Positions 1-64,000 of a stretch of DNA of 64,000 nucleotides are shown piece after piece (within the stretch, counting starts at the first letter, position 1; every line of letters begins with the position of its first letter). A program made the position numbers and the translations under genes. This DNA is from Salinivenus sp. (GTDB taxonomy: Bacteria; Bacteroidota; Rhodothermia; Rhodothermales; Salinibacteraceae): assembly GCA_018609755.1 (NCBI GenBank), contig JAHENZ010000049.1, forward strand, positions 1 through 64,000, written 5' to 3'. The notes below the pieces were generated by a model. The model worked only from the letters and a program-made list of their open reading frames with translations, was not told the origin of the DNA and ran no database searches.

Positions 1-767
1 CGAAAGAGCGGCCGTGTCAATGCCTTGAGCCGCTCATCGTCGGGATTCATGAACACGAGCCCCTCGCCCTCAAACAGCGACCGAAGGAGATGAGCGAACG
101 CATCTTCAAGCCGCGTGCCGGGCTGATAGGCCGACCGCACATGCTCCATCACGGTCGGCTTGAAGTCGGAGTCCGGCAGCGTATCGTCCAGCAGATCGAG
201 AACGTCCGTAATTTCCTCCGTCAGGGCCAACCGGCCCACCGCCCCCGGATTCTCGCGGACGCTCGGCGCGTAGGACAATGAGACCCCCTCATTGCGCCGC
301 AGCACGTGCGCCGTTTCGATTTCCTCGAAGTCGTGATCCTCTCCTTCCACCCAGAAGACCGGCACCACCGTCCGCCCCGTCTGTTCGGCCCACTCCTCGG
401 CCAGCTGGAGGGCGGTGATCGTCTTGTAAATCGTGTACAGCGGGCCGGTAAAGAGCCCCACCTGCTGCCCCGTCACGATCGCAACGGTGTCCGGATCGCG
501 GAGGGCCTCCACATTTTGCTCCACTGCCTCCCCTCCCCCCCACTCTGCATTCTGCTCGGCCAGCACGTCGGCCACAGCCTCCCGGTCGACCGGTCGAGCC
601 GCCGCCGTTTCGGCCGTCGCCCGGCGAACCGAGGGCGAGCGCCAATCGCCCGGATAGAAATCAGCGACCGCCTCATAGTCTGTGCAGTAGTCCAGAAAGA
701 GCTCCGGAAATGCATCCAGGTCGGCGGACGGGCAACGGCGAACGGCGGAAGAAGCGGGGGGCGGCAT
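1..767 (-). CDS. bshC: Bacillithiol biosynthesis cysteine-adding enzyme BshC (3' end outside window)
   Basis: Minus-frame translation read by hand: MPPPASSAVRRCPSADLDAFPELFLDYCTDYEAVADFYPGDW...VAIVTGQQVGLFTGPLYTIYKTITALQLAEEWAEQTGRTVVPVFWVEGEDHDFEEI; the TGQQVGLFTGPLYTIYK and VFWVEGEDHDFEE motifs are typical of BshC. Open to the window edge. Confidence 0.9.
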   Translation of the reverse strand, partial: MPPPASSAVRRCPSADLDAFPELFLDYCTDYEAVADFYPGDWRSPSVRRATAETAAARPVDREAVADVLAEQNAEWGGGEAVEQNVEALRDPDTVAIVTGQQVGLFTGPLYTIYKTITALQLAEEWAEQTGRTVVPVFWVEGEDHDFEEIETAHVLRRNEGVSLSYAPSVRENPGAVGRLALTEEITDVLDLLDDTLPDSDFKPTVMEHVRSAYQPGTRLEDAFAHLLRSLFEGEGLVFMNPDDERLKALTRPLF

Positions 768-823
768 ACGAGATCGAGAACAACGCGAGGGACGGGCGGA
801 AGGGATCGAACGACATCGACAAC

Positions 824-864
824 AAAAAAGGCGAAGCCCGAGGGAAGGCCCTCACGGCTTCGCC
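824..864 (-). terminator. Rho-independent terminator downstream of the DUF151 gene
   Basis: GGCGAAGCC...GGCTTCGCC hairpin; on the minus strand it is followed by TTTTTT (aaaaaa on +). Confidence 0.75.
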
Positions 865-910
865 CAACAACGGTCAACTCAAACGACGCGCATCGACGGA
901 AACGAGGATC

Positions 911-1534
911 CTAATTTTTATTCTGCTCCTGCTCTTGCTCTTCCTCCTGCAGGCGCTGGATCTCGTCTCGAAGCTCGGCTGCGCGCTCGTAGTTTTCCTC
1001 CTCCACGGCCTTTTCCAGCTGCTTCTGCTTCCGCTCGAGCTCCGTTCCGCCCATCTCCTCTTCTTCCCCCCCTCCAGCCGAGGCTTCCTCCGCCTGCTGG
1101 GTAATCGAGGAGATGCCGGACTCGTCCTCGGCCACGATACCGGCCTCGTCGAGCACCATGGGGGCCACAAAAATTGGGGCGTCAACCCGCACGGCGAGTG
1201 CCACCGCGTCGCTCGGGCGCGAGTCGAGCTGGTGCTCGTCGCCATTGTGGCGGTATCGAATCTTGGCGAAGAAGGTGCCCTCCCGAAGCTCATCGATCAC
1301 GACCTCCGTCACCTCCACGTCGAGCTCCTGGAAGGTGTCACGCAACAGGTCGTGAGTCATCGGGCGGGGCGGCTGGATCTTCTCCAACTCCAGCGCAATC
1401 GCCTGCGCCTCGAAGGCGCCGATGATGATGGGGAGACGGCGATTGCCCTCTACCTCACCCAGGACCAGCGCGTAGGCGCCGCCGCTGGACGGACTCGTAG
1501 AGAGACCGATGATGTCTACTCGAGTAAAATCCAT
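911..1534 (-). CDS. Bifunctional nuclease family protein (DUF151) with C-terminal UvrB/UvrC-like motif
   Basis: MDFTRVDIIGLSTSPSSGGAYALVLGEVEGNRRLPIIIGAFEAQAIALELE; C-terminal LEKAVEEENYERAAELRDEIQRLQ resembles a UVR motif. Confidence 0.88.
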   Translation of the reverse strand: MDFTRVDIIGLSTSPSSGGAYALVLGEVEGNRRLPIIIGAFEAQAIALELEKIQPPRPMTHDLLRDTFQELDVEVTEVVIDELREGTFFAKIRYRHNGDEHQLDSRPSDAVALAVRVDAPIFVAPMVLDEAGIVAEDESGISSITQQAEEASAGGGEEEEMGGTELERKQKQLEKAVEEENYERAAELRDEIQRLQEEEQEQEQNKN

Positions 1535-1676
1535 CGCGGTGTCAATGTATTCATTTCAATCCTCAACCCCCGGACGGGGGCTGCGACCGTGAATCACTGT
1601 GGCTTGCGTAGCCACAAAAAAGCTCGCTTATCTATGGGCGCGATTGAGCCGATCTCCTGAGATGCGCCCCCTCCGT

Positions 1677-2774
1677 TTAAAGCGTCTCTTCCAACGCAGT
1701 CAGAAAAGCCTTGTTCTCCGCCCGCGTCCCCGCGTTAACACGGAGGTACCCCTCCAGCTCGGAATACCCGCTCATATTGCGCACGAGGACGCCTCGTTCT
1801 GCCAACTGGTCTTGTAACTCATCTGCGGGCCGAGAGGTCGTGAAGATCACGAAATTTGCCTGAGAGGGCACGACCTCCACGTCGTCGAAGGTCTTGAGCG
1901 CCTCGCGCACTTCGGTGATAGAGACCTGCATCTGTCGCACGCGTTCCTCGACCAAATCGGGCCGCCGAAGAACCGCCAGGGCCGCCTGTTCCGCAAAGCG
2001 ATCAACCATGAACGGAAGCCGCGCCTTCATGAGTTCCTGCACCAGCGCCGGCTGGGCCATGAGGTACCCGATGCGGATGCCGGCAAGCCCGAAGGCCTTC
2101 GAGAGTGTGCGCAGGACGATGACGTTTGGATGATCGTCCAGAAGCTGTACGGCGCTCGGCTCCGAGTTGAATTCAACGTAGGCTTCATCCACCACCACGA
2201 TTCCGGAGGCAGCGGACGCGACCCGCGCAATTTCGTCGAGGCGCAGGGCGCGGCCGGTCGGGTTGTTGGGCGTGGCGAGCACCGTAAGGTTGGCCCCCGT
2301 GTCTCGCACCGCCTGAACCAATCCGTCCGTGTCGAACCGGAGGTCGTCGCGGGGCGGCACCTCGGTGAGGTCGGCGTCTTGGAGGCGGGCCACCTTCTCG
2401 TAAAGCGAGAAGAGGGGCCGCGGCAGCACCATCGGCGTCCCGGGCTCAAGAAAGGCAAGCCCGAAGGTGTAGGTGATTTCGTTCGAGCCGTTACCCACGA
2501 TGATGCTTTCAGGCGATACGTCGTTGTGCTCGGCCAGGGCATGGCGCAGCCGGTCGGGCTGCTCGGTGGGATACCGGTTGAATTCGACCTCCGAAAAGCC
2601 ATCCAGAAGCTCGTCTTTCAGCTCGTCCGGCAGGTCGAAGGGACTTTCATTCTGGTTGAGCTTGACCTCAATGTCCGGGGGCGTCCCCACGACGTACTCG
2701 CTCTCGTTCCGCACGGCGGGACGAATGCAGTCGAGCACGTCGTCGGGTGTGGTCGCGGAGGTCTCAACGGCCAT
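1677..2774 (-). CDS. hisC: Histidinol-phosphate aminotransferase
   Basis: PLP class I/II aminotransferase with NGSNEITYTF, ATPNNPTGRAL, VVDEAYVEF, RTLSKAFGLAGIRIGY; adjacent to hisD. Confidence 0.93.
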   Translation of the reverse strand: MAVETSATTPDDVLDCIRPAVRNESEYVVGTPPDIEVKLNQNESPFDLPDELKDELLDGFSEVEFNRYPTEQPDRLRHALAEHNDVSPESIIVGNGSNEITYTFGLAFLEPGTPMVLPRPLFSLYEKVARLQDADLTEVPPRDDLRFDTDGLVQAVRDTGANLTVLATPNNPTGRALRLDEIARVASAASGIVVVDEAYVEFNSEPSAVQLLDDHPNVIVLRTLSKAFGLAGIRIGYLMAQPALVQELMKARLPFMVDRFAEQAALAVLRRPDLVEERVRQMQVSITEVREALKTFDDVEVVPSQANFVIFTTSRPADELQDQLAERGVLVRNMSGYSELEGYLRVNAGTRAENKAFLTALEETL

Positions 2775-2892
2775 GGCAGCAGCGCAGTTGACGAAGGCAC
2801 GGGCGAAGGCGTCTCCCTATCGAAGTCGGATTTCAAACATACCGCTGGCGGAGCGAAATGTCTCCCCCGTCACGGCTTTTTCGTACCGTTCG

Positions 2893-4185
2893 TTACGATC
2901 CGTCGGCGCGCTTCAAGCGTTCCCGGATCGCGTCGGCGTGGGCCTGGAGCTCCTCCGCCTCTGCCAGCGTCACGATCATGTCGCCCGTCTCTTCCAGCCG
3001 GTCGCGCGTGTAAGAGAGGATGGACTGGGTGCGGATAAAGTCGTCGACGCCGAGGGCGGAGGCGTGGCGCGCGGTGCCGCCGGTCGGCAGCACGTGGTTC
3101 GGCCCCGCGAAGTAGTCACCCACCGGCTCCGACGAGTATTCGCCGAGAAAGATGGCCCCCGCGTGGCGGATGCGGGTCATGGTCTGCCACGGATCGTCTA
3201 CGTGGATTTCCAGATGCTCCACGGCGAGCGTGTTCATCAGCTCCACAGCCTCATCCATCGTCTCCGTGACGATGCAGGCGCCGTAATCGGACAAGGCCTG
3301 TTCGATGACGTCGGCGCGGGGCAGATTGGGCACGCGAGCCTCCACCTCCGTCTGCACGGTCTCGGCCAGCGGGCGATGCGGCGTCACGAGGATAGCGGAC
3401 GCCCGCACGTCGTGCTCGGCCTGCGAGAGGAGGTCCGCCGCCACGAACGCCGGATCGGCGGTATCATCTGCCAGCACGCCGATCTCGCTGGGCCCGGCCA
3501 CCGAGTCGATGCCCACGCGGCCAAAGACCTTCTTCTTTGCCGCGGCCACGTACGCGTTGCCGGGCCCCACAATCTTGTCGACGGCCGGCACCGTCTCGGT
3601 TCCGAAGGCGAGCGCCCCTACGGCCTGCGCCCCCCCCACGGCGTACACGTGATCCAGTCCGAGAAACGCAGCGGTGGCCATCACGAGCGGGTGCGGCCGC
3701 CCGTCCGCCTGCGGCGGCGAGACGAGGTGGAGTTCCTCCACCCCTGCCACCTGCGCCGGAATGGCATTCATGAGGAGGCTGGACGGGTAGAAGGCGGTGC
3801 CGCCCGGCACGTAGAGGCCCACCCGCTCCATCGGCACCACGCGCTGCCCCAGAATGACGCCGTCGCCGTCGTCGGTGAACCACGACTCGCGGACCTGTTT
3901 CTCATGGAATTGCCGAATGTTGGCTGCGGCATTGGCAATCGCCTCGCGCAGATCGCCGTTAAGCGCGTCAGAGGCCTCGTCGAGGAGGGACGGCGGAATC
4001 TTCACCGGGTCGGGCCGGACATCGTCGAACCGTTCGGTGAGGTCGAGGAGCGCCGTGTCGCCGCTGCGCCGCACCTGGGCGAGAATGTCGTCGACCGCCG
4101 CGTCCACGTCGTCGCTGAAGGTGGCGTCGCGGCTGAGGATGGCGTCGAGCCGATCCGTATCTCTGGGGGAGATGAGTGGAATCAT
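2893..4185 (-). CDS. hisD: Histidinol dehydrogenase
   Basis: VGLYVPGGTAFYPSSLLMNAIPAQVAGV, VDKIVGPGNAYVAAAKKKVFGRVGIDSVAGPSEIGVLAD; start probably MIPLISPRD. Confidence 0.95.
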   Translation of the reverse strand: MIPLISPRDTDRLDAILSRDATFSDDVDAAVDDILAQVRRSGDTALLDLTERFDDVRPDPVKIPPSLLDEASDALNGDLREAIANAAANIRQFHEKQVRESWFTDDGDGVILGQRVVPMERVGLYVPGGTAFYPSSLLMNAIPAQVAGVEELHLVSPPQADGRPHPLVMATAAFLGLDHVYAVGGAQAVGALAFGTETVPAVDKIVGPGNAYVAAAKKKVFGRVGIDSVAGPSEIGVLADDTADPAFVAADLLSQAEHDVRASAILVTPHRPLAETVQTEVEARVPNLPRADVIEQALSDYGACIVTETMDEAVELMNTLAVEHLEIHVDDPWQTMTRIRHAGAIFLGEYSSEPVGDYFAGPNHVLPTGGTARHASALGVDDFIRTQSILSYTRDRLEETGDMIVTLAEAEELQAHADAIRERLKRADGS

Positions 4186-4478
4186 TCGGACGGAAATCGT
4201 TGAGCAGAGCACAAGGCGGCCCCCGTTCCGGCGATTGACCTCGTTCCGAAACTGGAGGCACAAAGCATCCAAAATACACCCGGCCCCGCGCGATGTTCAG
4301 TACTGCTGGAAACGCCCAACCGACGCCTCAACTCCCGTCAACGGCCCCGCTCTCGCCCAGCGAAGCCGACCCCGCCGGGCCGTCGTGGCCCGGAGTCCTG
4401 TGTCCTCTCCTCCCTGGCGACTGGAAACAACTTCTCCAATCATTTCTCAACGGCGGGGGAGATGCGGGCGTAGCGGTC

Positions 4479-5312
4479 TTACCATTCTTGCACCTTGTAC
4501 TTCGCTGCTCTCATCCACGAATAGATGCGGCGGGCAGGTTGATACAGGGTTCCATTCACGAACTGGTACGAAGATAGCTGGTCTCGAATTCCCTCCGCCT
4601 CTACCTGCTGCTGCAAACGCTCGGCTGCAGCCTCATATAAGACCCGATCCCACCGGGTGTGGGCTTCGATCAGCGATCGGTCCTCCGGGGACATCTCTTC
4701 AAACCTGGGTTTCTCGTGATTTTGATTGGAGCGCGCGTAGTACAACGTTGACCAATTGAGGAACTGGGCCATCAGGAGCAGAGACGCATCAAACTGCTCA
4801 AGGAGACCAGCAACGACACAGTGATCGAGATGCTGAACGGCAGCCTCACATTCCTCCTCCCCAATCTCTCCGTATGGGTGCGATTCGCCGATTCCCGATA
4901 GTGCCCTGACCATTCCATTGTCGGTGATCCGAAACCGGCCATCCGTGAGGAACGATCGGAGGGTCCCAATCGGCTCCGGGTCGTCCCCCCGATTGGTGAG
5001 GTGGAGACGCCATTGCTCCGGACGATTTCGGTAATAGTGATACAGCGAGTGCACCCGCCGGGCGGGCTGCCGAAGCATCGTGATGTATCGACAGGGACGA
5101 CTGAGATGCTCATGCAGTCCATACCGGAAGTGCCCAGACACGATGCGAAGCGACGGGGAGTGGTTGCGGACGTGATCTGCACAAACGCTCAGGTCGAAGA
5201 TTCCGTGCAGGTCTACCCGTTCGTCCTCTGAATAGTTGAGAGACACGATCTCATTCAGAAGGGTCATACCCCCCGTCTTATGAAGGTGGACAAAAATGGT
5301 CAGGCGATTCAT
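4479..5312 (-). CDS. Sulfotransferase family protein
   Basis: N-terminal MNRLTIFVHLHKTGGMTLLNEIV resembles the PAPS-binding P-loop-like motif; YITMLRQPARRVHSLYHYYRN resembles the 3'-PB motif. Confidence 0.8.
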   Translation of the reverse strand: MNRLTIFVHLHKTGGMTLLNEIVSLNYSEDERVDLHGIFDLSVCADHVRNHSPSLRIVSGHFRYGLHEHLSRPCRYITMLRQPARRVHSLYHYYRNRPEQWRLHLTNRGDDPEPIGTLRSFLTDGRFRITDNGMVRALSGIGESHPYGEIGEEECEAAVQHLDHCVVAGLLEQFDASLLLMAQFLNWSTLYYARSNQNHEKPRFEEMSPEDRSLIEAHTRWDRVLYEAAAERLQQQVEAEGIRDQLSSYQFVNGTLYQPARRIYSWMRAAKYKVQEW

Positions 5313-5522
5313 GGATCTTCGACGCTCGGACGATGCCGTTGAATAGGAGGCTCATAGCAACCCAGGACACCGTCGAGTGCCGTGCTCCTCTGGATCCAGC
5401 TTTTATAAGAATTGAATACCCATCCCCTATCTGAGAGATTGTCGACCGGCTCCTGGACGGGCATTTCGTGACGATGTGCAGTGTAGCTTGGGGGACAAAC
5501 AACACTGCGGGAGAACGTTGGA

Positions 5523-5698
5523 GCTCAACCAAAATGGGCGAGAAAACGCCCAAAAGAATCAGACACGACCAGTCGGCATCGGCCCGCAAAGTTTCCATTC
5601 ACCGGCGTCGCCACCTGGATTGGTGAAGCCGATCCCGCTTGGCCGACCTCGCCCGACAGCGTCACCGGCCAAATTCCATCTTTAGCACAGGGTTGTGA
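5523..5698 (-). repeat. Degenerate attC-like site downstream of the 5703..6509 gene
   Basis: Minus strand: candidate R'' (TCACAAC) and R' (GTTGAGC) flank a core (GTGGCGACGCCGGTGAATGGAAAC) shared with the 189-bp sites at 8492 and 9091. Arm pairing is weak. Confidence 0.4.
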
Positions 5699-5702
5699 GG
5701 TT

Positions 5703-6509
5703 CTATTTTTCTCGCCGTCGTAGTGTCTTAACCTCTCCATTCGGCTCGATGCCGTATATCCACTCCTCGGCCACAATTGTGTGGGGAAGACTCGAATCAC
5801 GTCGAAGTACCATGAACACATCAGTCTCCGTCGGCAGACACGTTCGGACTGCAGTCGAGACACTCGCCTTCGCATTTCTTGGAAACCTGCCCATCGGAAT
5901 CACCTCATTGTGGAGGCGCTCACTCTGGAGTATGGATCCTGTACTGGCGTCGATCTTAACTCGAAGATCCCCACCCAACAATATCTCATTCTCAGGGTCA
6001 GGGAATATGTAGGTTGTTAGCACACTGTCGTCCCACGGGTAGTCGGCTACAATAACTCCGTATTCGTATTTCTCCATCACCGCACTCAACTCGTCTCCGG
6101 CTTCTCGTTCACTAGCCGATGCAGCTCGCCCGAATCTGTAGATCCATCCTTGGTTTACCGTAGAGTCTTCAACTTCAACGTCTGTCACTTCCCGGGCGTC
6201 GTTGAGCTGAGCTTCTGCCCTTTGTTCAAAGCGATCCCCACTCCAATTGCCGTAGGCAACGCTCCACCCCTTACTCGTTTTTCGAGCCAGACAAGGTGAG
6301 CCTTCAACTGAGTGTCCCTGTTCTATCAACGCCTCATCAGCACGGTCGCAGACAATCTCATAGAGGGCAAGCCAGCGACCGGCGTTGCGAATCCGCGTGA
6401 GTTTTTCCTCAGAGGGAGACGTATCAGGACAATCTTGAGTTTGAGCTTGGACGGTGAAAGGAGTGCCCCCATACACTACCAACAAAACTGCTATGAGTAG
6501 TCGTATCAT
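5703..6509 (-). CDS. Hypothetical secreted protein (cassette ORF)
   Basis: 268 aa with N-terminal signal peptide (MIRLLIAVLLVVYGGTPFTVQAQ); lies between attC-like sites. Confidence 0.7.
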   Translation of the reverse strand: MIRLLIAVLLVVYGGTPFTVQAQTQDCPDTSPSEEKLTRIRNAGRWLALYEIVCDRADEALIEQGHSVEGSPCLARKTSKGWSVAYGNWSGDRFEQRAEAQLNDAREVTDVEVEDSTVNQGWIYRFGRAASASEREAGDELSAVMEKYEYGVIVADYPWDDSVLTTYIFPDPENEILLGGDLRVKIDASTGSILQSERLHNEVIPMGRFPRNAKASVSTAVRTCLPTETDVFMVLRRDSSLPHTIVAEEWIYGIEPNGEVKTLRRREK

Positions 6510-6545
6510 TTTGTGTTTTTCGGTAAGCGCTTGGGAGTGGAGTGG

Positions 6546-6671
6546 TTCATAACGTAGAACTTACCTGCGAAAAGCCGCGACACTTCGTTCGGAATCAACC
6601 AATGGAGCGTCGAACGTCTGTACCAAACAAATCCGTACCCGCATTTTCCTGGTTGATCACAGGCTTATGAA
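6546..6671 (-). repeat. attC-like site (126 bp)
   Basis: Minus strand TTCATAAG (4 nt after upstream stop) ... GTTATGAA; inner arms partially complementary (ACCAGGAAAATGCGG vs ACCTGCGAAAAGCCGCG on the reverse complement). Confidence 0.6.
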
Positions 6672-6674
6672 GCT

Positions 6675-7949
6675 CTACTCCTCAACTTTCGTGTTCGGAT
6701 GCATGGTCCGAATGAACAGGAGTCCGTCCATCACCTCCGTCCAGTCCGCGCGCATCTCCTCGTAGCCCAGCGGGCGGGCCACTTGGGGTTTGGAAAGCCA
6801 GTGTGCGTTCGGCACACCCGTAAAGTCGAGAATCGAATAATCGTGAGAAAGGGTGCCCAACAAAGCTTCGAGACTACCCGCACTCGGCTCTTGGATGGTT
6901 TTCGGATCCTGATCGTCCCAATAGAACGCTCCATACTTTCCCCCATGCGCCGTGATTCCAAGAGTGTAGATACCTCCCTCAAACGTCTTGGCCAACACGT
7001 CGCCCATCGACGTTTGCCCATCGTATGACCGATCAGCATTGATGCGTTCGATCAAACTGAGATTGCGGACGCCGTGCGAGCTGGCAATCCACACGATCAA
7101 TTTCTTTTCAGGGTAGGCCGTTTCTGCCAACCATACCAGGTTGTGCGCCATCTGTCGATTTCGGGGCTCGTAGCTCCGCTGGAAGCCGGTTTGCACTTGC
7201 GCGTTTACGTTTTCGAGCATGAGCGCCCAGAACGCATCCTGAGACGACCCACCCTTCAGAGGTTGGATCAACCTGTCCATTCGTGCAATGAACTGGCGGT
7301 AGGCGGCTGTATCGCGCGCCAGAGCGAGCGGATTCGTCAATTGCTGACGGAGGGTCTGCTCGAACTGCGTTCCCTCTGCCACATCGGCCCACTGATTCTG
7401 ACGCTGAAGATGGCTCTTAAGCCGAGCTATGAAAATGGAATCGCTGGGAGGACGCAAGGCACCGTCGATCCCTGCGAGTTGAAGGGGCGTCTCCGTGGTT
7501 TGCGTCTCGGCGTAGTAGCGCAGCACCGGGCGGACCTGCTTGCTCTGTGCCCATGGCCGTGACAAATTGTTCGTGGCCGCCTGAAGATATTCTTCGAAGG
7601 AAGAAGCGCGCTTGGTGGCCAACCGAAGATCATAGAGACCGCTTTCGAAGGCCAGCACGTCGAACCCCATCTCTTGATGCAAGAACTTGACGAGCCGACT
7701 TTTCGCCCGGAACGCCGTTCCGTCTCCGTGGGTCGGCTCCCCGAGAATGACGATCCGCCGATCCCCGATGTGCTGCTTGAGCGGCATCAGATCCGAAAAG
7801 GTCTCCTCCGCAGGCTCCAAAGTGCGAAGAGGGAGCACCCGTTCACGGAGATCTGCAACTTTATCGCTCGCCGAAAGGGAATCGGTTTGCGCAGGACTCT
7901 CGACAGGCAGTAAAAGCACGAAGGCGAGAATCGGCAGAATGCGAGACAT
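6675..7949 (-). CDS. Erythromycin esterase family protein, secreted (cassette ORF)
   Basis: RRIVILGEPTHGDGTAFRAKSRLVKFLHQEMGFDVLAFESGLYDLR, LIVWIASSHGVRN; signal peptide; RBS-like AGGAG upstream of ATG. Confidence 0.85.
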   Translation of the reverse strand: MSRILPILAFVLLLPVESPAQTDSLSASDKVADLRERVLPLRTLEPAEETFSDLMPLKQHIGDRRIVILGEPTHGDGTAFRAKSRLVKFLHQEMGFDVLAFESGLYDLRLATKRASSFEEYLQAATNNLSRPWAQSKQVRPVLRYYAETQTTETPLQLAGIDGALRPPSDSIFIARLKSHLQRQNQWADVAEGTQFEQTLRQQLTNPLALARDTAAYRQFIARMDRLIQPLKGGSSQDAFWALMLENVNAQVQTGFQRSYEPRNRQMAHNLVWLAETAYPEKKLIVWIASSHGVRNLSLIERINADRSYDGQTSMGDVLAKTFEGGIYTLGITAHGGKYGAFYWDDQDPKTIQEPSAGSLEALLGTLSHDYSILDFTGVPNAHWLSKPQVARPLGYEEMRADWTEVMDGLLFIRTMHPNTKVEE

Positions 7950-7993
7950 AGTAGGACTCCTGCTCTGAGAAAGAACGCTATGGGGGAAGGGAC

Positions 7994-8106
7994 TTATAAC
8001 GTGGGAATTCAGCCGCGACGGGCCCCGAACGAGTGAAGAGAGCCCAGAACATGCCAGTTCTTCAAAATGGCTGCGGCCCGTCGTCGGCTGTCATGCTGGG
8101 TTATGG
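7994..8106 (-). repeat. attC site with canonical architecture
   Basis: Minus strand: CCATAAC (R'') - 10 nt - AGCCG[A]CGACGGGCC (L'') ... GGCCCGTCGCGGCT (L') - 10 nt - GTTATAA (R'). 14 bp pair with a single extrahelical A. Confidence 0.85.
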
Positions 8107-8135
8107 CCACAGCAACCGTAGGCTCATCGCAACGC

Positions 8136-8495
8136 TCAATCCACAGACTGTGGCGGAGAAATCTTCTCGTCTCGCTCAGAATCGGAATTGTACAGGTACA
8201 ATGCTCCTCCCGCTGCTCCAACTAGAAGTACCTGCAGCACCAATAAATCAGTGGCAATTTGGGCTTCGTCTGATTCGATCCATGAGCCGCCCTTTTCACC
8301 ATGCCTGACGTCGTTGTAGGAGCGGACATAGGACATCGGTTGCTGATAGATTGGACTCCACATTATCTCCCCAGTTGACTCAACGCGCCAGGGGCATAAA
8401 AACACAACCACTAGGATGAGCCCCGAGATCGCTGTTGCCACCGCCGTGTTCTGTCGATCATTCATTCTGTTTAGAGGGTTACTCCCAGTGAGCAT
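8136..8495 (-). CDS. Hypothetical membrane protein with two predicted TM segments (cassette ORF)
   Basis: 119 aa; ATG lies inside the R' core GTTATGC; alternative start MNDRQ at 8465. Confidence 0.6.
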   Translation of the reverse strand: MLTGSNPLNRMNDRQNTAVATAISGLILVVVFLCPWRVESTGEIMWSPIYQQPMSYVRSYNDVRHGEKGGSWIESDEAQIATDLLVLQVLLVGAAGGALYLYNSDSERDEKISPPQSVD

Positions 8496-8680
8496 AACGA
8501 TTTAGCTGAGGTGCGGGGGCGGGAAACCTTTAAACAGAACTCCAATCCGACAAAATGACAACGCTAGCCGGAATTTCCATTCTCCGGCGTCGCCACTCCC
8601 GTGCAGCGAAGCCGAAACTGCCTACAAGACCTCAACCGATGTCGGCAACGGCACTCCGTCATTTCTAGCGAGTGTTATGC
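8492..8680 (-). repeat. Long attC-like site (189 bp)
   Basis: Perfect terminal inverted repeat GCATAAC...GTTATGC on the minus strand; R'' abuts the preceding gene's TAG. Homologous to the site at 9091..9279. Confidence 0.7.
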
Positions 8681-9094
8681 CTACGAAGTGGATCGACTAC
8701 TCACTTCCTGGAGGAATGCTTTTGCTTCTCGTATCGTCTCGTCCGTCACGTCCAGCTTCAAGCTTTCCAGTCGGACCTTCGTATGATGGTTTGTCGATCG
8801 GAGATAGACGATAAAGGGAGCGTCTGCAATGCTGAGATGCAGATCGCCTAGAATGAGCACCGTCGGATCCCCCGCGGGAGAAACCTCACGAAGATACCGT
8901 TTGGACCTTGCAACATTCTCAGCTTCCTTTTCAACCGTTTTCAGAGGACTTTCAATTTCGCGGCTGAGTTCAAAAAATTCCGGGGTTTGGGACTGAGCTT
9001 GCAAAGGCAGAGCGAGAACAACGCCCAGTAGTAGCAGCAGAATCGTGCGCACGGCGAGAAGTGAGAGCTTGTTCTTGGAAGAATCGGTAGGCAT
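8681..9094 (-). CDS. Hypothetical secreted protein (cassette ORF)
   Basis: MPTDSSKNKLSLLAVRTILLLLLGVVLALPLQAQSQ... signal peptide; the longer ORF to 9226 reads into the attC-like repeat, so the 9094 start is preferred. Confidence 0.65.
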   Translation of the reverse strand: MPTDSSKNKLSLLAVRTILLLLLGVVLALPLQAQSQTPEFFELSREIESPLKTVEKEAENVARSKRYLREVSPAGDPTVLILGDLHLSIADAPFIVYLRSTNHHTKVRLESLKLDVTDETIREAKAFLQEVSSRSTS

Positions 9095-9279
9095 AACGTG
9101 GAAGCTGAGGTGCGGAAGACGGGAAAACGCACAAAAAAACCGGTCCGCCCGAAATAACAAGGCCAGTCGCAGTCCCCATTCACTGGAATCGTCACTTCCG
9201 GTGGCGAACTCGACCCCATCTGACAAACGTTGATCGATGTCGGCAACAGCCCTCCGACAGCTCTAGCGAAGGATTATAC
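9091..9279 (-). repeat. Long attC-like site (189 bp)
   Basis: Minus strand GTATAAT...GTTATGC; 10-nt spacers then AGCTG[T]CGGA opposed to AGGTGCGGA (reverse complement of the other arm); same length and core as 8492..8680. Confidence 0.7.
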
Positions 9280-9328
9280 CAACACTACGGATTCTCTCGG
9301 ATTCACAACTTTCAAGCTATCTGGTTTC

Positions 9329-9766
9329 TTACAGCTCTACGCGGAATGATGACACCTCCCCTACTACGCGCTCTCCGTCTTCCATGGTCGCATTCCACCA
9401 AGAAACGCTAATCTCGTCCTCGTCCTCATCCATCAGGATCTCCTCAAATTCCACTACCCTCTGCTCGCCGGAGGGAATCGGGTCTCCCTCAAGGTTTGGA
9501 GGGTCTGAAAAAATTATGACCGGAATCTGGCTAGTGCCAACCACCCTGACCCAAATTGGCTCACTGCGGCGATTCTTGATCACAATCGCTTTGTCCTGAA
9601 CGGTTGACCTCACACCGTCAGATCCAAATGACACACCGTCAGATCCAGATGATTCCTCTTCTCCAAACAGCGAGCAACCCGTTAGGAGGAGACCGCATAT
9701 CAGGACTGGTGCCAAGAAGCGACCTGGAAGTGAGAAGCGGGTGAGGTGAGGACGAGGGATGACCAT
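9329..9766 (-). CDS. Hypothetical lipoprotein
   Basis: 145 aa, lipobox LLLTGCSLFG; acidic C-terminus. Confidence 0.65.
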   Translation of the reverse strand: MVIPRPHLTRFSLPGRFLAPVLICGLLLTGCSLFGEEESSGSDGVSFGSDGVRSTVQDKAIVIKNRRSEPIWVRVVGTSQIPVIIFSDPPNLEGDPIPSGEQRVVEFEEILMDEDEDEISVSWWNATMEDGERVVGEVSSFRVEL

Positions 9767-10458
9767 GAGGTGATCCGAAGTTGTTAGGTAAAAGACCGTT
9801 TCATCCGGATAGAATACACGTTAGGGCGTGTCGATGACCACTGATCGTCGGGATAACATACAATTATATGGCGTACGGCAGATAGTATAGTCTCAGCCTC
9901 CGCCAATCGACGTGCCTCCCACTGCAATACGGAGACAGTGGATCCTATACGCTTGCTCTTGTATAGTATAAATTAAGGTTTTAATTTTTCAATGTCACGT
10001 CTCGCCCAACGTCTTCTCCCATGTCTCTCTCGCCGCCCATCTCTTCTCGGTCTCTCCTCAATCGGATCCATGCGACCTGAACGCGACTGACGTGCATGCC
10101 TTCCTCAATCACCTGGCCATCGATCGCAACGTTGCTGCGGGCACGCAGAGCTAGGCGCTCAACCGACCCGGACGACGGACCCACGAAACGACACCACCGC
10201 TCCCCCTCCCCCATCCAGCGCACGGTTCGCGAGACGGCTTCGGGGGCCGCCCTCCTCATCACCGGCGCTGACTCTGCACTGCGTCCATGATCATAGTTCA
10301 CGGAGAGCTGATTGTAGACCTGCGGGGTCACGCCTTCTCCAGTCGCCGCCTCCCCCTGCTCGCAAAAACCCCGCAAAACGCCCCCCTCCGCGCTTTCGGA
10401 GAGCTCCCGGTTTCCCTAGCTTAGGACAACCGGTCTGTTTCAGCCACTGTGCCTCCCT

Positions 10459-12150
10459 ATGAAGGACTACCTCCAGACGCAACTTCGCCACGTACTCGAC
10501 GATCTCGGGGACGTGCCCGACGACTTCGACGTGTCTCTCGAAGCCCCCGCCCGCGAAGAGCACGGGGACCTCGCCACGAACACGGCCCTCCGCCTCGGCA
10601 GCATTTTAGAGGACAACCCGCGCTCGATTGCCGAGACGGTGGCTGAGAAGTTGCGCGAGCGTGTGGACCCGACGCGCATCAAGAGCGTGGAGGTGGCCGG
10701 ACCGGGCTTCATCAACTTCCGCTTTGCACAGGACTACCTGTTCGAGGGCCTCGCCGACCTCCTGGCCGAGGGCGAAACCTTCGGGCACTCGGACGGGGGC
10801 GCGGGGCAGTCGGCCCTCGTGGAGTACGTGAGCGCCAATCCCACCGGTCCCCTCACCGTCGGCCACGGCCGCAACGCCGTCCTCGGCGACACGATTGCCA
10901 ACCTGCTGGAGTGGACCGGCTACGACGTGACGCGCGAGTACTACTTCAACGACGCCGGGCGGCAGATGCGGGTCCTCGCCCAGTCGGTCCGCGCCCGCTA
11001 CGAGGCCATCGTGAGCGAGGACGCGGCCACTAAAACGATCACGCTCGACGACGACACCACGGTCGAGGTCCCGGCCAGTTTTCCGGAGGACGGCTACCTG
11101 GGCGAGTACATCGTCGACATTGCCGAGCAGGTGTACGACGAACACGGCGCATCCCTCCTCACTACCGAGTCGCTGGGCCCCTTTCAGGAGGCGGCGGAGG
11201 CGGCCATTTTCGCAGAGATTGAGGGCACCCTCCAGCGCCTCAACATCGAAATGGACAGCTACGCCAACGAACAGGAGCTGCACGACGACGGACTGGTGCA
11301 GGACGTCATTGACGGGCTCACGGAGGCGGGCCTCACCTACGAGGAGAACGGCGCACTCTGGCTCAAAACCACGGAGTTCGGCAAGGAGCAGGACACGGTG
11401 CTCGTAAAGCAGAGCGGCGAGCCGACGTACCGCACGCCCGACATCGCCTACCACAAGACGAAGTTCGAGCGCGGCTTCGACCTGATGATCGACGTCTTTG
11501 GGGCCGACCACCACGCGGCCTACCCGGACGTCCTCAACGCCATCGACGTGCTGGGCTACGACAAGGAAAAAGTAAACGTCGTACTCTACCAGTTCGTGAC
11601 GCTCGTGCGGGGGGACGAGCCGGTAAAGATGAGCACCCGCCGCGCCAACTACGTGACGCTCGACGACCTGATCGACCAGGTGGGCGAGGACGTGACTCGC
11701 TTCTTCTTCCTGATGCGCTCACCGGACACGCACCTGAACTTCGACCTGGAGCTGGCGCAGGAGGAAAGCGAGAAGAACCCAGTCTTCTACCTCCAGTACG
11801 CCCACGCCCGGATCTGCTCCGTCATCGACAAGGCGGAAGAGGTGGGGTTCTCGTACGACGAGGACGCGGATCTCTCGCTGCTCACGCACGAGGACGAGAT
11901 TGCGCTCATGAAGGAGCTGCTCCGCTTCCCCCGGGCGCTCCAGAATGCCGCCGACGCCCGTGCCCCGCACTTCGTCCCCAACTACCTGCGCGACGTGGCG
12001 ACCGCCTTCTCCCAGTTCTACGACAACTGTCAGATTATTGGCGAGGAGGACGACCTGGCCATCGCTCGCATGCACCTGGCCCTCGCCGCCAAGACGGTAC
12101 TCAAGAACGGTCTCACCGTGCTCGGCATTTCTGCCCCGCGAAGCATGTGA
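10459..12150 (+). CDS. argS: Arginyl-tRNA synthetase
   Basis: ALVEYVSANPTGPLTVGHGRNAVLGDTIANLLEWTGYDVTREYYFNDAGRQM; FGADHHAAYPDV; KMSTRRANYVTLDDL; anticodon-binding C-terminus. Confidence 0.97.
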   Translation: MKDYLQTQLRHVLDDLGDVPDDFDVSLEAPAREEHGDLATNTALRLGSILEDNPRSIAETVAEKLRERVDPTRIKSVEVAGPGFINFRFAQDYLFEGLADLLAEGETFGHSDGGAGQSALVEYVSANPTGPLTVGHGRNAVLGDTIANLLEWTGYDVTREYYFNDAGRQMRVLAQSVRARYEAIVSEDAATKTITLDDDTTVEVPASFPEDGYLGEYIVDIAEQVYDEHGASLLTTESLGPFQEAAEAAIFAEIEGTLQRLNIEMDSYANEQELHDDGLVQDVIDGLTEAGLTYEENGALWLKTTEFGKEQDTVLVKQSGEPTYRTPDIAYHKTKFERGFDLMIDVFGADHHAAYPDVLNAIDVLGYDKEKVNVVLYQFVTLVRGDEPVKMSTRRANYVTLDDLIDQVGEDVTRFFFLMRSPDTHLNFDLELAQEESEKNPVFYLQYAHARICSVIDKAEEVGFSYDEDADLSLLTHEDEIALMKELLRFPRALQNAADARAPHFVPNYLRDVATAFSQFYDNCQIIGEEDDLAIARMHLALAAKTVLKNGLTVLGISAPRSM

Positions 12151-12312
12151 CCGCGGCAGGCCCAATCGAAGAGTACTTCGGTGGACGTTCTCAACAGACC
12201 GCCCCGGACGTTCCCTTGAAGACCACGAGCGCATCGGAGAGTGGGAGTGAAGGGGGACATTTTCCCCAACGACCAACAATCAACAACCAACCAGTCTTAC
12301 TTCTTACCGGCT

Positions 12313-12654
12313 CTACGCCACCGAATGGGCAATGGAGGCATCATCCAAGGTCGAATAGAGCTCCAGCATCGCCCCGGCGCCGTCCAGCAGCGAATGCATA
12401 CGAAGAACTTCGTCGGTACTCAACACTATGGTCTCCCGCCCGTCGAGACGCACCTGCCATCGACAATCGCAGTTGCACCGATACACCTGTGCGGCGAGCG
12501 GCTGCAGAGCGTCGTGAAGCGTTCGGATCTCTTCTGCTTGAAAGAGCCACTCTCGATCCCCGAGGGTAAGGGCAAGGCGCTCGTCCGTCGCCCAGTCTAC
12601 AGCCCCGTGCTCGGTGGAAAACAACGTCGTGGTGTCGGAGGTGGTGGAGCGCAT
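12313..12654 (-). CDS. Hypothetical protein
   Basis: 113 aa ORF with CxC (YRCNCDCRW) and WLFQAEEIRTLHDAL; plausible coding but no family recognised with confidence. Confidence 0.55.
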   Translation of the reverse strand: MRSTTSDTTTLFSTEHGAVDWATDERLALTLGDREWLFQAEEIRTLHDALQPLAAQVYRCNCDCRWQVRLDGRETIVLSTDEVLRMHSLLDGAGAMLELYSTLDDASIAHSVA

Positions 12655-12972
12655 GCCTGAAAACGGATCGAGGGGTGATGTGACATCACGGACTATTTAG
12701 ATCGAATGTAAACAAGCAAAGTTTCTGCGCCCTATGACGGACGTGTAAAGGTTGCGCGAAGCCCGAACGCACCCCTGCGCAATCGCTAGTAAAGCGGTGC
12801 TTGATTACACTACGGACTACACCCGCCGCCTGTACAGATACGGCAGGCCGAATGCTGCCGCTCTCCGCCGAAACTGCACCCTCATGACTCTTGACTTGCA
12901 GCTGCACGGCATCATTGGTTCGGGAATGTCCAAGTGCCGTTGCGCCTGCCTCCTCTTGACCGATCCCTGGCA

Positions 12973-13797
12973 ATGAGTTCACTGTCTATGCTCCTCCAGA
13001 TTCACTGGAACGTCGACCCGACGATCTTTCGCCTCGGCCCCCTCGCCCCTCGCTGGTACGGTCTGCTGTTTGCGTCGGGCTTCCTGATCGGCTTCTACCT
13101 GATGCGGTACGTCTTCCAGCGCGAGGACCGTCCGGAAACGGATCTGGACTTTCTGCTCCTCTACCTCCTCGGCGGCACGGTCATCGGTGCCCGGCTGGGC
13201 CACATCCTCTTCTACGCCCCCGGCTACTACCTGATGAACCCGTTCGAGATCATCGCCATCTGGGAGGGCGGGCTGGCCAGCCACGGGGGGCTCATCGGCG
13301 TCCCCTTCGCCATCTGGCTTTACAGCCGTCGCCGCGACGACCAGCCGTTCGTGTGGTTGCTCGACCGCCTCGCCGCTCCGGTCGCCCTCACCGGCAGCTT
13401 TATTCGCCTCGGCAACCTCTTCAACTCCGAAATCCTGGGCGTGCCGTCCGACCTGCCGTGGGCCGTCGTCTTCGAGCGCATCGATCAGACGGCCCGCCAC
13501 CCCGTGCAGGTGTACGAGTCCATTTCCTACTTTCTGATCTTTTTGCTGCTCTGGGGCCTCTACCGGAAGTGGGGCGAAGAGACGCCGCGCGGCTTCTTGA
13601 TCGGCCTCTTCTTCACGCTGGTGTTTGGCGTGCGGATCGTGCTGGAGCAATTCAAGATGGAGCAGGCGCACTTTGAGATCGCCCTCCCGCTCGGGATGAG
13701 CATGGGACAGATGCTCAGCATTCCCGCCGTGGCCATCGGCCTGTGGCTAGTGTGGCGCGCCCTGCAGTCGCCTGCGGAATCTACGGCGACCTCCTAG
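12973..13797 (+). CDS. lgt: Prolipoprotein diacylglyceryl transferase
   Basis: RWYGLLFASGFLIGFYLMRYVFQRE, GARLGHILFYAPGYY, IWEGGLASHGGLIG, GSFIRLGNLFNSEILG, RHPVQVYESISYF. Confidence 0.95.
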   Translation: MSSLSMLLQIHWNVDPTIFRLGPLAPRWYGLLFASGFLIGFYLMRYVFQREDRPETDLDFLLLYLLGGTVIGARLGHILFYAPGYYLMNPFEIIAIWEGGLASHGGLIGVPFAIWLYSRRRDDQPFVWLLDRLAAPVALTGSFIRLGNLFNSEILGVPSDLPWAVVFERIDQTARHPVQVYESISYFLIFLLLWGLYRKWGEETPRGFLIGLFFTLVFGVRIVLEQFKMEQAHFEIALPLGMSMGQMLSIPAVAIGLWLVWRALQSPAESTATS

Positions 13798-13917
13798 CGG
13801 CTCGAACCGCCGTGCGAGCGTCCCCCGACGATCCGGTGTGCAGGGACTCTTTCATTTTCCGGTGGCGAGACCTTCTTTATGGAGGGCAGGCCCGCCCTCG
13901 CTGAATGGTTTTCGCCC

Positions 13918-15270
13918 ATGCCTCGACCTCGTTTCTGGATCGGCCTGTTTCTGTTGGCGGGACTCGGAGTTCTCGCGTGGTCTTCTTCCCCTTCTGCCGA
14001 CACACATTCGCCGAGCACGAGGGGCGTGGCGTGGAGCGACCCCGTACAGGTGGCAACCGGCGAGGCCTATATGGGTCCCTGGCGCATGAACGAGTCGGAC
14101 TGGCGGTTCGTGGACGACCCGACCGTCGCTCTCGGGCGCAAGGACACCGCCGGTGTGGTCTGGACCGATCACGTCGAGCAGGATCTCTACTTCCAGGCCT
14201 ACGCGCCGGACAGGACGCCATTGCGAAGCTCTCCGGTGAACGTCTCTCGGACCCCGGACACCTTTTCCTGGCTTCCCCGCATGGTCTTTCCGACCGGGAG
14301 GCCGGATACCGTGTACGTCCTCTGGCAGGAGATCATCTTCTCCGGCGGCACGCACGGGGGGGAGGCGATGTTTGCGCGGTCCCTGAACGGAGGCCGCTCC
14401 TTTCAGGAACCGATCAACCTCTCACAATCCGTCGCAGGAGACGGAAAAGGCCGTCTGACCCAGGAAATCTGGGACAACGGGAGCCTCGATCTCACCGTGG
14501 GGCCGGAAGGCACCATTTACGCCTCGTGGACGGAGTACGAAGGGCGCCTTCTGCTCTGCCGCTCACCGGACACGGGGGCTCATTTCTCCGCCCCTGTCCA
14601 CGTAGCTGGGACCACAATCCGACCGGCCCGCGGTCCCTCCCTCGCCGTCGACTCGACCGGCACACTGCACCTCGCGTGGGCCGTGGGCGAAGATTCGGCC
14701 GCCGACATCCGCTACAGCCACTCGACGGATCCGTGGAGCGCCCTTGCCCCGCCCCGAACCGTGGCCGAAAGCGAAGGCCATTCCGACGCCCCATCGCTTG
14801 CGGTTGCGCCGTCCGGCACCCTGCACCTCGCCTACGGCGAAAGCCCCTCCGGTCCCTTCCACCAATACCACGTCCGCTACACCCGCTCCCCACCCGGTAC
14901 GGATTCATTTACGACTTCGACTGCGATTTCGGACCGGGCCCAACCCGACCGGGGAGCACACTTCCCGACCCTGCGCGTGTCAGACCGCGATACGCTGCAC
15001 GTACTGTGGGAGCGTTACCCGAATCGGAGCGATCGTCCACGGGGCCTCGCCTACACGACGTCGACCGACGGCGGCAGGACGTTCGAAGCGGCGTCGGTCG
15101 TGCCGGGCAGTGCCACTCCCGAGCACGGGTTCAACGGCAGCCAGCAGGGCCTGCTCATGGAAAAGCTCGCAGTGAACGGAAACGGAGACCTCGCGGTCGT
15201 CAACAGTACGTTTGATCGGGGCAACGCCAGCCACGTATGGCTCTACCGTGGACAGACCGGCGACCACTAA
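13918..15270 (+). CDS. Sialidase/BNR-repeat exported protein
   Basis: Signal peptide MPRPRFWIGLFLLAGLGVLAWSS; repeated Asp-box-like blocks (SLNGGRSF, SPDTGAHFS, STDGGRTFE). Confidence 0.75.
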   Translation: MPRPRFWIGLFLLAGLGVLAWSSSPSADTHSPSTRGVAWSDPVQVATGEAYMGPWRMNESDWRFVDDPTVALGRKDTAGVVWTDHVEQDLYFQAYAPDRTPLRSSPVNVSRTPDTFSWLPRMVFPTGRPDTVYVLWQEIIFSGGTHGGEAMFARSLNGGRSFQEPINLSQSVAGDGKGRLTQEIWDNGSLDLTVGPEGTIYASWTEYEGRLLLCRSPDTGAHFSAPVHVAGTTIRPARGPSLAVDSTGTLHLAWAVGEDSAADIRYSHSTDPWSALAPPRTVAESEGHSDAPSLAVAPSGTLHLAYGESPSGPFHQYHVRYTRSPPGTDSFTTSTAISDRAQPDRGAHFPTLRVSDRDTLHVLWERYPNRSDRPRGLAYTTSTDGGRTFEAASVVPGSATPEHGFNGSQQGLLMEKLAVNGNGDLAVVNSTFDRGNASHVWLYRGQTGDH

Positions 15271-15301
15271 CTGTCCGACCTCTTGTTTCGGATCACCCTA
15301 C

Positions 15302-16468
15302 TCAGGTCTGCTCTCGTTCCTTTAGCGCCTGCGCCGCATGCGCGTAGCCGCCGTCCGCCCCGTCCACAAAGTGGACGTGCTCCTTTTCGTACTGGAACAC
15401 CAGACACGTAATCATCGCGGCGTCCGAGGCATCAAGGCCGTAGATGAGATTCCCGGCTTCATATTGTGCTTGGAGAAAAGCCTCCAACTCCTTTCGCTGC
15501 GCCTCCGTACTGGCAATCACTTGCCGGAGGGTCCCATCCATCTTGCGAAAGTCGGTGTGTTGCACCAGGTCCCGCTTGTAATTGCCCCACTGCGTCTTGC
15601 GGGTACTCCAGTCCGACGCCATGAGTACCATTCCGATCAGATTCTGCACCAGCACTTTCGGCCAGTACAGCAGGCGATTATGCCAACGTTGTCCGTGCGT
15701 CCGCACCCGCCGCTCCGACGACAGCTTCTGGGGCGATAGATTCATGCGAAGCTGACCGTGCAACACGGGCCGACTGTCGTCGTCTCCCCCGTAGATGTCC
15801 CGCAGCCGAGCAATGACGTCGTGGTAGATTCGGGCATTGTCTTGGAGGGAGGCCCCCGTGGCGTGCACCAGAAGCGACACAATTTCGTCCCGGTGGCTTG
15901 GCACCTGATCCCACCGGCATTCGAGGCCGGAGAAGTCGGCCGCCCCCTCCACGGAGGATGGTACGCCGAACGGTCCATCCGGCTCGGCTTTCACGCGCTG
16001 CTCTGCCACGTAGAGGCCACTGCCCATGAAGACGGCCTGCTCGATCACGTCCGACAGCCGGTACCGGGCGACCATCACGGTGTGGCCGTCTCGAATGAGG
16101 GTGTCGACCGGCACCATGCCCACGTCGAGGCGAAGACCAAATTCGTCCCGGGCCATCCGGCGCACACCTCCCAGTGCCTGCGTGACCGCCTCGGCCCGCG
16201 CCCCCGGCACACACAACACCGCCCCGTCCCCTCCAAAGACGTACGGAATCGACCGGTGCCCCACGGCGTTGAGCACGGCGGCAATGACCGACGCCCCGAC
16301 CACATTAACGTCCTTGTATTTCCCCTCGTCAATCGCCCCGGTCGAATCGCGCACGTCGCCCACGGCCACCATCCAGTCGTCCGGGACCGGTCGGTAGTGC
16401 TCCGGCGTCGCGACCTCCGAAAAGTCATCCAGGACCGGCAACTGATCGTAAAAGCTCTTGGAGGTCAT
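15302..16468 (-). CDS. DUF3095 family protein (putative nucleotide cyclase-related)
   Basis: SKSFYDQLPVLDDFSEVATPEHYRPVPDDWMVAVGDVRDSTGAIDEGKYKDVNVVGASVIAAVLNAVG, PYVFGGDGAVLCVPG. Confidence 0.85.
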   Translation of the reverse strand: MTSKSFYDQLPVLDDFSEVATPEHYRPVPDDWMVAVGDVRDSTGAIDEGKYKDVNVVGASVIAAVLNAVGHRSIPYVFGGDGAVLCVPGARAEAVTQALGGVRRMARDEFGLRLDVGMVPVDTLIRDGHTVMVARYRLSDVIEQAVFMGSGLYVAEQRVKAEPDGPFGVPSSVEGAADFSGLECRWDQVPSHRDEIVSLLVHATGASLQDNARIYHDVIARLRDIYGGDDDSRPVLHGQLRMNLSPQKLSSERRVRTHGQRWHNRLLYWPKVLVQNLIGMVLMASDWSTRKTQWGNYKRDLVQHTDFRKMDGTLRQVIASTEAQRKELEAFLQAQYEAGNLIYGLDASDAAMITCLVFQYEKEHVHFVDGADGGYAHAAQALKEREQT

Positions 16469-16538
16469 GAGAGGCCTTCCATGCGTGAGCAACGTGCTGT
16501 GACGGAACCGCAATTCCCTTCTTCGGGCCTTCTATCTA

Positions 16539-17105
16539 TCATGTCAACCCCTCCAGGAGGAGTTGCCACACGGCCTCAAACTGCTCGTCGATGGCTGGAT
16601 CGTCCCAGGTGTCTGAACGGGCCGGATGATGAAACCGGGCGGTCGCCTGAAAGACCGCGCGGGCGGCCGTCTCCGCGTCCTCCACGTAGAAAACGCCCTG
16701 TGCCCTCCCCTCTTCAAGAATCGCGGTCACTTGCGATTCCAGTTCATCCACGTGCTGGTCCACGACGCCCGTGGCCTCCTGCGCAAGATGGAAATAGGCC
16801 GCAAACATCTCGGGGTCGTCCCGACGCGCCTCGTGCTTGATCGACACCAGGGTGCCGAACCACTGATGGAGACGCTCGTCGGCGGGTCCGTCGTCGTCAC
16901 GGATAGATGCCAGCGGCCGCTCTACCTGCCGCAGCCACCGGCGCGTCACGGCTTCAAACAAGGCATCCTTGCTCGAAAAATGCCGGTAGAGGGTGCCATG
17001 GCTCACGTCCAACGCACGGGCTACGTCCACGACGTTCGTCTTCTCGGGCCCGAAGCGACGCAGCACGTCCTCGGTCGCGTCCAGGATGTCTTCGGGCGTG
17101 GGCAT
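16539..17105 (-). CDS. TetR/AcrR family transcriptional regulator
   Basis: N-terminal HTH: TEDVLRRFGPEKTNVVDVARALDVSHGTLYRHFSSKDALFEAV. Confidence 0.92.
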   Translation of the reverse strand: MPTPEDILDATEDVLRRFGPEKTNVVDVARALDVSHGTLYRHFSSKDALFEAVTRRWLRQVERPLASIRDDDGPADERLHQWFGTLVSIKHEARRDDPEMFAAYFHLAQEATGVVDQHVDELESQVTAILEEGRAQGVFYVEDAETAARAVFQATARFHHPARSDTWDDPAIDEQFEAVWQLLLEGLT

Positions 17106-17185
17106 ACTTGGCTCGAATTTGGGATGTCACTTCGCGACCCAACATACCGACCCGGAGCCCCAGATCTCAAGGGTCATCACTTCCG

Positions 17186-17383
17186 TCACCCGATGATCTC
17201 TCCACCTACGGCATACCCCTTCTCGGCGGTCTCCTGAATCTGCACGTTCACAAAGTCCCGAAGGTCCTCCCCCGTCTCGTCAAGGTAGAACTGCTGAACA
17301 GTGTCCGTCAGGCGCTCGACGAATCGGACCTTCTGCGCGTCACTGAGGTCGTCCTGCGGAATGGTGAGGCGAACGGTCGGCAT
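17186..17383 (-). CDS. Tautomerase-like (4-oxalocrotonate tautomerase family) small protein
   Basis: 65 aa, MPTVRLTIPQDDLSDAQKVRFVERLTDTVQQFYL; Pro at position 2 as in the family. Confidence 0.7.
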   Translation of the reverse strand: MPTVRLTIPQDDLSDAQKVRFVERLTDTVQQFYLDETGEDLRDFVNVQIQETAEKGYAVGGEIIG

Positions 17384-17540
17384 AACACTACGAATGGGTA
17401 TGACTCTGAATACGACATTGCATCGACATCATAAGGCCACAGATGACAAATATCAAATTTTGTCATCTGTACCAACCTACACTGCCTCCTCTCTCCATTC
17501 TCAAAAAGAACCTCCCGTGCAACGACAATACAGCGGAGTG

Positions 17541-18218
17541 CTACCGCTTCTTCATCGTGACCCCGATCCCCGACGCGTCCATCAACAGGAAGACGCTCTC
17601 TAACTCCGGATTCTGCGTGATAGCCTCTACGTAGCCCGGGTCGGGCGACGGGCGATTCATGTTGTGGGCGATGACGAGGCCGCCGGGACGCACGAGGGGC
17701 AACAGCTTGTCGAGGTAGTCGGGATATCCCGATTTGTCGGCGTCCAGGAAGACAATGTCGATCGGTTCTTCGTAGCGCTGGACCGTTTCGTGGGCATCCC
17801 CTTCGATGAGGGTGATCAGCGAGTCGACGCCGGCCTTTTGGAAGTTCTCGCGGGCAATCCGGGCTCGTTTTTCGCTAATCTCGTGCGTGTAGAGGTGGCC
17901 GCCCGTTTTTCGGAGGGCCAGGGCAAACCAGAGGGCCGACTCGCCGGTCGAGGTGCCAATTTCCACGACGCGCTGGGCGTTCGTCGTCTCCGTGAGGAGT
18001 CGAAGGATGCGCCCGTCTCGTACCGACACGTTGTAGTGCTGCCGCCCGCTGCGCATGGCCTCCAGAACATTCAGAATCTGAGCCTCCCCCGAATCACGTG
18101 CCTGAACGGAATTGTCGAACGGGAGGTCGTCGGTCGGCTCCGGCTGGGCGCAGGCGTTCCCTCCGACGGCGAGGAGTCCCATAGCAACACTGACGAGAAG
18201 CAAAACGCGTCGAATCAT
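17541..18218 (-). CDS. O-methyltransferase (class I SAM), exported or membrane-anchored
   Basis: RVVEIGTSTGESALWFALALRKTGGHLYTHEISEKRA, IDIVFLDADKSGYPDYLDKLLPLVRPGGLVIAHN; N-terminal signal/anchor. Confidence 0.88.
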   Translation of the reverse strand: MIRRVLLLVSVAMGLLAVGGNACAQPEPTDDLPFDNSVQARDSGEAQILNVLEAMRSGRQHYNVSVRDGRILRLLTETTNAQRVVEIGTSTGESALWFALALRKTGGHLYTHEISEKRARIARENFQKAGVDSLITLIEGDAHETVQRYEEPIDIVFLDADKSGYPDYLDKLLPLVRPGGLVIAHNMNRPSPDPGYVEAITQNPELESVFLLMDASGIGVTMKKR

Positions 18219-18272
18219 TGGAGATGGAATCGGTCCGTTCAGGGATGGAAAGCGCCCCTTTTGCGGGGCCAC

Positions 18273-18555
18273 GGCAATCGCATCTTGCACCCACCGACTT
18301 GTCTTTACCGATCCGTGCGAACGTATCTGAACATTTTCCCGAGTGAGTAAGGGGATCTAGATCCCCAGGACCGTTCATCATCTAGGCAGACACGGTCTTC
18401 ATGGACTTCTTCACGGATCGGTATCTTCGATTGAGGCAGTACGACCGTGCGCTCCACTCCCACTCTCCCTTTCTCCCGCGCTTCCCCGGCAGTATTGTCC
18501 ATCAGAGGCAGTCGAGCCACCGGTCTTCAACAGAAAATTTTAACATACGATTGCC
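18273..18555 (+). repeat. Dispersed intergenic repeat family B, copy 1 (interrupted by MITE-A)
   Basis: Ends GGCAATCGCATCTT...ACATACGATTGCC (terminal inverted repeat); outside the insertion ~167 bp closely matches 20455..20613 on the opposite strand. Confidence 0.8.
18308..18421. mobile_element. MITE-like element family A, copy 1 (114 bp), TA target-site duplication
   Basis: TIR CCGATCCGTG...CACGGATCGG flanked by TA on both sides; the empty site (tcttTAttttcga vs tcttTA[element]TAtcttcga) is seen in the other family-B copy. Confidence 0.8.
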
Positions 18556-18639
18556 CTGTTTGCAGGACTGGAAAAACTGTATACTCCTGGCTAGGTTCGA
18601 CATTCCCGATCACTTCTCCATCCCAATCCTCCACGCCCC

Positions 18640-19596
18640 ATGCCCTCTCGACGGAGTTTCCTCAAAAATGCCGGTGCGTTGTCGGCTGGAAGCGTTCTGG
18701 GCGCCGGGGCAGCCCCCACGTCCGCCGGTGCCCTGGAACGCCCGGCCGCCGACAATGGGTGGGCCGGCGGCTCGAAGCTCGGCATTTCGACCTACTCGTA
18801 CTGGCACTTTGACGGCGAGCCGGTGCCAATCAAAGACGTGATCGACGAGGCCTCGACCATCGGGGTCGGCGGCGTCGACGTGCTGCACCGGCAGATGACG
18901 CGGGAGGATCCGGAATCCGCCCGTGAGTTGCGTCGCTACGCCTTCTCGAAGGGCGTCGACCTGATCTGCCTGTCCATCCACCAGGACTTCGTGACGCCCG
19001 ACGAACGGCAGCGCGAGTACCACGTCAATCACACAAAGTACGCCCTGGACCTTGCGGATCAGATGGGCATCCCTTGCATCCGCGTCAACTCCGGACGCTG
19101 GGGCACGATCGACTCGTTCGATGAGCTCATGGCGGAGGGCGGCAACGAACCGCCGCTGGAGGGCTATTCGAGAGATGACGCCTTCCAGTGGTGCATCGAC
19201 GCCTTCAAGAAGTGCGTGCCCGTAGCGCGGGAAAAGGGAGTCGTGATGGCGCTCGAAAACCACTGGGGACTCACGAGCTCGGCCGAGGGCGTCCTCCGCA
19301 TCGTGGAGGCGGTGGACTCCCCCTGGCTCCAGGTGCTCGCCGACACCGGCAACTTTCCGGACCAGACCTACGCCCAGCTCGAGCGACTGGCGCCCCACAC
19401 CATTCTGGTTTCGGCAAAAACCTATTACGGAGGGGGCGAGTGGTACTCGCTCGACCTCGACTACGAGCGCATCGCCCAAATCTTCCGGGACGCCGGATTT
19501 GAGGGCTACGTGACGCTGGAGTTCGAAGGAACGGCCGATCCCGGCCCGGCCGTACGAAAGAGTCTCACTCGCCTTTCGGAGGCATTTCGAGCATAA
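18640..19596 (+). CDS. Sugar phosphate isomerase/epimerase (xylose isomerase-like TIM barrel), Tat-exported
   Basis: Tat-like N-terminus MPSRRSFLKNAGALSAGSVLGAGAA; KLGISTYSYWHFDGE..., GVVMALENHWGLTSSAEGVLRIVEAVDSPWLQVLADTGNFPD. Confidence 0.85.
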   Translation: MPSRRSFLKNAGALSAGSVLGAGAAPTSAGALERPAADNGWAGGSKLGISTYSYWHFDGEPVPIKDVIDEASTIGVGGVDVLHRQMTREDPESARELRRYAFSKGVDLICLSIHQDFVTPDERQREYHVNHTKYALDLADQMGIPCIRVNSGRWGTIDSFDELMAEGGNEPPLEGYSRDDAFQWCIDAFKKCVPVAREKGVVMALENHWGLTSSAEGVLRIVEAVDSPWLQVLADTGNFPDQTYAQLERLAPHTILVSAKTYYGGGEWYSLDLDYERIAQIFRDAGFEGYVTLEFEGTADPGPAVRKSLTRLSEAFRA

Positions 19597-19746
19597 CCAT
19601 TATCGTATTCCGACGAGGAAAACGTGCGCACCGAACGGCCCGGACAGGAGATAGAAACGAGCAGTAGTGTAAAAAGACGCCTGTCCCTCGGTACTGGATC
19701 GGTGCCTCCCCCGCGCAAGCATTCTGAACGAAGGAGTCGCTTAACC

Positions 19747-20343
19747 CTACTGCTCAGAACTCGCAGTTGTGCGCCCGTCGCTCTGTTGCTCTATCTTCCG
19801 CAGCAGTGCCCGTAGTTTCGACTTCTCCCCGGTCCCAAACTGGAGACGCATCCCCCCAATTTTCCCCCTTACAGACGAAGCTTGAGTAATCTCTCTCACC
19901 TGTTCAAGGGAGACGGGAACGACGGCGAAATCTCCAGTCGCTCTGAACATCTCCGTATTCGACGGGGATTCTGGAATGCCCCGACTCGCTTCGGCGCTCG
20001 TCCAGTTGACGACGACTCCGTCGGCCTCTATTACACCACCAGTCCCTGAGAGAGACAACGCCTCGCTTCCACTGGCTGAAAATACGAGCTCGACGGTGTC
20101 GGGCTTACAGTTTGCCCCTTTACAGCGTGCCACCGCTTGCATGTCGATGCTTTTGGAGCTCCCATAGCTGCCGCTTCCCCCTCTCGCAACGGTGGAGGGC
20201 CTCGTCTCGTAGACTGTTCGGTTTTGTTCGGCGTCGTACGACACAGTGGCTTCAGGTCCCCCCGCGCATCCAACAACGAGGAGGCAAGCGAAAAGGATAC
20301 TCCCAGCTATTCTTGCGTTGCGCTTACCTAGAATTGCACTCAT
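19747..20343 (-). CDS. Hypothetical lipoprotein
   Basis: MSAILGKRNARIAGSILFACLLVVGCAGG lipobox. Confidence 0.65.
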   Translation of the reverse strand: MSAILGKRNARIAGSILFACLLVVGCAGGPEATVSYDAEQNRTVYETRPSTVARGGSGSYGSSKSIDMQAVARCKGANCKPDTVELVFSASGSEALSLSGTGGVIEADGVVVNWTSAEASRGIPESPSNTEMFRATGDFAVVPVSLEQVREITQASSVRGKIGGMRLQFGTGEKSKLRALLRKIEQQSDGRTTASSEQ

Positions 20344-20454
20344 TGAGATGAGGTACATAACAGCCCGCTGGCCTCCTTTTTTTGATTACTGCTTCCATAA
20401 ATATACTTACTGTTTCTATAAATAAAAATACAAATTCTTTCGCCGACCCAGCAG

Positions 20455-20613
20455 GGCAACCGTATGTTAAAATTTTCTATTAAAGACGGGTGGCTCGACT
20501 GCCTCCGATGGACAATACTGCCGGCGAAGCGCGGGAGAGTGGGAGTGGAGCGCACAGTCGTACTGCCTCAGTCGAAAATAAAGACAAGTCGGTGGGGGTA
20601 AGATGCGATTGCG
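20455..20613 (-). repeat. Dispersed intergenic repeat family B, copy 2 (uninterrupted)
   Basis: Reverse complement reads GCAATCGCATCTTACCCCCACCGACTTGTCTTTATTTTCGACTGAGGCAGTACGACTGTGCGCTCCACTCCCACTCTCCC...AACATACGGTTGCC, near-identical to 18273..18555 minus the MITE. Confidence 0.8.
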
Positions 20614-20717
20614 TTGGCCTACCCAGAGGCGTTGGGGAGCATCCCAAACTCTAAAGCGGGGCTGCCTGATACCCTGCCCTCCCCTGATGAAAAGGTCATA
20701 ACCGCCGAGTTGAAGAA

Positions 20718-22715
20718 TCAGAAGGTCAGCAGCTCGTTCATCTTCGGTCGCAGCCGAGCCTTCGCCGAATAAATCTCGTCCTCCAAGGGCTTTGCGTTCG
20801 GCACCGGTAGATCTTCGGCGGCGACTCGGGTGATGGGCGCATCGAGCCATTCAAAAGCCGTCTCTCCCAACTCTGCCGCCACCTCGGCCCCGAAGCCCGC
20901 CGTGCGGGTCGCCTCGTGCAGCACGAGCAGGCGATTCGTCTTTTGCAGTGATTCGTGCACCATCTCGCGATCCCACGGGATGAGCGTGCGCAGATCCACG
21001 ACCTCCAGCTCCACGCCATTGGCTTCGGCCTGGTGCTCTGCCTCTGCCAGCGCCCAGTGTACCCCCACACCGTAGGTGACGATCGTTACGTCGGTCCCCT
21101 CCCGCGCGACCCGCGCCTCGCCAAACGGCACGCGGTACGAGTCCGTCGGGACTTCGCCGCGGATCGAGCGGTAGAGCTTCTTGTGCTCGAAAAAAAGAAC
21201 CGGGTTCGGATCGGCCAGGGCCGTGTGCAACAGGCCCTTCGCGTCGCGGGGCGTGGCGGGAATAACCACCTTCAGCCCCGGCGTATGTGCGAACCACGCC
21301 TCCCGCGACTGCGAGTGGAACGGCCCGGCCCCAATCCCACCGCCAAACGGCGCCCGGATCGTGACGTTGACGGGCTGCCCCCACCGGTAGTGGGTCGTCG
21401 CCAAGTTGTTGACCGTCTGATTGAACCCGCACGAGATGAAGTCGGCGTACTGCATCTCCACGACGGGCCTCAACCCTTCGATGGCAAGCCCCAGTCCCGC
21501 GCCGATGGCCCCGTCTTCGATGATGGGCGTATTGCGGACGCGCTCCCGACCAAACTCCTCCACGAATCCGTCGGTCACCTTGAACGCCCCGCCGTACTCG
21601 GCAATGTCCTGCCCCATCAGGATCACGTCATCGTCCGCCTGCATCGCCTCCCACAGGGCGTCCTGGATGGCGTCGATGAAGCGGGCCTCGGCCGTATCGG
21701 CGTCAGGTGTTGTAGATACCGCGTCGGGGCCGGGCGCAAACACAGCCGCTCGTTCCTCCTCGGGCGTGCTCGTCACCTCCGGCTGGTCGAGCGCCCACTC
21801 TGCCAGCGCGTCGACCTCCGTCTCCAGCTCCGTGCGAATCGCTTCGACCTCCTCCGGATCGAGTTCCCCCTCGTCCTGCACGACCGTCCGAAAGCGATCG
21901 ATTGGATCGTTTGCCTTCCACTCCTCAATCAGCTCATCGGGCACGTAGGCGGTGCCGGACGCTTCCTCGTGGCCCCGCACCCGGAACGTCTTCATCTCTA
22001 GCAGAACCGGGCCCTCGTTCTGAGCGTGTGTCCGTGCGTCCCGCACGGCGTCGATGACAGCGAAGAGGTCGTTTCCGTCCACGACAATACCGGGCACGTC
22101 GTAGCCCGCCGCCGCGTCGGCAATGTCGTCGGGGGCCACCGCCTCGTCGGTGGGCGTCGACAACCCGTATCCGTTGTTCTCGACCAGAAAAATGACGGGC
22201 AAGTCCCAAACCGACGCGAGGTTGAGGGCCTCGTGGAAGTCGCCCTCTCGCGTCCCCCCGTCGCCACAAAAGGCACAGGCCACACGGTCTTCTTCTCGGT
22301 ACCGAATGGCCTGCCCCAGCCCGCAGGCCACTGGGAGCATGGCGGCCATGTGCGAAATCATGCCGACGAGATTCTTCTCGGGCACGCCGAAATGAAAGGT
22401 CCGGTCGCGCCCGTTCGTGAAGCCGCCCTCTTTCCCCATCAGCTGACAGAAGAGACGCTCCCGGTCCACGCCGCGGGTCGTCCACACGCCGAGGTTGCGA
22501 TGCATCGGCAGGAGATCGTCGCTATTGTCGAGCGCCCACGCCGTGCCTACGGCAATCGCCTCCTGCCCAATGCCGCTGAACCACTTGGAGATGCGCCCCT
22601 GGCGGAGCAGCGTCAGCATTTTCTCCTCAATCACGCGGGGCTCAAGAAGGGCGCGGGTGAGGGTGCGAAGGTCAACGTCGGCAGAGGCGTCGACGGAGGG
22701 ATCGATAGTAGACAT
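20718..22715 (-). CDS. 2-oxo acid dehydrogenase E1 component, fused alpha and beta subunits
   Basis: N-terminal half ISKWFSGIGQEAIAVGTAWAL, FCGDGGTREGDFHEALNLASVWDLPVIFLVENNGYG; C-terminal half DDVILMGQDIAEYGGAFKVTDGF, PIIEDGAIGAGLGLAIEGLRPVVEMQYADF. Confidence 0.92.
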   Translation of the reverse strand: MSTIDPSVDASADVDLRTLTRALLEPRVIEEKMLTLLRQGRISKWFSGIGQEAIAVGTAWALDNSDDLLPMHRNLGVWTTRGVDRERLFCQLMGKEGGFTNGRDRTFHFGVPEKNLVGMISHMAAMLPVACGLGQAIRYREEDRVACAFCGDGGTREGDFHEALNLASVWDLPVIFLVENNGYGLSTPTDEAVAPDDIADAAAGYDVPGIVVDGNDLFAVIDAVRDARTHAQNEGPVLLEMKTFRVRGHEEASGTAYVPDELIEEWKANDPIDRFRTVVQDEGELDPEEVEAIRTELETEVDALAEWALDQPEVTSTPEEERAAVFAPGPDAVSTTPDADTAEARFIDAIQDALWEAMQADDDVILMGQDIAEYGGAFKVTDGFVEEFGRERVRNTPIIEDGAIGAGLGLAIEGLRPVVEMQYADFISCGFNQTVNNLATTHYRWGQPVNVTIRAPFGGGIGAGPFHSQSREAWFAHTPGLKVVIPATPRDAKGLLHTALADPNPVLFFEHKKLYRSIRGEVPTDSYRVPFGEARVAREGTDVTIVTYGVGVHWALAEAEHQAEANGVELEVVDLRTLIPWDREMVHESLQKTNRLLVLHEATRTAGFGAEVAAELGETAFEWLDAPITRVAAEDLPVPNAKPLEDEIYSAKARLRPKMNELLTF

Positions 22716-22886
22716 GCCTGAGCAATTGAATGCGAGAATCAAATCGGCGGAGCAGACCCACCGACCGTCGATGACTCCCCAAAACGCCCGGAAAAGACGC
22801 TATCGAGAGCGAGAATGACGCGGGTGGACGTGCCAGTGATCGTTTCTCCCATTGCTCTCCACTCTATGCCCGCGTCCCCACGCTCT

Positions 22887-23606
22887 CTACTCCAACCGGA
22901 AGGTGAACGTAATCGTCCCGGTTTGATTCTCTTGCGGGGCCGCCGGCGGCAACGAGTTAAATTTCCACTGCTGTAGCGCATCCATCACGGCGGCCTCCAG
23001 CTTCGGATTGCCCTTAATTAGCGGGATGCGGCGAATGACCCGCCCCTCAGGATTGACGGTGATCCGGACGCGAATCCGGGCGTTGACCTGCTCGGTGTAG
23101 GCAGGAAGTGGCGCACGCTGGGGGTCGCGGTCCAGTCCTTCGATGTTGTACGGGGCAGAAGCCTGCTCGGTGGTACCCTCCCCCGGATCGCCCTGCTCGC
23201 TCTCGCTCGGCTCCTCGCTCGGTTCTTGCTGGTCGGCAATGGTCTCCTGCTCCGGCTGCGGCTCGGTCTCAGGGGGCTCGGCCTCATCCTCCGTAGGGGG
23301 CACCTCCTCTTCCGGCGCATCGTCGGCCTCGGGAAGCTCCACCTGTTCGGTCTGCGGCTCCTCTGCCGCCTCCTCGGGCTCGGTCTCCGGCTCCGGGGTC
23401 TCCTCCTGTGCCTCCGGCGCCGCTTCCTCTTCCACCGTCTCGGTGGCGTCCACGGGCTGGCCGGGCGAAAACTCCCCAAACTCCACCTCCACGTACCCCA
23501 ACTGCTTCGGCTGCGGCCGCGATGCGGTCAGTGTGGTCGCCAGGAGTGCGAGGCAGGCGTGAAGCAAGACGCTCGCGGTAAGTCCAATCCAGTCGGTTCG
23601 CGTCAT
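22887..23606 (-). CDS. Energy transducer TonB family protein
   Basis: Single N-terminal TM, long Glu/Pro-rich linker, C-terminal ARIRVRITVNPEGRVIRRIPLIKGNPKLEAAVMDALQQWKFNSLPP. Confidence 0.9.
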   Translation of the reverse strand: MTRTDWIGLTASVLLHACLALLATTLTASRPQPKQLGYVEVEFGEFSPGQPVDATETVEEEAAPEAQEETPEPETEPEEAAEEPQTEQVELPEADDAPEEEVPPTEDEAEPPETEPQPEQETIADQQEPSEEPSESEQGDPGEGTTEQASAPYNIEGLDRDPQRAPLPAYTEQVNARIRVRITVNPEGRVIRRIPLIKGNPKLEAAVMDALQQWKFNSLPPAAPQENQTGTITFTFRLE

Positions 23607-23721
23607 AAGAACGGTCGCCCAATACGAAAAGCGGATCGATCGCCCCCTCAAGAAACGGGATCGCTCACGAGGTTTGACTTCCTGCCGCCGGGAAAAGTTC
23701 AATGGACCGACGGGACGCCCT

Positions 23722-25164
23722 TTAATACACGTATCGTGCACGAAGGGCCACATGGGTCATGTCTTGTCCCACCGGTCCGTCGCGGAGAACCGGTCCCGCC
23801 CAAAATTTACTCGCCTCCAGGGCGAGATTAACGTGGCGTCCCGCGTTCCAGGAAAGCACAACTTCCGGCATTGTCCCAACAAATCGTGCCTTCGTGTCGG
23901 GACTGTCGCGAAGCGGTGCCCCCCAGATCGCATAGATCCCATCGGTGGTCGTCGAACGCCAAAACACGTGGCTCTTGAGGTGCAACTGGATGCGAGCGGG
24001 AAACTGGAGCGTGAGGAAGGGAGATACGTTGATGAGGTTGCCCGGTCCCAATCGACTTCCGGCGCCGGTGTATTGACCCGAGGGATAGGGCGCAGCAAAC
24101 GTTTCGTGCGCTTCGGTGCGCTCAGCGTCTCCACTACTCCAATCCGCAAGCAGGCCAACGGTCGGTCTCCCCAGTAGATTTCTTTCGCGATACGCGACCC
24201 GACCCGCGAGGGTCCACGCGCGAATAGGTCCTGTCTCGACCTCTTCGGAAGCCGAACCGTGACGATAGCGGCCCAGCTGAACGGCTCCTTCCAAATCGTA
24301 CTCCAGGGCCCCGACCGCACCGTGCCTCCTCCCTCCAATCGTATGACGAGTCGCGCGAAGCCCTACACGGGTCGGTGACGGACGTCGACGAGTGCCGAAG
24401 TAGTAGACGGCCTGGCCCCTGTTTGGCTCCTCTTGACTCAGGTATACGCCCCAGAGCGTTCGACCGTGCATCCAGCCATTATCCAGAATCCCAGGAGGGG
24501 TGTCATTCGGCTTTGCGGCAAAGGCATCGACGCGCCAGTGCCCCCGTCGGTACCGCCCCAGCACGGCGTCGAACCCGAGACGGACGTTTGGACCTTCGCG
24601 GACGGCAATCATCCGCCCAGCGCCGTAGTGCAGTTCTTGGCGCCCGGCACGCAGCGTCAGGGTTCCTTCTTCCCAGGGACTACCGACTTCCAGGAACGCC
24701 TGGTTTATCCCCAGTAGATCTCGGTCGGGCGGATAAATGGGACCGTCCCGCCCCCCGATCAGCCCACTTTTGAGTTGGGTAAAGGCGCGGACACGCCTTT
24801 CGCCAGTGGTGCCAGATCGTACGGAGCCGTGCAGCATCAGTCGCTGGAGCAGATATCCATCTCGAGCCGGACCCGCTCCCCATTGCTCGTTTTGATACCA
24901 CCGTCCATAGGTCCGGAACTGGCCACCAATCGTGAGTACGGTGCTGCCGTCTCCGGGAAAGGCCATAGACTTGAGCGACGCACGTCCATCCTCGGGACCC
25001 TCCCAACCGCTCCAGTCTTCTTCCTGACGCAGAAGCCGAAAATCGGGTCGGGAGCGTGAAGACTCTTCTTCGAGGCTGTCCCGCTCAGAAGTGGTCTGCG
25101 CCTGCGTTGCGAGGATCGGCAGGAGCGAAATTGTAAGGCCAAGTAGAAAGAGAAATGTTCGCAT
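23722..25164 (-). CDS. Alginate-export/porin-like outer membrane protein
   Basis: 480 aa, signal peptide, beta-barrel-like alternation: LTLRAGRQELHYGAGRMIAVREGPNVRLGFDAVLGRYRRGHWRVDAFAAKPN; ends with aromatic ARYVY. Confidence 0.75.
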   Translation of the reverse strand: MRTFLFLLGLTISLLPILATQAQTTSERDSLEEESSRSRPDFRLLRQEEDWSGWEGPEDGRASLKSMAFPGDGSTVLTIGGQFRTYGRWYQNEQWGAGPARDGYLLQRLMLHGSVRSGTTGERRVRAFTQLKSGLIGGRDGPIYPPDRDLLGINQAFLEVGSPWEEGTLTLRAGRQELHYGAGRMIAVREGPNVRLGFDAVLGRYRRGHWRVDAFAAKPNDTPPGILDNGWMHGRTLWGVYLSQEEPNRGQAVYYFGTRRRPSPTRVGLRATRHTIGGRRHGAVGALEYDLEGAVQLGRYRHGSASEEVETGPIRAWTLAGRVAYRERNLLGRPTVGLLADWSSGDAERTEAHETFAAPYPSGQYTGAGSRLGPGNLINVSPFLTLQFPARIQLHLKSHVFWRSTTTDGIYAIWGAPLRDSPDTKARFVGTMPEVVLSWNAGRHVNLALEASKFWAGPVLRDGPVGQDMTHVALRARYVY

Positions 25165-25210
25165 AACGCTGTCAGTTTTCGATGTTTGAGAGCAACGAAG
25201 AGAAACCGAA

Positions 25211-25240
25211 AGTCCCCCGCCGCTTCACCGGCGGGGGACT
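25211..25240. terminator. Strong hairpin between doxX-family gene and porin gene
   Basis: AGTCCCCCGCCG-cttca-CGGCGGGGGACT stem; no clear T-run. Confidence 0.5.
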
Positions 25241-25292
25241 CAGAGTTCGAAGTCAGAATTTCACGCCGTGAAAGGAATCTCCCCCTCTGGAA

Positions 25293-25712
25293 TTAGGCTC
25301 CTGTCGAGAGGGACGCGGGTTCTTCGGCAACGGACGGATCTCGGCGATCCAGGCTCAGCGGCCCGGTCCCCTCTGTCATCACCATAAGGAGCCCGCCGAT
25401 AATCGCTAGGTTTTTCAGGAAGTGGAGGAGCTGCTGCTGATCACCGAGATTGGTGTGGAAGACGACCGTCGCCACCACCAGAAATCCCGCGAGGACGAAC
25501 GCCGCCGCCCGTGCCCTGAAGCCGAGAAGCAACGTAAGCCCGCCAAGGGCCTCAGTCGCAATCGCTCCGACGAGAAGAAAGCCGGTCATTGGCAGCCCGT
25601 AGGCTGCCATGTACGCCTGCGTCCCGGCGGGGTCGGCGATCTTCGTCGCTGCACTACCGAGAAAGATGATCGAGAGAAGAATGCGTCCAATGTCGAGTGA
25701 ATAGCGTCTCAT
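25293..25712 (-). CDS. DoxX family membrane protein
   Basis: MRRYSLDIGRILLSIIFLGSAATKIADPAGTQAYMAAYGLPMTGFLLVGAIATEALGGLTLLLGFRARAAAFVLAGFLV; start chosen by homology-like N-terminus. Confidence 0.85.
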   Translation of the reverse strand: MRRYSLDIGRILLSIIFLGSAATKIADPAGTQAYMAAYGLPMTGFLLVGAIATEALGGLTLLLGFRARAAAFVLAGFLVVATVVFHTNLGDQQQLLHFLKNLAIIGGLLMVMTEGTGPLSLDRRDPSVAEEPASLSTGA

Positions 25713-25795
25713 GGAATTCGAGGATTGATTGTCAAGAACACGATGCTGATGAGCACCGGCGGACATCCGCCGGCTTTGGTGCTTTGCTCGTGCCG

Positions 25796-25817
25796 AACGG
25801 TTTAACACACAACCGTT
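25796..25817. promoter_or_regulatory. Candidate MarR operator A (upstream of doxX)
   Basis: AACGGTT-TAACACAC-AACCGTT perfect dyad. Confidence 0.65.
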
Positions 25818-25827
25818 CAATATTAAA

Positions 25828-26982
25828 CTATTTTCTCAAATGACTATTCTTTCGTTCCTGGACTGGTGTCCACACTCGTCCGGTATCCCCGTCGTAGTGG
25901 GACGTCGGGCGAACCAGCTGATTGTCGCGTTTCTGTTCGAGGATGTGGGCCATCCAGCCGCCCATTCGAGCCGCGGCAAAGGTGGCGGTGAAGAGTTCTC
26001 GGGGAATGCCGATGCCGTGCAGAAGAACGGCCGTGTAGAATTCGACGTTGGTTTTCAGTGGACGATCGGGCTTGTATTCGAGCAGGAGCTTCGTTCCAAC
26101 CCGCTCCAATTCTTTGGCCGTCTCGAAGAAGTCGTCCCTCCCGCTTCGAGAATAGAACCGCTCCGCCGCCGAGGAAAGAACCTCTGCCCTAGGATCCCGG
26201 GCACGGTACACGCGGTGCCCAAAACCCATCACCCGCTCGCCGTTCTCCAGAATGTCTCGAACGAACCCCTCTGGATCTCCCGTCTGGTGGACCGCCTTCA
26301 GCATGTCGAGCACGGGTCCCGGCGCGCCCCCGTGGAGCGGCCCCTTCAGCGCCCCGGCGGCGGCTGTGGCCGCAGAAACGAGATCCGACTCAGTAGACAC
26401 CACCGTCCGTGCCGTGAAGGTGGACGCATTCAGTCCGTGGTCGATGACGGTGTTCAGGTACGTTTCGAGTCCGCGAACAGCGTCTTCCGCCGGGTCCTCT
26501 CCCCACATCATGTAGAGGAGATTCGCTGCGTGACCGAGATCTAGGCGGGGAGTCACAGGCACTTTTCCCTGTCGAAAGCGCCAGTACGCCGCAACGATGG
26601 TTGGGACGACCGCGATGAGACGGTGTGCCGTTTCTCTTCCATCATTCGCATTCGATTGGAGCGTGGCTGCCGAAAGCCCCATCCGCAGCGCGTCCATCGC
26701 CGATGCCTCCTCGGTGGCCGCCTGCCGAAGAATCGACGCAACCTCCTCGGAAATTGATCGACGGTCTGCAAGCTCCCTCCGAAAGCGCTCCAGCTCTTCT
26801 TCATCGGGCAGCCGATCATTCAACAGTAGATAAACGCTCTCTTCATAGGTGGCATTCGGGGCAAGCTCTGCGATCGGATATCCGCCAATGACGAGCGCCC
26901 CGTGCTCCCCGTCGATGGAACTGAGGCGCGTCGTCGCAACGGCTACGTCCTCCAGTCCAGGCTTCAGTTTTGTGTCTATCAT
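25828..26982 (-). CDS. Citrate synthase / 2-methylcitrate synthase family
   Basis: PIAELAPNATYEESVYLLLNDRLP, DHGLNASTFTARTVVSTESDLVSAATAAAGALKGPLHGGAPGPVLDML, RVMGFGHRVYRARDPRAEVL. Confidence 0.92.
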   Translation of the reverse strand: MIDTKLKPGLEDVAVATTRLSSIDGEHGALVIGGYPIAELAPNATYEESVYLLLNDRLPDEEELERFRRELADRRSISEEVASILRQAATEEASAMDALRMGLSAATLQSNANDGRETAHRLIAVVPTIVAAYWRFRQGKVPVTPRLDLGHAANLLYMMWGEDPAEDAVRGLETYLNTVIDHGLNASTFTARTVVSTESDLVSAATAAAGALKGPLHGGAPGPVLDMLKAVHQTGDPEGFVRDILENGERVMGFGHRVYRARDPRAEVLSSAAERFYSRSGRDDFFETAKELERVGTKLLLEYKPDRPLKTNVEFYTAVLLHGIGIPRELFTATFAAARMGGWMAHILEQKRDNQLVRPTSHYDGDTGRVWTPVQERKNSHLRK

Positions 26983-27083
26983 GTGGATTGTCTAGTGTGT
27001 GCATGCGAGAGAGGATGCGTTCAGTCGTATTGGATGCTTCATCGCCGGGCGTCAGTCCCCACCCGCCTCGTCACGCTTCTATA

Positions 27084-27105
27084 TACAGTTCAACATCTAA
27101 CAGTT
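27084..27105. promoter_or_regulatory. Candidate MarR operator B (upstream of citrate synthase)
   Basis: TACAGTT-CAACATCT-AACAGTT; one half degenerate. Confidence 0.55.
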
Positions 27106-27355
27106 CAATGGAAAACTTTATTTTCAATTGGACTGCATATCCTAGTGGCGGTCCTCTGTCCTCACTGGTGAGACAACAAACGAGTCTCCATCCTCCTGCT
27201 GCCCCGGCCTGCACATACAATGTGGAAAGAGTCCCCTGTATCGAGACCGGAGGTTCGCAAACCGTGATCACGTTTCAACCCCCCGCATCCCACTTCACTT
27301 TTCGTCAGAACGGGCTCCCTTTCTGGAGGAGACGAAGATGAAGTAATCGCAAATT

Positions 27356-27377
27356 AACTGTTTTACATTGAACAGTT
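27356..27377. promoter_or_regulatory. Candidate MarR operator C (upstream of marR)
   Basis: AACTGTT-TTACATTG-AACAGTT perfect dyad, ~95 bp upstream of the ATG. Confidence 0.65.
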
Positions 27378-27471
27378 ATGTGTCGATCGGCATAAAGACT
27401 GACGGAAAACGAGGTGACTGGAGACCCCCCCCCCGCTGACATTGGTTGACTAGAACCGACGCTCCCTCCCC

Positions 27472-27924
27472 ATGCCCACCCAGTACGACGGATCCGACGA
27501 GGAGGAACGGGCACTGAATGCGTACATCCGCTTCACCCGTGCATTCGACACTGTCGACAAACAGATTGGGGAAACCTTCCGCACACACGACCTGACCTCC
27601 GGGCAGTTCGGCGTGCTGGAGACGATTTACCATCTGGGACCGTTGTACCAGGGCCAGCTTGGCGAGAAACTGCTCCAGAGCAAGGGCAACATCAGTACGA
27701 TTATAACCAACCTCGTCGAGCGGGGGCTCGTGGAACGTCAGCGGGACCCGGACGACCGGCGCTACGTCGAGATACATCTGACCGACGAGGGCCGACGCTT
27801 GATCGAAAGGATTTTCCCCAATCACGTCCAGAAAATCACGGACACGTTCGACGCCCTGGACGATGATGAACTGGAGGAATTTAGCCGCCTCTGTAAAAAG
27901 CTGGGACTGGCCAACACGACGTAA
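27472..27924 (+). CDS. MarR family transcriptional regulator
   Basis: LTSGQFGVLETIYHLGPLYQGQLGEKLLQSKGNISTIITNLVERGLVERQRDPDDRRYVEIHLTDEGRRLIERIFP winged HTH. Confidence 0.95.
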   Translation: MPTQYDGSDEEERALNAYIRFTRAFDTVDKQIGETFRTHDLTSGQFGVLETIYHLGPLYQGQLGEKLLQSKGNISTIITNLVERGLVERQRDPDDRRYVEIHLTDEGRRLIERIFPNHVQKITDTFDALDDDELEEFSRLCKKLGLANTT

Positions 27925-27992
27925 TTTTCCCACTGGCCTCCCCCGCTTGAATCCGTAAGCCCGCAGAAGATACGAAATTCTGCCTATACCTG

Positions 27993-28014
27993 ATTAGTTT
28001 AACATCAAACGGTT
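27993..28014. promoter_or_regulatory. Candidate MarR operator D (upstream of wrbA-like gene)
   Basis: ATTAGTT-TAACATCA-AACGGTT; right half intact, left half degenerate. Confidence 0.55.
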
Positions 28015-28075
28015 CAATTTAGAACCGTATGACTATACTCTCATCGACTCTCGAAACCAACAGAAACAGAGCACC

Positions 28076-28741
28076 ATGCACACGCAATCGAGCGCGAACG
28101 TCGTCATTCCCTACTACTCGTCGTACGGGACCACTCACAAATTGGCGGAAGCCGTCCAGGAGGGCGCGGCGGATGTGCCCGGCTCTACCGTTCGGCTCCG
28201 GCGCATCCCCGAGCTTCCCTCCGCGGAAGAGGGCATGTCCGGCCAGGACGCCTACGACGCCGCGCAGGACGAGATGTCAGAGATTCCTCGGATCGAGCAC
28301 GACGACCTCCGCTGGGCCGACGGCATCATCTGGGGCACGCCGACGAGGTTTGGCAACATGGCCGCCCAGGTCAAGCAGTTCATCGACACCCTCGGCGGCA
28401 TGTGGTTCGAGGGGGAGCTGGAAGGCAAGGCGACGGGCGTCTTCGTGTCGACCGGCTCGATCCACGGCGGGCACGAGACGACGATCCTCACGAGTCTGGT
28501 ACCCCTCATCCACCTGGGCATGGTCTTCGTCGGGGTGCGGTACAGCACCAACGACCAGATCATGACCACCGAGGGCATCGGCGGCTCTCCCTACGGGCCC
28601 TCCACGATGCCCCGAGACGAATCGGAGGTCGAGTCGCCCACGTCGGACGAGGTCGAGACCGCCCGATCGCTGGGTCGACGGGTGACGAGGGTCGCCGCTC
28701 GTCTGCAGGACACCCCGGAGCAGGAGATAATGCCTGCGTGA
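28076..28741 (+). CDS. wrbA: NAD(P)H:quinone oxidoreductase, WrbA family
   Basis: NVVIPYYSSYGTTHKLAEAVQEGA, WADGIIWGTPTRFGNMAAQVKQFIDTLGGMWFEGELEGKATGVFVSTGSIHGGHETTI. Confidence 0.9.
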   Translation: MHTQSSANVVIPYYSSYGTTHKLAEAVQEGAADVPGSTVRLRRIPELPSAEEGMSGQDAYDAAQDEMSEIPRIEHDDLRWADGIIWGTPTRFGNMAAQVKQFIDTLGGMWFEGELEGKATGVFVSTGSIHGGHETTILTSLVPLIHLGMVFVGVRYSTNDQIMTTEGIGGSPYGPSTMPRDESEVESPTSDEVETARSLGRRVTRVAARLQDTPEQEIMPA

Positions 28742-28796
28742 GCCGACTTTAACGGGATCCCATTCGCTCAAAAACGACGAAGCTGAAAACCAAACC

Positions 28797-29558
28797 ATGA
28801 CGGACGATCAGACCGCAACAACTCCACAATCCACACGGCCCCGCCTCCGCCGCAGCGAGGACCGCGGTGTACAGGACCTCGGGTGGTCGACGAACTACCT
28901 GACGTTTTCCTTCGCCGAGTACCACGATCCAGACTGGATGCGCTTTGGCCCGTTGCGAGTCCTCATCGAAAGCCACATTGATCCCGGCGAAGGGTTCTCT
29001 GAGCACCCGCACCGGCACGCGGAGATCGTGAGCTACGTGACCGAGGGCGTGTTGCGGCATCGAGACAGCTCCGGCCACGAGGCCGACATAACGACCGGTG
29101 AGATGCAACTCATTAGCGCCGGGAGCCGCGGAATCACACATAGCGAGACAAACCCTCTAGACGAGCCAGAGGCCCACTACCAGCTGTGGTTTATTCCCAG
29201 CCGCCCGGATACGGAGGGTGCGTACCACGAGCTCAAACCGCCACGGGCCGAACGGCAGGGACAATTTCGACTGTACGTTTCCCCCGACGGACGCGACGAC
29301 ACGATGCCGGTCAATACCGACGTGTTCGTCTACGCCAGTCAGTTTTCGCCGGGCGACCGGACGTCACATGAACTGGCGTCGGGCCGCGGGGCGTGGGTTC
29401 AGGTCGTGGACGGCACGGTCTCCGTCGGCGACGTGACGCTTCAGGACGGAGACGGCGCTGGATTCACCAACCCCGATACGCTCCACTTTTCGTTTGAAAC
29501 ACCGGCAGAGGTACTTCTCATCGACGTTCGGATGGATGCCCCTCGGGTCTGGGAATAG
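28797..29558 (+). CDS. Pirin family protein
   Basis: FSFAEYHDPDWMRFGPLRVLIESHIDPGEGFSEHPHRHAEIVSYVTEGVLRHRDSSGHEADITTGEMQLISAGSRGITHSETN. Confidence 0.93.
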   Translation: MTDDQTATTPQSTRPRLRRSEDRGVQDLGWSTNYLTFSFAEYHDPDWMRFGPLRVLIESHIDPGEGFSEHPHRHAEIVSYVTEGVLRHRDSSGHEADITTGEMQLISAGSRGITHSETNPLDEPEAHYQLWFIPSRPDTEGAYHELKPPRAERQGQFRLYVSPDGRDDTMPVNTDVFVYASQFSPGDRTSHELASGRGAWVQVVDGTVSVGDVTLQDGDGAGFTNPDTLHFSFETPAEVLLIDVRMDAPRVWE

Positions 29559-29565
29559 TGCACAA

Positions 29566-30909
29566 TCAGACATCGGACCAGCCGCTGGTGTCATAGCGGG
29601 CCCGGACGGGCGCCACCGGTTCGGGGGGCTCGTCGGAAAAGCTGTAGGCGTCCCGAATGGCCGCCCGCACGTCCTCCACGGCACTCGGCGTGCGCGTGTG
29701 AAGGCGAGCCAGGACGTCGCCGGGCGCAACCGGATCGCCCGGTTTCTTCAGATCGGAAAGTCCGGCTACCGGATCCACGTCATCCTCCTTCGCGCGGCGA
29801 CCGGCACCAAGATCCACTGCCGCATGGCCGATGGCGAGGGCGTCGAGGTCGGCCACGTAGCCCTGGGCGTCGTCCGGGGCCCGTACCACCGCGACCGGTT
29901 CACTCCCGTCACGAGCGGACGGGGTGTCAATCAGGCCCCGATCTCCGCCTTGTGCCTCCACGAACTGGAAAAACCGGTCCAGGGCGGCGCCGCTATCGAG
30001 GACCTGCTGGACCCGTTCCTCCCCCTCTTCAGCGGACTCCGCCTTCTCCCCAAGCGCGACCATCTCCCCCGCGAGCGCCCGGACGATCCTCATGAGCGGT
30101 GTATCGTCGTGCTCCCCCCGAAGACACTCAATGACCTCCACGATCTCCGGCCAGTTGCCGACCGCCCGGCCGAGGGGCACGTCCATGTTCGTCATGACGG
30201 CCGTAACGGGCACGTCGTGCTCGGCGCCGATGGCGGCCATCGTTTCGGCCAACGCTCGGGCGTCGGCCTCCGTCTTCATAAAGGCGCCGCGTCCACACTT
30301 CACGTCGAGCACAAGCGCGTCGTTGCCCTCCGCCAGCTTCTTGCTCATGATGGAGGCGGCGATCAGCGGAATGGAATCGACCGTGGCCGTCACGTCGCGC
30401 AGGGCGTACAGCTTTTTGTCTGCGGGGGCCACGTCGCCGGTCTGCCCGGCGATGACGCACCCAATGTCGTCAATCTGACGTCGGTACTCGTCCACCGAAA
30501 GAGAGGTCCGGAACCCAGGGATGGACTCTAGCTTATCGAGCGTGCCGCCCGTGTGTCCGAGGCCGCGCCCGCTGAGTTTGGCGACCGGGACGCCGCAACT
30601 GGCCACCAGGGGCACGAGGATCGGAGAGACCTTGTCTCCCACCCCACCAGTGGAGTGCTTGCCCACTTTGATGCCGGACACGGACGAGAGGTCGATGTGC
30701 GTACCAGACTGGAGCATCGCGTCGGTCAGGGCCGCCGCCTCTGCGTCCGAGAGGCCGTTGAGGTACGCCGCCATCAGAAAGGCACTCATCTGATAGTCGG
30801 GGACCGCCCCCCCCGTGTAGGCGTCGATGAAGGCTCGGAGGTCATCCAAAGCAAGCGCCTTTCCATCGCGCTTCGTGGCGATGAGCCGAACAGGGTTCAG
30901 GTTGCTCAT
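29566..30909 (-). CDS. deoA: Thymidine/pyrimidine-nucleoside phosphorylase
   Basis: DLSSVSGIKVGKHSTGGVGDKVSPILVPLVASCGVPVAKLSGRGLGHTGGTLDKLESIPGF. Confidence 0.94.
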   Translation of the reverse strand: MSNLNPVRLIATKRDGKALALDDLRAFIDAYTGGAVPDYQMSAFLMAAYLNGLSDAEAAALTDAMLQSGTHIDLSSVSGIKVGKHSTGGVGDKVSPILVPLVASCGVPVAKLSGRGLGHTGGTLDKLESIPGFRTSLSVDEYRRQIDDIGCVIAGQTGDVAPADKKLYALRDVTATVDSIPLIAASIMSKKLAEGNDALVLDVKCGRGAFMKTEADARALAETMAAIGAEHDVPVTAVMTNMDVPLGRAVGNWPEIVEVIECLRGEHDDTPLMRIVRALAGEMVALGEKAESAEEGEERVQQVLDSGAALDRFFQFVEAQGGDRGLIDTPSARDGSEPVAVVRAPDDAQGYVADLDALAIGHAAVDLGAGRRAKEDDVDPVAGLSDLKKPGDPVAPGDVLARLHTRTPSAVEDVRAAIRDAYSFSDEPPEPVAPVRARYDTSGWSDV

Positions 30910-31080
30910 AGAAACGGGAGAATGGCAACGTAACAGAGCTGCTTCTCTCCTGCCCTGCGTGTCGTCCCCTATTTCGTATTGCGTATTCTACCTCGTCTAG
31001 AGAACGGAATACGCAGTACGAAACACTCAGTGCAGTCGAAGCCGGGACATGCTCTTTCGAAAACCGCAGGCACAGAGTCC

Positions 31081-31117
31081 AAAAAAACAAAAGGGCCATC
31101 CGTCGGCCGGATGACCC
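31081..31117 (-). terminator. Terminator downstream of rpmE
   Basis: GGGCCATCCG-tcgg-CCGGATGACCC hairpin; A-rich on + (T-rich on minus) after the stem. Confidence 0.7.
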
Positions 31118-31145
31118 AAGTCGTACTGCTCGAATGTACCGGCGG

Positions 31146-31391
31146 TTATTCTTCTGCCTCGTCGTCTTCCTCCTCCTCGTCGTCCTCATTGAGGCCGTAC
31201 CGGCGGTTGAATTTCTCAACGCGGCCCGCCGTATCGACGAACTGGCGCCGACCGGTGTAGAACGGGTGATTCGTCGAATCGACCTCAGTCTCGTGCGTGT
31301 CCTTGTCCATGGTCGAGCGGGTCACCATCTCGGTGCCGTCCGCCAGTTTAACGGTGACTTCGTTGTACTCTGGATGCAGGTCCTTTTTCAT
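31146..31391 (-). CDS. rpmE: 50S ribosomal protein L31
   Basis: MKKDLHPEYNEVTVKLADGTEMVTRSTM...DSTNHPFYTGRRQFVDTAGRVEKFNRRYG, then acidic tail LNEDDEEEEDDEAEE. Confidence 0.93.
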   Translation of the reverse strand: MKKDLHPEYNEVTVKLADGTEMVTRSTMDKDTHETEVDSTNHPFYTGRRQFVDTAGRVEKFNRRYGLNEDDEEEEDDEAEE

Positions 31392-31480
31392 AGCGAAGGC
31401 GTGTATGTCGGTCGCACAGTCGGGCGTCGATGTTAGCTAGAACCGCTACACGATCCGGCCTGCCGAAAGTTTCGCCCCGA

Positions 31481-31608
31481 CCGATCCGTTCGAAGGATCC
31501 AAACATTTTCCACACAGAGCAAGGAGATCTGAGATCTTGGGATCTAGATTTCCCGGACCGTACGTTATGCGGACAGAAATGGTCTTCGTGGACTTCTTCA
31601 CGGATCGG
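31481..31608. mobile_element. MITE-like element family A, copy 2 (128 bp)
   Basis: CCGATCCGT...ACGGATCGG termini; shared GGTCTTCNTGGACTTCTTCACGGATCGG and AACATTTTCC with copy 1; right flank TA, left flank GA. Confidence 0.7.
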
Positions 31609-32049
31609 TAACCCACGAAGACGCAGCAAAAGCCAGAGCAACAATGCATTGAAACTCGAACCAAGGGAAGGTGGCTCCCTGCTGATCTTCTCTCTTGTGT
31701 GCCAGAATGTACGTGGGTATGGGCGTGTGGGAGTAAAAGGACTGCCCGGAAAACGATCCCATCCGGATGCGCAGGAGGCAACCCCCGCTTGCACGAGCGC
31801 CCATTCTGACCTGGCATTTCCTGAACCCAGCAATCGCCCCGTCTCCCTAACCCCAGCACCACCCCCCCGCACCCCCACTCTCATATGCAACGAGCAAACC
31901 CGGAGATGTACTGGCACCAGAGTCTTCCTCTTTCACTCAGAAAATTACCGCCCTGTCCTCCACGGGCTTGGTGACTCCGAAAGAAATTCCGTTTACTGTA
32001 AAATACGCCTTTTCCCAAATGCCCTTTCGTCCAACCCGCTCGTTCGACC

Positions 32050-33714
32050 ATGAGCGCACATGACCTCGCCGGCAAACCCGCGCCGGAGTCTTCTTTAATC
32101 GACGTTTCCGTTCTCCTCGAAGCCTATCAGTCGAAAACGCCCGACCCGTCCACTCCTGCCCAGCGCGTGTCATTCGGGACGTCGGGCCATCGGGGCTCGG
32201 CCTTCGACACCACGTTCAACGAGACCCACATTCTCGCCATCGCGCAGGCGATTGCCGAGTACCGGGCCCAGGCCGACATCGATGGGCCGCTCTTCCTGGG
32301 GATGGATACGCACGCCCTGTCGGCCCCCGCTCACGCTACGTGCATGGAGGTGCTGGCTGCCCACGAGGTCGACCTCCGCATTGCAGCTGAGGACGGTGTC
32401 ACTCCTACGCCCGCCGTTTCACACGCCATCCTCACCCACAATCGTGGGCGCTCCGGCGGCAAAGCCGACGGCATCGTAATCACGCCATCCCACAACCCGC
32501 CCGCCGATGGCGGCATCAAGTACAACTCCCCCACCGGCGGCCCCGCGAGTCCCGAGACGACGTCCTGGATCGAGGATCGGGCAAACGAGATCCTTGAGAA
32601 CGATCTGGAAGACGTAGAGCGCATCCCGTACGACCGCGCCACGGAGGCCGACACCACGCAAACGTACGACTTCCTCGGCAACTATGTAGAGGACCTTGAC
32701 GCGGTGATCGACATGGAGGCCATCCGGGACTCGGGACTGTCGTTCGCCGTCGATCCCCTCGGAGGAGCGGGGGTAAATTACTGGACGGCCATTGCCGACC
32801 ACTACGACCTGCCGCTGGAGGTACTGCGTACGGAGGTCGACCCTACGTTCCGCTTCATGACGCTGGACTGGGACGGCAACATTCGCATGGACCCGTCGTC
32901 CGAGCCGGCCATGCGATCGCTCATCGATCTGAAGGACCAGTACGACGTGGCCTTCGCCTGCGACACCGACCACGACCGCCACGGAATTGTCACGGCCAGT
33001 GGCGGCCTCATGTCGCCCAACCATTTCCTCTGCGTCGCCCTCGATGCGCTGCTTGACAGCCGCGACGAGTGGGCAGACGACCTCTCGGTGGGCAAGACCG
33101 TCGTGACCACGAGCCTACTCGACCGCGTGGCCGAGAAGCATGGGCGCGACGTACACGAGGTGCCGGTCGGCTTCAAGTGGTTCGTAGACGTGCTGCTGGA
33201 CGAGACGTGCTGCTTCGTCGGCGAGGAAAGTGCCGGAGCCTCCTTCCTGCGCCGCAATGGCCGCGTCTGGACGACGGACAAGGACGGCATTATTGCCTGT
33301 TTGCTGGCGGCCGAAATCATGGCACGCACGGGCGAGGATCCGAGCGAGCGTTACGAGACGCTCACGGAGGATCTCGGGGCTCCCATTTTCGAGCGGAAAG
33401 ACGCTCCGGCTACACCCTCCCAGAAACAGGCGCTCAAGAACCTCTCACCGGACCAGGTGACACAGGACGAAATTGCGGGCGACCCAATCACGTCGATTCG
33501 GACGAAAGCTCCGGGAAACAACGCCCCAATCGGGGGCCTCAAGGTAGAAACCGAAAATGGCTGGTTCGTGGCGCGACCGTCGGGTACAGAGGCCATCTAC
33601 AAAATCTACGCAGAAAGCTTCAGGGGCGAGGCGCACCTCGAGCAGCTCCACGAGGACGCCCAGGCACTCGTCAACCGGGCGTTTGAGGCCTCCCCAGAGG
33701 TGGACGCAGGGTAG
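32050..33714 (+). CDS. pgm: Phosphoglucomutase (alpha-D-glucose phosphate-specific)
   Basis: RVSFGTSGHRGSAFDTTFNETHILAIAQAIAEYR, GIVITPSHNPPADGGIKYNSPTGGPA, FACDTDHDRHGIV, WFVARPSGTEAIYKIYAESF. Confidence 0.95.
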   Translation: MSAHDLAGKPAPESSLIDVSVLLEAYQSKTPDPSTPAQRVSFGTSGHRGSAFDTTFNETHILAIAQAIAEYRAQADIDGPLFLGMDTHALSAPAHATCMEVLAAHEVDLRIAAEDGVTPTPAVSHAILTHNRGRSGGKADGIVITPSHNPPADGGIKYNSPTGGPASPETTSWIEDRANEILENDLEDVERIPYDRATEADTTQTYDFLGNYVEDLDAVIDMEAIRDSGLSFAVDPLGGAGVNYWTAIADHYDLPLEVLRTEVDPTFRFMTLDWDGNIRMDPSSEPAMRSLIDLKDQYDVAFACDTDHDRHGIVTASGGLMSPNHFLCVALDALLDSRDEWADDLSVGKTVVTTSLLDRVAEKHGRDVHEVPVGFKWFVDVLLDETCCFVGEESAGASFLRRNGRVWTTDKDGIIACLLAAEIMARTGEDPSERYETLTEDLGAPIFERKDAPATPSQKQALKNLSPDQVTQDEIAGDPITSIRTKAPGNNAPIGGLKVETENGWFVARPSGTEAIYKIYAESFRGEAHLEQLHEDAQALVNRAFEASPEVDAG

Positions 33715-33737
33715 CCAGATTACGGCGGACACGGATT

Positions 33738-33779
33738 CCCTCCGGAGCACCGGGGATACCCAGCGGTGCTCCGGGAGGG
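33738..33779. terminator. Bidirectional terminator between convergent pgm and Mth938-like gene
   Basis: CCCTCCGGAGCACCG-gggatacccag-CGGTGCTCCGGGAGGG near-perfect 15-bp stem. Confidence 0.7.
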
Positions 33780-33813
33780 GTTCATTTCCCCCTTGGTTTG
33801 AGAAACACCCGGT

Positions 33814-34197
33814 TTAACACGTGGAGTGGAACAGCCCACCCACCGGGGTCCCGGCTTCCTGAAGTTTGTTGTACTGCTCCACCGCCTCCTCGGTCTGTAG
33901 GACCTGGGCCTCCACTCCGGCGTCATCGAGCATCTGGAGCGTCTCCGATTTCACCTGCAGGCGCTCGTTCATGCCCTTTGAGAGGATCACCACTTCGGCC
34001 CCGTTTTCTAGCAACTCTTCTACGTCGGCGGGCTGGATGCCGGGGGTGTGGGAGGTGCCGGTCTCGTTCCAGTCCCAGGCCCGCCCGCCGCCGGGGTACA
34101 GCTTGGCATCTTTGAAGGAGGCCTCGGGCTCCGAAGTCTCGAGACGGCCCCAGGACACGTGCGTGATGCGAGGCGACGCGTTGGTCGTGGTAGCCAT
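33814..34197 (-). CDS. Mth938-like domain-containing protein (DUF498/NDUFAF3 family)
   Basis: ITHVSWGRLETSEPEASFKDAKLYPGGGRAWDWNETGTSHTPGIQPADVEELLENGAEVVILSKGMNERLQV. Confidence 0.85.
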   Translation of the reverse strand: MATTTNASPRITHVSWGRLETSEPEASFKDAKLYPGGGRAWDWNETGTSHTPGIQPADVEELLENGAEVVILSKGMNERLQVKSETLQMLDDAGVEAQVLQTEEAVEQYNKLQEAGTPVGGLFHSTC

Positions 34198-34293
34198 GGC
34201 AGAGGGACGACTGTGAATAGATCGGCTCATCCCTTAAATCTCTGCAGGCTGAGCAAGATTCACCGGACGGTTCGCCGTCCCGATTGCCGATGA

Positions 34294-35713
34294 TCAGGCC
34301 TTAATTGCACACTCGCCCGTCTCGTATGCCTCCAGCAGCGCCTCCGTTGCGTCCGCTCGGAGATCCTCCGGCGTGTGATGCTGGCCCCGCATCGCGATGC
34401 CGACGCTCACCCCACCTTCGAGCTCTCCTGTCTCGCGTGCCATCGCGTCCTGGAGATCGAGCGCCCAGGCTTCAACCGCCTCCACGTCTCGTCGCAGAAA
34501 CACCCCGTAGTTGAGCTCCCCGAACCGTTCAATCCGCTCGCCGGGAGCAAGATCTTCCAGGCGGGCCCGAAAATGCTGTTCCGCCCGGTCCACGGCCGCC
34601 GATCCGTTCCGGGCGATGGCCTCATACCGGTTCAGGAGAACGAGGACCAGGGCCATGGGCTCTTCTGTTTCGTCCGCCGCCTCCATCTCCTCGGCAATAA
34701 TCTCCCGCCGGGGCCGAGGCGCCGTCTCCTCCGACACATCCGCAGGCGTGGATGAAACCGTTTCTTCGGCGGCCGCCCCTCGGGGCGGGGCCGACCGGTC
34801 TGCCGCCGCAGGCTGCGGACGAGAGGACGGTTCGGGAGCCGATTGGTCTTCTGCCTCTTTCACGTCGAGCACAAGACCGACCGTATCCGCGTATCGTTCG
34901 AGAAGGGACCTTGACTGGGAGGTATCCAGATCTGCGTCCGCCGTTGCGTCGGCCAGCAAAAACACGGACGCCGACGTGTTGGATCGGTTCAGGGGGGCCA
35001 CGGCGACCTGCACAATTTCGGGCAGGGTCTCGTAGTAGTGGAGATCGGCCCGCCCGGTCTCGTCTACCGACCGAACTGTTACCGGCTGGCGGGACATGGT
35101 GGCCGAGAGAAGCGGGGACTGCGTTTCAAACGAACCGTCGCGCTGCACGTCCGGCTGCTCACTAACGAGGGCCGCAATCTGATAATCGAGCGCCACTTCT
35201 TCCTGAACGAGAAGGCACACCGTTCGCGCCCCAATCGCAGCCCGCAGCGATTCCAGCAAAGGACCGAGCACAGGCCGATCCTCAAACTGTGGAGTGCCCG
35301 CGTACGCCGAATCGGCCGCGGACTGCGCAGCTTCCAGCTCTTCCCGGTATTCCTTGATCCACTCTTCCTCGGAGGCGAACTCCCCCTCTTGATTCGGATC
35401 AGCGGGCGTGGACGCAGCTTCCGTCGCGGGGCTCTCGGAAGCGCCCCCCGACCCCGACGTTCCATTGGCCCCTCCTTCCCGGTCCTGAGGACGCACGTCC
35501 ATGATGCCAAGATCTTCGAGGGAGTCTTCCCCTGAGTCTGCCGGATCGCTTTGCGACTCGACCGTCTGCGAGGCCGTCCAGAAGTGCCGACCCAGCAGGA
35601 CGAGCGCGCCGACGAGAGGCACCGCCGCCCCCGCGTACAGCCAGGGCTGATCGAAGACGAACGCGAGAACCGCAACCAGTACGGCGACAAGAACGAGGAG
35701 AACGCGAAGCATG
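34294..35713 (-). CDS. Membrane protein with GAF-like region and degenerate GGDEF-like C-terminus
   Basis: Two N-terminal TM segments; long acidic linker; RAAIGARTVCLLVQEEVALDYQIAALVSEQ...; C-terminal IERFGELNYGVFLRRDVEAVEAWALDLQDAM...VSVGIAM. ORF is open to 35901, so the start is uncertain. Confidence 0.6.
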
Positions 35714-35881
35714 CGACGTGCGAAGGGCTGATGTGCCCCAGTCAGTCGAGGAGAGGGATCAAACTTGAACGTATCCTGATGCGGGACTAATGTCAACAAA
35801 TTCTCCTGTTGTTTCCGCAACACATCCGTGAAAGCAGCGTGCTCCCCCCAAATCCTTCCGCCAGCCCCCTTCAGGCCCTTT

Positions 35882-37105
35882 CTACCCAGCAGCCCTCGCA
35901 CCTGAGACCTCCGGCCTGTTCACGTTCGCTCCTTCATCAAGCGGAATGGTGTCCACCTCGTCGGGGAGCGAAACGGACGGAAGCTGAACGGGAAGGGGGT
36001 GGCCATCGGGCACCGGATTGGGTTCAGCCCAGAGCGTCCCATCGTACGTTTCCATGAGAACGTAGTCGCCCGCCCGTCCCTTCACGTAGCTGCGGTTGAG
36101 GGGCACTTTACCGTGCGGGGTGTCGAGAACGTAGGTCGGGATGGCGAAGCCGGACGTGCGCCCTCGGAGCCGACGCATGATGTGCATTCCCACCTCAATG
36201 GGCACCCGCAAATGCTGCGTCCCCCCAATGACCTGGGCCTGATACAGGTAGTAGGGTCGGACCCGCATCCGCACGAGCCCTTCGTTCAAGGCCTTCATCG
36301 TCTCTGGATCGTCGTTAATTCCCCGCAGGAGGACTGTCTGGTTCCCCACCGGCACGCCCGCCTGCTTCAGTCGGTCGATGGCCGCAGCGGCCTCGTCGGT
36401 CAGCTCTTTCGGATGATTGAAGTGCGTATTCACCCAAATGGGATGGTATCGCTCCAGGAGCTCACACAGCTCGTCGGTGATACGGTAGGGCAGTTTCACC
36501 GGCATGCGGGATCCAAAACGAATGAGCTCGACGTGATCGATGGCGCGCAGCCGGCTCAACAGCCACTCCAGATTGTCTTCGTTGAACGTGAGCGGATCGC
36601 CACCGGTGAGGAGAACATCGCGGATTTCGTCGTGCTCGGCAATGTAGTCAAGGGCGGCCTGATGCTCGTCCGTCCGCATAAAAAAGTTCGCGTCCCCCAC
36701 CATGCGCTTGCGAAGGCAGTAGCGGCAGTAGATGGCACACTCGGCCGTCACACAGAAGGCCACTCGATCCTCGTAGTTGTGGATGAGATTTTTGACGGGA
36801 GAATGCCCCGTTTCGTCCAGCGGATCCAACTCCGCGACAATGTCGTCTCCCAATTCGTCCATCGTGGGCACCACCTGACGCCGAATCGGACAGGAGGCAT
36901 CGTGTGCGTCCATCAGTTGGGCGTAATACGGCGTGACGTTCCACCGAAAGACGTCGCTCGTCTTCTCGATGGCCTCTCGCTCACCCGCCGTCGGCTCAAT
37001 CCACTCCTCCAGCGCCTCCACACTGTGGATGCGATTCTGCATCTGCCACCGCCACTCCGCCCACTGCGGGTGCTCGGGTGTGATGTCTGCAGAGGACTCG
37101 TCCAT
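35882..37105 (-). CDS. KamA family radical SAM protein (lysine 2,3-aminomutase-like)
   Basis: CAIYCRYCLRKRM radical SAM CxxxCxxC context, RDVLLTGGDPLTFNEDNLEWLLSRLRAIDHVELIRFGSRMPVKLPYRI. Confidence 0.92.
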   Translation of the reverse strand: MDESSADITPEHPQWAEWRWQMQNRIHSVEALEEWIEPTAGEREAIEKTSDVFRWNVTPYYAQLMDAHDASCPIRRQVVPTMDELGDDIVAELDPLDETGHSPVKNLIHNYEDRVAFCVTAECAIYCRYCLRKRMVGDANFFMRTDEHQAALDYIAEHDEIRDVLLTGGDPLTFNEDNLEWLLSRLRAIDHVELIRFGSRMPVKLPYRITDELCELLERYHPIWVNTHFNHPKELTDEAAAAIDRLKQAGVPVGNQTVLLRGINDDPETMKALNEGLVRMRVRPYYLYQAQVIGGTQHLRVPIEVGMHIMRRLRGRTSGFAIPTYVLDTPHGKVPLNRSYVKGRAGDYVLMETYDGTLWAEPNPVPDGHPLPVQLPSVSLPDEVDTIPLDEGANVNRPEVSGARAAG

Positions 37106-37334
37106 CGGAACAGAATCAAAGGGTTAAGGATGGCCAACTCAGAACAGAACGGGGCTCCCGCTCAATCGCCCCCACTGCTCCGGTCGAACTGCGTTTCTGC
37201 CGTACACGGACACTGGGAAAAACGTTGCACCCTCCGTCCCACCCTGTCCAACATTCAACGTCCCATCGTCGAACCTTTCTTCCCCCTGCATGTTGAGCCG
37301 AATCCGTCCGTCCTTTCCCAAACAGTCCAGCCCC

Positions 37335-38954
37335 ATGCGTCCTGCACACGGAATTGCAATTCTCCTTGCTCTCTTCCTGCTGGCGCCACCCGCTCTCGCC
37401 CAGGAGGCCGACTACGGCAAAACCGAATTTCAAAACTCCGGAGCCGAGGCAGCGCAAGAGCCCTTTCTTCGCGGGCTTCTGCTGCTGCATAGCTTCGAAT
37501 ATTCGGAGGCCCGTGCAGCCTTTCAGAAGGCCCAACAGATCGACCCGGACTTTGCCATGGCCCACTGGGGCGAGGCGATGACATACAACCATCCAATTTG
37601 GATGGAGCAGGACCGCGAGGCCGCCCTCCAGGCCCTCCGTGAGTTTGAATCCTCGCCGGAGGCCCGACTTCAACAGGCGTCCACCGACCGCGAGGCCGAT
37701 TATCTCCGCACCCTCCACGTGCTGTACGGGGCCGGGACCGACGATCCGAAGTCCAAAGAGGCGCGCGACGATGCCTACGCCGACGCTATGGCAGATCTCG
37801 CCGCTCAGTATCCAGACGATCTGGACGCACAAGCCTTTCACGCCCTCGCCATCCTCGGCACGGCGCACGAGGGTCGCGACTTTTCCACCTACATGCGCGC
37901 GGCGGCCGTCGTAGAGGAGGTCTTCGACAAGAACCCGCAGCACCCCGGCGCGGCCCACTACCTCATCCACGCCTACGACGACCCAGTACACGCCCCGCTC
38001 GGCCTGCGCCCGGCCCAGGTCTACGCCGACATTGCTCCGGCGGCGCCCCACGCCCTCCACATGCCTTCCCACATTTTCTTCGCTCTCGGGATGTGGGACA
38101 AGGGGGCCGCGTCGAACGTCGACTCCTACGAGGCCGCAAAGGCCAAAGCGGACGACGCGAACGAAGGACTCAGCGGCGGGGGCTTTCACGCCCTGCACTG
38201 GTTGCATTACGCACACCTCCAGCAGGGCCGCTATGAGGATGCCCGATCCGTCTTCAACACGACGCAGAAGCATGCGACGGATCCAACGGTGAGCACCGGC
38301 TACGCCGATTACATGCGGTGGTACCTTCCGGTCGCCTACACCGTTGAAACGCAGCGGTGGGACCAGCTCGGCTCGCTGCTGGACGCGATGAACGTCACCG
38401 TCGACTCGCTCGACACACGAGGGGCGGTGACCGTACACGTCGGTCGCGGCCTCGCTGCCGCGCATCAGGACAATCTCCTGGCGGCTCGATCTGCCCTAAA
38501 ACAGGCACGAGCAACACTTGGGGATTCGGAAAGCAAAGACCTTCGCATTCAAGTCCTGGAGTTGGAAGGGCTGGTTGCCCTGAAGGCCGACGACAAGAAG
38601 CAAGCCCTCTCGCACCTGAAAGACGCGGCGGCACTGGAGGCAGAAAAGCCGCTGGATTTCGGACCGCCGTTCCCGATCAAGCCGGCCCACGAGCTATACG
38701 GGGAGGCGCTGCTGGCCCTCGATCGTCCCGCCGACGCAGTCCCCCAGTTCCAGGCCACCTTGGAGCGCTATCCCGACCGTGCGCTCTCCCTCCTGGGCAA
38801 AGCAAAAGCCGCTGCGCGAGCCGATCAGCCCGAGGTCGCGAGGGAGGCGCGCACCACCCTCTCCGAGCAGTGGAGCAATGCCGATTCCGCCGTTAAAGAC
38901 CAGCTGCAATCCCTCTCCGGTATCACGACCTCCTCCGCCACCGACTCCGAATAG
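37335..38954 (+). CDS. Secreted TPR-repeat protein
   Basis: Signal peptide MRPAHGIAILLALFLLAPPALAQ; LLLLHSFEYSEARAAFQKAQQIDPDFAMAHWGEAMTYNHPIW. Confidence 0.85.
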   Translation: MRPAHGIAILLALFLLAPPALAQEADYGKTEFQNSGAEAAQEPFLRGLLLLHSFEYSEARAAFQKAQQIDPDFAMAHWGEAMTYNHPIWMEQDREAALQALREFESSPEARLQQASTDREADYLRTLHVLYGAGTDDPKSKEARDDAYADAMADLAAQYPDDLDAQAFHALAILGTAHEGRDFSTYMRAAAVVEEVFDKNPQHPGAAHYLIHAYDDPVHAPLGLRPAQVYADIAPAAPHALHMPSHIFFALGMWDKGAASNVDSYEAAKAKADDANEGLSGGGFHALHWLHYAHLQQGRYEDARSVFNTTQKHATDPTVSTGYADYMRWYLPVAYTVETQRWDQLGSLLDAMNVTVDSLDTRGAVTVHVGRGLAAAHQDNLLAARSALKQARATLGDSESKDLRIQVLELEGLVALKADDKKQALSHLKDAAALEAEKPLDFGPPFPIKPAHELYGEALLALDRPADAVPQFQATLERYPDRALSLLGKAKAAARADQPEVAREARTTLSEQWSNADSAVKDQLQSLSGITTSSATDSE

Positions 38955-39045
38955 AAATCAAGAGCGATAGACAACCGAGAGGCGTTCCGTCGTCGGCCAT
39001 CCGGCGTCATTTCGCCAATGGACGCAAACCGGCCGGGTGTGCCCA

Positions 39046-39816
39046 CTACTCTTCGTCAGCCAGCTTCCGCTCGATGATTTGCTCCGGCTCGGTGACACTC
39101 CGTAGGCAAAAGCGCGCCACGAGACGGGTTTGCTCCTCGTCGCTGAGATCGGCGTGGTGATCCTGCCGGTCGAGCCGGTCCTGCTGGGCGTGGTAGAGGG
39201 CCACCGCCGCCGCGACGGACACGTTGAAGCTCTCGGTGAAGCCGGGAAGCGGAACCACGCAGGCAGCATCCGCCTCGTCCATCATCGCGTCGGTCACGCC
39301 TTCTTCCTCATTGCCAAACACGAGGGCCGTCGGTTGTGTGAAGTCCAGCTCCCGGATGGGCACCGTGTTGGCGTGGAGGTGCATGGCCACGATTTGGTAG
39401 CCTTCGTCGTGCAGGTAATCGGCAGCAGAGGCGGGGCCCTCCCACTGCCACACGTCCAGCCACTGCTGCGCTCCACTGGCCGCCCGTTCGGAGTGCTTAT
39501 AGCGTTCGTTCGTGCCCTTCACCACGTGGAAGTCCTGGTAGCCCAGCGCCTCGGCCGATCGCATCACGGCGCTTACGTTGCCGGTGTTGACGAGGCCTTC
39601 CACGACGGGCACCACCGTCCGCGTGCGCTCGGCCACCACCTCGCGGATGCGACGGAGGCGCCGATCGGTCATGTGCGGCTGCAGTAGCGAAATGATGCGT
39701 TCGGGCGCCAGCCGCACGTCTCCAAACTGGAACGGATCGGCCTCCACCGGCGGCGTGCCTCCTGCCGACAACAGCCGATCCATTTCTGCCTCCGCGTCAA
39801 TGTTGTGGTGACTCAT
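39046..39816 (-). CDS. TrmH-family RNA 2'-O-methyltransferase (SpoU)
   Basis: VVPVVEGLVNTGNVSAVMRSAEALGYQDFHVV, TALVFGNEEEGVTDAMMDEADAACVVPLPGFTESFNVSVAAAVALYH. Confidence 0.93.
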   Translation of the reverse strand: MSHHNIDAEAEMDRLLSAGGTPPVEADPFQFGDVRLAPERIISLLQPHMTDRRLRRIREVVAERTRTVVPVVEGLVNTGNVSAVMRSAEALGYQDFHVVKGTNERYKHSERAASGAQQWLDVWQWEGPASAADYLHDEGYQIVAMHLHANTVPIRELDFTQPTALVFGNEEEGVTDAMMDEADAACVVPLPGFTESFNVSVAAAVALYHAQQDRLDRQDHHADLSDEEQTRLVARFCLRSVTEPEQIIERKLADEE

Positions 39817-39926
39817 GAATCTCGGGTCGTACTTGGTCGTATGAAAGCGGCGTGCAGTTCAAATGAGGTGGAGCATTCTCTTCCTCCCTCGCAACTCGTA
39901 TTCTTCCGACACGTCTTCTCACCGCC

Positions 39927-40718
39927 ATGCTTCGTCGTCGTTTGCCTCTTCTTCTCGTTTTCGCTCTTCTCTTCGGTGCAACGCCGGCCGCCGCCCAGTC
40001 CGTCGCGTCCGTCGTCGACCAGATGCGTGCCCAGTACGAACGGCAGCTCGACGCGGTAGACACCTACATCGTGGAGACAACCCTCTACACGTCGTACAAC
40101 AAAAAGGTGATGCGAGACGGATCGCCCACCTACGAAAGCCAAACGCGGATGAAAGGACAAAGCAGCAACGCGTTCGCGTCCAGTACCACCCCGACCACCG
40201 TCTACGGCCTGCAGTTCGATCGGCTGAAGGAGCACGCCACCTATCAGGGGACCGAAACGGTCAACGGCGTGCGCACCCACGTCCTCCACGTAGACGATCC
40301 CTCGGCGGTCAACCCCGACGTGAGCACCAACGATGCGGAGAGCATGACCTATTACATCGATGCGGAGCGCTCCGTCCCGACTCGGATCCTCATGAAGCCC
40401 GAGGGGCAAGGTGCACAAGGCCCCCAGGCCTCCTCCGTCACCATCAACATGAAAGACTACCGTACCACCGACGGCCTCACCCTCCCGTACCGGATGGAGT
40501 TTCAGATCGACATGAACATGTCCGAAGCCCAGCGGAAGCAAATGGAGAAGGCCATGAAGCAGATGGAGAACATGCCCGAGGCTCAGCGCAAGCAGATGGA
40601 GTCGATGATGGGCAGTCAGATGGAGATGATGAAGCAAATGATGTCCGGGGAGCCCATGATTGTGGAGGTGCAACGCGTACAGGTCAACACCGAACTGCCG
40701 GACGGGATGTTCAACTAA
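39927..40718 (+). CDS. Hypothetical exported protein (LolA/LolB-like fold possible), Met/Gln/Lys-rich C-terminal segment
   Basis: Signal peptide LPLLLVFALLFGATPAAAQS; AQRKQMEKAMKQMENMPEAQRKQMESMMGSQMEMMKQMM. Confidence 0.75.
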   Translation: MLRRRLPLLLVFALLFGATPAAAQSVASVVDQMRAQYERQLDAVDTYIVETTLYTSYNKKVMRDGSPTYESQTRMKGQSSNAFASSTTPTTVYGLQFDRLKEHATYQGTETVNGVRTHVLHVDDPSAVNPDVSTNDAESMTYYIDAERSVPTRILMKPEGQGAQGPQASSVTINMKDYRTTDGLTLPYRMEFQIDMNMSEAQRKQMEKAMKQMENMPEAQRKQMESMMGSQMEMMKQMMSGEPMIVEVQRVQVNTELPDGMFN

Positions 40719-40893
40719 GGTGACCTGTCAATATTCAGGTGTCGAACGAGGAACCGTTTGATACCGAATCCGGATGAAGGAGTCGGGTATGTATGTAGGT
40801 GTGCAGATATGAAAGTATATACGTGTACACCACGTACTTACCTACAAACGCTTCATACACCAGCGGAGCTTGCGGAGTCTGTATGACTGTGCA

Positions 40894-42180
40894 TTACCAC
40901 ACGTCGTCAACTGTGAGTTCCTCCGATCCGTAGAGGTAGTACTGAAGGTATTCGTTTCGGAATTTTCCCTGTGGGTCGTACGTGGCGAGGAGATCCTTAA
41001 AGTCGTCCAGCCGATCGTACTTTGCCCGAAGCGTTTCGGGCGACATGGTGAATACCTTCCCCCAGTGCGGTCGCGGGTCGTAGGGGCGGAGGGCCTCCTC
41101 GATCTGTGGTAGCATCCGCTTCAGGGCGTCGGGATGCTGCTTCCAGGTAAAGTGGAAGGCGGTTTTCGGCTCCCCGTGGGCCGGGCTCATCCAGAGGTCG
41201 TCAGCATCGATGAGGCGCACCTCGGAAATCAACAGGTGCGGGACAATCTCCCCGGCCAATCTCGCAATCGCCTCGTACGCCTCTACTGAGTGCTGGCGCG
41301 GGACAAAATACTCCGTCTGTAGCTCCTCCCCGCTGCTGGGCGTGAACCCCATCTTAAAGTGCGGAAGGCGGTTATACCACGGCCCCGGCCGTCCGAACTG
41401 GTCGGTACAAAACGCCGGATCCCCACCAGGGACGGGATGCATTTTCGTATCGGCCGGAACGGCCCCAAAGAAATCGGACGCCGGCTCTCTCGAGCTATTG
41501 GATCGCTTCTGCTTTCTCCACACCTGATTTACGGTGTCGTCCTGGTAGTCGGTGAAAAGGCTGACGCTGTAGCCACTCCTCATGATCTCGTCGAAGTACT
41601 CGCGCAGCGACGACACGGGCAGGTCCCGGTATACGTGCTGCCGCACCTCAAACGAGGGGACGAGGTCAAGCCGTACGTTCGTGACGAGGCCGAGACCGCC
41701 CAGATGGACGGGCACCCCGCCAAACACCTCTCCATCCGTTTCGCGCGTGAGAGTCACGAGGTCGCCGTCCGCATCGATGAACTCGACCCCCGATACGGCC
41801 ATAGCCATATTCTGATTGTGAGCGCCGGAGCCGTGGGTCGCCGTTGCAGCAGCACCTACGATGGAGATGTGTGGCAAAGACGCCAGATTGGAGAGGCCGT
41901 ACCCCTGCTCGTCGAGCGTTTCGCAGATCTGTCCATAGCTGGCCCCGGCCTGGATCGTCGCCGTGCCCACATCCTCGTCAATCGACTCAATCGCATCCAG
42001 CGCGCGAAGAGAAATCTGCGCCTGTTGACTGTCGGCGATCCGATTAAAGCAGTGCCGCGTACCAAGGGGACGGATGCGGTCGCTCTGGGCAACGATGTCC
42101 TGTGCCTCGGAAATGGACGTTGGTTGGTAGAGCTGTGGGGCCCGATACGCAAGATTCTCGGCCCAATTCGTTTCTGCCAT
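40894..42180 (-). CDS. FAD-linked D-arabinono-1,4-lactone oxidase-like protein
   Basis: YQPTSISEAQDIVAQSDRIRPLGTRHCFNRIADS, QAGASYGQICETLDEQGYGLSNLASLPHISIVGAAATATHGSGA, C-terminal RPHWGKVF. Confidence 0.9.
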   Translation of the reverse strand: MAETNWAENLAYRAPQLYQPTSISEAQDIVAQSDRIRPLGTRHCFNRIADSQQAQISLRALDAIESIDEDVGTATIQAGASYGQICETLDEQGYGLSNLASLPHISIVGAAATATHGSGAHNQNMAMAVSGVEFIDADGDLVTLTRETDGEVFGGVPVHLGGLGLVTNVRLDLVPSFEVRQHVYRDLPVSSLREYFDEIMRSGYSVSLFTDYQDDTVNQVWRKQKRSNSSREPASDFFGAVPADTKMHPVPGGDPAFCTDQFGRPGPWYNRLPHFKMGFTPSSGEELQTEYFVPRQHSVEAYEAIARLAGEIVPHLLISEVRLIDADDLWMSPAHGEPKTAFHFTWKQHPDALKRMLPQIEEALRPYDPRPHWGKVFTMSPETLRAKYDRLDDFKDLLATYDPQGKFRNEYLQYYLYGSEELTVDDVW

Positions 42181-42241
42181 AGAGGTGCGGTCGATCATTT
42201 CACAGGCATCCACCTTTCCAGCGACGCTTGGGGAGGTGAAA

Positions 42242-43459
42242 TCAGTCGAGAAGTGTTTTGTAGAAGTCGAGCGTTTGCTCGGCAATGGACCGCCAGCTGA
42301 ACTGCTCCTCCACGCGTTTCCGAGCAGCCGTGCCCATCGCCGTCCGTCGATCGGCATCGGCCATGAGTGCGTTTACGCCGTCTGCCAGCCGGCGAGCAAA
42401 ACCCTCCGGATCTTTTGGCTCCACGGTCTCACCCTCCGTCGGGTCCACGTCCACGAGAAGCCCCGTCTCATTCGGCACGACAATCTCCGGAATCCCCCCG
42501 ACGGCCGAGGCCACCACCGGCGTTTCGCACGCCATGGCCTCAAGATTGATGATGCCGAACGGCTCGTACACACTGGGGCAGACGAACACGTCGGCGTGGG
42601 TGTACATCGTGATCACGTCCTCACGCGGGAGCATCTCCGCGAGCCACACGATGGGATTGTCGGTCTGGGACCGGGCGTTTTCCACGCGCGCCTCCATCTC
42701 TTCCCCAATTTCCTCAGTGTCCGGCGCCCCGGCGCAGAGCACCACTTGAATGTCGGGATCGAAGTGGTGAATGGCCTCCACGAGGTGCAGGATTCCCTTC
42801 TGCCGCGTAATGCGGCCCACGAAGAGGACATAGGGCTGCTCCGGATCCACGCCATACGATTCGAGCACCGACGCGTCGGGACGCGGGCGATACTGCTCTA
42901 CGTCGATCCCGTTATGGATCACCTCCACCCGCTCGGCGGCCACGTCGTAGAGCGACTGCACGTCCTCCTTCATCGAGCCGGAGACGGCCACCACCCCGTC
43001 CGCGTTCTCATAGGCGGTGCGTTCCACCCAGGAGCTCCCTTGATACGCGGTGCCGAGCTGCTCGGCCTTCCAGGGCCGGTGCGGCTCCAGCGAATGCGTG
43101 GTAAGGACGAGTTTCCCGCCAGTGAGCTGCTTCGCGAGGCAGCCGGCCAGGTGCGAGTACCACGTGTGCCCGTGGACGATGTCGGCGTCCTCGATGGATC
43201 CCGCCATGATGAGGTCGCGGGCCATCGCGTCCATAAACTTGGCGTGCCGCTCGTCCTGATGGGGCAGCTCAAAGTCCGGTTCCACGCCCCGCACCGTCAG
43301 GTTGCCATGTTCCTCTTCCTGCTCTCCAAAGCACAGAACCTCCACCTCGTGTGCACCGTCGTCCAGCGCCGCCAGCTCGCGAGTCAGGTACTCAACATGG
43401 ACGCCCGCCCCGCCGTACACGTTCGGTGGATACTCGTTGGTGAGGATGGAAATCTTCAT
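42242..43459 (-). CDS. glgA: Glycogen synthase / GT4 glycosyltransferase (GlgA-type)
   Basis: MKISILTNEYPPNVYGGAGVHVEYLTRELAAL, VLFVGRITRQKGILHLVEAI, VCPSVYEPFGIINLEAMACETPVVASAVGGIPEIV. Confidence 0.9.
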   Translation of the reverse strand: MKISILTNEYPPNVYGGAGVHVEYLTRELAALDDGAHEVEVLCFGEQEEEHGNLTVRGVEPDFELPHQDERHAKFMDAMARDLIMAGSIEDADIVHGHTWYSHLAGCLAKQLTGGKLVLTTHSLEPHRPWKAEQLGTAYQGSSWVERTAYENADGVVAVSGSMKEDVQSLYDVAAERVEVIHNGIDVEQYRPRPDASVLESYGVDPEQPYVLFVGRITRQKGILHLVEAIHHFDPDIQVVLCAGAPDTEEIGEEMEARVENARSQTDNPIVWLAEMLPREDVITMYTHADVFVCPSVYEPFGIINLEAMACETPVVASAVGGIPEIVVPNETGLLVDVDPTEGETVEPKDPEGFARRLADGVNALMADADRRTAMGTAARKRVEEQFSWRSIAEQTLDFYKTLLD

Positions 43460-43635
43460 GCCGTTGGGAGTCTAGAACTGGGGCAAGTGACAATGACTGA
43501 ACGACTTGCTCACTACAACCGGTGGTGTATGTGAGTGAGGGCGCACGGGGGTATGAGCGTCACACATTGATGTCGGGCTCTACTCTTCCAAGAGGGCCCA
43601 TCGTGAACCACGGCCATACTCCCAAACGCACACAC

Positions 43636-44907
43636 TTAAATGATCGTATCGTCCGGGATGACGGTGTTCTTGGGAATGACGACAATCCCGTCTCGGATGT
43701 AGTAGTTATCCTCCTCCGCCTCCTCAATGTTGTCCCGATTTTTAATGATGCAGCGGTCCCCGATGGACACGTTCTTGTCGAGAATCGCGCCCTCGACGTA
43801 CGACTCTTCGCCGATGCCCGGATCCTTCGCCCCCTCGAGGTAACCGATGTCGTCCCGGTCGTGCCAGCGGTAGTGGTCGGCCCCCATCATCACCGTGTTC
43901 TTGAGTGTCGTGTTGTCGCCCACGTACGACCGAATGCCCACCACCGATCGAGAAATCTGGCTGTTCGTGACGACGCTCCCTTCGGCAATGAGCGAGTTCT
44001 GGACGTACGAACTCAGAATTTTGGCCGGCGGGAGCATCCGCGCATTCGTGTAGAGCGGGCGGTTCTGGTCGTAGAGGCTGAAGGCGGGACTCGTCTCGGC
44101 CAGCATTAGATTCGCTTCGTAGAACGAATCAATGGTTCCGATGTCGCTCCAGTAGTCGGTGAAGGGATAACTGGCCACCTTCAGCTTGTCGATGGCCTCC
44201 GGGATAATCTGTTTACCGAAGTCGTGGTCGTCTGGATTGGCGTCCAAAAGATCATGGAGCGGCTCCCGGTCAAAGAGGTAGATGCCCATCGACGCTAAGT
44301 AGATGCGCCCCTGATCCTCCAGGTCGTCAGACACCGGGCTTTCCTTACCGTCCAGCTCGTCGGCCGGGGGCTTCTCGTGAAACTCGGTGATGACGTGCTC
44401 GTCGTTCGTCTTGAGAATGCCGAAGGCCGGGGCCTGCTCGGCAGTTACGGGAATGGTGCCGAGCGTCACGTCGGCCTCCGTCTCTCGATGGTGCTCAATC
44501 AGGTTACGGTAGTCCATCGAGTAGAGCTGATCCCCCGAGAGGATGAGCACGTGCCTGTGCCGGTAGCCCTCGATGTGCGGAATGCTGCGCCGGACCGCGT
44601 CGGCCGTCCCCTGAAACCAGTCCTTCGACGACGGAGTCTGCTCGGCCGCAAGTACCGTCACGAAGCCGTTCGTAAAGCGATCGAACCGGTAACTCTGCGC
44701 CAGATGGCGGTTCAGACTCGCCGAGTTAAACTGCGTAAGGACGAAGATGCGCGGAATGTTGGAGTTGATGCTGTTCGACACCGGCACGTCGATCAGACGA
44801 TACCGGCCCGCAAGGGGCACGGCGGGCTTAGCACGAAGTTTTGTGAGGGGGTAGAGCCGAGTGCCGGCCCCGCCGCCGAGAATAATACTGAGAGTCGAAG
44901 TATCCAT
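43636..44907 (-). CDS. glgC: Glucose-1-phosphate adenylyltransferase
   Basis: IILGGGAGTRLYPLTKLRAKPAVPLAGRYRLIDVPVSNSINSNIPRIFVLTQFNSASLNRHL. Confidence 0.96.
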   Translation of the reverse strand: MDTSTLSIILGGGAGTRLYPLTKLRAKPAVPLAGRYRLIDVPVSNSINSNIPRIFVLTQFNSASLNRHLAQSYRFDRFTNGFVTVLAAEQTPSSKDWFQGTADAVRRSIPHIEGYRHRHVLILSGDQLYSMDYRNLIEHHRETEADVTLGTIPVTAEQAPAFGILKTNDEHVITEFHEKPPADELDGKESPVSDDLEDQGRIYLASMGIYLFDREPLHDLLDANPDDHDFGKQIIPEAIDKLKVASYPFTDYWSDIGTIDSFYEANLMLAETSPAFSLYDQNRPLYTNARMLPPAKILSSYVQNSLIAEGSVVTNSQISRSVVGIRSYVGDNTTLKNTVMMGADHYRWHDRDDIGYLEGAKDPGIGEESYVEGAILDKNVSIGDRCIIKNRDNIEEAEEDNYYIRDGIVVIPKNTVIPDDTII

Positions 44908-45035
44908 AACGTCGCCGTCGGATGCGTACGAAGAGATTAAAGAGGAACAGTGGAAACTCCTTTCTGCAACCGATCAGGATCGACCGCGAGGGTCAAGAAA
45001 GGAACCGGCGTCGTCTGATGCAATAGTTGACCTGT

Positions 45036-45266
45036 CTACCGGAAAATTCGTAGCATCAGATTAAGTAACAGGGTCAGCACGAGACTCAATACCAGCATCG
45101 TTCCGATCGGGACGTACACTCGCACATTGTCCCCACGGTACAGGAGATCCCCCGGCAAATTCCCCAGGTCCAGAACTCGTCCCAGAAGAAGCACCAGTCC
45201 CCCGACCACGACCAACCCAAGTCCCAGGTACACGAGTCCCCGTCCGAGCGTCCCAACATCCATCAT
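45036..45266 (-). CDS. DUF2905 family small membrane protein
   Basis: MMDVGTLGRGLVYLGLGLVVVGGLVLLLGRVLDLGNLPGDLLYRGDNVRVYVPIGTMLVLSLVLTLLLNLM. Confidence 0.9.
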   Translation of the reverse strand: MMDVGTLGRGLVYLGLGLVVVGGLVLLLGRVLDLGNLPGDLLYRGDNVRVYVPIGTMLVLSLVLTLLLNLMLRIFR

Positions 45267-45714
45267 CCTGTATGGTATCCTAGTGAGCTTGCACAACTGA
45301 AATGCGAGAAATCGCAGATCTCGTAACGCTGTTTCCGTCTGTATCTCCTGCGCGGAATATGCTCGGGATCGACCGCTGCCAACAAACGCTGACGATTGAG
45401 GCGTCAGGGGACCGACGCTCGAAACCGCCAGAGTCGTTGTGCAAGGTCACTAGCGGAAGTATTTCTCACTACGGAAACAGAACCGCCGACCCGTACGAGA
45501 GTTTTGCTTCCGTAACGGCATCACACACAACGCCTTCACGTTTTAGAGAGGGGAACCAGACTCCTCGGCATTCCCCCGTGCACAATCCGATGAGACCCGA
45601 ATGCTTTGCGGGAACCACTCCACGGGAGGGCCTCCTCGGTGAGCACTCGTCCGCCGTTCATAAACACTTCGCCTGTGGACCAAGCCGCGTCCCAAACTCT
45701 GTAGGGAATCGTTC

Positions 45715-46227
45715 GTGAAAGATGCAGCACTGCCCCCGATCAACCGACTGCCCGCCATGGTCCTCCTGAAGTGGATTCTCGTTATCCTCCACATCATTAC
45801 CGCCGCCGCATGGTTCGGGATCGGCCTCCGGCTCACTGGGCAGGCGCGAACAGTGCTTGAAGCGGACGGCGACGCCCGGCGTGCCCTCGCCGACGATGGC
45901 CAGCGATCCGTCCGTCTGATGAATATTTTCGTGGTACTGACTCTCGTCTTCTCCCTCGGGGCCTTCGTTGCGGGCGGACACTTCGAGGCCTATGGGCCCG
46001 TGTACCACACCGCGGTTCTGCTCATTGTGATTCTCACCCTCGTACAACTCTTCGTCATTCGTCCGGGCTGGGCCACCCTGCAATCTGGAGTGAACAGCCC
46101 CGATACGGACTCCGATGCTCTAGAGAGTGCCAAAAGCCGGGTGGCCATCGGGACCGGCGTGGGTCACCTGCTCTGGCTCATCCTCCTCGTACTCATGTTC
46201 GCCAACCGTCTCGTGGCTGTGGTGTAA
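45715..46227 (+). CDS. Hypothetical membrane protein (four predicted TM segments)
   Basis: WILVILHIITAAAWFGIGLRLTGQ..., IFVVLTLVFSLGAFVAGG, YHTAVLLIVILTLVQLF, GVGHLLWLILLVLMF. Confidence 0.75.
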   Translation: MKDAALPPINRLPAMVLLKWILVILHIITAAAWFGIGLRLTGQARTVLEADGDARRALADDGQRSVRLMNIFVVLTLVFSLGAFVAGGHFEAYGPVYHTAVLLIVILTLVQLFVIRPGWATLQSGVNSPDTDSDALESAKSRVAIGTGVGHLLWLILLVLMFANRLVAVV

Positions 46228-46324
46228 ACGCCCGCGTAGAGACTGGTTTGGGTTCACCTGATGAGGGCAGGAGTATCCCGTAACGATTTCGGACTGACCT
46301 CGGCACAAGAATCAGAATACCCGC

Positions 46325-47239
46325 TTACTCCTCTCCCTCCTCTGCCGTCGCCGCTTCGTCTGACGACTCCATGGCAAGCACGCCCTGATTGACTGGTGCT
46401 GAGTCGGCGAGCCGAACGGCCCCCTCATCGTACTGATCAGGACGTCGGTGCTGCAGGAACAGTTCGCGGGCAGGAGCCTCCTCGCACTTCTCGAGGTCGA
46501 TAGACGCCAAGAGAACGATGGCTTGCCCGGACGGCGCCTGAGCCACCACACGTCCGAAGGGGTCCGTCACGAGCGAACTGCCCTCAAAGAGCAGATTGTC
46601 CTCCCGCCCCACCCGGTTCGCCATGGCACCGAAAAAGCCATGCTGGAACGAGGCCACGCGAAGCTCCGATTCATACATGCCGTCGGGCCACTCGCCCGCC
46701 GTTCCGGCCTGCGGTACAGCCACTACCTCGGCGTCCTGAAGGGCAAGCGCCCGGAGGTACTCGGGAAAGTGCCGATCATAGCACGTGGCGACCCCCACGC
46801 GACCGACGGCCGTCTCGTACACCGGAGCGCCTGTGTTGCCAGGGGTGTAGTAATCCTGTTCGTAGAAGTGCTCGTACTGGGGAACGTGCATCATGCGGGT
46901 GCACCCGAGCACCGTCCCATCCACATCAATGACCGGAGTGGTGTCGTACGTCTGATCCCCCTCTCGCTCCAACATGTTAAAGACGACGGCAACCCCAAAC
47001 TCTTCGGCCATCTCCGATACTGACTCTGTCGTGGGGCCTGGAATCGGCTCAGCAAGGTCAAGCACGTCCTCGTCGCGCTCCTCCACAGGAATCTGCGGGT
47101 AAAACGGGGAGAACGAAAGCTCCGGAAAAACGACGAGGTCCGCCCCGGCGTTGGCGGCGTCTTTGATCGCGTTGAGGCCTTGTTGAAAGGCCTCGAGCGA
47201 GTCATCCGGGAGAAACTGCTGCACAAGAGCTATATCCAT
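46325..47239 (-). CDS. Carbon-nitrogen hydrolase (N-carbamoylputrescine amidase-like)
   Basis: MDIALVQQF, ADLVVFPELSFSPFYPQ, VGVATCYDRHFPEYLRALALQDAEVVAVPQA. Confidence 0.92.
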   Translation of the reverse strand: MDIALVQQFLPDDSLEAFQQGLNAIKDAANAGADLVVFPELSFSPFYPQIPVEERDEDVLDLAEPIPGPTTESVSEMAEEFGVAVVFNMLEREGDQTYDTTPVIDVDGTVLGCTRMMHVPQYEHFYEQDYYTPGNTGAPVYETAVGRVGVATCYDRHFPEYLRALALQDAEVVAVPQAGTAGEWPDGMYESELRVASFQHGFFGAMANRVGREDNLLFEGSSLVTDPFGRVVAQAPSGQAIVLLASIDLEKCEEAPARELFLQHRRPDQYDEGAVRLADSAPVNQGVLAMESSDEAATAEEGEE

Positions 47240-47288
47240 GGGTCTGGGTCGAACTCGTAGAGCAAAGATGAAGGTCGAAGATCGAAAC

Positions 47289-47795
47289 TCAAGGGGATGT
47301 CGCTTGAGACGACCGACGCTCCGGTGCAATGAACGCATTCGGAAAAGCGGACTGCGCCGCTTGCAACACCCTACGCGCCTCCGCTCGGGACGCAAACGGC
47401 CCAATTCGCACTCGGTAGTACGGTGCTTTCCATTCAATGTGGGCGGGCCGGTCCCCCGAAGATCCTGATTCAAGGGGACGCGGCTGGATCGATTCGGCCT
47501 GCTCGTCCCACCAGGCGAGTGCTGCCCCTAGTGTCTGATGAGCCGTATCTTTTTTCTCTGTCATATCCAATTGGACGTGATACACTTTCGCCGATGCGTC
47601 CGACTCCGAGGACTCAGACTGGTCTACCGACGGACCCGAGCATGACATTCCCAGGAGCAGGGTCCCGAGCAGCAGGCCAATCGCGACCGGACGGGGAGCG
47701 TGGTGTATCACTGGGTAAATGCTCTCGTGATAGAATGGAAGACCTGCAGCGGAAAACGCATCGCGCACACTGTGATGCTTTCGTTCTATTTGCAC
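47289..47795 (-). CDS. SPOR-domain lipoprotein
   Basis: Lipobox-like LLLGMSCSGPS; C-terminal YYRVRIGPFASRAEARRVLQAAQSAFPNAFIAPE. Start uncertain. Confidence 0.75.
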   Translation of the reverse strand: MQIERKHHSVRDAFSAAGLPFYHESIYPVIHHAPRPVAIGLLLGTLLLGMSCSGPSVDQSESSESDASAKVYHVQLDMTEKKDTAHQTLGAALAWWDEQAESIQPRPLESGSSGDRPAHIEWKAPYYRVRIGPFASRAEARRVLQAAQSAFPNAFIAPERRSSQATSP

Positions 47796-48117
47796 GTGAC
47801 GTCAATCAACGAGCGCTCGGACTCCCTACCGGAAGGAGCCCCGCAGACGCTCACTTGGCGTAGTGCCATTATTTTACCAATTCGTGAACTGAGAAGCCAA
47901 CAGAACCCTTCTGAACTCCGCCATCCATTGATCCCCTTCCTCCTTCCTTTGAGGATTTCCATTGGGAAAAGAATAAAATTCTCTTTTCGAAATCCACCCT
48001 GTTCCTCCGCCTGATCGTCCAGTCCTGTGCATCCGATAGGCCCTGCGTTGCAATTCGGAGCGCCGTCGCCGATTATGTGACGTTCGCGACACCTCTCAAT
48101 GCGCTTCCTCCCCACAG

Positions 48118-48999
48118 ATGTCTCCTCGTCGAACTCTGCTCTGCGGACTTCTGGTCTTTACCGTTCTGTTTTGGCTTGGCAATCGCCCCGCAAAGGCCCA
48201 AGATCGGGGAGATGCGGTTCCACGGGTGAGCCCCAATGCCACCGTCAGCCAGACCATCGGCATTACGGACGTTCGCATCACCTACGGCCGCCCAGGCGTT
48301 GAGGGTCGCACCATCTTCAGCAACGACGGATTGGTTCCGTTTGGAGAGGTTTGGCGCACGGGAGCCAACGAGGCAACCACCATCTCCTTCTCGACTCCTG
48401 TGCACATTGAAGGGGATTCCCTGGCCGCGGGTACGTACAGCGTCTTTACGATTCCGGGACGAGACACCTGGACGATCATTTTCAACAACACGGCTGAGCA
48501 GTGGGGAGCATATAATTACGATTCGAGCCAGGATGCGCTTCGGGTAGAGGTCGAGCCGGAGACGGCAGCCCCCCGTGAGATGCTGTCGTTCTCCTTCCAC
48601 CACGTCACGGATACCTCTGCCAACGTCCACCTTCACTGGTCCGAAACGCGGGTGCCCTTTGAGATCACGGTGAACACGCGCGAGATTCTGCGTTCACGGG
48701 CGAACGACGCCGTCGCTACGGCCGACGACTGGCGCCAACCGCTTCAATACGTCGGCTATGCCCTTCAGAATGAGATCTTACTTGAGGATGCGCTGGATTG
48801 GATCAATCGCTCCATCGAGATCGAGGAGCACTTTACGAACCTGCGGATGAAGGCCAACGTGCTTGCTGCCCTCGGTCAACACAACGCCGCCGTCGAGACG
48901 GCAAAGACGGCCCTCGATCGGGCGGAGTCGATGGAGGACTCGCCGGACGGCGTGGAAGAGCTTCGAACGCAGGTCAAGAACTGGACGTCGCAGATGTGA
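48118..48999 (+). CDS. DUF2911 domain-containing secreted protein
   Basis: SPNATVSQTIGITDVRITYGRPGVEGRTIFSNDGLVPFGEVWRTGANEATTISFSTPVHIEGDSLAAGTYSVFTIPG. Confidence 0.9.
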   Translation: MSPRRTLLCGLLVFTVLFWLGNRPAKAQDRGDAVPRVSPNATVSQTIGITDVRITYGRPGVEGRTIFSNDGLVPFGEVWRTGANEATTISFSTPVHIEGDSLAAGTYSVFTIPGRDTWTIIFNNTAEQWGAYNYDSSQDALRVEVEPETAAPREMLSFSFHHVTDTSANVHLHWSETRVPFEITVNTREILRSRANDAVATADDWRQPLQYVGYALQNEILLEDALDWINRSIEIEEHFTNLRMKANVLAALGQHNAAVETAKTALDRAESMEDSPDGVEELRTQVKNWTSQM

Positions 49000-49053
49000 C
49001 GTTCGTCCGGCCGTTTCTCCGCCAGCCAGTCCTTCCATCTTCTCGTGCCCCCC

Positions 49054-49836
49054 ATGCGCCTCGTTGCCGTTTCCCTCGTCTCCCTCCTCACGCTGATCGG
49101 CTGCTCTTCGTCGAGCCCCGACACGCCCCCATCAGCACAAGCTGTCGTCGACAGCGCAATCGTGGCGCACGGCGGGAGCACGCTCGACCGGGCGGTCATT
49201 TCCTTCACGTTTCGTGGAGACCAGTATCGCCTGCGCCAGGATCAAGGCGACTTCCACTACCGCCGTACGTATACCGACTCGACGGGGCAGACGGTCGTGG
49301 ACGGACTTACGAATGACGGTCCCTATCGAGTCGTGGAGGGCGACACGGTGTCGCTCTCCGATGAGGAGCAGAGTGCCCTCAGGACGACGGTCAACTCTGT
49401 ATCCTACTTTGCTCTGCTTCCGCATCCACTTGGAGATCCCGCCGTGCAACCCAGCTATAGCGGGCGAGACACCATTGACGGGGTGCCGTACCACCGGATT
49501 CGGGTGACGTTTGAGAAGCAAGGAGGCGGACAGGACTGGCAGGACATCTTCATGTACTGGTTCCGGACGGACACCTATGCGATGGACTACCTCTCGTACG
49601 CATTCGGCCTGGCCCCCACGGATACCGACACCGGAACGCGGTTTCGGGAGGCGTACAACGTCCGGCGCGTCAACGGCGTCCGCTTCGCTGACTACATGAA
49701 TTATACGTCGGACACCCTGAGCTACGACCAGATGCATCAGTACCCGACCCTCTGGACGCAGGATGCTCTGGAGCTCGTGTCGCGCGTCGAAATCGATAGT
49801 GTGAACGTTCGCTCGCTTCCCCCGAGCGATTCATAA
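49054..49836 (+). CDS. Hypothetical lipoprotein
   Basis: MRLVAVSLVSLLTLIGCSSSSPD lipobox; conserved-looking AHGGSTLDRAVISFTFRGDQYRL. Confidence 0.8.
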   Translation: MRLVAVSLVSLLTLIGCSSSSPDTPPSAQAVVDSAIVAHGGSTLDRAVISFTFRGDQYRLRQDQGDFHYRRTYTDSTGQTVVDGLTNDGPYRVVEGDTVSLSDEEQSALRTTVNSVSYFALLPHPLGDPAVQPSYSGRDTIDGVPYHRIRVTFEKQGGGQDWQDIFMYWFRTDTYAMDYLSYAFGLAPTDTDTGTRFREAYNVRRVNGVRFADYMNYTSDTLSYDQMHQYPTLWTQDALELVSRVEIDSVNVRSLPPSDS

Positions 49837-49861
49837 CTTCCTCCGCTTCCCCTCCGTCGCC

Positions 49862-50554
49862 ATGCGCTCAGTTCCTCCCGGATGCTTTGCCCTTCTGTTC
49901 CTAGGGGTTCTCCTTCTGCTGCCCTTCCTCCTGGCGAATGCGATGCTTGCTGCCCTCGGCAAGCTCGGACTCGGGCCCACGAGCTCGATTCTCATCGCCG
50001 GAGGAATTTTTCTCGGAGGTGCGATGAACGTACCGGTAGGTCGGGTCGAGCACGAACGCACCGTCGAGTACCTGCCCAACCGGCTGCTGGGACTGCATCG
50101 GTTGTTCTCGCGGCCGGTCCAGCAACGGACGTACACGGTCATTGCCGTAAACGTGGGGGGATGCCTAGTGCCAACGGCCCTCGCAGGCTATCAGGTCGCG
50201 CGGCTCACAATGGAGGCCCCGACGGTTCTTCCTGCCGCCCTCCTTTCGTTGATTGTGAACGTCGCGGTATGCTACTACGTGGCCCGTCCCGTCCCCGATA
50301 CAGGCATCACGATGCCTCCGATCGTACCGGCGGGGGCCGCGGCTCTCTGCGCACTACTGCTCACTCCCGAATGGGCGCCGCCCGTCGCATTTATGGCGGG
50401 GGTGCTCGGCCCACTCCTCGGGGCCGACATCCTTCACCTCGACGATATTGCGGAAATCGGAACCGGAATGGCAAGCATCGGCGGAGCCGGGACCTTTGAT
50501 GGGATTGTCCTTTCAGGTCTCGTCGCCACCCTCCTCGCTCCCGGTGCTCTGTAG
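49862..50554 (+). CDS. DUF1614 family membrane protein
   Basis: Multiple TM segments; ATSSILIAGGIFLGGAMNVPVGR-type core and VLGPLLGADILHLDDIAEIGTGMASIGGAGTFDGIVLSGLVATLLAP. Confidence 0.85.
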   Translation: MRSVPPGCFALLFLGVLLLLPFLLANAMLAALGKLGLGPTSSILIAGGIFLGGAMNVPVGRVEHERTVEYLPNRLLGLHRLFSRPVQQRTYTVIAVNVGGCLVPTALAGYQVARLTMEAPTVLPAALLSLIVNVAVCYYVARPVPDTGITMPPIVPAGAAALCALLLTPEWAPPVAFMAGVLGPLLGADILHLDDIAEIGTGMASIGGAGTFDGIVLSGLVATLLAPGAL

Positions 50555-50573
50555 CCTGCCCCTCTCAATAAAA

Positions 50574-50642
50574 ACGCCCGCCTCAACCGAAGTCGAGGCA
50601 GGCGTGTCTTATCGTCTGCAATTTTGCTCCAGGGAGCAAAAC
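50574..50642. terminator. Tandem hairpin terminators between convergent DUF1614 gene and csp
   Basis: ACGCCCGCCTC-aaccgaagtc-GAGGCAGGCGT followed by TTTTGCTCC-ag-GGAGCAAAA. Confidence 0.7.
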
Positions 50643-50653
50643 GCTAATCGCGG

Positions 50654-50884
50654 TTAGAGCATGTTGGGACTTGAGCCTTCCATACGCCGGACGTTGATCG
50701 CACTGGTGCCCTTCGGCGTCTGCTCGGTGTCATATTCTACCGACTCGCCGTCGCGCAGGCTGTCTTCGAAATCAAGGCCGCTGACGTTGTTGCGGTGCAC
50801 GAAGACATCCGTGCTACCGTCCTGCGGCTTGATGAATCCGTAGCCCTTTTCGCTGCTAAACCACTTTACTTTTCCGCTTTGCAT
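50654..50884 (-). CDS. Cold-shock domain protein
   Basis: MQSGKVKWFSSEKGYGFIKPQDGSTDVFVHRNNVSGLDFEDSLRDGESVEYDTEQTPKGTSAINVRRM. Confidence 0.95.
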   Translation of the reverse strand: MQSGKVKWFSSEKGYGFIKPQDGSTDVFVHRNNVSGLDFEDSLRDGESVEYDTEQTPKGTSAINVRRMEGSSPNML

Positions 50885-51157
50885 AAAAATCCTTGTGTAG
50901 ATTGTTGGTGCTTCACCCCACGCGCATTCGACTGGAAACGAGGGACGAAACGACCCTTTCCGACACCGCGGCGATGGTGACGCTTGTTGTATAATGATGA
51001 ACCTACCACGCCCCTCCCTCAAGGGGGTTCCCGGAAGTTGTCCCTCTGCGCATTCTTCACCAAGCCGTGGGTGCCCCTCTCGGCCCCAGTTCACGGGGAT
51101 TGCACCGAGCACCGCGAACTCAACTCTTGGCAGGTACGTACTGGCATAATCAGACAC

Positions 51158-51232
51158 GGGCCTGTAGCTCAGCCTGGATAGAGCATCGGCCTTCGGAGCC
51201 GAGTGTCGGGGGTTCGAATCCTCCCGGGCCCG
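51158..51232 (+). tRNA. tRNA-Arg (anticodon TCG)
   Basis: GGGCCTGTAGCTCAGCCTGGATAGAGCATCGGCCTTCGGAGCCGAGTGTCGGGGGTTCGAATCCTCCCGGGCCCG; acceptor GGGCCTG/CGGGCCC, anticodon loop CTTCGGA, TTCGAAT arm. Confidence 0.95.
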
Positions 51233-51601
51233 CTTTTTCCTGCTCCCCCCTCTGAATCGGTTTTTCTGGTTCGTACCCGTTCACTTGCCTTCTGCCGTTC
51301 CCTTGCTTCCTTCCTCTCCGGGGCGAGCAGAACATACGCCACGCACCGACGATTAATTCAGAGACTGCCGGTCTGACATTCGGATCCGGACGGACGTGAG
51401 CGATTTTGTCAGAGCCCGTGTTGCCGTGCCGCAGAATGTCATCTGGTTTCCTGCACTGAAGCTTGGTGCGGATCTTGTTCAAGAAGACATTGGGTACTGA
51501 GATTTGCCTTCGGATGAGAATTCTCTTTTGCGAGAGGATAATCTCGTTCTGAACGACCTCCTCGTCGCGCTTGCCTTTTCATCCATCACCCATTGCCGTC
51601 T

Positions 51602-51976
51602 ATGAGTTCTACGTCGAATTATTGCCTGAAGGGTCCGCAGGATCAGATTGTCGGTTTCCAGCTTGACGCTGAGGAACTGGGCCACGAGATCTATGACCTC
51701 CTGGACTGGGCAGACGAACACTTCTCGTCTCACTCCGTCCAGCAAACCGATACTCAGGTATACATCTACTCCGAGACGGCCCGGGAGACGCTTTCCTCGG
51801 ATGAGATCCGGACCGAACCAATTTCGATCGAAAACAACGATCGCTGCGACCGACCCGGAAGCGGACCTGGAAGCGGCGGCTCGCCGGGAGGCTCTGGCGG
51901 GGGCGGCTCTGCCGGCGACGACCCAGTCCCCAGCAACGATGGTGGAGGAGCGACCGCCGAGACTGCTGGTCTCTAA
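51602..51976 (+). CDS. Orphan small acidic protein with Gly-rich C-terminal tail
   Basis: MSSTSNYCLKGPQDQIVGFQLDAEELGHEIYDLLDWADEHF...CDRPGSGPGSGGSPGGSGGGGSAGDDPVPSNDGGG; no family recognised. Confidence 0.5.
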   Translation: MSSTSNYCLKGPQDQIVGFQLDAEELGHEIYDLLDWADEHFSSHSVQQTDTQVYIYSETARETLSSDEIRTEPISIENNDRCDRPGSGPGSGGSPGGSGGGGSAGDDPVPSNDGGGATAETAGL

Positions 51977-52272
51977 CGTTAGCCGCGTCTCTTCCCCTAC
52001 TCGGCTGGGGCGGTCTGTGCTCGTTCCCTCCCTCCCCGCCTCTGCGCAGTCGCGGCGTCTTGCTCCCTCTTGCGCTGCACTCCCCTCTCAGACCGCCCAT
52101 TCTGTGGCTTCGGTTGGCCTTATGCCGGGAAACCCCGAATCCATCCAGGGCCCGGGCAATCTCAGTTCCAGGGCATAGCACCAGTTCACTTCCGACGGAG
52201 AGGATCCCCCTCGTTTTTCCGATCCTCTAAAGAAGAAGTCTTTTCGGCCTTGCGGCGGTTTGGGTAGTGACT

Positions 52273-52956
52273 CTAAAGCGTCTCGGGGTCGATCTCCACA
52301 ACCTGACCATTCATCAGGGCGTAGGTCTGCGCGGGGTAGGATTTCACGAGGCGGTAATCGTGCGTGGCCGTGAGCAGGGTCATGCCCTGCTTGTGAAGGC
52401 TCACCAGGAGTTCCTGAATCTCGTCGGCCACGACGGGGTCAAGATTCCCCGTCGGCTCATCGGCCAGAAGCACCCAGGGATCGTTGGCAATGGCCCGGGC
52501 AATGACGATGCGTTGCTGCTCCCCTCCTGACAGTTCGTGCGGATAGCTATTTCGCTTGTGGCTGAGACCGACTCGGGCCAGGGACTTCAGGACTTCGCTT
52601 TTGACCTGTGACTGTTTTTTGCCAGTGGCATAAAGGGCAAACGCCACGTTCTCGTAGGCGCTGCGATCGGGCAGAAGCTGAAAGTCCTGGAAGACCACGC
52701 CGATCGAGCGGCGAAGATAGGGAATGTCTTCTTCGCTAATGAGGTCAGACCGGTAATCCCCAATCTGGGCGACCCCGGAATCAGGAAAGAGGTCCATGTA
52801 GAGCAGCCGCAGAATCGTACTTTTGCCACTCCCCGTCGGCCCGACGAGGTAGGCCATCTCCGACCGTCCGAGGTGCAAATTGACCTCTTCCAGCACGGGT
52901 CGGTGCCGCCCATTCGGTAGATGGAAGGATACGGAGACGTTCTTGAGATCAATCAT
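52273..52956 (-). CDS. ftsE: FtsE-like ABC transporter ATP-binding protein
   Basis: [94 protein letters not shown]. Confidence 0.92.
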
Positions 52957-53151
52957 TCGCTTGACGCTCTATCCGGTACAAAGTGGCCGGGTGGGTCCGC
53001 GGCTATGTTCAGAAACAGATGTGCGTTTGAGCACTGACGATCCACGATTGGAGTAATCAGTACTCTGTCAGGTATCTTCTTTGGGGATCGAAGCGAACTC
53101 AAAATCCCTAAGGCAGGTCGCTTCAAGCAGCAGTAAGCAGCACAGCATCCC

Positions 53152-53928
53152 TCAACGTTCCGAATTTGGGCCCAAGGCCGGACGGCTCAACACCCAATGC
53201 ACCCGGTAGCTCTCGTCGTGCGCCGGATCGGTCGTGAACGCATCATACGACGCGTCAATCGTTAGGGGGGATTTTTCAATCAGGGATTGGACCTCATGCC
53301 GAGAATAGGCTCGCTGGACGTGCCGCTCCGTCCAGTGCTCTCCGTTGACGGTGAGCTCAAAGATTGTCTCGTGGCGGCGCGTCTCCGGATCGTATCGGTT
53401 TTCTCGTACGAACGAGAAGTCGTCCGTAGCTCCTTCGTCCACGAACCGACTGTGATTCGCCTTGGAGTTGGCCGGGGTGCTCTGATCAACAATCGCGATC
53501 CCGCCTGGACGGAGGAGCTGGTGAATCCGTTTCAACAGCGCCTGCACGTCGGTAGTGTCGAGTAGGTAATTCAACCCGTCGTAGACGAGAATGACGGCGT
53601 CGACGGGGGATTGAAGGTCCAGCCCGTCGAGCGAGACGGTCGTGAAGTCTGCCTGCATGCAGCGGATGGGAGCCGCGTCGGGGAGTTTGTCCCGCGCTCG
53701 CTCCAGCATGGGCTCGGATCCATCGGTGAGCAGGTAGCGGTACTCCCCAAGGGGCTGAAGCCGACGGGCCAGCGAGCCGGTCCCCCCTCCCAGCTCCACC
53801 ACCGTCTCGATCTCCCCCTCGTGCTCTCGAAGGAGGTGGAAGAGATAGGTCGCCCACGCGTCGTAGTCTACGTGCCGCATCACGAAATCGTACCCAGCGG
53901 CGAGGACGCTGTAGGGCTCCGCAGACAT
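53152..53928 (-). CDS. Class I SAM-dependent methyltransferase
   Basis: YDFVMRHVDYDAWATYLFHLLREHEGEIETVVELGGGTGSLARRLQPLG, VDAVILVYDGLNYL. Confidence 0.9.
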   Translation of the reverse strand: MSAEPYSVLAAGYDFVMRHVDYDAWATYLFHLLREHEGEIETVVELGGGTGSLARRLQPLGEYRYLLTDGSEPMLERARDKLPDAAPIRCMQADFTTVSLDGLDLQSPVDAVILVYDGLNYLLDTTDVQALLKRIHQLLRPGGIAIVDQSTPANSKANHSRFVDEGATDDFSFVRENRYDPETRRHETIFELTVNGEHWTERHVQRAYSRHEVQSLIEKSPLTIDASYDAFTTDPAHDESYRVHWVLSRPALGPNSER

Positions 53929-53969
53929 GAATTAAGAAGGCGGGGACGAAAAGCCAATGACACGCGGAT

Positions 53970-55061
53970 CTACGCGGCGGTCTCGGTTTGCTGTTGTCGA
54001 TGCCGTGCAACTGCAACCGCCAACTCCAGGGCACTGCGCATGCTTCCGGGCAGGGCCATGCCCTTTCCGGCAATCCCGTGCGCCGTGCCGTGATCGGGGG
54101 ACGTGCGCACGATGGGTAGACCTGCCGTGTAGTTGACGCCGTGATCGAACGCGAGCGCCTTGAACGGCACAAGGCCCTGATCGTGGTACATCGCTAAGAC
54201 CGCGTCGAAGTCCGCATCCAGTTGGGTGGCGAAATACCCGTCCGCGGCCATCGGCCCTTCGACCCGAAAGCCTTCCTGACGGGCGGCCTCCAGGGCCGGG
54301 GAGATGACCTCATCTTCCTCTCCGCCGAACGCGCCGGCCTCGCCCGCATGGGGATTCAGGCCCAACACGGCAATTTTCGGGTCCTCGATCGCAAAGTCCT
54401 TTCGTAGCGATGCGTCTATCACGCGCAGTTTTTCGAGGATTGCTTCTTCTGTGACCAGTGCAGGCACCTCCGAGAGTGCCACGTGGCTGGTCACGAGTCC
54501 CACGCGTAGCCCCCCAGCCACCATCATCATGGTGGGTTTCGCACTGCCGGTCCGTTCAGCAATAAATTCGGTGTGTCCCGGCACATTGTACCCAGCCTTA
54601 TTAATGGCCGCTTTCGAAATGGGAGCCGTGGCCATCGCATCCACCGCTCCGCTCTGACAGGCATCCACGGCTCGTTCCACGGCCCGCATCGCCAACCGTC
54701 CGGCGGCGGCTGTCACCGCGCCGAAGGTGACCGGCGGCTCGTCCTCCTCGGCCACGTCCAGCAGCGCCACATCCCCGTGGGGCACCTCCTCGGGCACCTC
54801 GTCCACCACGTGGATGTCGAGGTCGGAAAACCCGAGGACGTCGGCGTGTACTCGGAGCACGTGCGCCGATCCCACGAGCACCGGCGTCATGGACGGCATG
54901 AGGCTCGGGTCGTGAAGACTCTTCAGGACGACCTCGGGCCCAATCCCGTTCGGGTCCCCCAACGTGATCGCCACGCGGGTGGGCGCCCCATTCGGGGCGG
55001 GCGGTTCAGGACGCTGAAACGTGGGACGTTGTATGCGCATGGTGAATGCCGTCAAGTTCAA
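53970..55061 (-). CDS. pdxA: 4-hydroxythreonine-4-phosphate dehydrogenase
   Basis: RVAITLGDPNGIGPEVVLKSL, ATAPISKAAINKAGYNVPGHTEFIAERTG, GLNPHAGEAGAFGGEEDEVISPALE, DFDAVLAMYHDQGLVPFKALAFDHGVNYTAGLPIVRTSPDHGTAHGIAG. Confidence 0.95.
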   Translation of the reverse strand: MNLTAFTMRIQRPTFQRPEPPAPNGAPTRVAITLGDPNGIGPEVVLKSLHDPSLMPSMTPVLVGSAHVLRVHADVLGFSDLDIHVVDEVPEEVPHGDVALLDVAEEDEPPVTFGAVTAAAGRLAMRAVERAVDACQSGAVDAMATAPISKAAINKAGYNVPGHTEFIAERTGSAKPTMMMVAGGLRVGLVTSHVALSEVPALVTEEAILEKLRVIDASLRKDFAIEDPKIAVLGLNPHAGEAGAFGGEEDEVISPALEAARQEGFRVEGPMAADGYFATQLDADFDAVLAMYHDQGLVPFKALAFDHGVNYTAGLPIVRTSPDHGTAHGIAGKGMALPGSMRSALELAVAVARHRQQQTETAA

Positions 55062-55095
55062 TCAGAGAGAAGAGCAATAAATGATTTTGCAAGGG

Positions 55096-56601
55096 TCATG
55101 CCGGTGTGTGGGTTGCACCGTAGGTCTCAAGATAATCTGCAAGGAGGCGCACTCCAAATCCCGTTCCTCCTTTCGGCGCGTACCCACTGGGTTCGTCCAA
55201 AAAGGCAGGTCCGGCGACGTCCAGATGCAGCCAGGGCGCCTCAACAAAGTGCTCCAGGAATTTGCCGGCGGTGATGGCCCCTGCTGCCGATCCGCCCACA
55301 TTCGTGAGGTCGGCGACAGTGCTGTCGAGGAGCTCCTTGTACTCCTCGAACATGGGCAAGGGATGCACGCGCTCCCCGGTTCGCTCCCCCGCCCGTTGAA
55401 TGGCGTAGAGCCGCTCGGCCGCCGCATCGGTTTCACTCGCCATGACGCCGGCCGCTTTGGTCCCCAGCGCCACGATGCAGGATCCGGTGAGAGTGGCTAC
55501 GTCCACCACAAGGGCGGGGTCGTACGTGGAGGACGCGTACGAGAGGGCGTCGGCCAGTAGGAGCCGTCCCTCCGCGTCGGTATTCATGACCTCAACGGTC
55601 GCACCCGAATGCATTTCGATGACGTCCCCCGGCACGTAGGCCTTGCGCCCCGGTCGGTTGTCGGTTGCGGGGAGAAGTCCGACCACGTTGAGGGGGACCT
55701 GCAGGTCGGCCAGCGCCTCGAACAGTCCTACGACCGCCGCCGCGCCGCCCATGTCGGACTTCATCTTGTCCATCGAGCCCTTCGTGTCTTTCAGCGAAAG
55801 ACCGCCGGTATCGAACATGACCCCTTTTCCAACGACGACGATGGGCCGTTCGTTGGGGGCGTCGTCCGGCTGCCAGCGCAGGAGGGAGAACGTAGGAGGA
55901 TCGAAGCTGCCCCGATTCACGGCCAGGAGACCGCCCATTCCTTCCTCTCGGATGCGATCTTCCCCCCACGTTTCGACGTCGTAGCCGTGCTTTGCCCCCG
56001 ACTCCGCCACGAGGCGAGCGAATGCCTCGGCCGTCTTGTCGTGGGGCGATCGGTTGACAAGGTCGCGCGCCGTGCCGGTCGCTTCAGCCAGCCGCCGGCC
56101 CCGCTCGGTGCCGGACCGAACGGCCGCTTCCTCGTGTTCGTCCACGTGAACGACAAACGAATCCGGACCCGAAAAGCCGTCATCCGTTTTGTAGCGCCGA
56201 TACTGATAGGCTCCCAGCACAAAGCCCTCGACGAGGGCCTGTGCCGTCGTGTCGTCGTCCATCCCCCCTTCTTCGGGAAGGAGGCACGCGACCGCTTCCG
56301 CCTCATGCGTGCGGGCCGTTTCACTTGCCGCGGCCATTCCCCGCCGCACCGCGTCGGCGTCGAGGTCTGCAGCCGCCCCCAGCCCGACGAACGCCGCCCG
56401 AGGAGCGACGGTCGTCTCCGGATATACCACTCGAACGTCTCCCTCTTTTCCCTCAAAGTCCGCTGCGGCCCTGGAAAGCGCTGCCCCAAGCCGGTTCGAA
56501 AGCGCATGAATGAGAGAGTCAGACAGGTCCTGCGTGACAGGAATCAGCAGGAGGTCGACGTCCAGGTCGACCGGAGCGTTCGATGTGGTCGAGACAGTCA
56601 T
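55096..56601 (-). CDS. pepA: Leucyl aminopeptidase (M17)
   Basis: VVGKGVMFDTGGLSLKDTKGSMDKMKSDMGGAAAVVG, EVMNTDAEGRLLLADALSYAS. Confidence 0.95.
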   Translation of the reverse strand: MTVSTTSNAPVDLDVDLLLIPVTQDLSDSLIHALSNRLGAALSRAAADFEGKEGDVRVVYPETTVAPRAAFVGLGAAADLDADAVRRGMAAASETARTHEAEAVACLLPEEGGMDDDTTAQALVEGFVLGAYQYRRYKTDDGFSGPDSFVVHVDEHEEAAVRSGTERGRRLAEATGTARDLVNRSPHDKTAEAFARLVAESGAKHGYDVETWGEDRIREEGMGGLLAVNRGSFDPPTFSLLRWQPDDAPNERPIVVVGKGVMFDTGGLSLKDTKGSMDKMKSDMGGAAAVVGLFEALADLQVPLNVVGLLPATDNRPGRKAYVPGDVIEMHSGATVEVMNTDAEGRLLLADALSYASSTYDPALVVDVATLTGSCIVALGTKAAGVMASETDAAAERLYAIQRAGERTGERVHPLPMFEEYKELLDSTVADLTNVGGSAAGAITAGKFLEHFVEAPWLHLDVAGPAFLDEPSGYAPKGGTGFGVRLLADYLETYGATHTPA

Positions 56602-56814
56602 CAATGGAGACAATCGAAAAGAGGAAGATGAACGGACCGGAGACCGCTTTGCACGTCCCTTCGACTCCAAGATCCGTGTGCAATGATCAGATTAATTGCC
56701 CGTTGTGATCCCGTCAACCCTCTTCCTTCTGAGTTGCGCCTGCTTCACACGCAACAAACAGAAGAACGAGCACTCCCAAACGTCCAATCCACAGACACAG
56801 AAATGAAGAAGCTT

Positions 56815-57882
56815 CTACTCGGACTTGCTTCCGAGGAGCGTTTCCAGATAGGCCTCATCCTCAGCCGAGAGCCCATCCTCCGCCGCATACGGATCCTCAA
56901 AGTCGATAAATCGAGGGGCAGCGTCAATGACATCCTCAATGGCCTCCTCAAAGGTAGGCCGTTTCACGTAGGCACCGGCGGCGTTGCGATGCCCTCCCCC
57001 ACCAAAGTTCCGGGCCCACTCGTCGACCCGTACGTCGGCTTCGGAGCGGAAGCTGATTTTGGAGCCGTCGTCCACCTCGGAAAAGAGGAGCGCAGCCTTC
57101 ACCCCTTCGATGGAAAGAACGTAATTTACGAAGCCCTGCTTGTCGTCCCAGCTTGCGCCGGTGTCCTCCACCATGCGTTGGGTCACGACGGAATAGCCGA
57201 GCTGGTCGTTATAGCGGAGCCGAATGCGGTTGAGCATACGCCCAAGCAGGCGCAGGCCCGGCATCGACTTCCGGTCGTAGATCGTCTCGTGGATGGGAGC
57301 AGGCTCGATGCCACCCCGTTCCAGAATGTCCGCGATGATGCGGTGGAGACGGGGCGTAACACTGCTATATCGAAACGACCCGGTATCGGTCATGATGGCG
57401 GTATAGAGGGCCGTCGCGATCTCGGCGTCGATCAGATCGGGGTCCGTCGCCTCGATCATTTCGTAAACCAGCTCGCCGGTGGCCGCCGCCGTATCGCGGA
57501 TAAACTCCACGTCGAACCATCCCTCCGGCTGGAGGTGGTGATCAATGAGCACGGTGGTGGCGGTGGCCTCCCGCACGAGACTCCCGAGCTTTCCAAGACG
57601 CTCTTCGCCGTTGGTGTCCAGGACAAAGACGACGTCTGCCTCCGCCAGTGCCTCCTGTTGGCCGAGGGAGCTGTCGTAAACCTCCACCTGTTGGCTTCCG
57701 GGCATCCAGTCAAGGTTGAATCCGACCTCGTCGCTGTTCACCATTGCGACGTGCTTCCCTAGCTTCTGCAGGAAGCGGGCCAGAGCAACCTGGGAGCCAA
57801 GAGCGTCCCCGTCCGGGCCGAGATGGGTCGTTACGAAAAATCGCTCGTTCTCCCGAACAAGCGTAAGGACTTCGTCGAGCAT
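56815..57882 (-). CDS. DHH/DHHA1 phosphoesterase (NrnA-like)
   Basis: FFVTTHLGPDGDALGSQVALARFLQKLGKHV, TTVLIDHHLQPEG, ALYTAIMTDTGSFRYSSVTPRLHRIIADILERG, NFGGGGHRNAAGAYV. Confidence 0.93.
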   Translation of the reverse strand: MLDEVLTLVRENERFFVTTHLGPDGDALGSQVALARFLQKLGKHVAMVNSDEVGFNLDWMPGSQQVEVYDSSLGQQEALAEADVVFVLDTNGEERLGKLGSLVREATATTVLIDHHLQPEGWFDVEFIRDTAAATGELVYEMIEATDPDLIDAEIATALYTAIMTDTGSFRYSSVTPRLHRIIADILERGGIEPAPIHETIYDRKSMPGLRLLGRMLNRIRLRYNDQLGYSVVTQRMVEDTGASWDDKQGFVNYVLSIEGVKAALLFSEVDDGSKISFRSEADVRVDEWARNFGGGGHRNAAGAYVKRPTFEEAIEDVIDAAPRFIDFEDPYAAEDGLSAEDEAYLETLLGSKSE

Positions 57883-58011
57883 GCGTCACCGGCGCTCAAT
57901 GGGTCAGGGTGCCTAGAATAGCCTTCTCCATACGCGACGACGTTGCAATGGGTTCACGGAAATCCATTTTGACGCTCGCGAGCCGCAGGCCCGGCCCGTC
58001 AGAGGAAGAAA

Positions 58012-59178
58012 TTACCCTTCCACGTTCAGACCCGAGGCCGGCTGACAGGCCAGCGTTTCCAGCTCTGCCCCAAAGCGATCGGCATAGGCGTTTACCACGT
58101 TCTGGGCTTCTGCATTGCCGTACCCGGCGCGCGTCCACGCCATCGCCGCCCCGCCAAACCCGGCGCCCGTCAAGCGAGCCCCCAACACTCCCTCCTGCTC
58201 CTTGAGTCGATCCACGACAAAGTCTAGCGCCTCCGTGCTGTTCTCGTAGTCGACCCGTGAGCTCTCGTGGGATTCGAAAAGAAGTTGTCCCACAGCTTCT
58301 CGCTCGCCCGCCTCCAACAGCTCCACCACGCGCTCGGCCCGACGGTGCTCTGTCACCACGTGCCGTGCCCGCCGATAAAGCCGTTCCGGCAGGTCCGCCT
58401 GTACCGCCTCCAACTGTGCGGGCGTCACGTCCACGAGATGCTCTGCCTCACCCGGTCCCAGAAGCTCGCGCAACCGATCCCGAGCGGCCCGTGCCTCATC
58501 AAACCGTTCTTGATAGCCCGAGTCCGAGAGGGCGTGAGCCTGATGCGTCCGAAAGATCCAAAGCCCCGTCTCCGACGGAAAGGACACCGCAGATGTCTCT
58601 TCCGTTCGCGCGTCGAGCCGGACCAGACGGTCGGCCCCGCCCATCGCCACCACCGCCTGGTCCAACAGACCGCAGGGCACCCCTACGAACTCATTCTCGG
58701 CCCGCCGGGCCAGACGGGCCAGCTCGGCCCGTGTAAATCCGCCGCCGTACGCTGTACTCAACGCCGCTCCAGTGGCCAACTCCAGCGCCGCACTGGAGCT
58801 CAGCCCCGCACCGACCGGCAACGTGCTTTCAACCCAAAGGTCGAACCCCTCCGGCAATTCCAACCCCTCCGTCCGAAGTACCTCGACCATGCCGAGCACG
58901 TAATTGGCCCAGGCCTGCTCCCCGGACTGTCGCTCCACCCGATCGAGATCAAGCTCGAGGCTCGGAAGCGAGGCCTCGCTCTCCAGCCGGACCCCCCGGT
59001 CCGTCCGACGCCTGAGAACCACCTCTACCCGGCGATCAATCGTCGCCCCCAGAACCCAGCCGCCGTTGTAATCGGTGTGGTTGCCGATAAATTCCACTCG
59101 ACCGGGTGCCGTAGCGTGGACGGCGGACGCGTCGAGAGGCGTCGTTGCAGAGCGTTTCGAAGTGACGTCCATGTGCAA
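58012..59178 (-). CDS. galK: Galactokinase
   Basis: APGRVEFIGNHTDYNGGWVLGATIDR, STLPVGAGLSSSAALELATGAAL, GARLTGAGFGGAAMAW. Confidence 0.95.
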   Translation of the reverse strand: MHMDVTSKRSATTPLDASAVHATAPGRVEFIGNHTDYNGGWVLGATIDRRVEVVLRRRTDRGVRLESEASLPSLELDLDRVERQSGEQAWANYVLGMVEVLRTEGLELPEGFDLWVESTLPVGAGLSSSAALELATGAALSTAYGGGFTRAELARLARRAENEFVGVPCGLLDQAVVAMGGADRLVRLDARTEETSAVSFPSETGLWIFRTHQAHALSDSGYQERFDEARAARDRLRELLGPGEAEHLVDVTPAQLEAVQADLPERLYRRARHVVTEHRRAERVVELLEAGEREAVGQLLFESHESSRVDYENSTEALDFVVDRLKEQEGVLGARLTGAGFGGAAMAWTRAGYGNAEAQNVVNAYADRFGAELETLACQPASGLNVEG

Positions 59179-60092
59179 AAAACTGTACTGCGAAAAAGGA
59201 GTGCCAATAGCATGCTTTAAAGAGGCACTATACGAGTCGTCCCTTTTCGTACCGCTTCAAAGTAGAAATGGATGACAAAAACCGATATATGAAATCGGTT
59301 TCACAACTGATACTATCAAAACTTTCGTCTGTTCAGTCGTCCCTAGTGCTCAGTCAAGATGACAATGTCGAGTGTCGAATCGTGCTCTGTCTCCGAAATC
59401 TGCTGTCGGTTACGACGTTACGGTTCCATAACCAGCGCTCAACCCGACACGGAGAACGTGACGCAGCACTAATGGTGCGTCAAGTTTTCCATGTCGAGTA
59501 TAGCGTTGATCGACGGGTTGTATTCAGTCCATTGAACCAGCATTCAGATCAACGTGTCCAATTCGGTACCTGACACCTTCGGCTTGACTGACCACTAGAT
59601 TCGATACAAGAAGTGATCACGGTAAAACCACTGAACGAGCTTCACTGCGGACTCGGAAGCAGGCTTCCTGCCCCTTGTGCTCTTTCCTCTACGGACACCT
59701 TTTCAACGAAACCGAAAAACAGGCTCCACTCCGGCGCCGACGTTCGTCCCGACTCGGACCACTCCAGCTTGTCCAACTGTCGCCGGATTGGTTGACGGCG
59801 CCCGCATACCGCGGAGGGCAACAGTGGCCTCCCCAAGTGCATGGAGGCGAGGATAAGGATGGAGATTCTCCAAGAACAACAGTGTGCTCTCTCCTCGTTA
59901 TGCCTGCACGACCGGGGTTACTCCCACAGCCAGGAGAATACTCACTGCACAGAATCGCAGTATTTTGGAGCCAATCTGTTGCATGGACCCGGGTATATGC
60001 TACTAACCTAATGATTGGCTGATCCTTAATAACAAATTTGAATCAGCAAAATCAGAAAGTAAAGCAGTCCACGGAATTCAGCAGCGAAGATT

Positions 60093-61640
60093 CTAGGGAT
60101 GCAACCGCCCAATCGTCCGCGGGAAGGGGATCGTTTCTCGAACGTGCTCGCGACCGGTGAGCCAGGAAATCGTTCGCTCCAGCCCCAGCCCAAAACCGCT
60201 GTGCGGTACGGAGCCGAATTTGCGAAGGTCGAGATACCAGTCGAACACCTCCTCCGGCAGATCGTGGGCCTCGATCTGTTCCTCTAGAAAGTCGAGATCC
60301 GTCGCCCGCTCCCCGCCGCCAATGATCTCGCCGTACCCTTCGGGCGCCAGCACGTCCACTCCCATCGCCAGACGGTCGTCGTCCGGATCGCGCTTCATGT
60401 AAAACGCCTTGATCTTCGCCGGAAAGCGGTGCACGATGAGCGGACGGTCGAAGTGCCAGGTGAGCACCGTCTCGTCGCTCCCGCCAAAGTCGCTGCCCCA
60501 CTCAAAGGTCTGAGCCGACTCTTTCCAATCCGGCAAGTTGCGCAGCGATTCCTCAATCTCGTCAATCCGCTTGTTAATCTCGATCTCGCGGGCGTCAATC
60601 TGTCGTTTGACGTGCTTCTTGGCCTGCCCTCGCCGTTTCTGATTCTCTTCCTTCTCCTCCCGGAGCTCCGCCTTCTCTTCACGAAGCCCCTCCATCCGCT
60701 CGTCGATCATCTCGGCGGTCTCGTCACTCTTCAAAATGTCGACGGCCTCGTCGTAGCTGATGCGCGGGAACGGGGTCTCCACTTGCTCCAGCACAGAAGT
60801 GTCTCGATCCAGCGCCTCCAGCTCGCGCTCGCAATTCTCCAGTACCGACTGCACGATGTGCGCCACAAAATCTTCGGCCAGTTGCATGTTCATCTCCAGA
60901 TCGTAGAACGCCATCTCCGGCTCAATCATCCAGAACTCGGTGAGGTGACGCCGGGTGTCGGACTTTTCGGCGCGGAACGTGGGGCCGAACGTGTAGACCT
61001 TGCCGTAGGCCATGGCCAGGGCCTCGGCGTGTAGCTGCCCGCTCTGGGTGAGGTAGGCTTTTCGGTCGTCAAAGTAGTCGAGTTCGAAAAGCGTGGAGGT
61101 TCCCTCCACCGCATTCCCGGTAAGAATCGGGGCGTCGGTCTGCAGAAAGCCGCGATCCTGGAAAAACTCGTGGACCGCCGTCACGACGCGGTTGCGGATG
61201 CGCATGACGGCCCACTGGCTTTCGCTGCGGAGCCAGAGGTGGCGGTGGTTCATTAGAAAGTCGATGCCGTGCTCTTTGGGAGTCACGGGGTAGTCGCCCG
61301 ACTCACCGATGCGCGCAATCGACTCCACCTGAAGCTCATAGCCGCCGGGTGCACGGTCGTCTTCACTCACGGTCCCGGTAATTTCGAGGGAGGCCTCCTG
61401 CCGAGCGTCGTCGGCCACGGTCCAGCTCTCCTCGTCCACCTCATCCTGTGCAGCCACGCACTGGACGAAGCCGGAGCCGTCGCGCAGGATGAGAAATTTG
61501 ATCCCTCCGCTCCCGCGCTTGTTGTGGAGCCAGCCTTTCAGCGTTATCGACTCGTCGACGTGGTCGGCAAAGTCTTCGATTCGGGTGAAGTCTTCGATCG
61601 GGCGATCCTCTTCGGAGGCGGGAGCGTCAGTCTCTGACAT
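60093..61640 (-). CDS. asnS: Asparaginyl-tRNA synthetase with internal coiled-coil insertion
   Basis: [91 protein letters not shown]-terminal [34 protein letters not shown]. Confidence 0.95.
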
Positions 61641-61764
61641 GAGTGGCAGGGTGTCGAAATCACAAACAAGAGTAGTGCGCAAAGTCCAGTCGGTAGAAGC
61701 CCCCCTCCGTCATGGTGTTCCAGTTTTCCGGTTCCCGAAGCCCCTTACGATCAAATGGTTTTCG

Positions 61765-62634
61765 TCAAACCGAGACTACGTACCACAACCAGGGAACGAG
61801 GGGCCACCCCACGATCAGATCCAGCAGAAAAACCTGTCCGGGAGAAGACCCGGGACGGAGCGTCCACACCGCCCCCAGCATTGCTACGAGTCCCAGTGCA
61901 TCGACGAGGAGAAGATCGGGTGCCCCGAAACGAACGATCGCTGCTCCAGCGCCTGCCATGCCGAGGCCTAGCAGGATCGTCGAGGTGATTCGAAGGGAGT
62001 AAAGCGATCCCCCCGGCGTCCAGATTGCAAGCCCCGCCGCTGCATCCCCCTCCCGGTCGCCCCAGTCGGCCAGAAGAATGTTGGGAAGGATGAAGAGGAA
62101 GCGATACCCAAGCAGGGCAAACGTCCCCAGGCCGATCGAAGCCTCCTGCTCTAGTATTGGCAGGAGCGTCCCCCCTACGGCCCACGCTCCCGCCACCACC
62201 GCCGGTTTCACCATAGCCATCCGTTGGAGAGGACGCCCCCACTGCTCTCCCGGAAGCAGGTGGAGCACGACGGCACTACCCAGAGGAATCGTGGCCAGCA
62301 ACGTGTCTTTTTGCAATAACGGAACCGATACACACAAGGCCCCGAGGAGGATGCCCATTTCCACTCGAAGCCACCCTCGATGCGACTCCACCCATCGCCG
62401 TCGGTCGGGCCGATTGATGGCATCTTCTGGAGACGACGCAACGCCCCGGTCCAGGCCGTAGACGAGAGCTGTGCCGCAGAAGCCGGCGACGATCAGCGGG
62501 AGCGACACCGGGACGTCGAGAAGGGCCGACGTGCCCAGCATCAGCGCCCCGGCAATGCCGCCCACGGGCATCGGGTCGTGGTAGAGCGCCCGGACCACGG
62601 TCGTCAACGCGTGCCGAGAAAAGGGAAAAACCAC
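61765..62634 (-). CDS. UbiA-like prenyltransferase-family membrane protein
   Basis: Polytopic membrane protein; FCGTALVYGLDRGVASSPEDAINRPDRRRWVESHRGW, RFLFILPNILLADWGDREGDAAAGLAIW. Family call tentative. Confidence 0.55.
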   Translation of the reverse strand: MVFPFSRHALTTVVRALYHDPMPVGGIAGALMLGTSALLDVPVSLPLIVAGFCGTALVYGLDRGVASSPEDAINRPDRRRWVESHRGWLRVEMGILLGALCVSVPLLQKDTLLATIPLGSAVVLHLLPGEQWGRPLQRMAMVKPAVVAGAWAVGGTLLPILEQEASIGLGTFALLGYRFLFILPNILLADWGDREGDAAAGLAIWTPGGSLYSLRITSTILLGLGMAGAGAAIVRFGAPDLLLVDALGLVAMLGAVWTLRPGSSPGQVFLLDLIVGWPLVPWLWYVVSV

Positions 62635-62780
62635 GACAGATTAGACATCACCCTCAGGACTGAACAAGACTCGAACGGCTTTGCCCAACCGCCGGTCCGT
62701 CTGGAACGCCTCTTCGTGGACACTTTCTGAAATGCTCCATCTCAATGATCGACGGAGGGGCGTGGGCACACCCCGAATCC

Positions 62781-64000
62781 TCACTCCATCCCTTTTGGAA
62801 GCGAAAACCGGCGCTTCGCAAGCGCCGACGGCTTCTCCTCTCCCACGTCGTAGGGCCGCAGCCGTATTCGAAAGCGCATTCGTTCGGGGGGCAGCAGTGC
62901 AGACTCGACCGGCGGGTGAAACTTCGTCCCAACGCCCATGACGGAATGATCCAGCGTCACGGACAGCGTATCCGAGTGCCGGAGCGAATCGAGGGTCTTC
63001 GCCTCGGCAAGATTGGAGAACGGGTCGACCCCGAACGAAAAATTCGAGTCGGCCACGGCCAGAAGTCCGGTGCTCCCATTCGCAACGGTCCCCCATCGCG
63101 TGTCGGTCTTGAGGCCGTGCGTTTGCGGGGGCCGCACCGGTTCAAACTGATCGGCGACCGTTCCCTCGTAAACGCCGGGACGCATGCCCCCGGGCCGGTC
63201 CGGAAACGAGCCTCCAGGCCCTCGGCCATACCAGTGCACGTGTTCGTACGAGGAAGGCACGCCGAACGAGAGGCCGACTCGCGGAAGCGAGGAGACCGCT
63301 GCGCGAAGCGAATCCGTCGGCCGGAAATCCGTGGTGACAAGTAGATCTCCGCTTCCGAGCACGGTGTACTCGTAGGTCACGTCCGCTTGAGGGTCCCCTG
63401 CTCCCCGAACGGTGCTCTCCACGGTCAGCCGCACGGTCCCGGGGGCCTCCGTCACCTCCACAGATTGCGTCTCGTGCGTGAGGCTGTCGAGCCCCGCACT
63501 CCGCCAGTCGGCTGCAGGGGAGCCCCAGTATCCTTTGTTATCGACGAGCGTTGGCGCACGCCAGAGATTGAGCCGGGGCCCTTCCGCGAGTACGTCGGTC
63601 CCCCGATATACGAGTGAAGCGAGCGTACCCCGCCTCTCGTCAAACGAGTACTCGAAATCGTCTCCGGAGACGACAATCGCCCCTTCCGATTCGGTGATAC
63701 TGAGACCCGGAAGGTCGACGGACTGAACGATTGGGGCTGCGGGAACGTCGAACGGGATCTTCAGCCGCTCGGTAGCCACGGGGTATCCGGCGTCCGCGTA
63801 GGGTGTCTCTGATGCCTGATGGAGCGTCAGGGTGAGCCAGTAGTCCGTGCCCCTCTCCAGTTCGGGCTGGTCGAACGGCACGGAGATCTCCGTCCACTCC
63901 CCCGGCGGGAGGGCCAGATCGAGCGTTCCGGACTGAAGAGACTCGCCGTCGGCCGACAGTTCCCATCGAAGCTCATAGGCGGAGAAATTCGTGAAGTCAA
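62781..64000 (-). CDS. Beta-galactosidase (GH2), C-terminal part including small-chain domain; 5' end outside window
   Basis: FEYSFDERRGTLASLVYRGTDVLAEGPRLNLWRAPTLVDNKGYW, VGLSFGVPSSYEHVHWYGRGPGGSFPDRPGG, MGVGTKFHPPVESALLPPERMRFRIRLRP; open to window end. Confidence 0.92.
   Translation of the reverse strand, partial: DFTNFSAYELRWELSADGESLQSGTLDLALPPGEWTEISVPFDQPELERGTDYWLTLTLHQASETPYADAGYPVATERLKIPFDVPAAPIVQSVDLPGLSITESEGAIVVSGDDFEYSFDERRGTLASLVYRGTDVLAEGPRLNLWRAPTLVDNKGYWGSPAADWRSAGLDSLTHETQSVEVTEAPGTVRLTVESTVRGAGDPQADVTYEYTVLGSGDLLVTTDFRPTDSLRAAVSSLPRVGLSFGVPSSYEHVHWYGRGPGGSFPDRPGGMRPGVYEGTVADQFEPVRPPQTHGLKTDTRWGTVANGSTGLLAVADSNFSFGVDPFSNLAEAKTLDSLRHSDTLSVTLDHSVMGVGTKFHPPVESALLPPERMRFRIRLRPYDVGEEKPSALAKRRFSLPKGME

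Follow-up and report, generated by a model that had tools for sequence, protein, structure and literature searches.

Integrons are bacterial gene-collecting devices that have been studied best in Proteobacteria. In the window analyzed here, a 64,000-nucleotide stretch of a Salinivenus sp. contig, argS (from 10459, plus strand) and hisD (below 4189, minus strand) bracket a minus-strand array of small genes and spacers. The initial annotation described five minus-strand ORFs, each followed by an inverted-repeat spacer in the gene-then-site orientation of integron cassettes. Finding no tyrosine recombinase nearby, it likened the array to a CALIN, a cluster of attC sites lacking an integrase. Are these spacers attC sites, and did the array ever have an integrase of its own? 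Our analysis indicates, with a probability of about 94%, that the array belongs to a sedentary chromosomal integron that was inactivated where it stands.

The spacers as attC sites

Similarity searches showed that the window spacers resemble repeated spacers that accompany integron integrase genes in congeneric species. Single-sequence DNA folding gave a clear attC hairpin at spacer C alone and, since it was uninformative elsewhere, we used comparative models. These were trained on 35 attC sites from the arrays of relatives, excluding the window: 18 sites of 113–132 nt (model R1, short class) and 17 of 187–193 nt (model R2, long class). In structural terms taken from PMC2727003 (extrahelical bases, central spacer, variable terminal structure), a training site is bounded by R'' (usually NNATAAC) and R' (usually GTTATNN). 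R'' is followed by about 9 nt, a 6-bp stem, an extrahelical A that never varies, and a second stem; after a variable loop comes the return stem, which a further 9 nt or so separate from R'. Standard pairs make up 88–89% of the paired positions, with many two-sided changes, against 31–44% when the partners are slid; these counts lean upwards, as the training sites were partly picked by pairing. Across the group, attC sites fall into two length classes of about 110–130 and about 190 nt, and the interior of the long class is conserved across species (L053–L063, L094–L100).

When applied to the 64-kb window, R1 and R2 recovered all five spacers at their exact ends and on one strand, which bears out both the gene-then-site arrangement and its reading as an integron-cassette array. 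The sites are, in the order of the array:

attC A, 9091..9279, minus strand: R'' GTATAAT degraded, R' GTTATGC; pairs kept R 5/7, L 11/14; R2 118.3 bits
attC B, 8492..8680, minus strand: R'' GCATAAC, R' GTTATGC, L box damaged; pairs kept R 7/7, L 10/14; R2 139.7 bits
attC C, 7994..8106, minus strand: canonical, ends CCATAAC/GTTATAA, extrahelical A; pairs kept R 5/7, L 14/14; R1 71.7 bits
attC D, 6547..6670, minus strand: degraded, R'' TCATAAG, R' GTTATGA, L'' damaged; R1 21.0 bits, E 0.012
attC E, 5510..5698, minus strand: degraded, R'' TCACAAC, R' GTTCTCC; pairs kept R 4/7, L 7/14; R2 100.7 bits
possible sixth attC remnant (uncertain), 4287..4386, minus strand: R2 partial match, 10.2 bits, E 0.11

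Judged by attC architecture, in which the R and L boxes pair and a base stays extrahelical, site C is canonical and the other four sites are degraded in part. The GCATAAC/GTTATGC-type ends initially described for the spacers are exact at site B, while the other four sites deviate from them. Site D scores below A, B, C and E and, at 21 bits, is a weak point of the inactivated-integron reading; in its right half it agrees with sites from L054 and L056.

It speaks for other intergenic repeats, or for palindromes that arose by chance between small genes with no relation to each other, that single-spacer folding returned a clear attC hairpin at C alone and that 4 of the 5 gene products have no Pfam family. 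However, four of the five sites reach E-values of 1e-14 to 1e-35 on one strand, beside the attI and intI sequences described below, and the rest of the 64 kb holds no comparable match; the single additional one is the weak, partial match at 4287–4386. Neither model matched when about 100 kb on either side of argS was searched in relatives that lack an array (L042, L044, L046–L050). Conversely, on plasmid R100, R1 found the aadA1 attC at its exact ends, beside the annotated intI1 and aadA1, with 40.7 bits (next match 7 bits). This reciprocal match indicates that the window sites are attC in the ordinary sense, and we regard an origin as unrelated repeats or palindromes as extremely improbable. 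A strict geometry scan of the 64 kb had site C as its one match; a loose version was discarded as uninformative, since it gave 15 matches in the window with 14.9 expected. Rfam at its gathering thresholds matched only one tRNA in the window.

The attI site, the cassettes and a decayed integrase gene

The element extends beyond 9766, where the array had been taken to end, up to an attI and an intI remnant reaching about 10284. A core sequence, ATATAATTRTAGGTTAT, is conserved upstream of complete intI genes in three relatives (G012, G015, G021) and, less exactly, in two more (G018, G005). Searched with up to 3 mismatches, it has one match in the window, with 0.01 expected by chance in 64 kb; this match, ATATAATTGTATGTTATCC, lies ahead of the first cassette, differs from the relatives' core at 1 position, and is read as the attI from its sequence. 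Its putative crossover sets the cassette borders:

attI core ATATAATTGTATGTTATCC, 9851..9869, minus strand: crossover G|TT at 9857|9856, ahead of cassette 1
cassette 1, 9097..9856, minus strand: lipoprotein ORF 9329–9766; borders from attI and attC A
cassette 2, 8498..9096, minus strand: secreted-protein ORF 8681–9094, start codon within attC A
cassette 3, 8000..8497, minus strand: membrane-protein ORF 8136–8495
cassette 4, 6553..7999, minus strand: erythromycin-esterase superfamily ORF 6675–7949; PF05139, 77.9 bits
cassette 5, 5516..6552, minus strand: secreted-protein ORF 5703–6509
intI remnant, N-terminal piece, 10068..10163, plus strand: about IntI residues 53–84, TAG stop
intI remnant, C-terminal piece, 10150..10284, plus strand: about IntI residues 236–280, different frame

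The five ORFs and five sites alternate in a single orientation, each gene followed by its attC. The cassette 5 gene has a 62% homologue in G006, directly after an attC, and the cassette 3 gene has homologues of 46–51% downstream of attC sites in three places, one of them in the genome that contains the window and on the strand opposite to its attC. These neighborhoods support the view that both are mobile cassette genes. The cassette 2 gene has a 39% homologue in G016. Cassette 4 encodes the sole product with a Pfam or NCBIfam match, the other four having none. Compared with the EreA/EreB resistance enzymes, it reaches 43 bits with the EreB model (cut-off 750) and is a member of the superfamily only, far from those enzymes; searching the family for this esterase returned no cassette homologue.

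The R' core GTTATG of sites A (9092–9094) and B (8493–8495) supplies the ATG of the next cassette's ORF. R' was rejected as a general source of start codons: besides the ORFs of cassettes 2 and 3, only a few other sites show this. The cassette 1 lipoprotein ORF contains a 21-bp tandem duplication at 9611–9652. Past the last clear attC lies a sulfotransferase-like ORF (4479–5312), followed by the weak match to the long-class interior at 4287–4386, the 3' end of which overlaps DNA common to G017; together they are possibly a sixth, older cassette.

Both intI pieces sit between attI and argS, on the plus strand as expected. The N-terminal piece matches TIGR02249 (E 6.1e-5) and is 50% identical (tblastn) to the IntI encoded on contig C127 of the same genome; in a tblastn search with that IntI, the C-terminal piece was found at E 2e-8 with 47% identity over 45 amino acids. 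Between the two pieces about 150 codons have been lost or can no longer be recognised, and the same is true of the two termini of the protein. The attempt to assign the remnant to one of two IntI lineages failed: the N-terminal piece and the attI resemble one lineage and the C-terminal piece the other. No intI match above the family cut-off was found within the window, and in place of a functional intI divergent from the array there are two fragments alone, with a stop and the deletion of about 150 codons.

The absence of a full-length intI agrees with the initial annotation, and software that needs one would label the array a CALIN, as it has five attC sites (at least two are called for) and no full-length integron integrase nearby. 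That description misses the decayed intI on the expected strand. An attI and intI fragments at the place expected for intI argue that the array lost its integrase in place. Strictly, a CALIN would have received its cassettes in trans, at a spot where neither a resident intI nor an attI had ever been present, and the complete intI on C127 could act in this way; yet the attI core and the intI fragments follow the expected order and orientation, and two relatives (G014 and G022) carry intI at the same place, so that we consider such an origin very improbable. The shortness of the intI remnant and its mixed resemblance to two IntI lineages are counterpoints to our reading.

For the inactivated integron, we propose the following history. 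An ancestral intI would have lain between attI and argS, divergent from the array, and its integrase would have added cassettes at attI through recombination at G|TT, with the attC of each cassette taking part as folded bottom strand. This mechanism is inferred for the array from the integron family. A large internal deletion, a frameshift and a stop codon would then have destroyed intI and fixed attI and the five cassettes in their present order, and mutation would now be eroding R- and L-box pairing in the attC sites. This order, with intI lost first and the sites decaying later, is likewise inferred. At the level of sequence, the comparisons establish the attC array, the attI, the intI remnant and the homology to arrays beside complete integrases.

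Integrases elsewhere in the genome and the argS region of relatives

A search for intI in the rest of the genome, as the initial annotation had proposed, found a complete copy on contig C127 (449.9 bits, cut-off 265). Contig C324 carries eight attC sites and further sites lie on C318, C122, C299, C88, C85 and C254; those on C88 (23425–27094, L098) form a second group of three decayed sites. The C324 sites keep 6–7 of 7 R pairs and 11–14 of 14 L pairs. As the window sites are less paired, the window array looks decayed and the C324 array maintained.

Three intI contigs from three genomes stop 0–4 nt from their attI crossover: C127 of the genome studied here (G000; L009:1), which ends exactly at it, C1 of G022 (L052:1) and C100 of G021 (L061:1). 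The array contig C324 ends at GTTATGC (L094:7110). A common core this short, some five bases, would not be expected to interrupt an assembly on its own, and one reading is that the first cassette after attI varies within the sequenced cultures. Such a mixture would suggest that the C127, G022 and G021 integrases are active.

The window array may not be frozen, if the C127 IntI still excises or moves its cassettes via the better sites. The contig end at the C127 attI crossover speaks for an active integrase, and this enzyme could in principle act on sites B and C, since C is canonical and B retains both R boxes. Against this, sites A, D and E are damaged and the attI–cassette junction of the window was assembled without a break. 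Continued mobility is a minority possibility that we consider unlikely, and we retain the frozen, inactivated integron.

We compared the argS region among relatives, represented by one genome per species, so that the states described are differences between species. Four states occur upstream of argS: an intact intI, a broken intI with an array, an array without intI, and neither. G022 has an intact intI directly upstream of argS, oriented as in the window. In G014, intI lies at the same place and in the same orientation but has an internal deletion, with an array behind it. In G019, an array starts some 260 nt away from argS, with no intI in view. G017, the closest species with an argS that is 93% identical, lacks both intI and array at this place and carries an intI on another contig. 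G014 and G022 share one IntI lineage, while the attI and N-terminal piece of the window resemble the other. It is conceivable, though improbable, that integrons of two IntI lineages have independently and repeatedly landed upstream of argS in this genus, and that the fossil array still serves the second, intact integron of its own genome as a cassette reservoir via sites B and C.

One genus outside Proteobacteria thus offers an argS-linked integron in intact, broken, intI-less and absent form, from which the order of decay of integrase, attI and attC becomes readable.

Comparison with known systems

Inactivated integrons are already known as a kind; the present case adds the variety of states seen at argS and the occurrence of such an integron together with a complete intI within a single genome. 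Our literature searches found no paper on intI pseudogenes with CALINs and none on integrons that names the family Rhodothermaceae. A complete integron has been reported, only as such, in Salinibacter ruber M1 (IntegronFinder 2.0 paper, PMC9024848). It belongs to the same bacterial group and, like the integrons described here, has an attC array, whereas the window intI is dead.

The window sites share with the aadA1 attC of R100 the order R'', 9 nt, 6-bp stem, extrahelical A, stem, return stem, 9 nt and R', but are 113–189 nt long with the core GTTATGC, compared to 60 nt and GTTAGAT. Like a CALIN, the array has attC sites and no full-length integrase nearby; unlike one, it keeps an attI and integrase fragments, which make its origin as a complete integron in place visible.

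A close parallel comes from Xanthomonas, where chromosomal integrons lie beside ilvD and intI has been inactivated by stops, frameshifts or large deletions (PMC12444791; Gillings and colleagues, as cited there). Both are sedentary, sit beside a housekeeping gene, and have lost intI while keeping the cassette array. The window array differs in belonging to another phylum, in its flanking gene, argS, in the complete intI and other arrays found elsewhere in the same genome, and in its two attC length classes.
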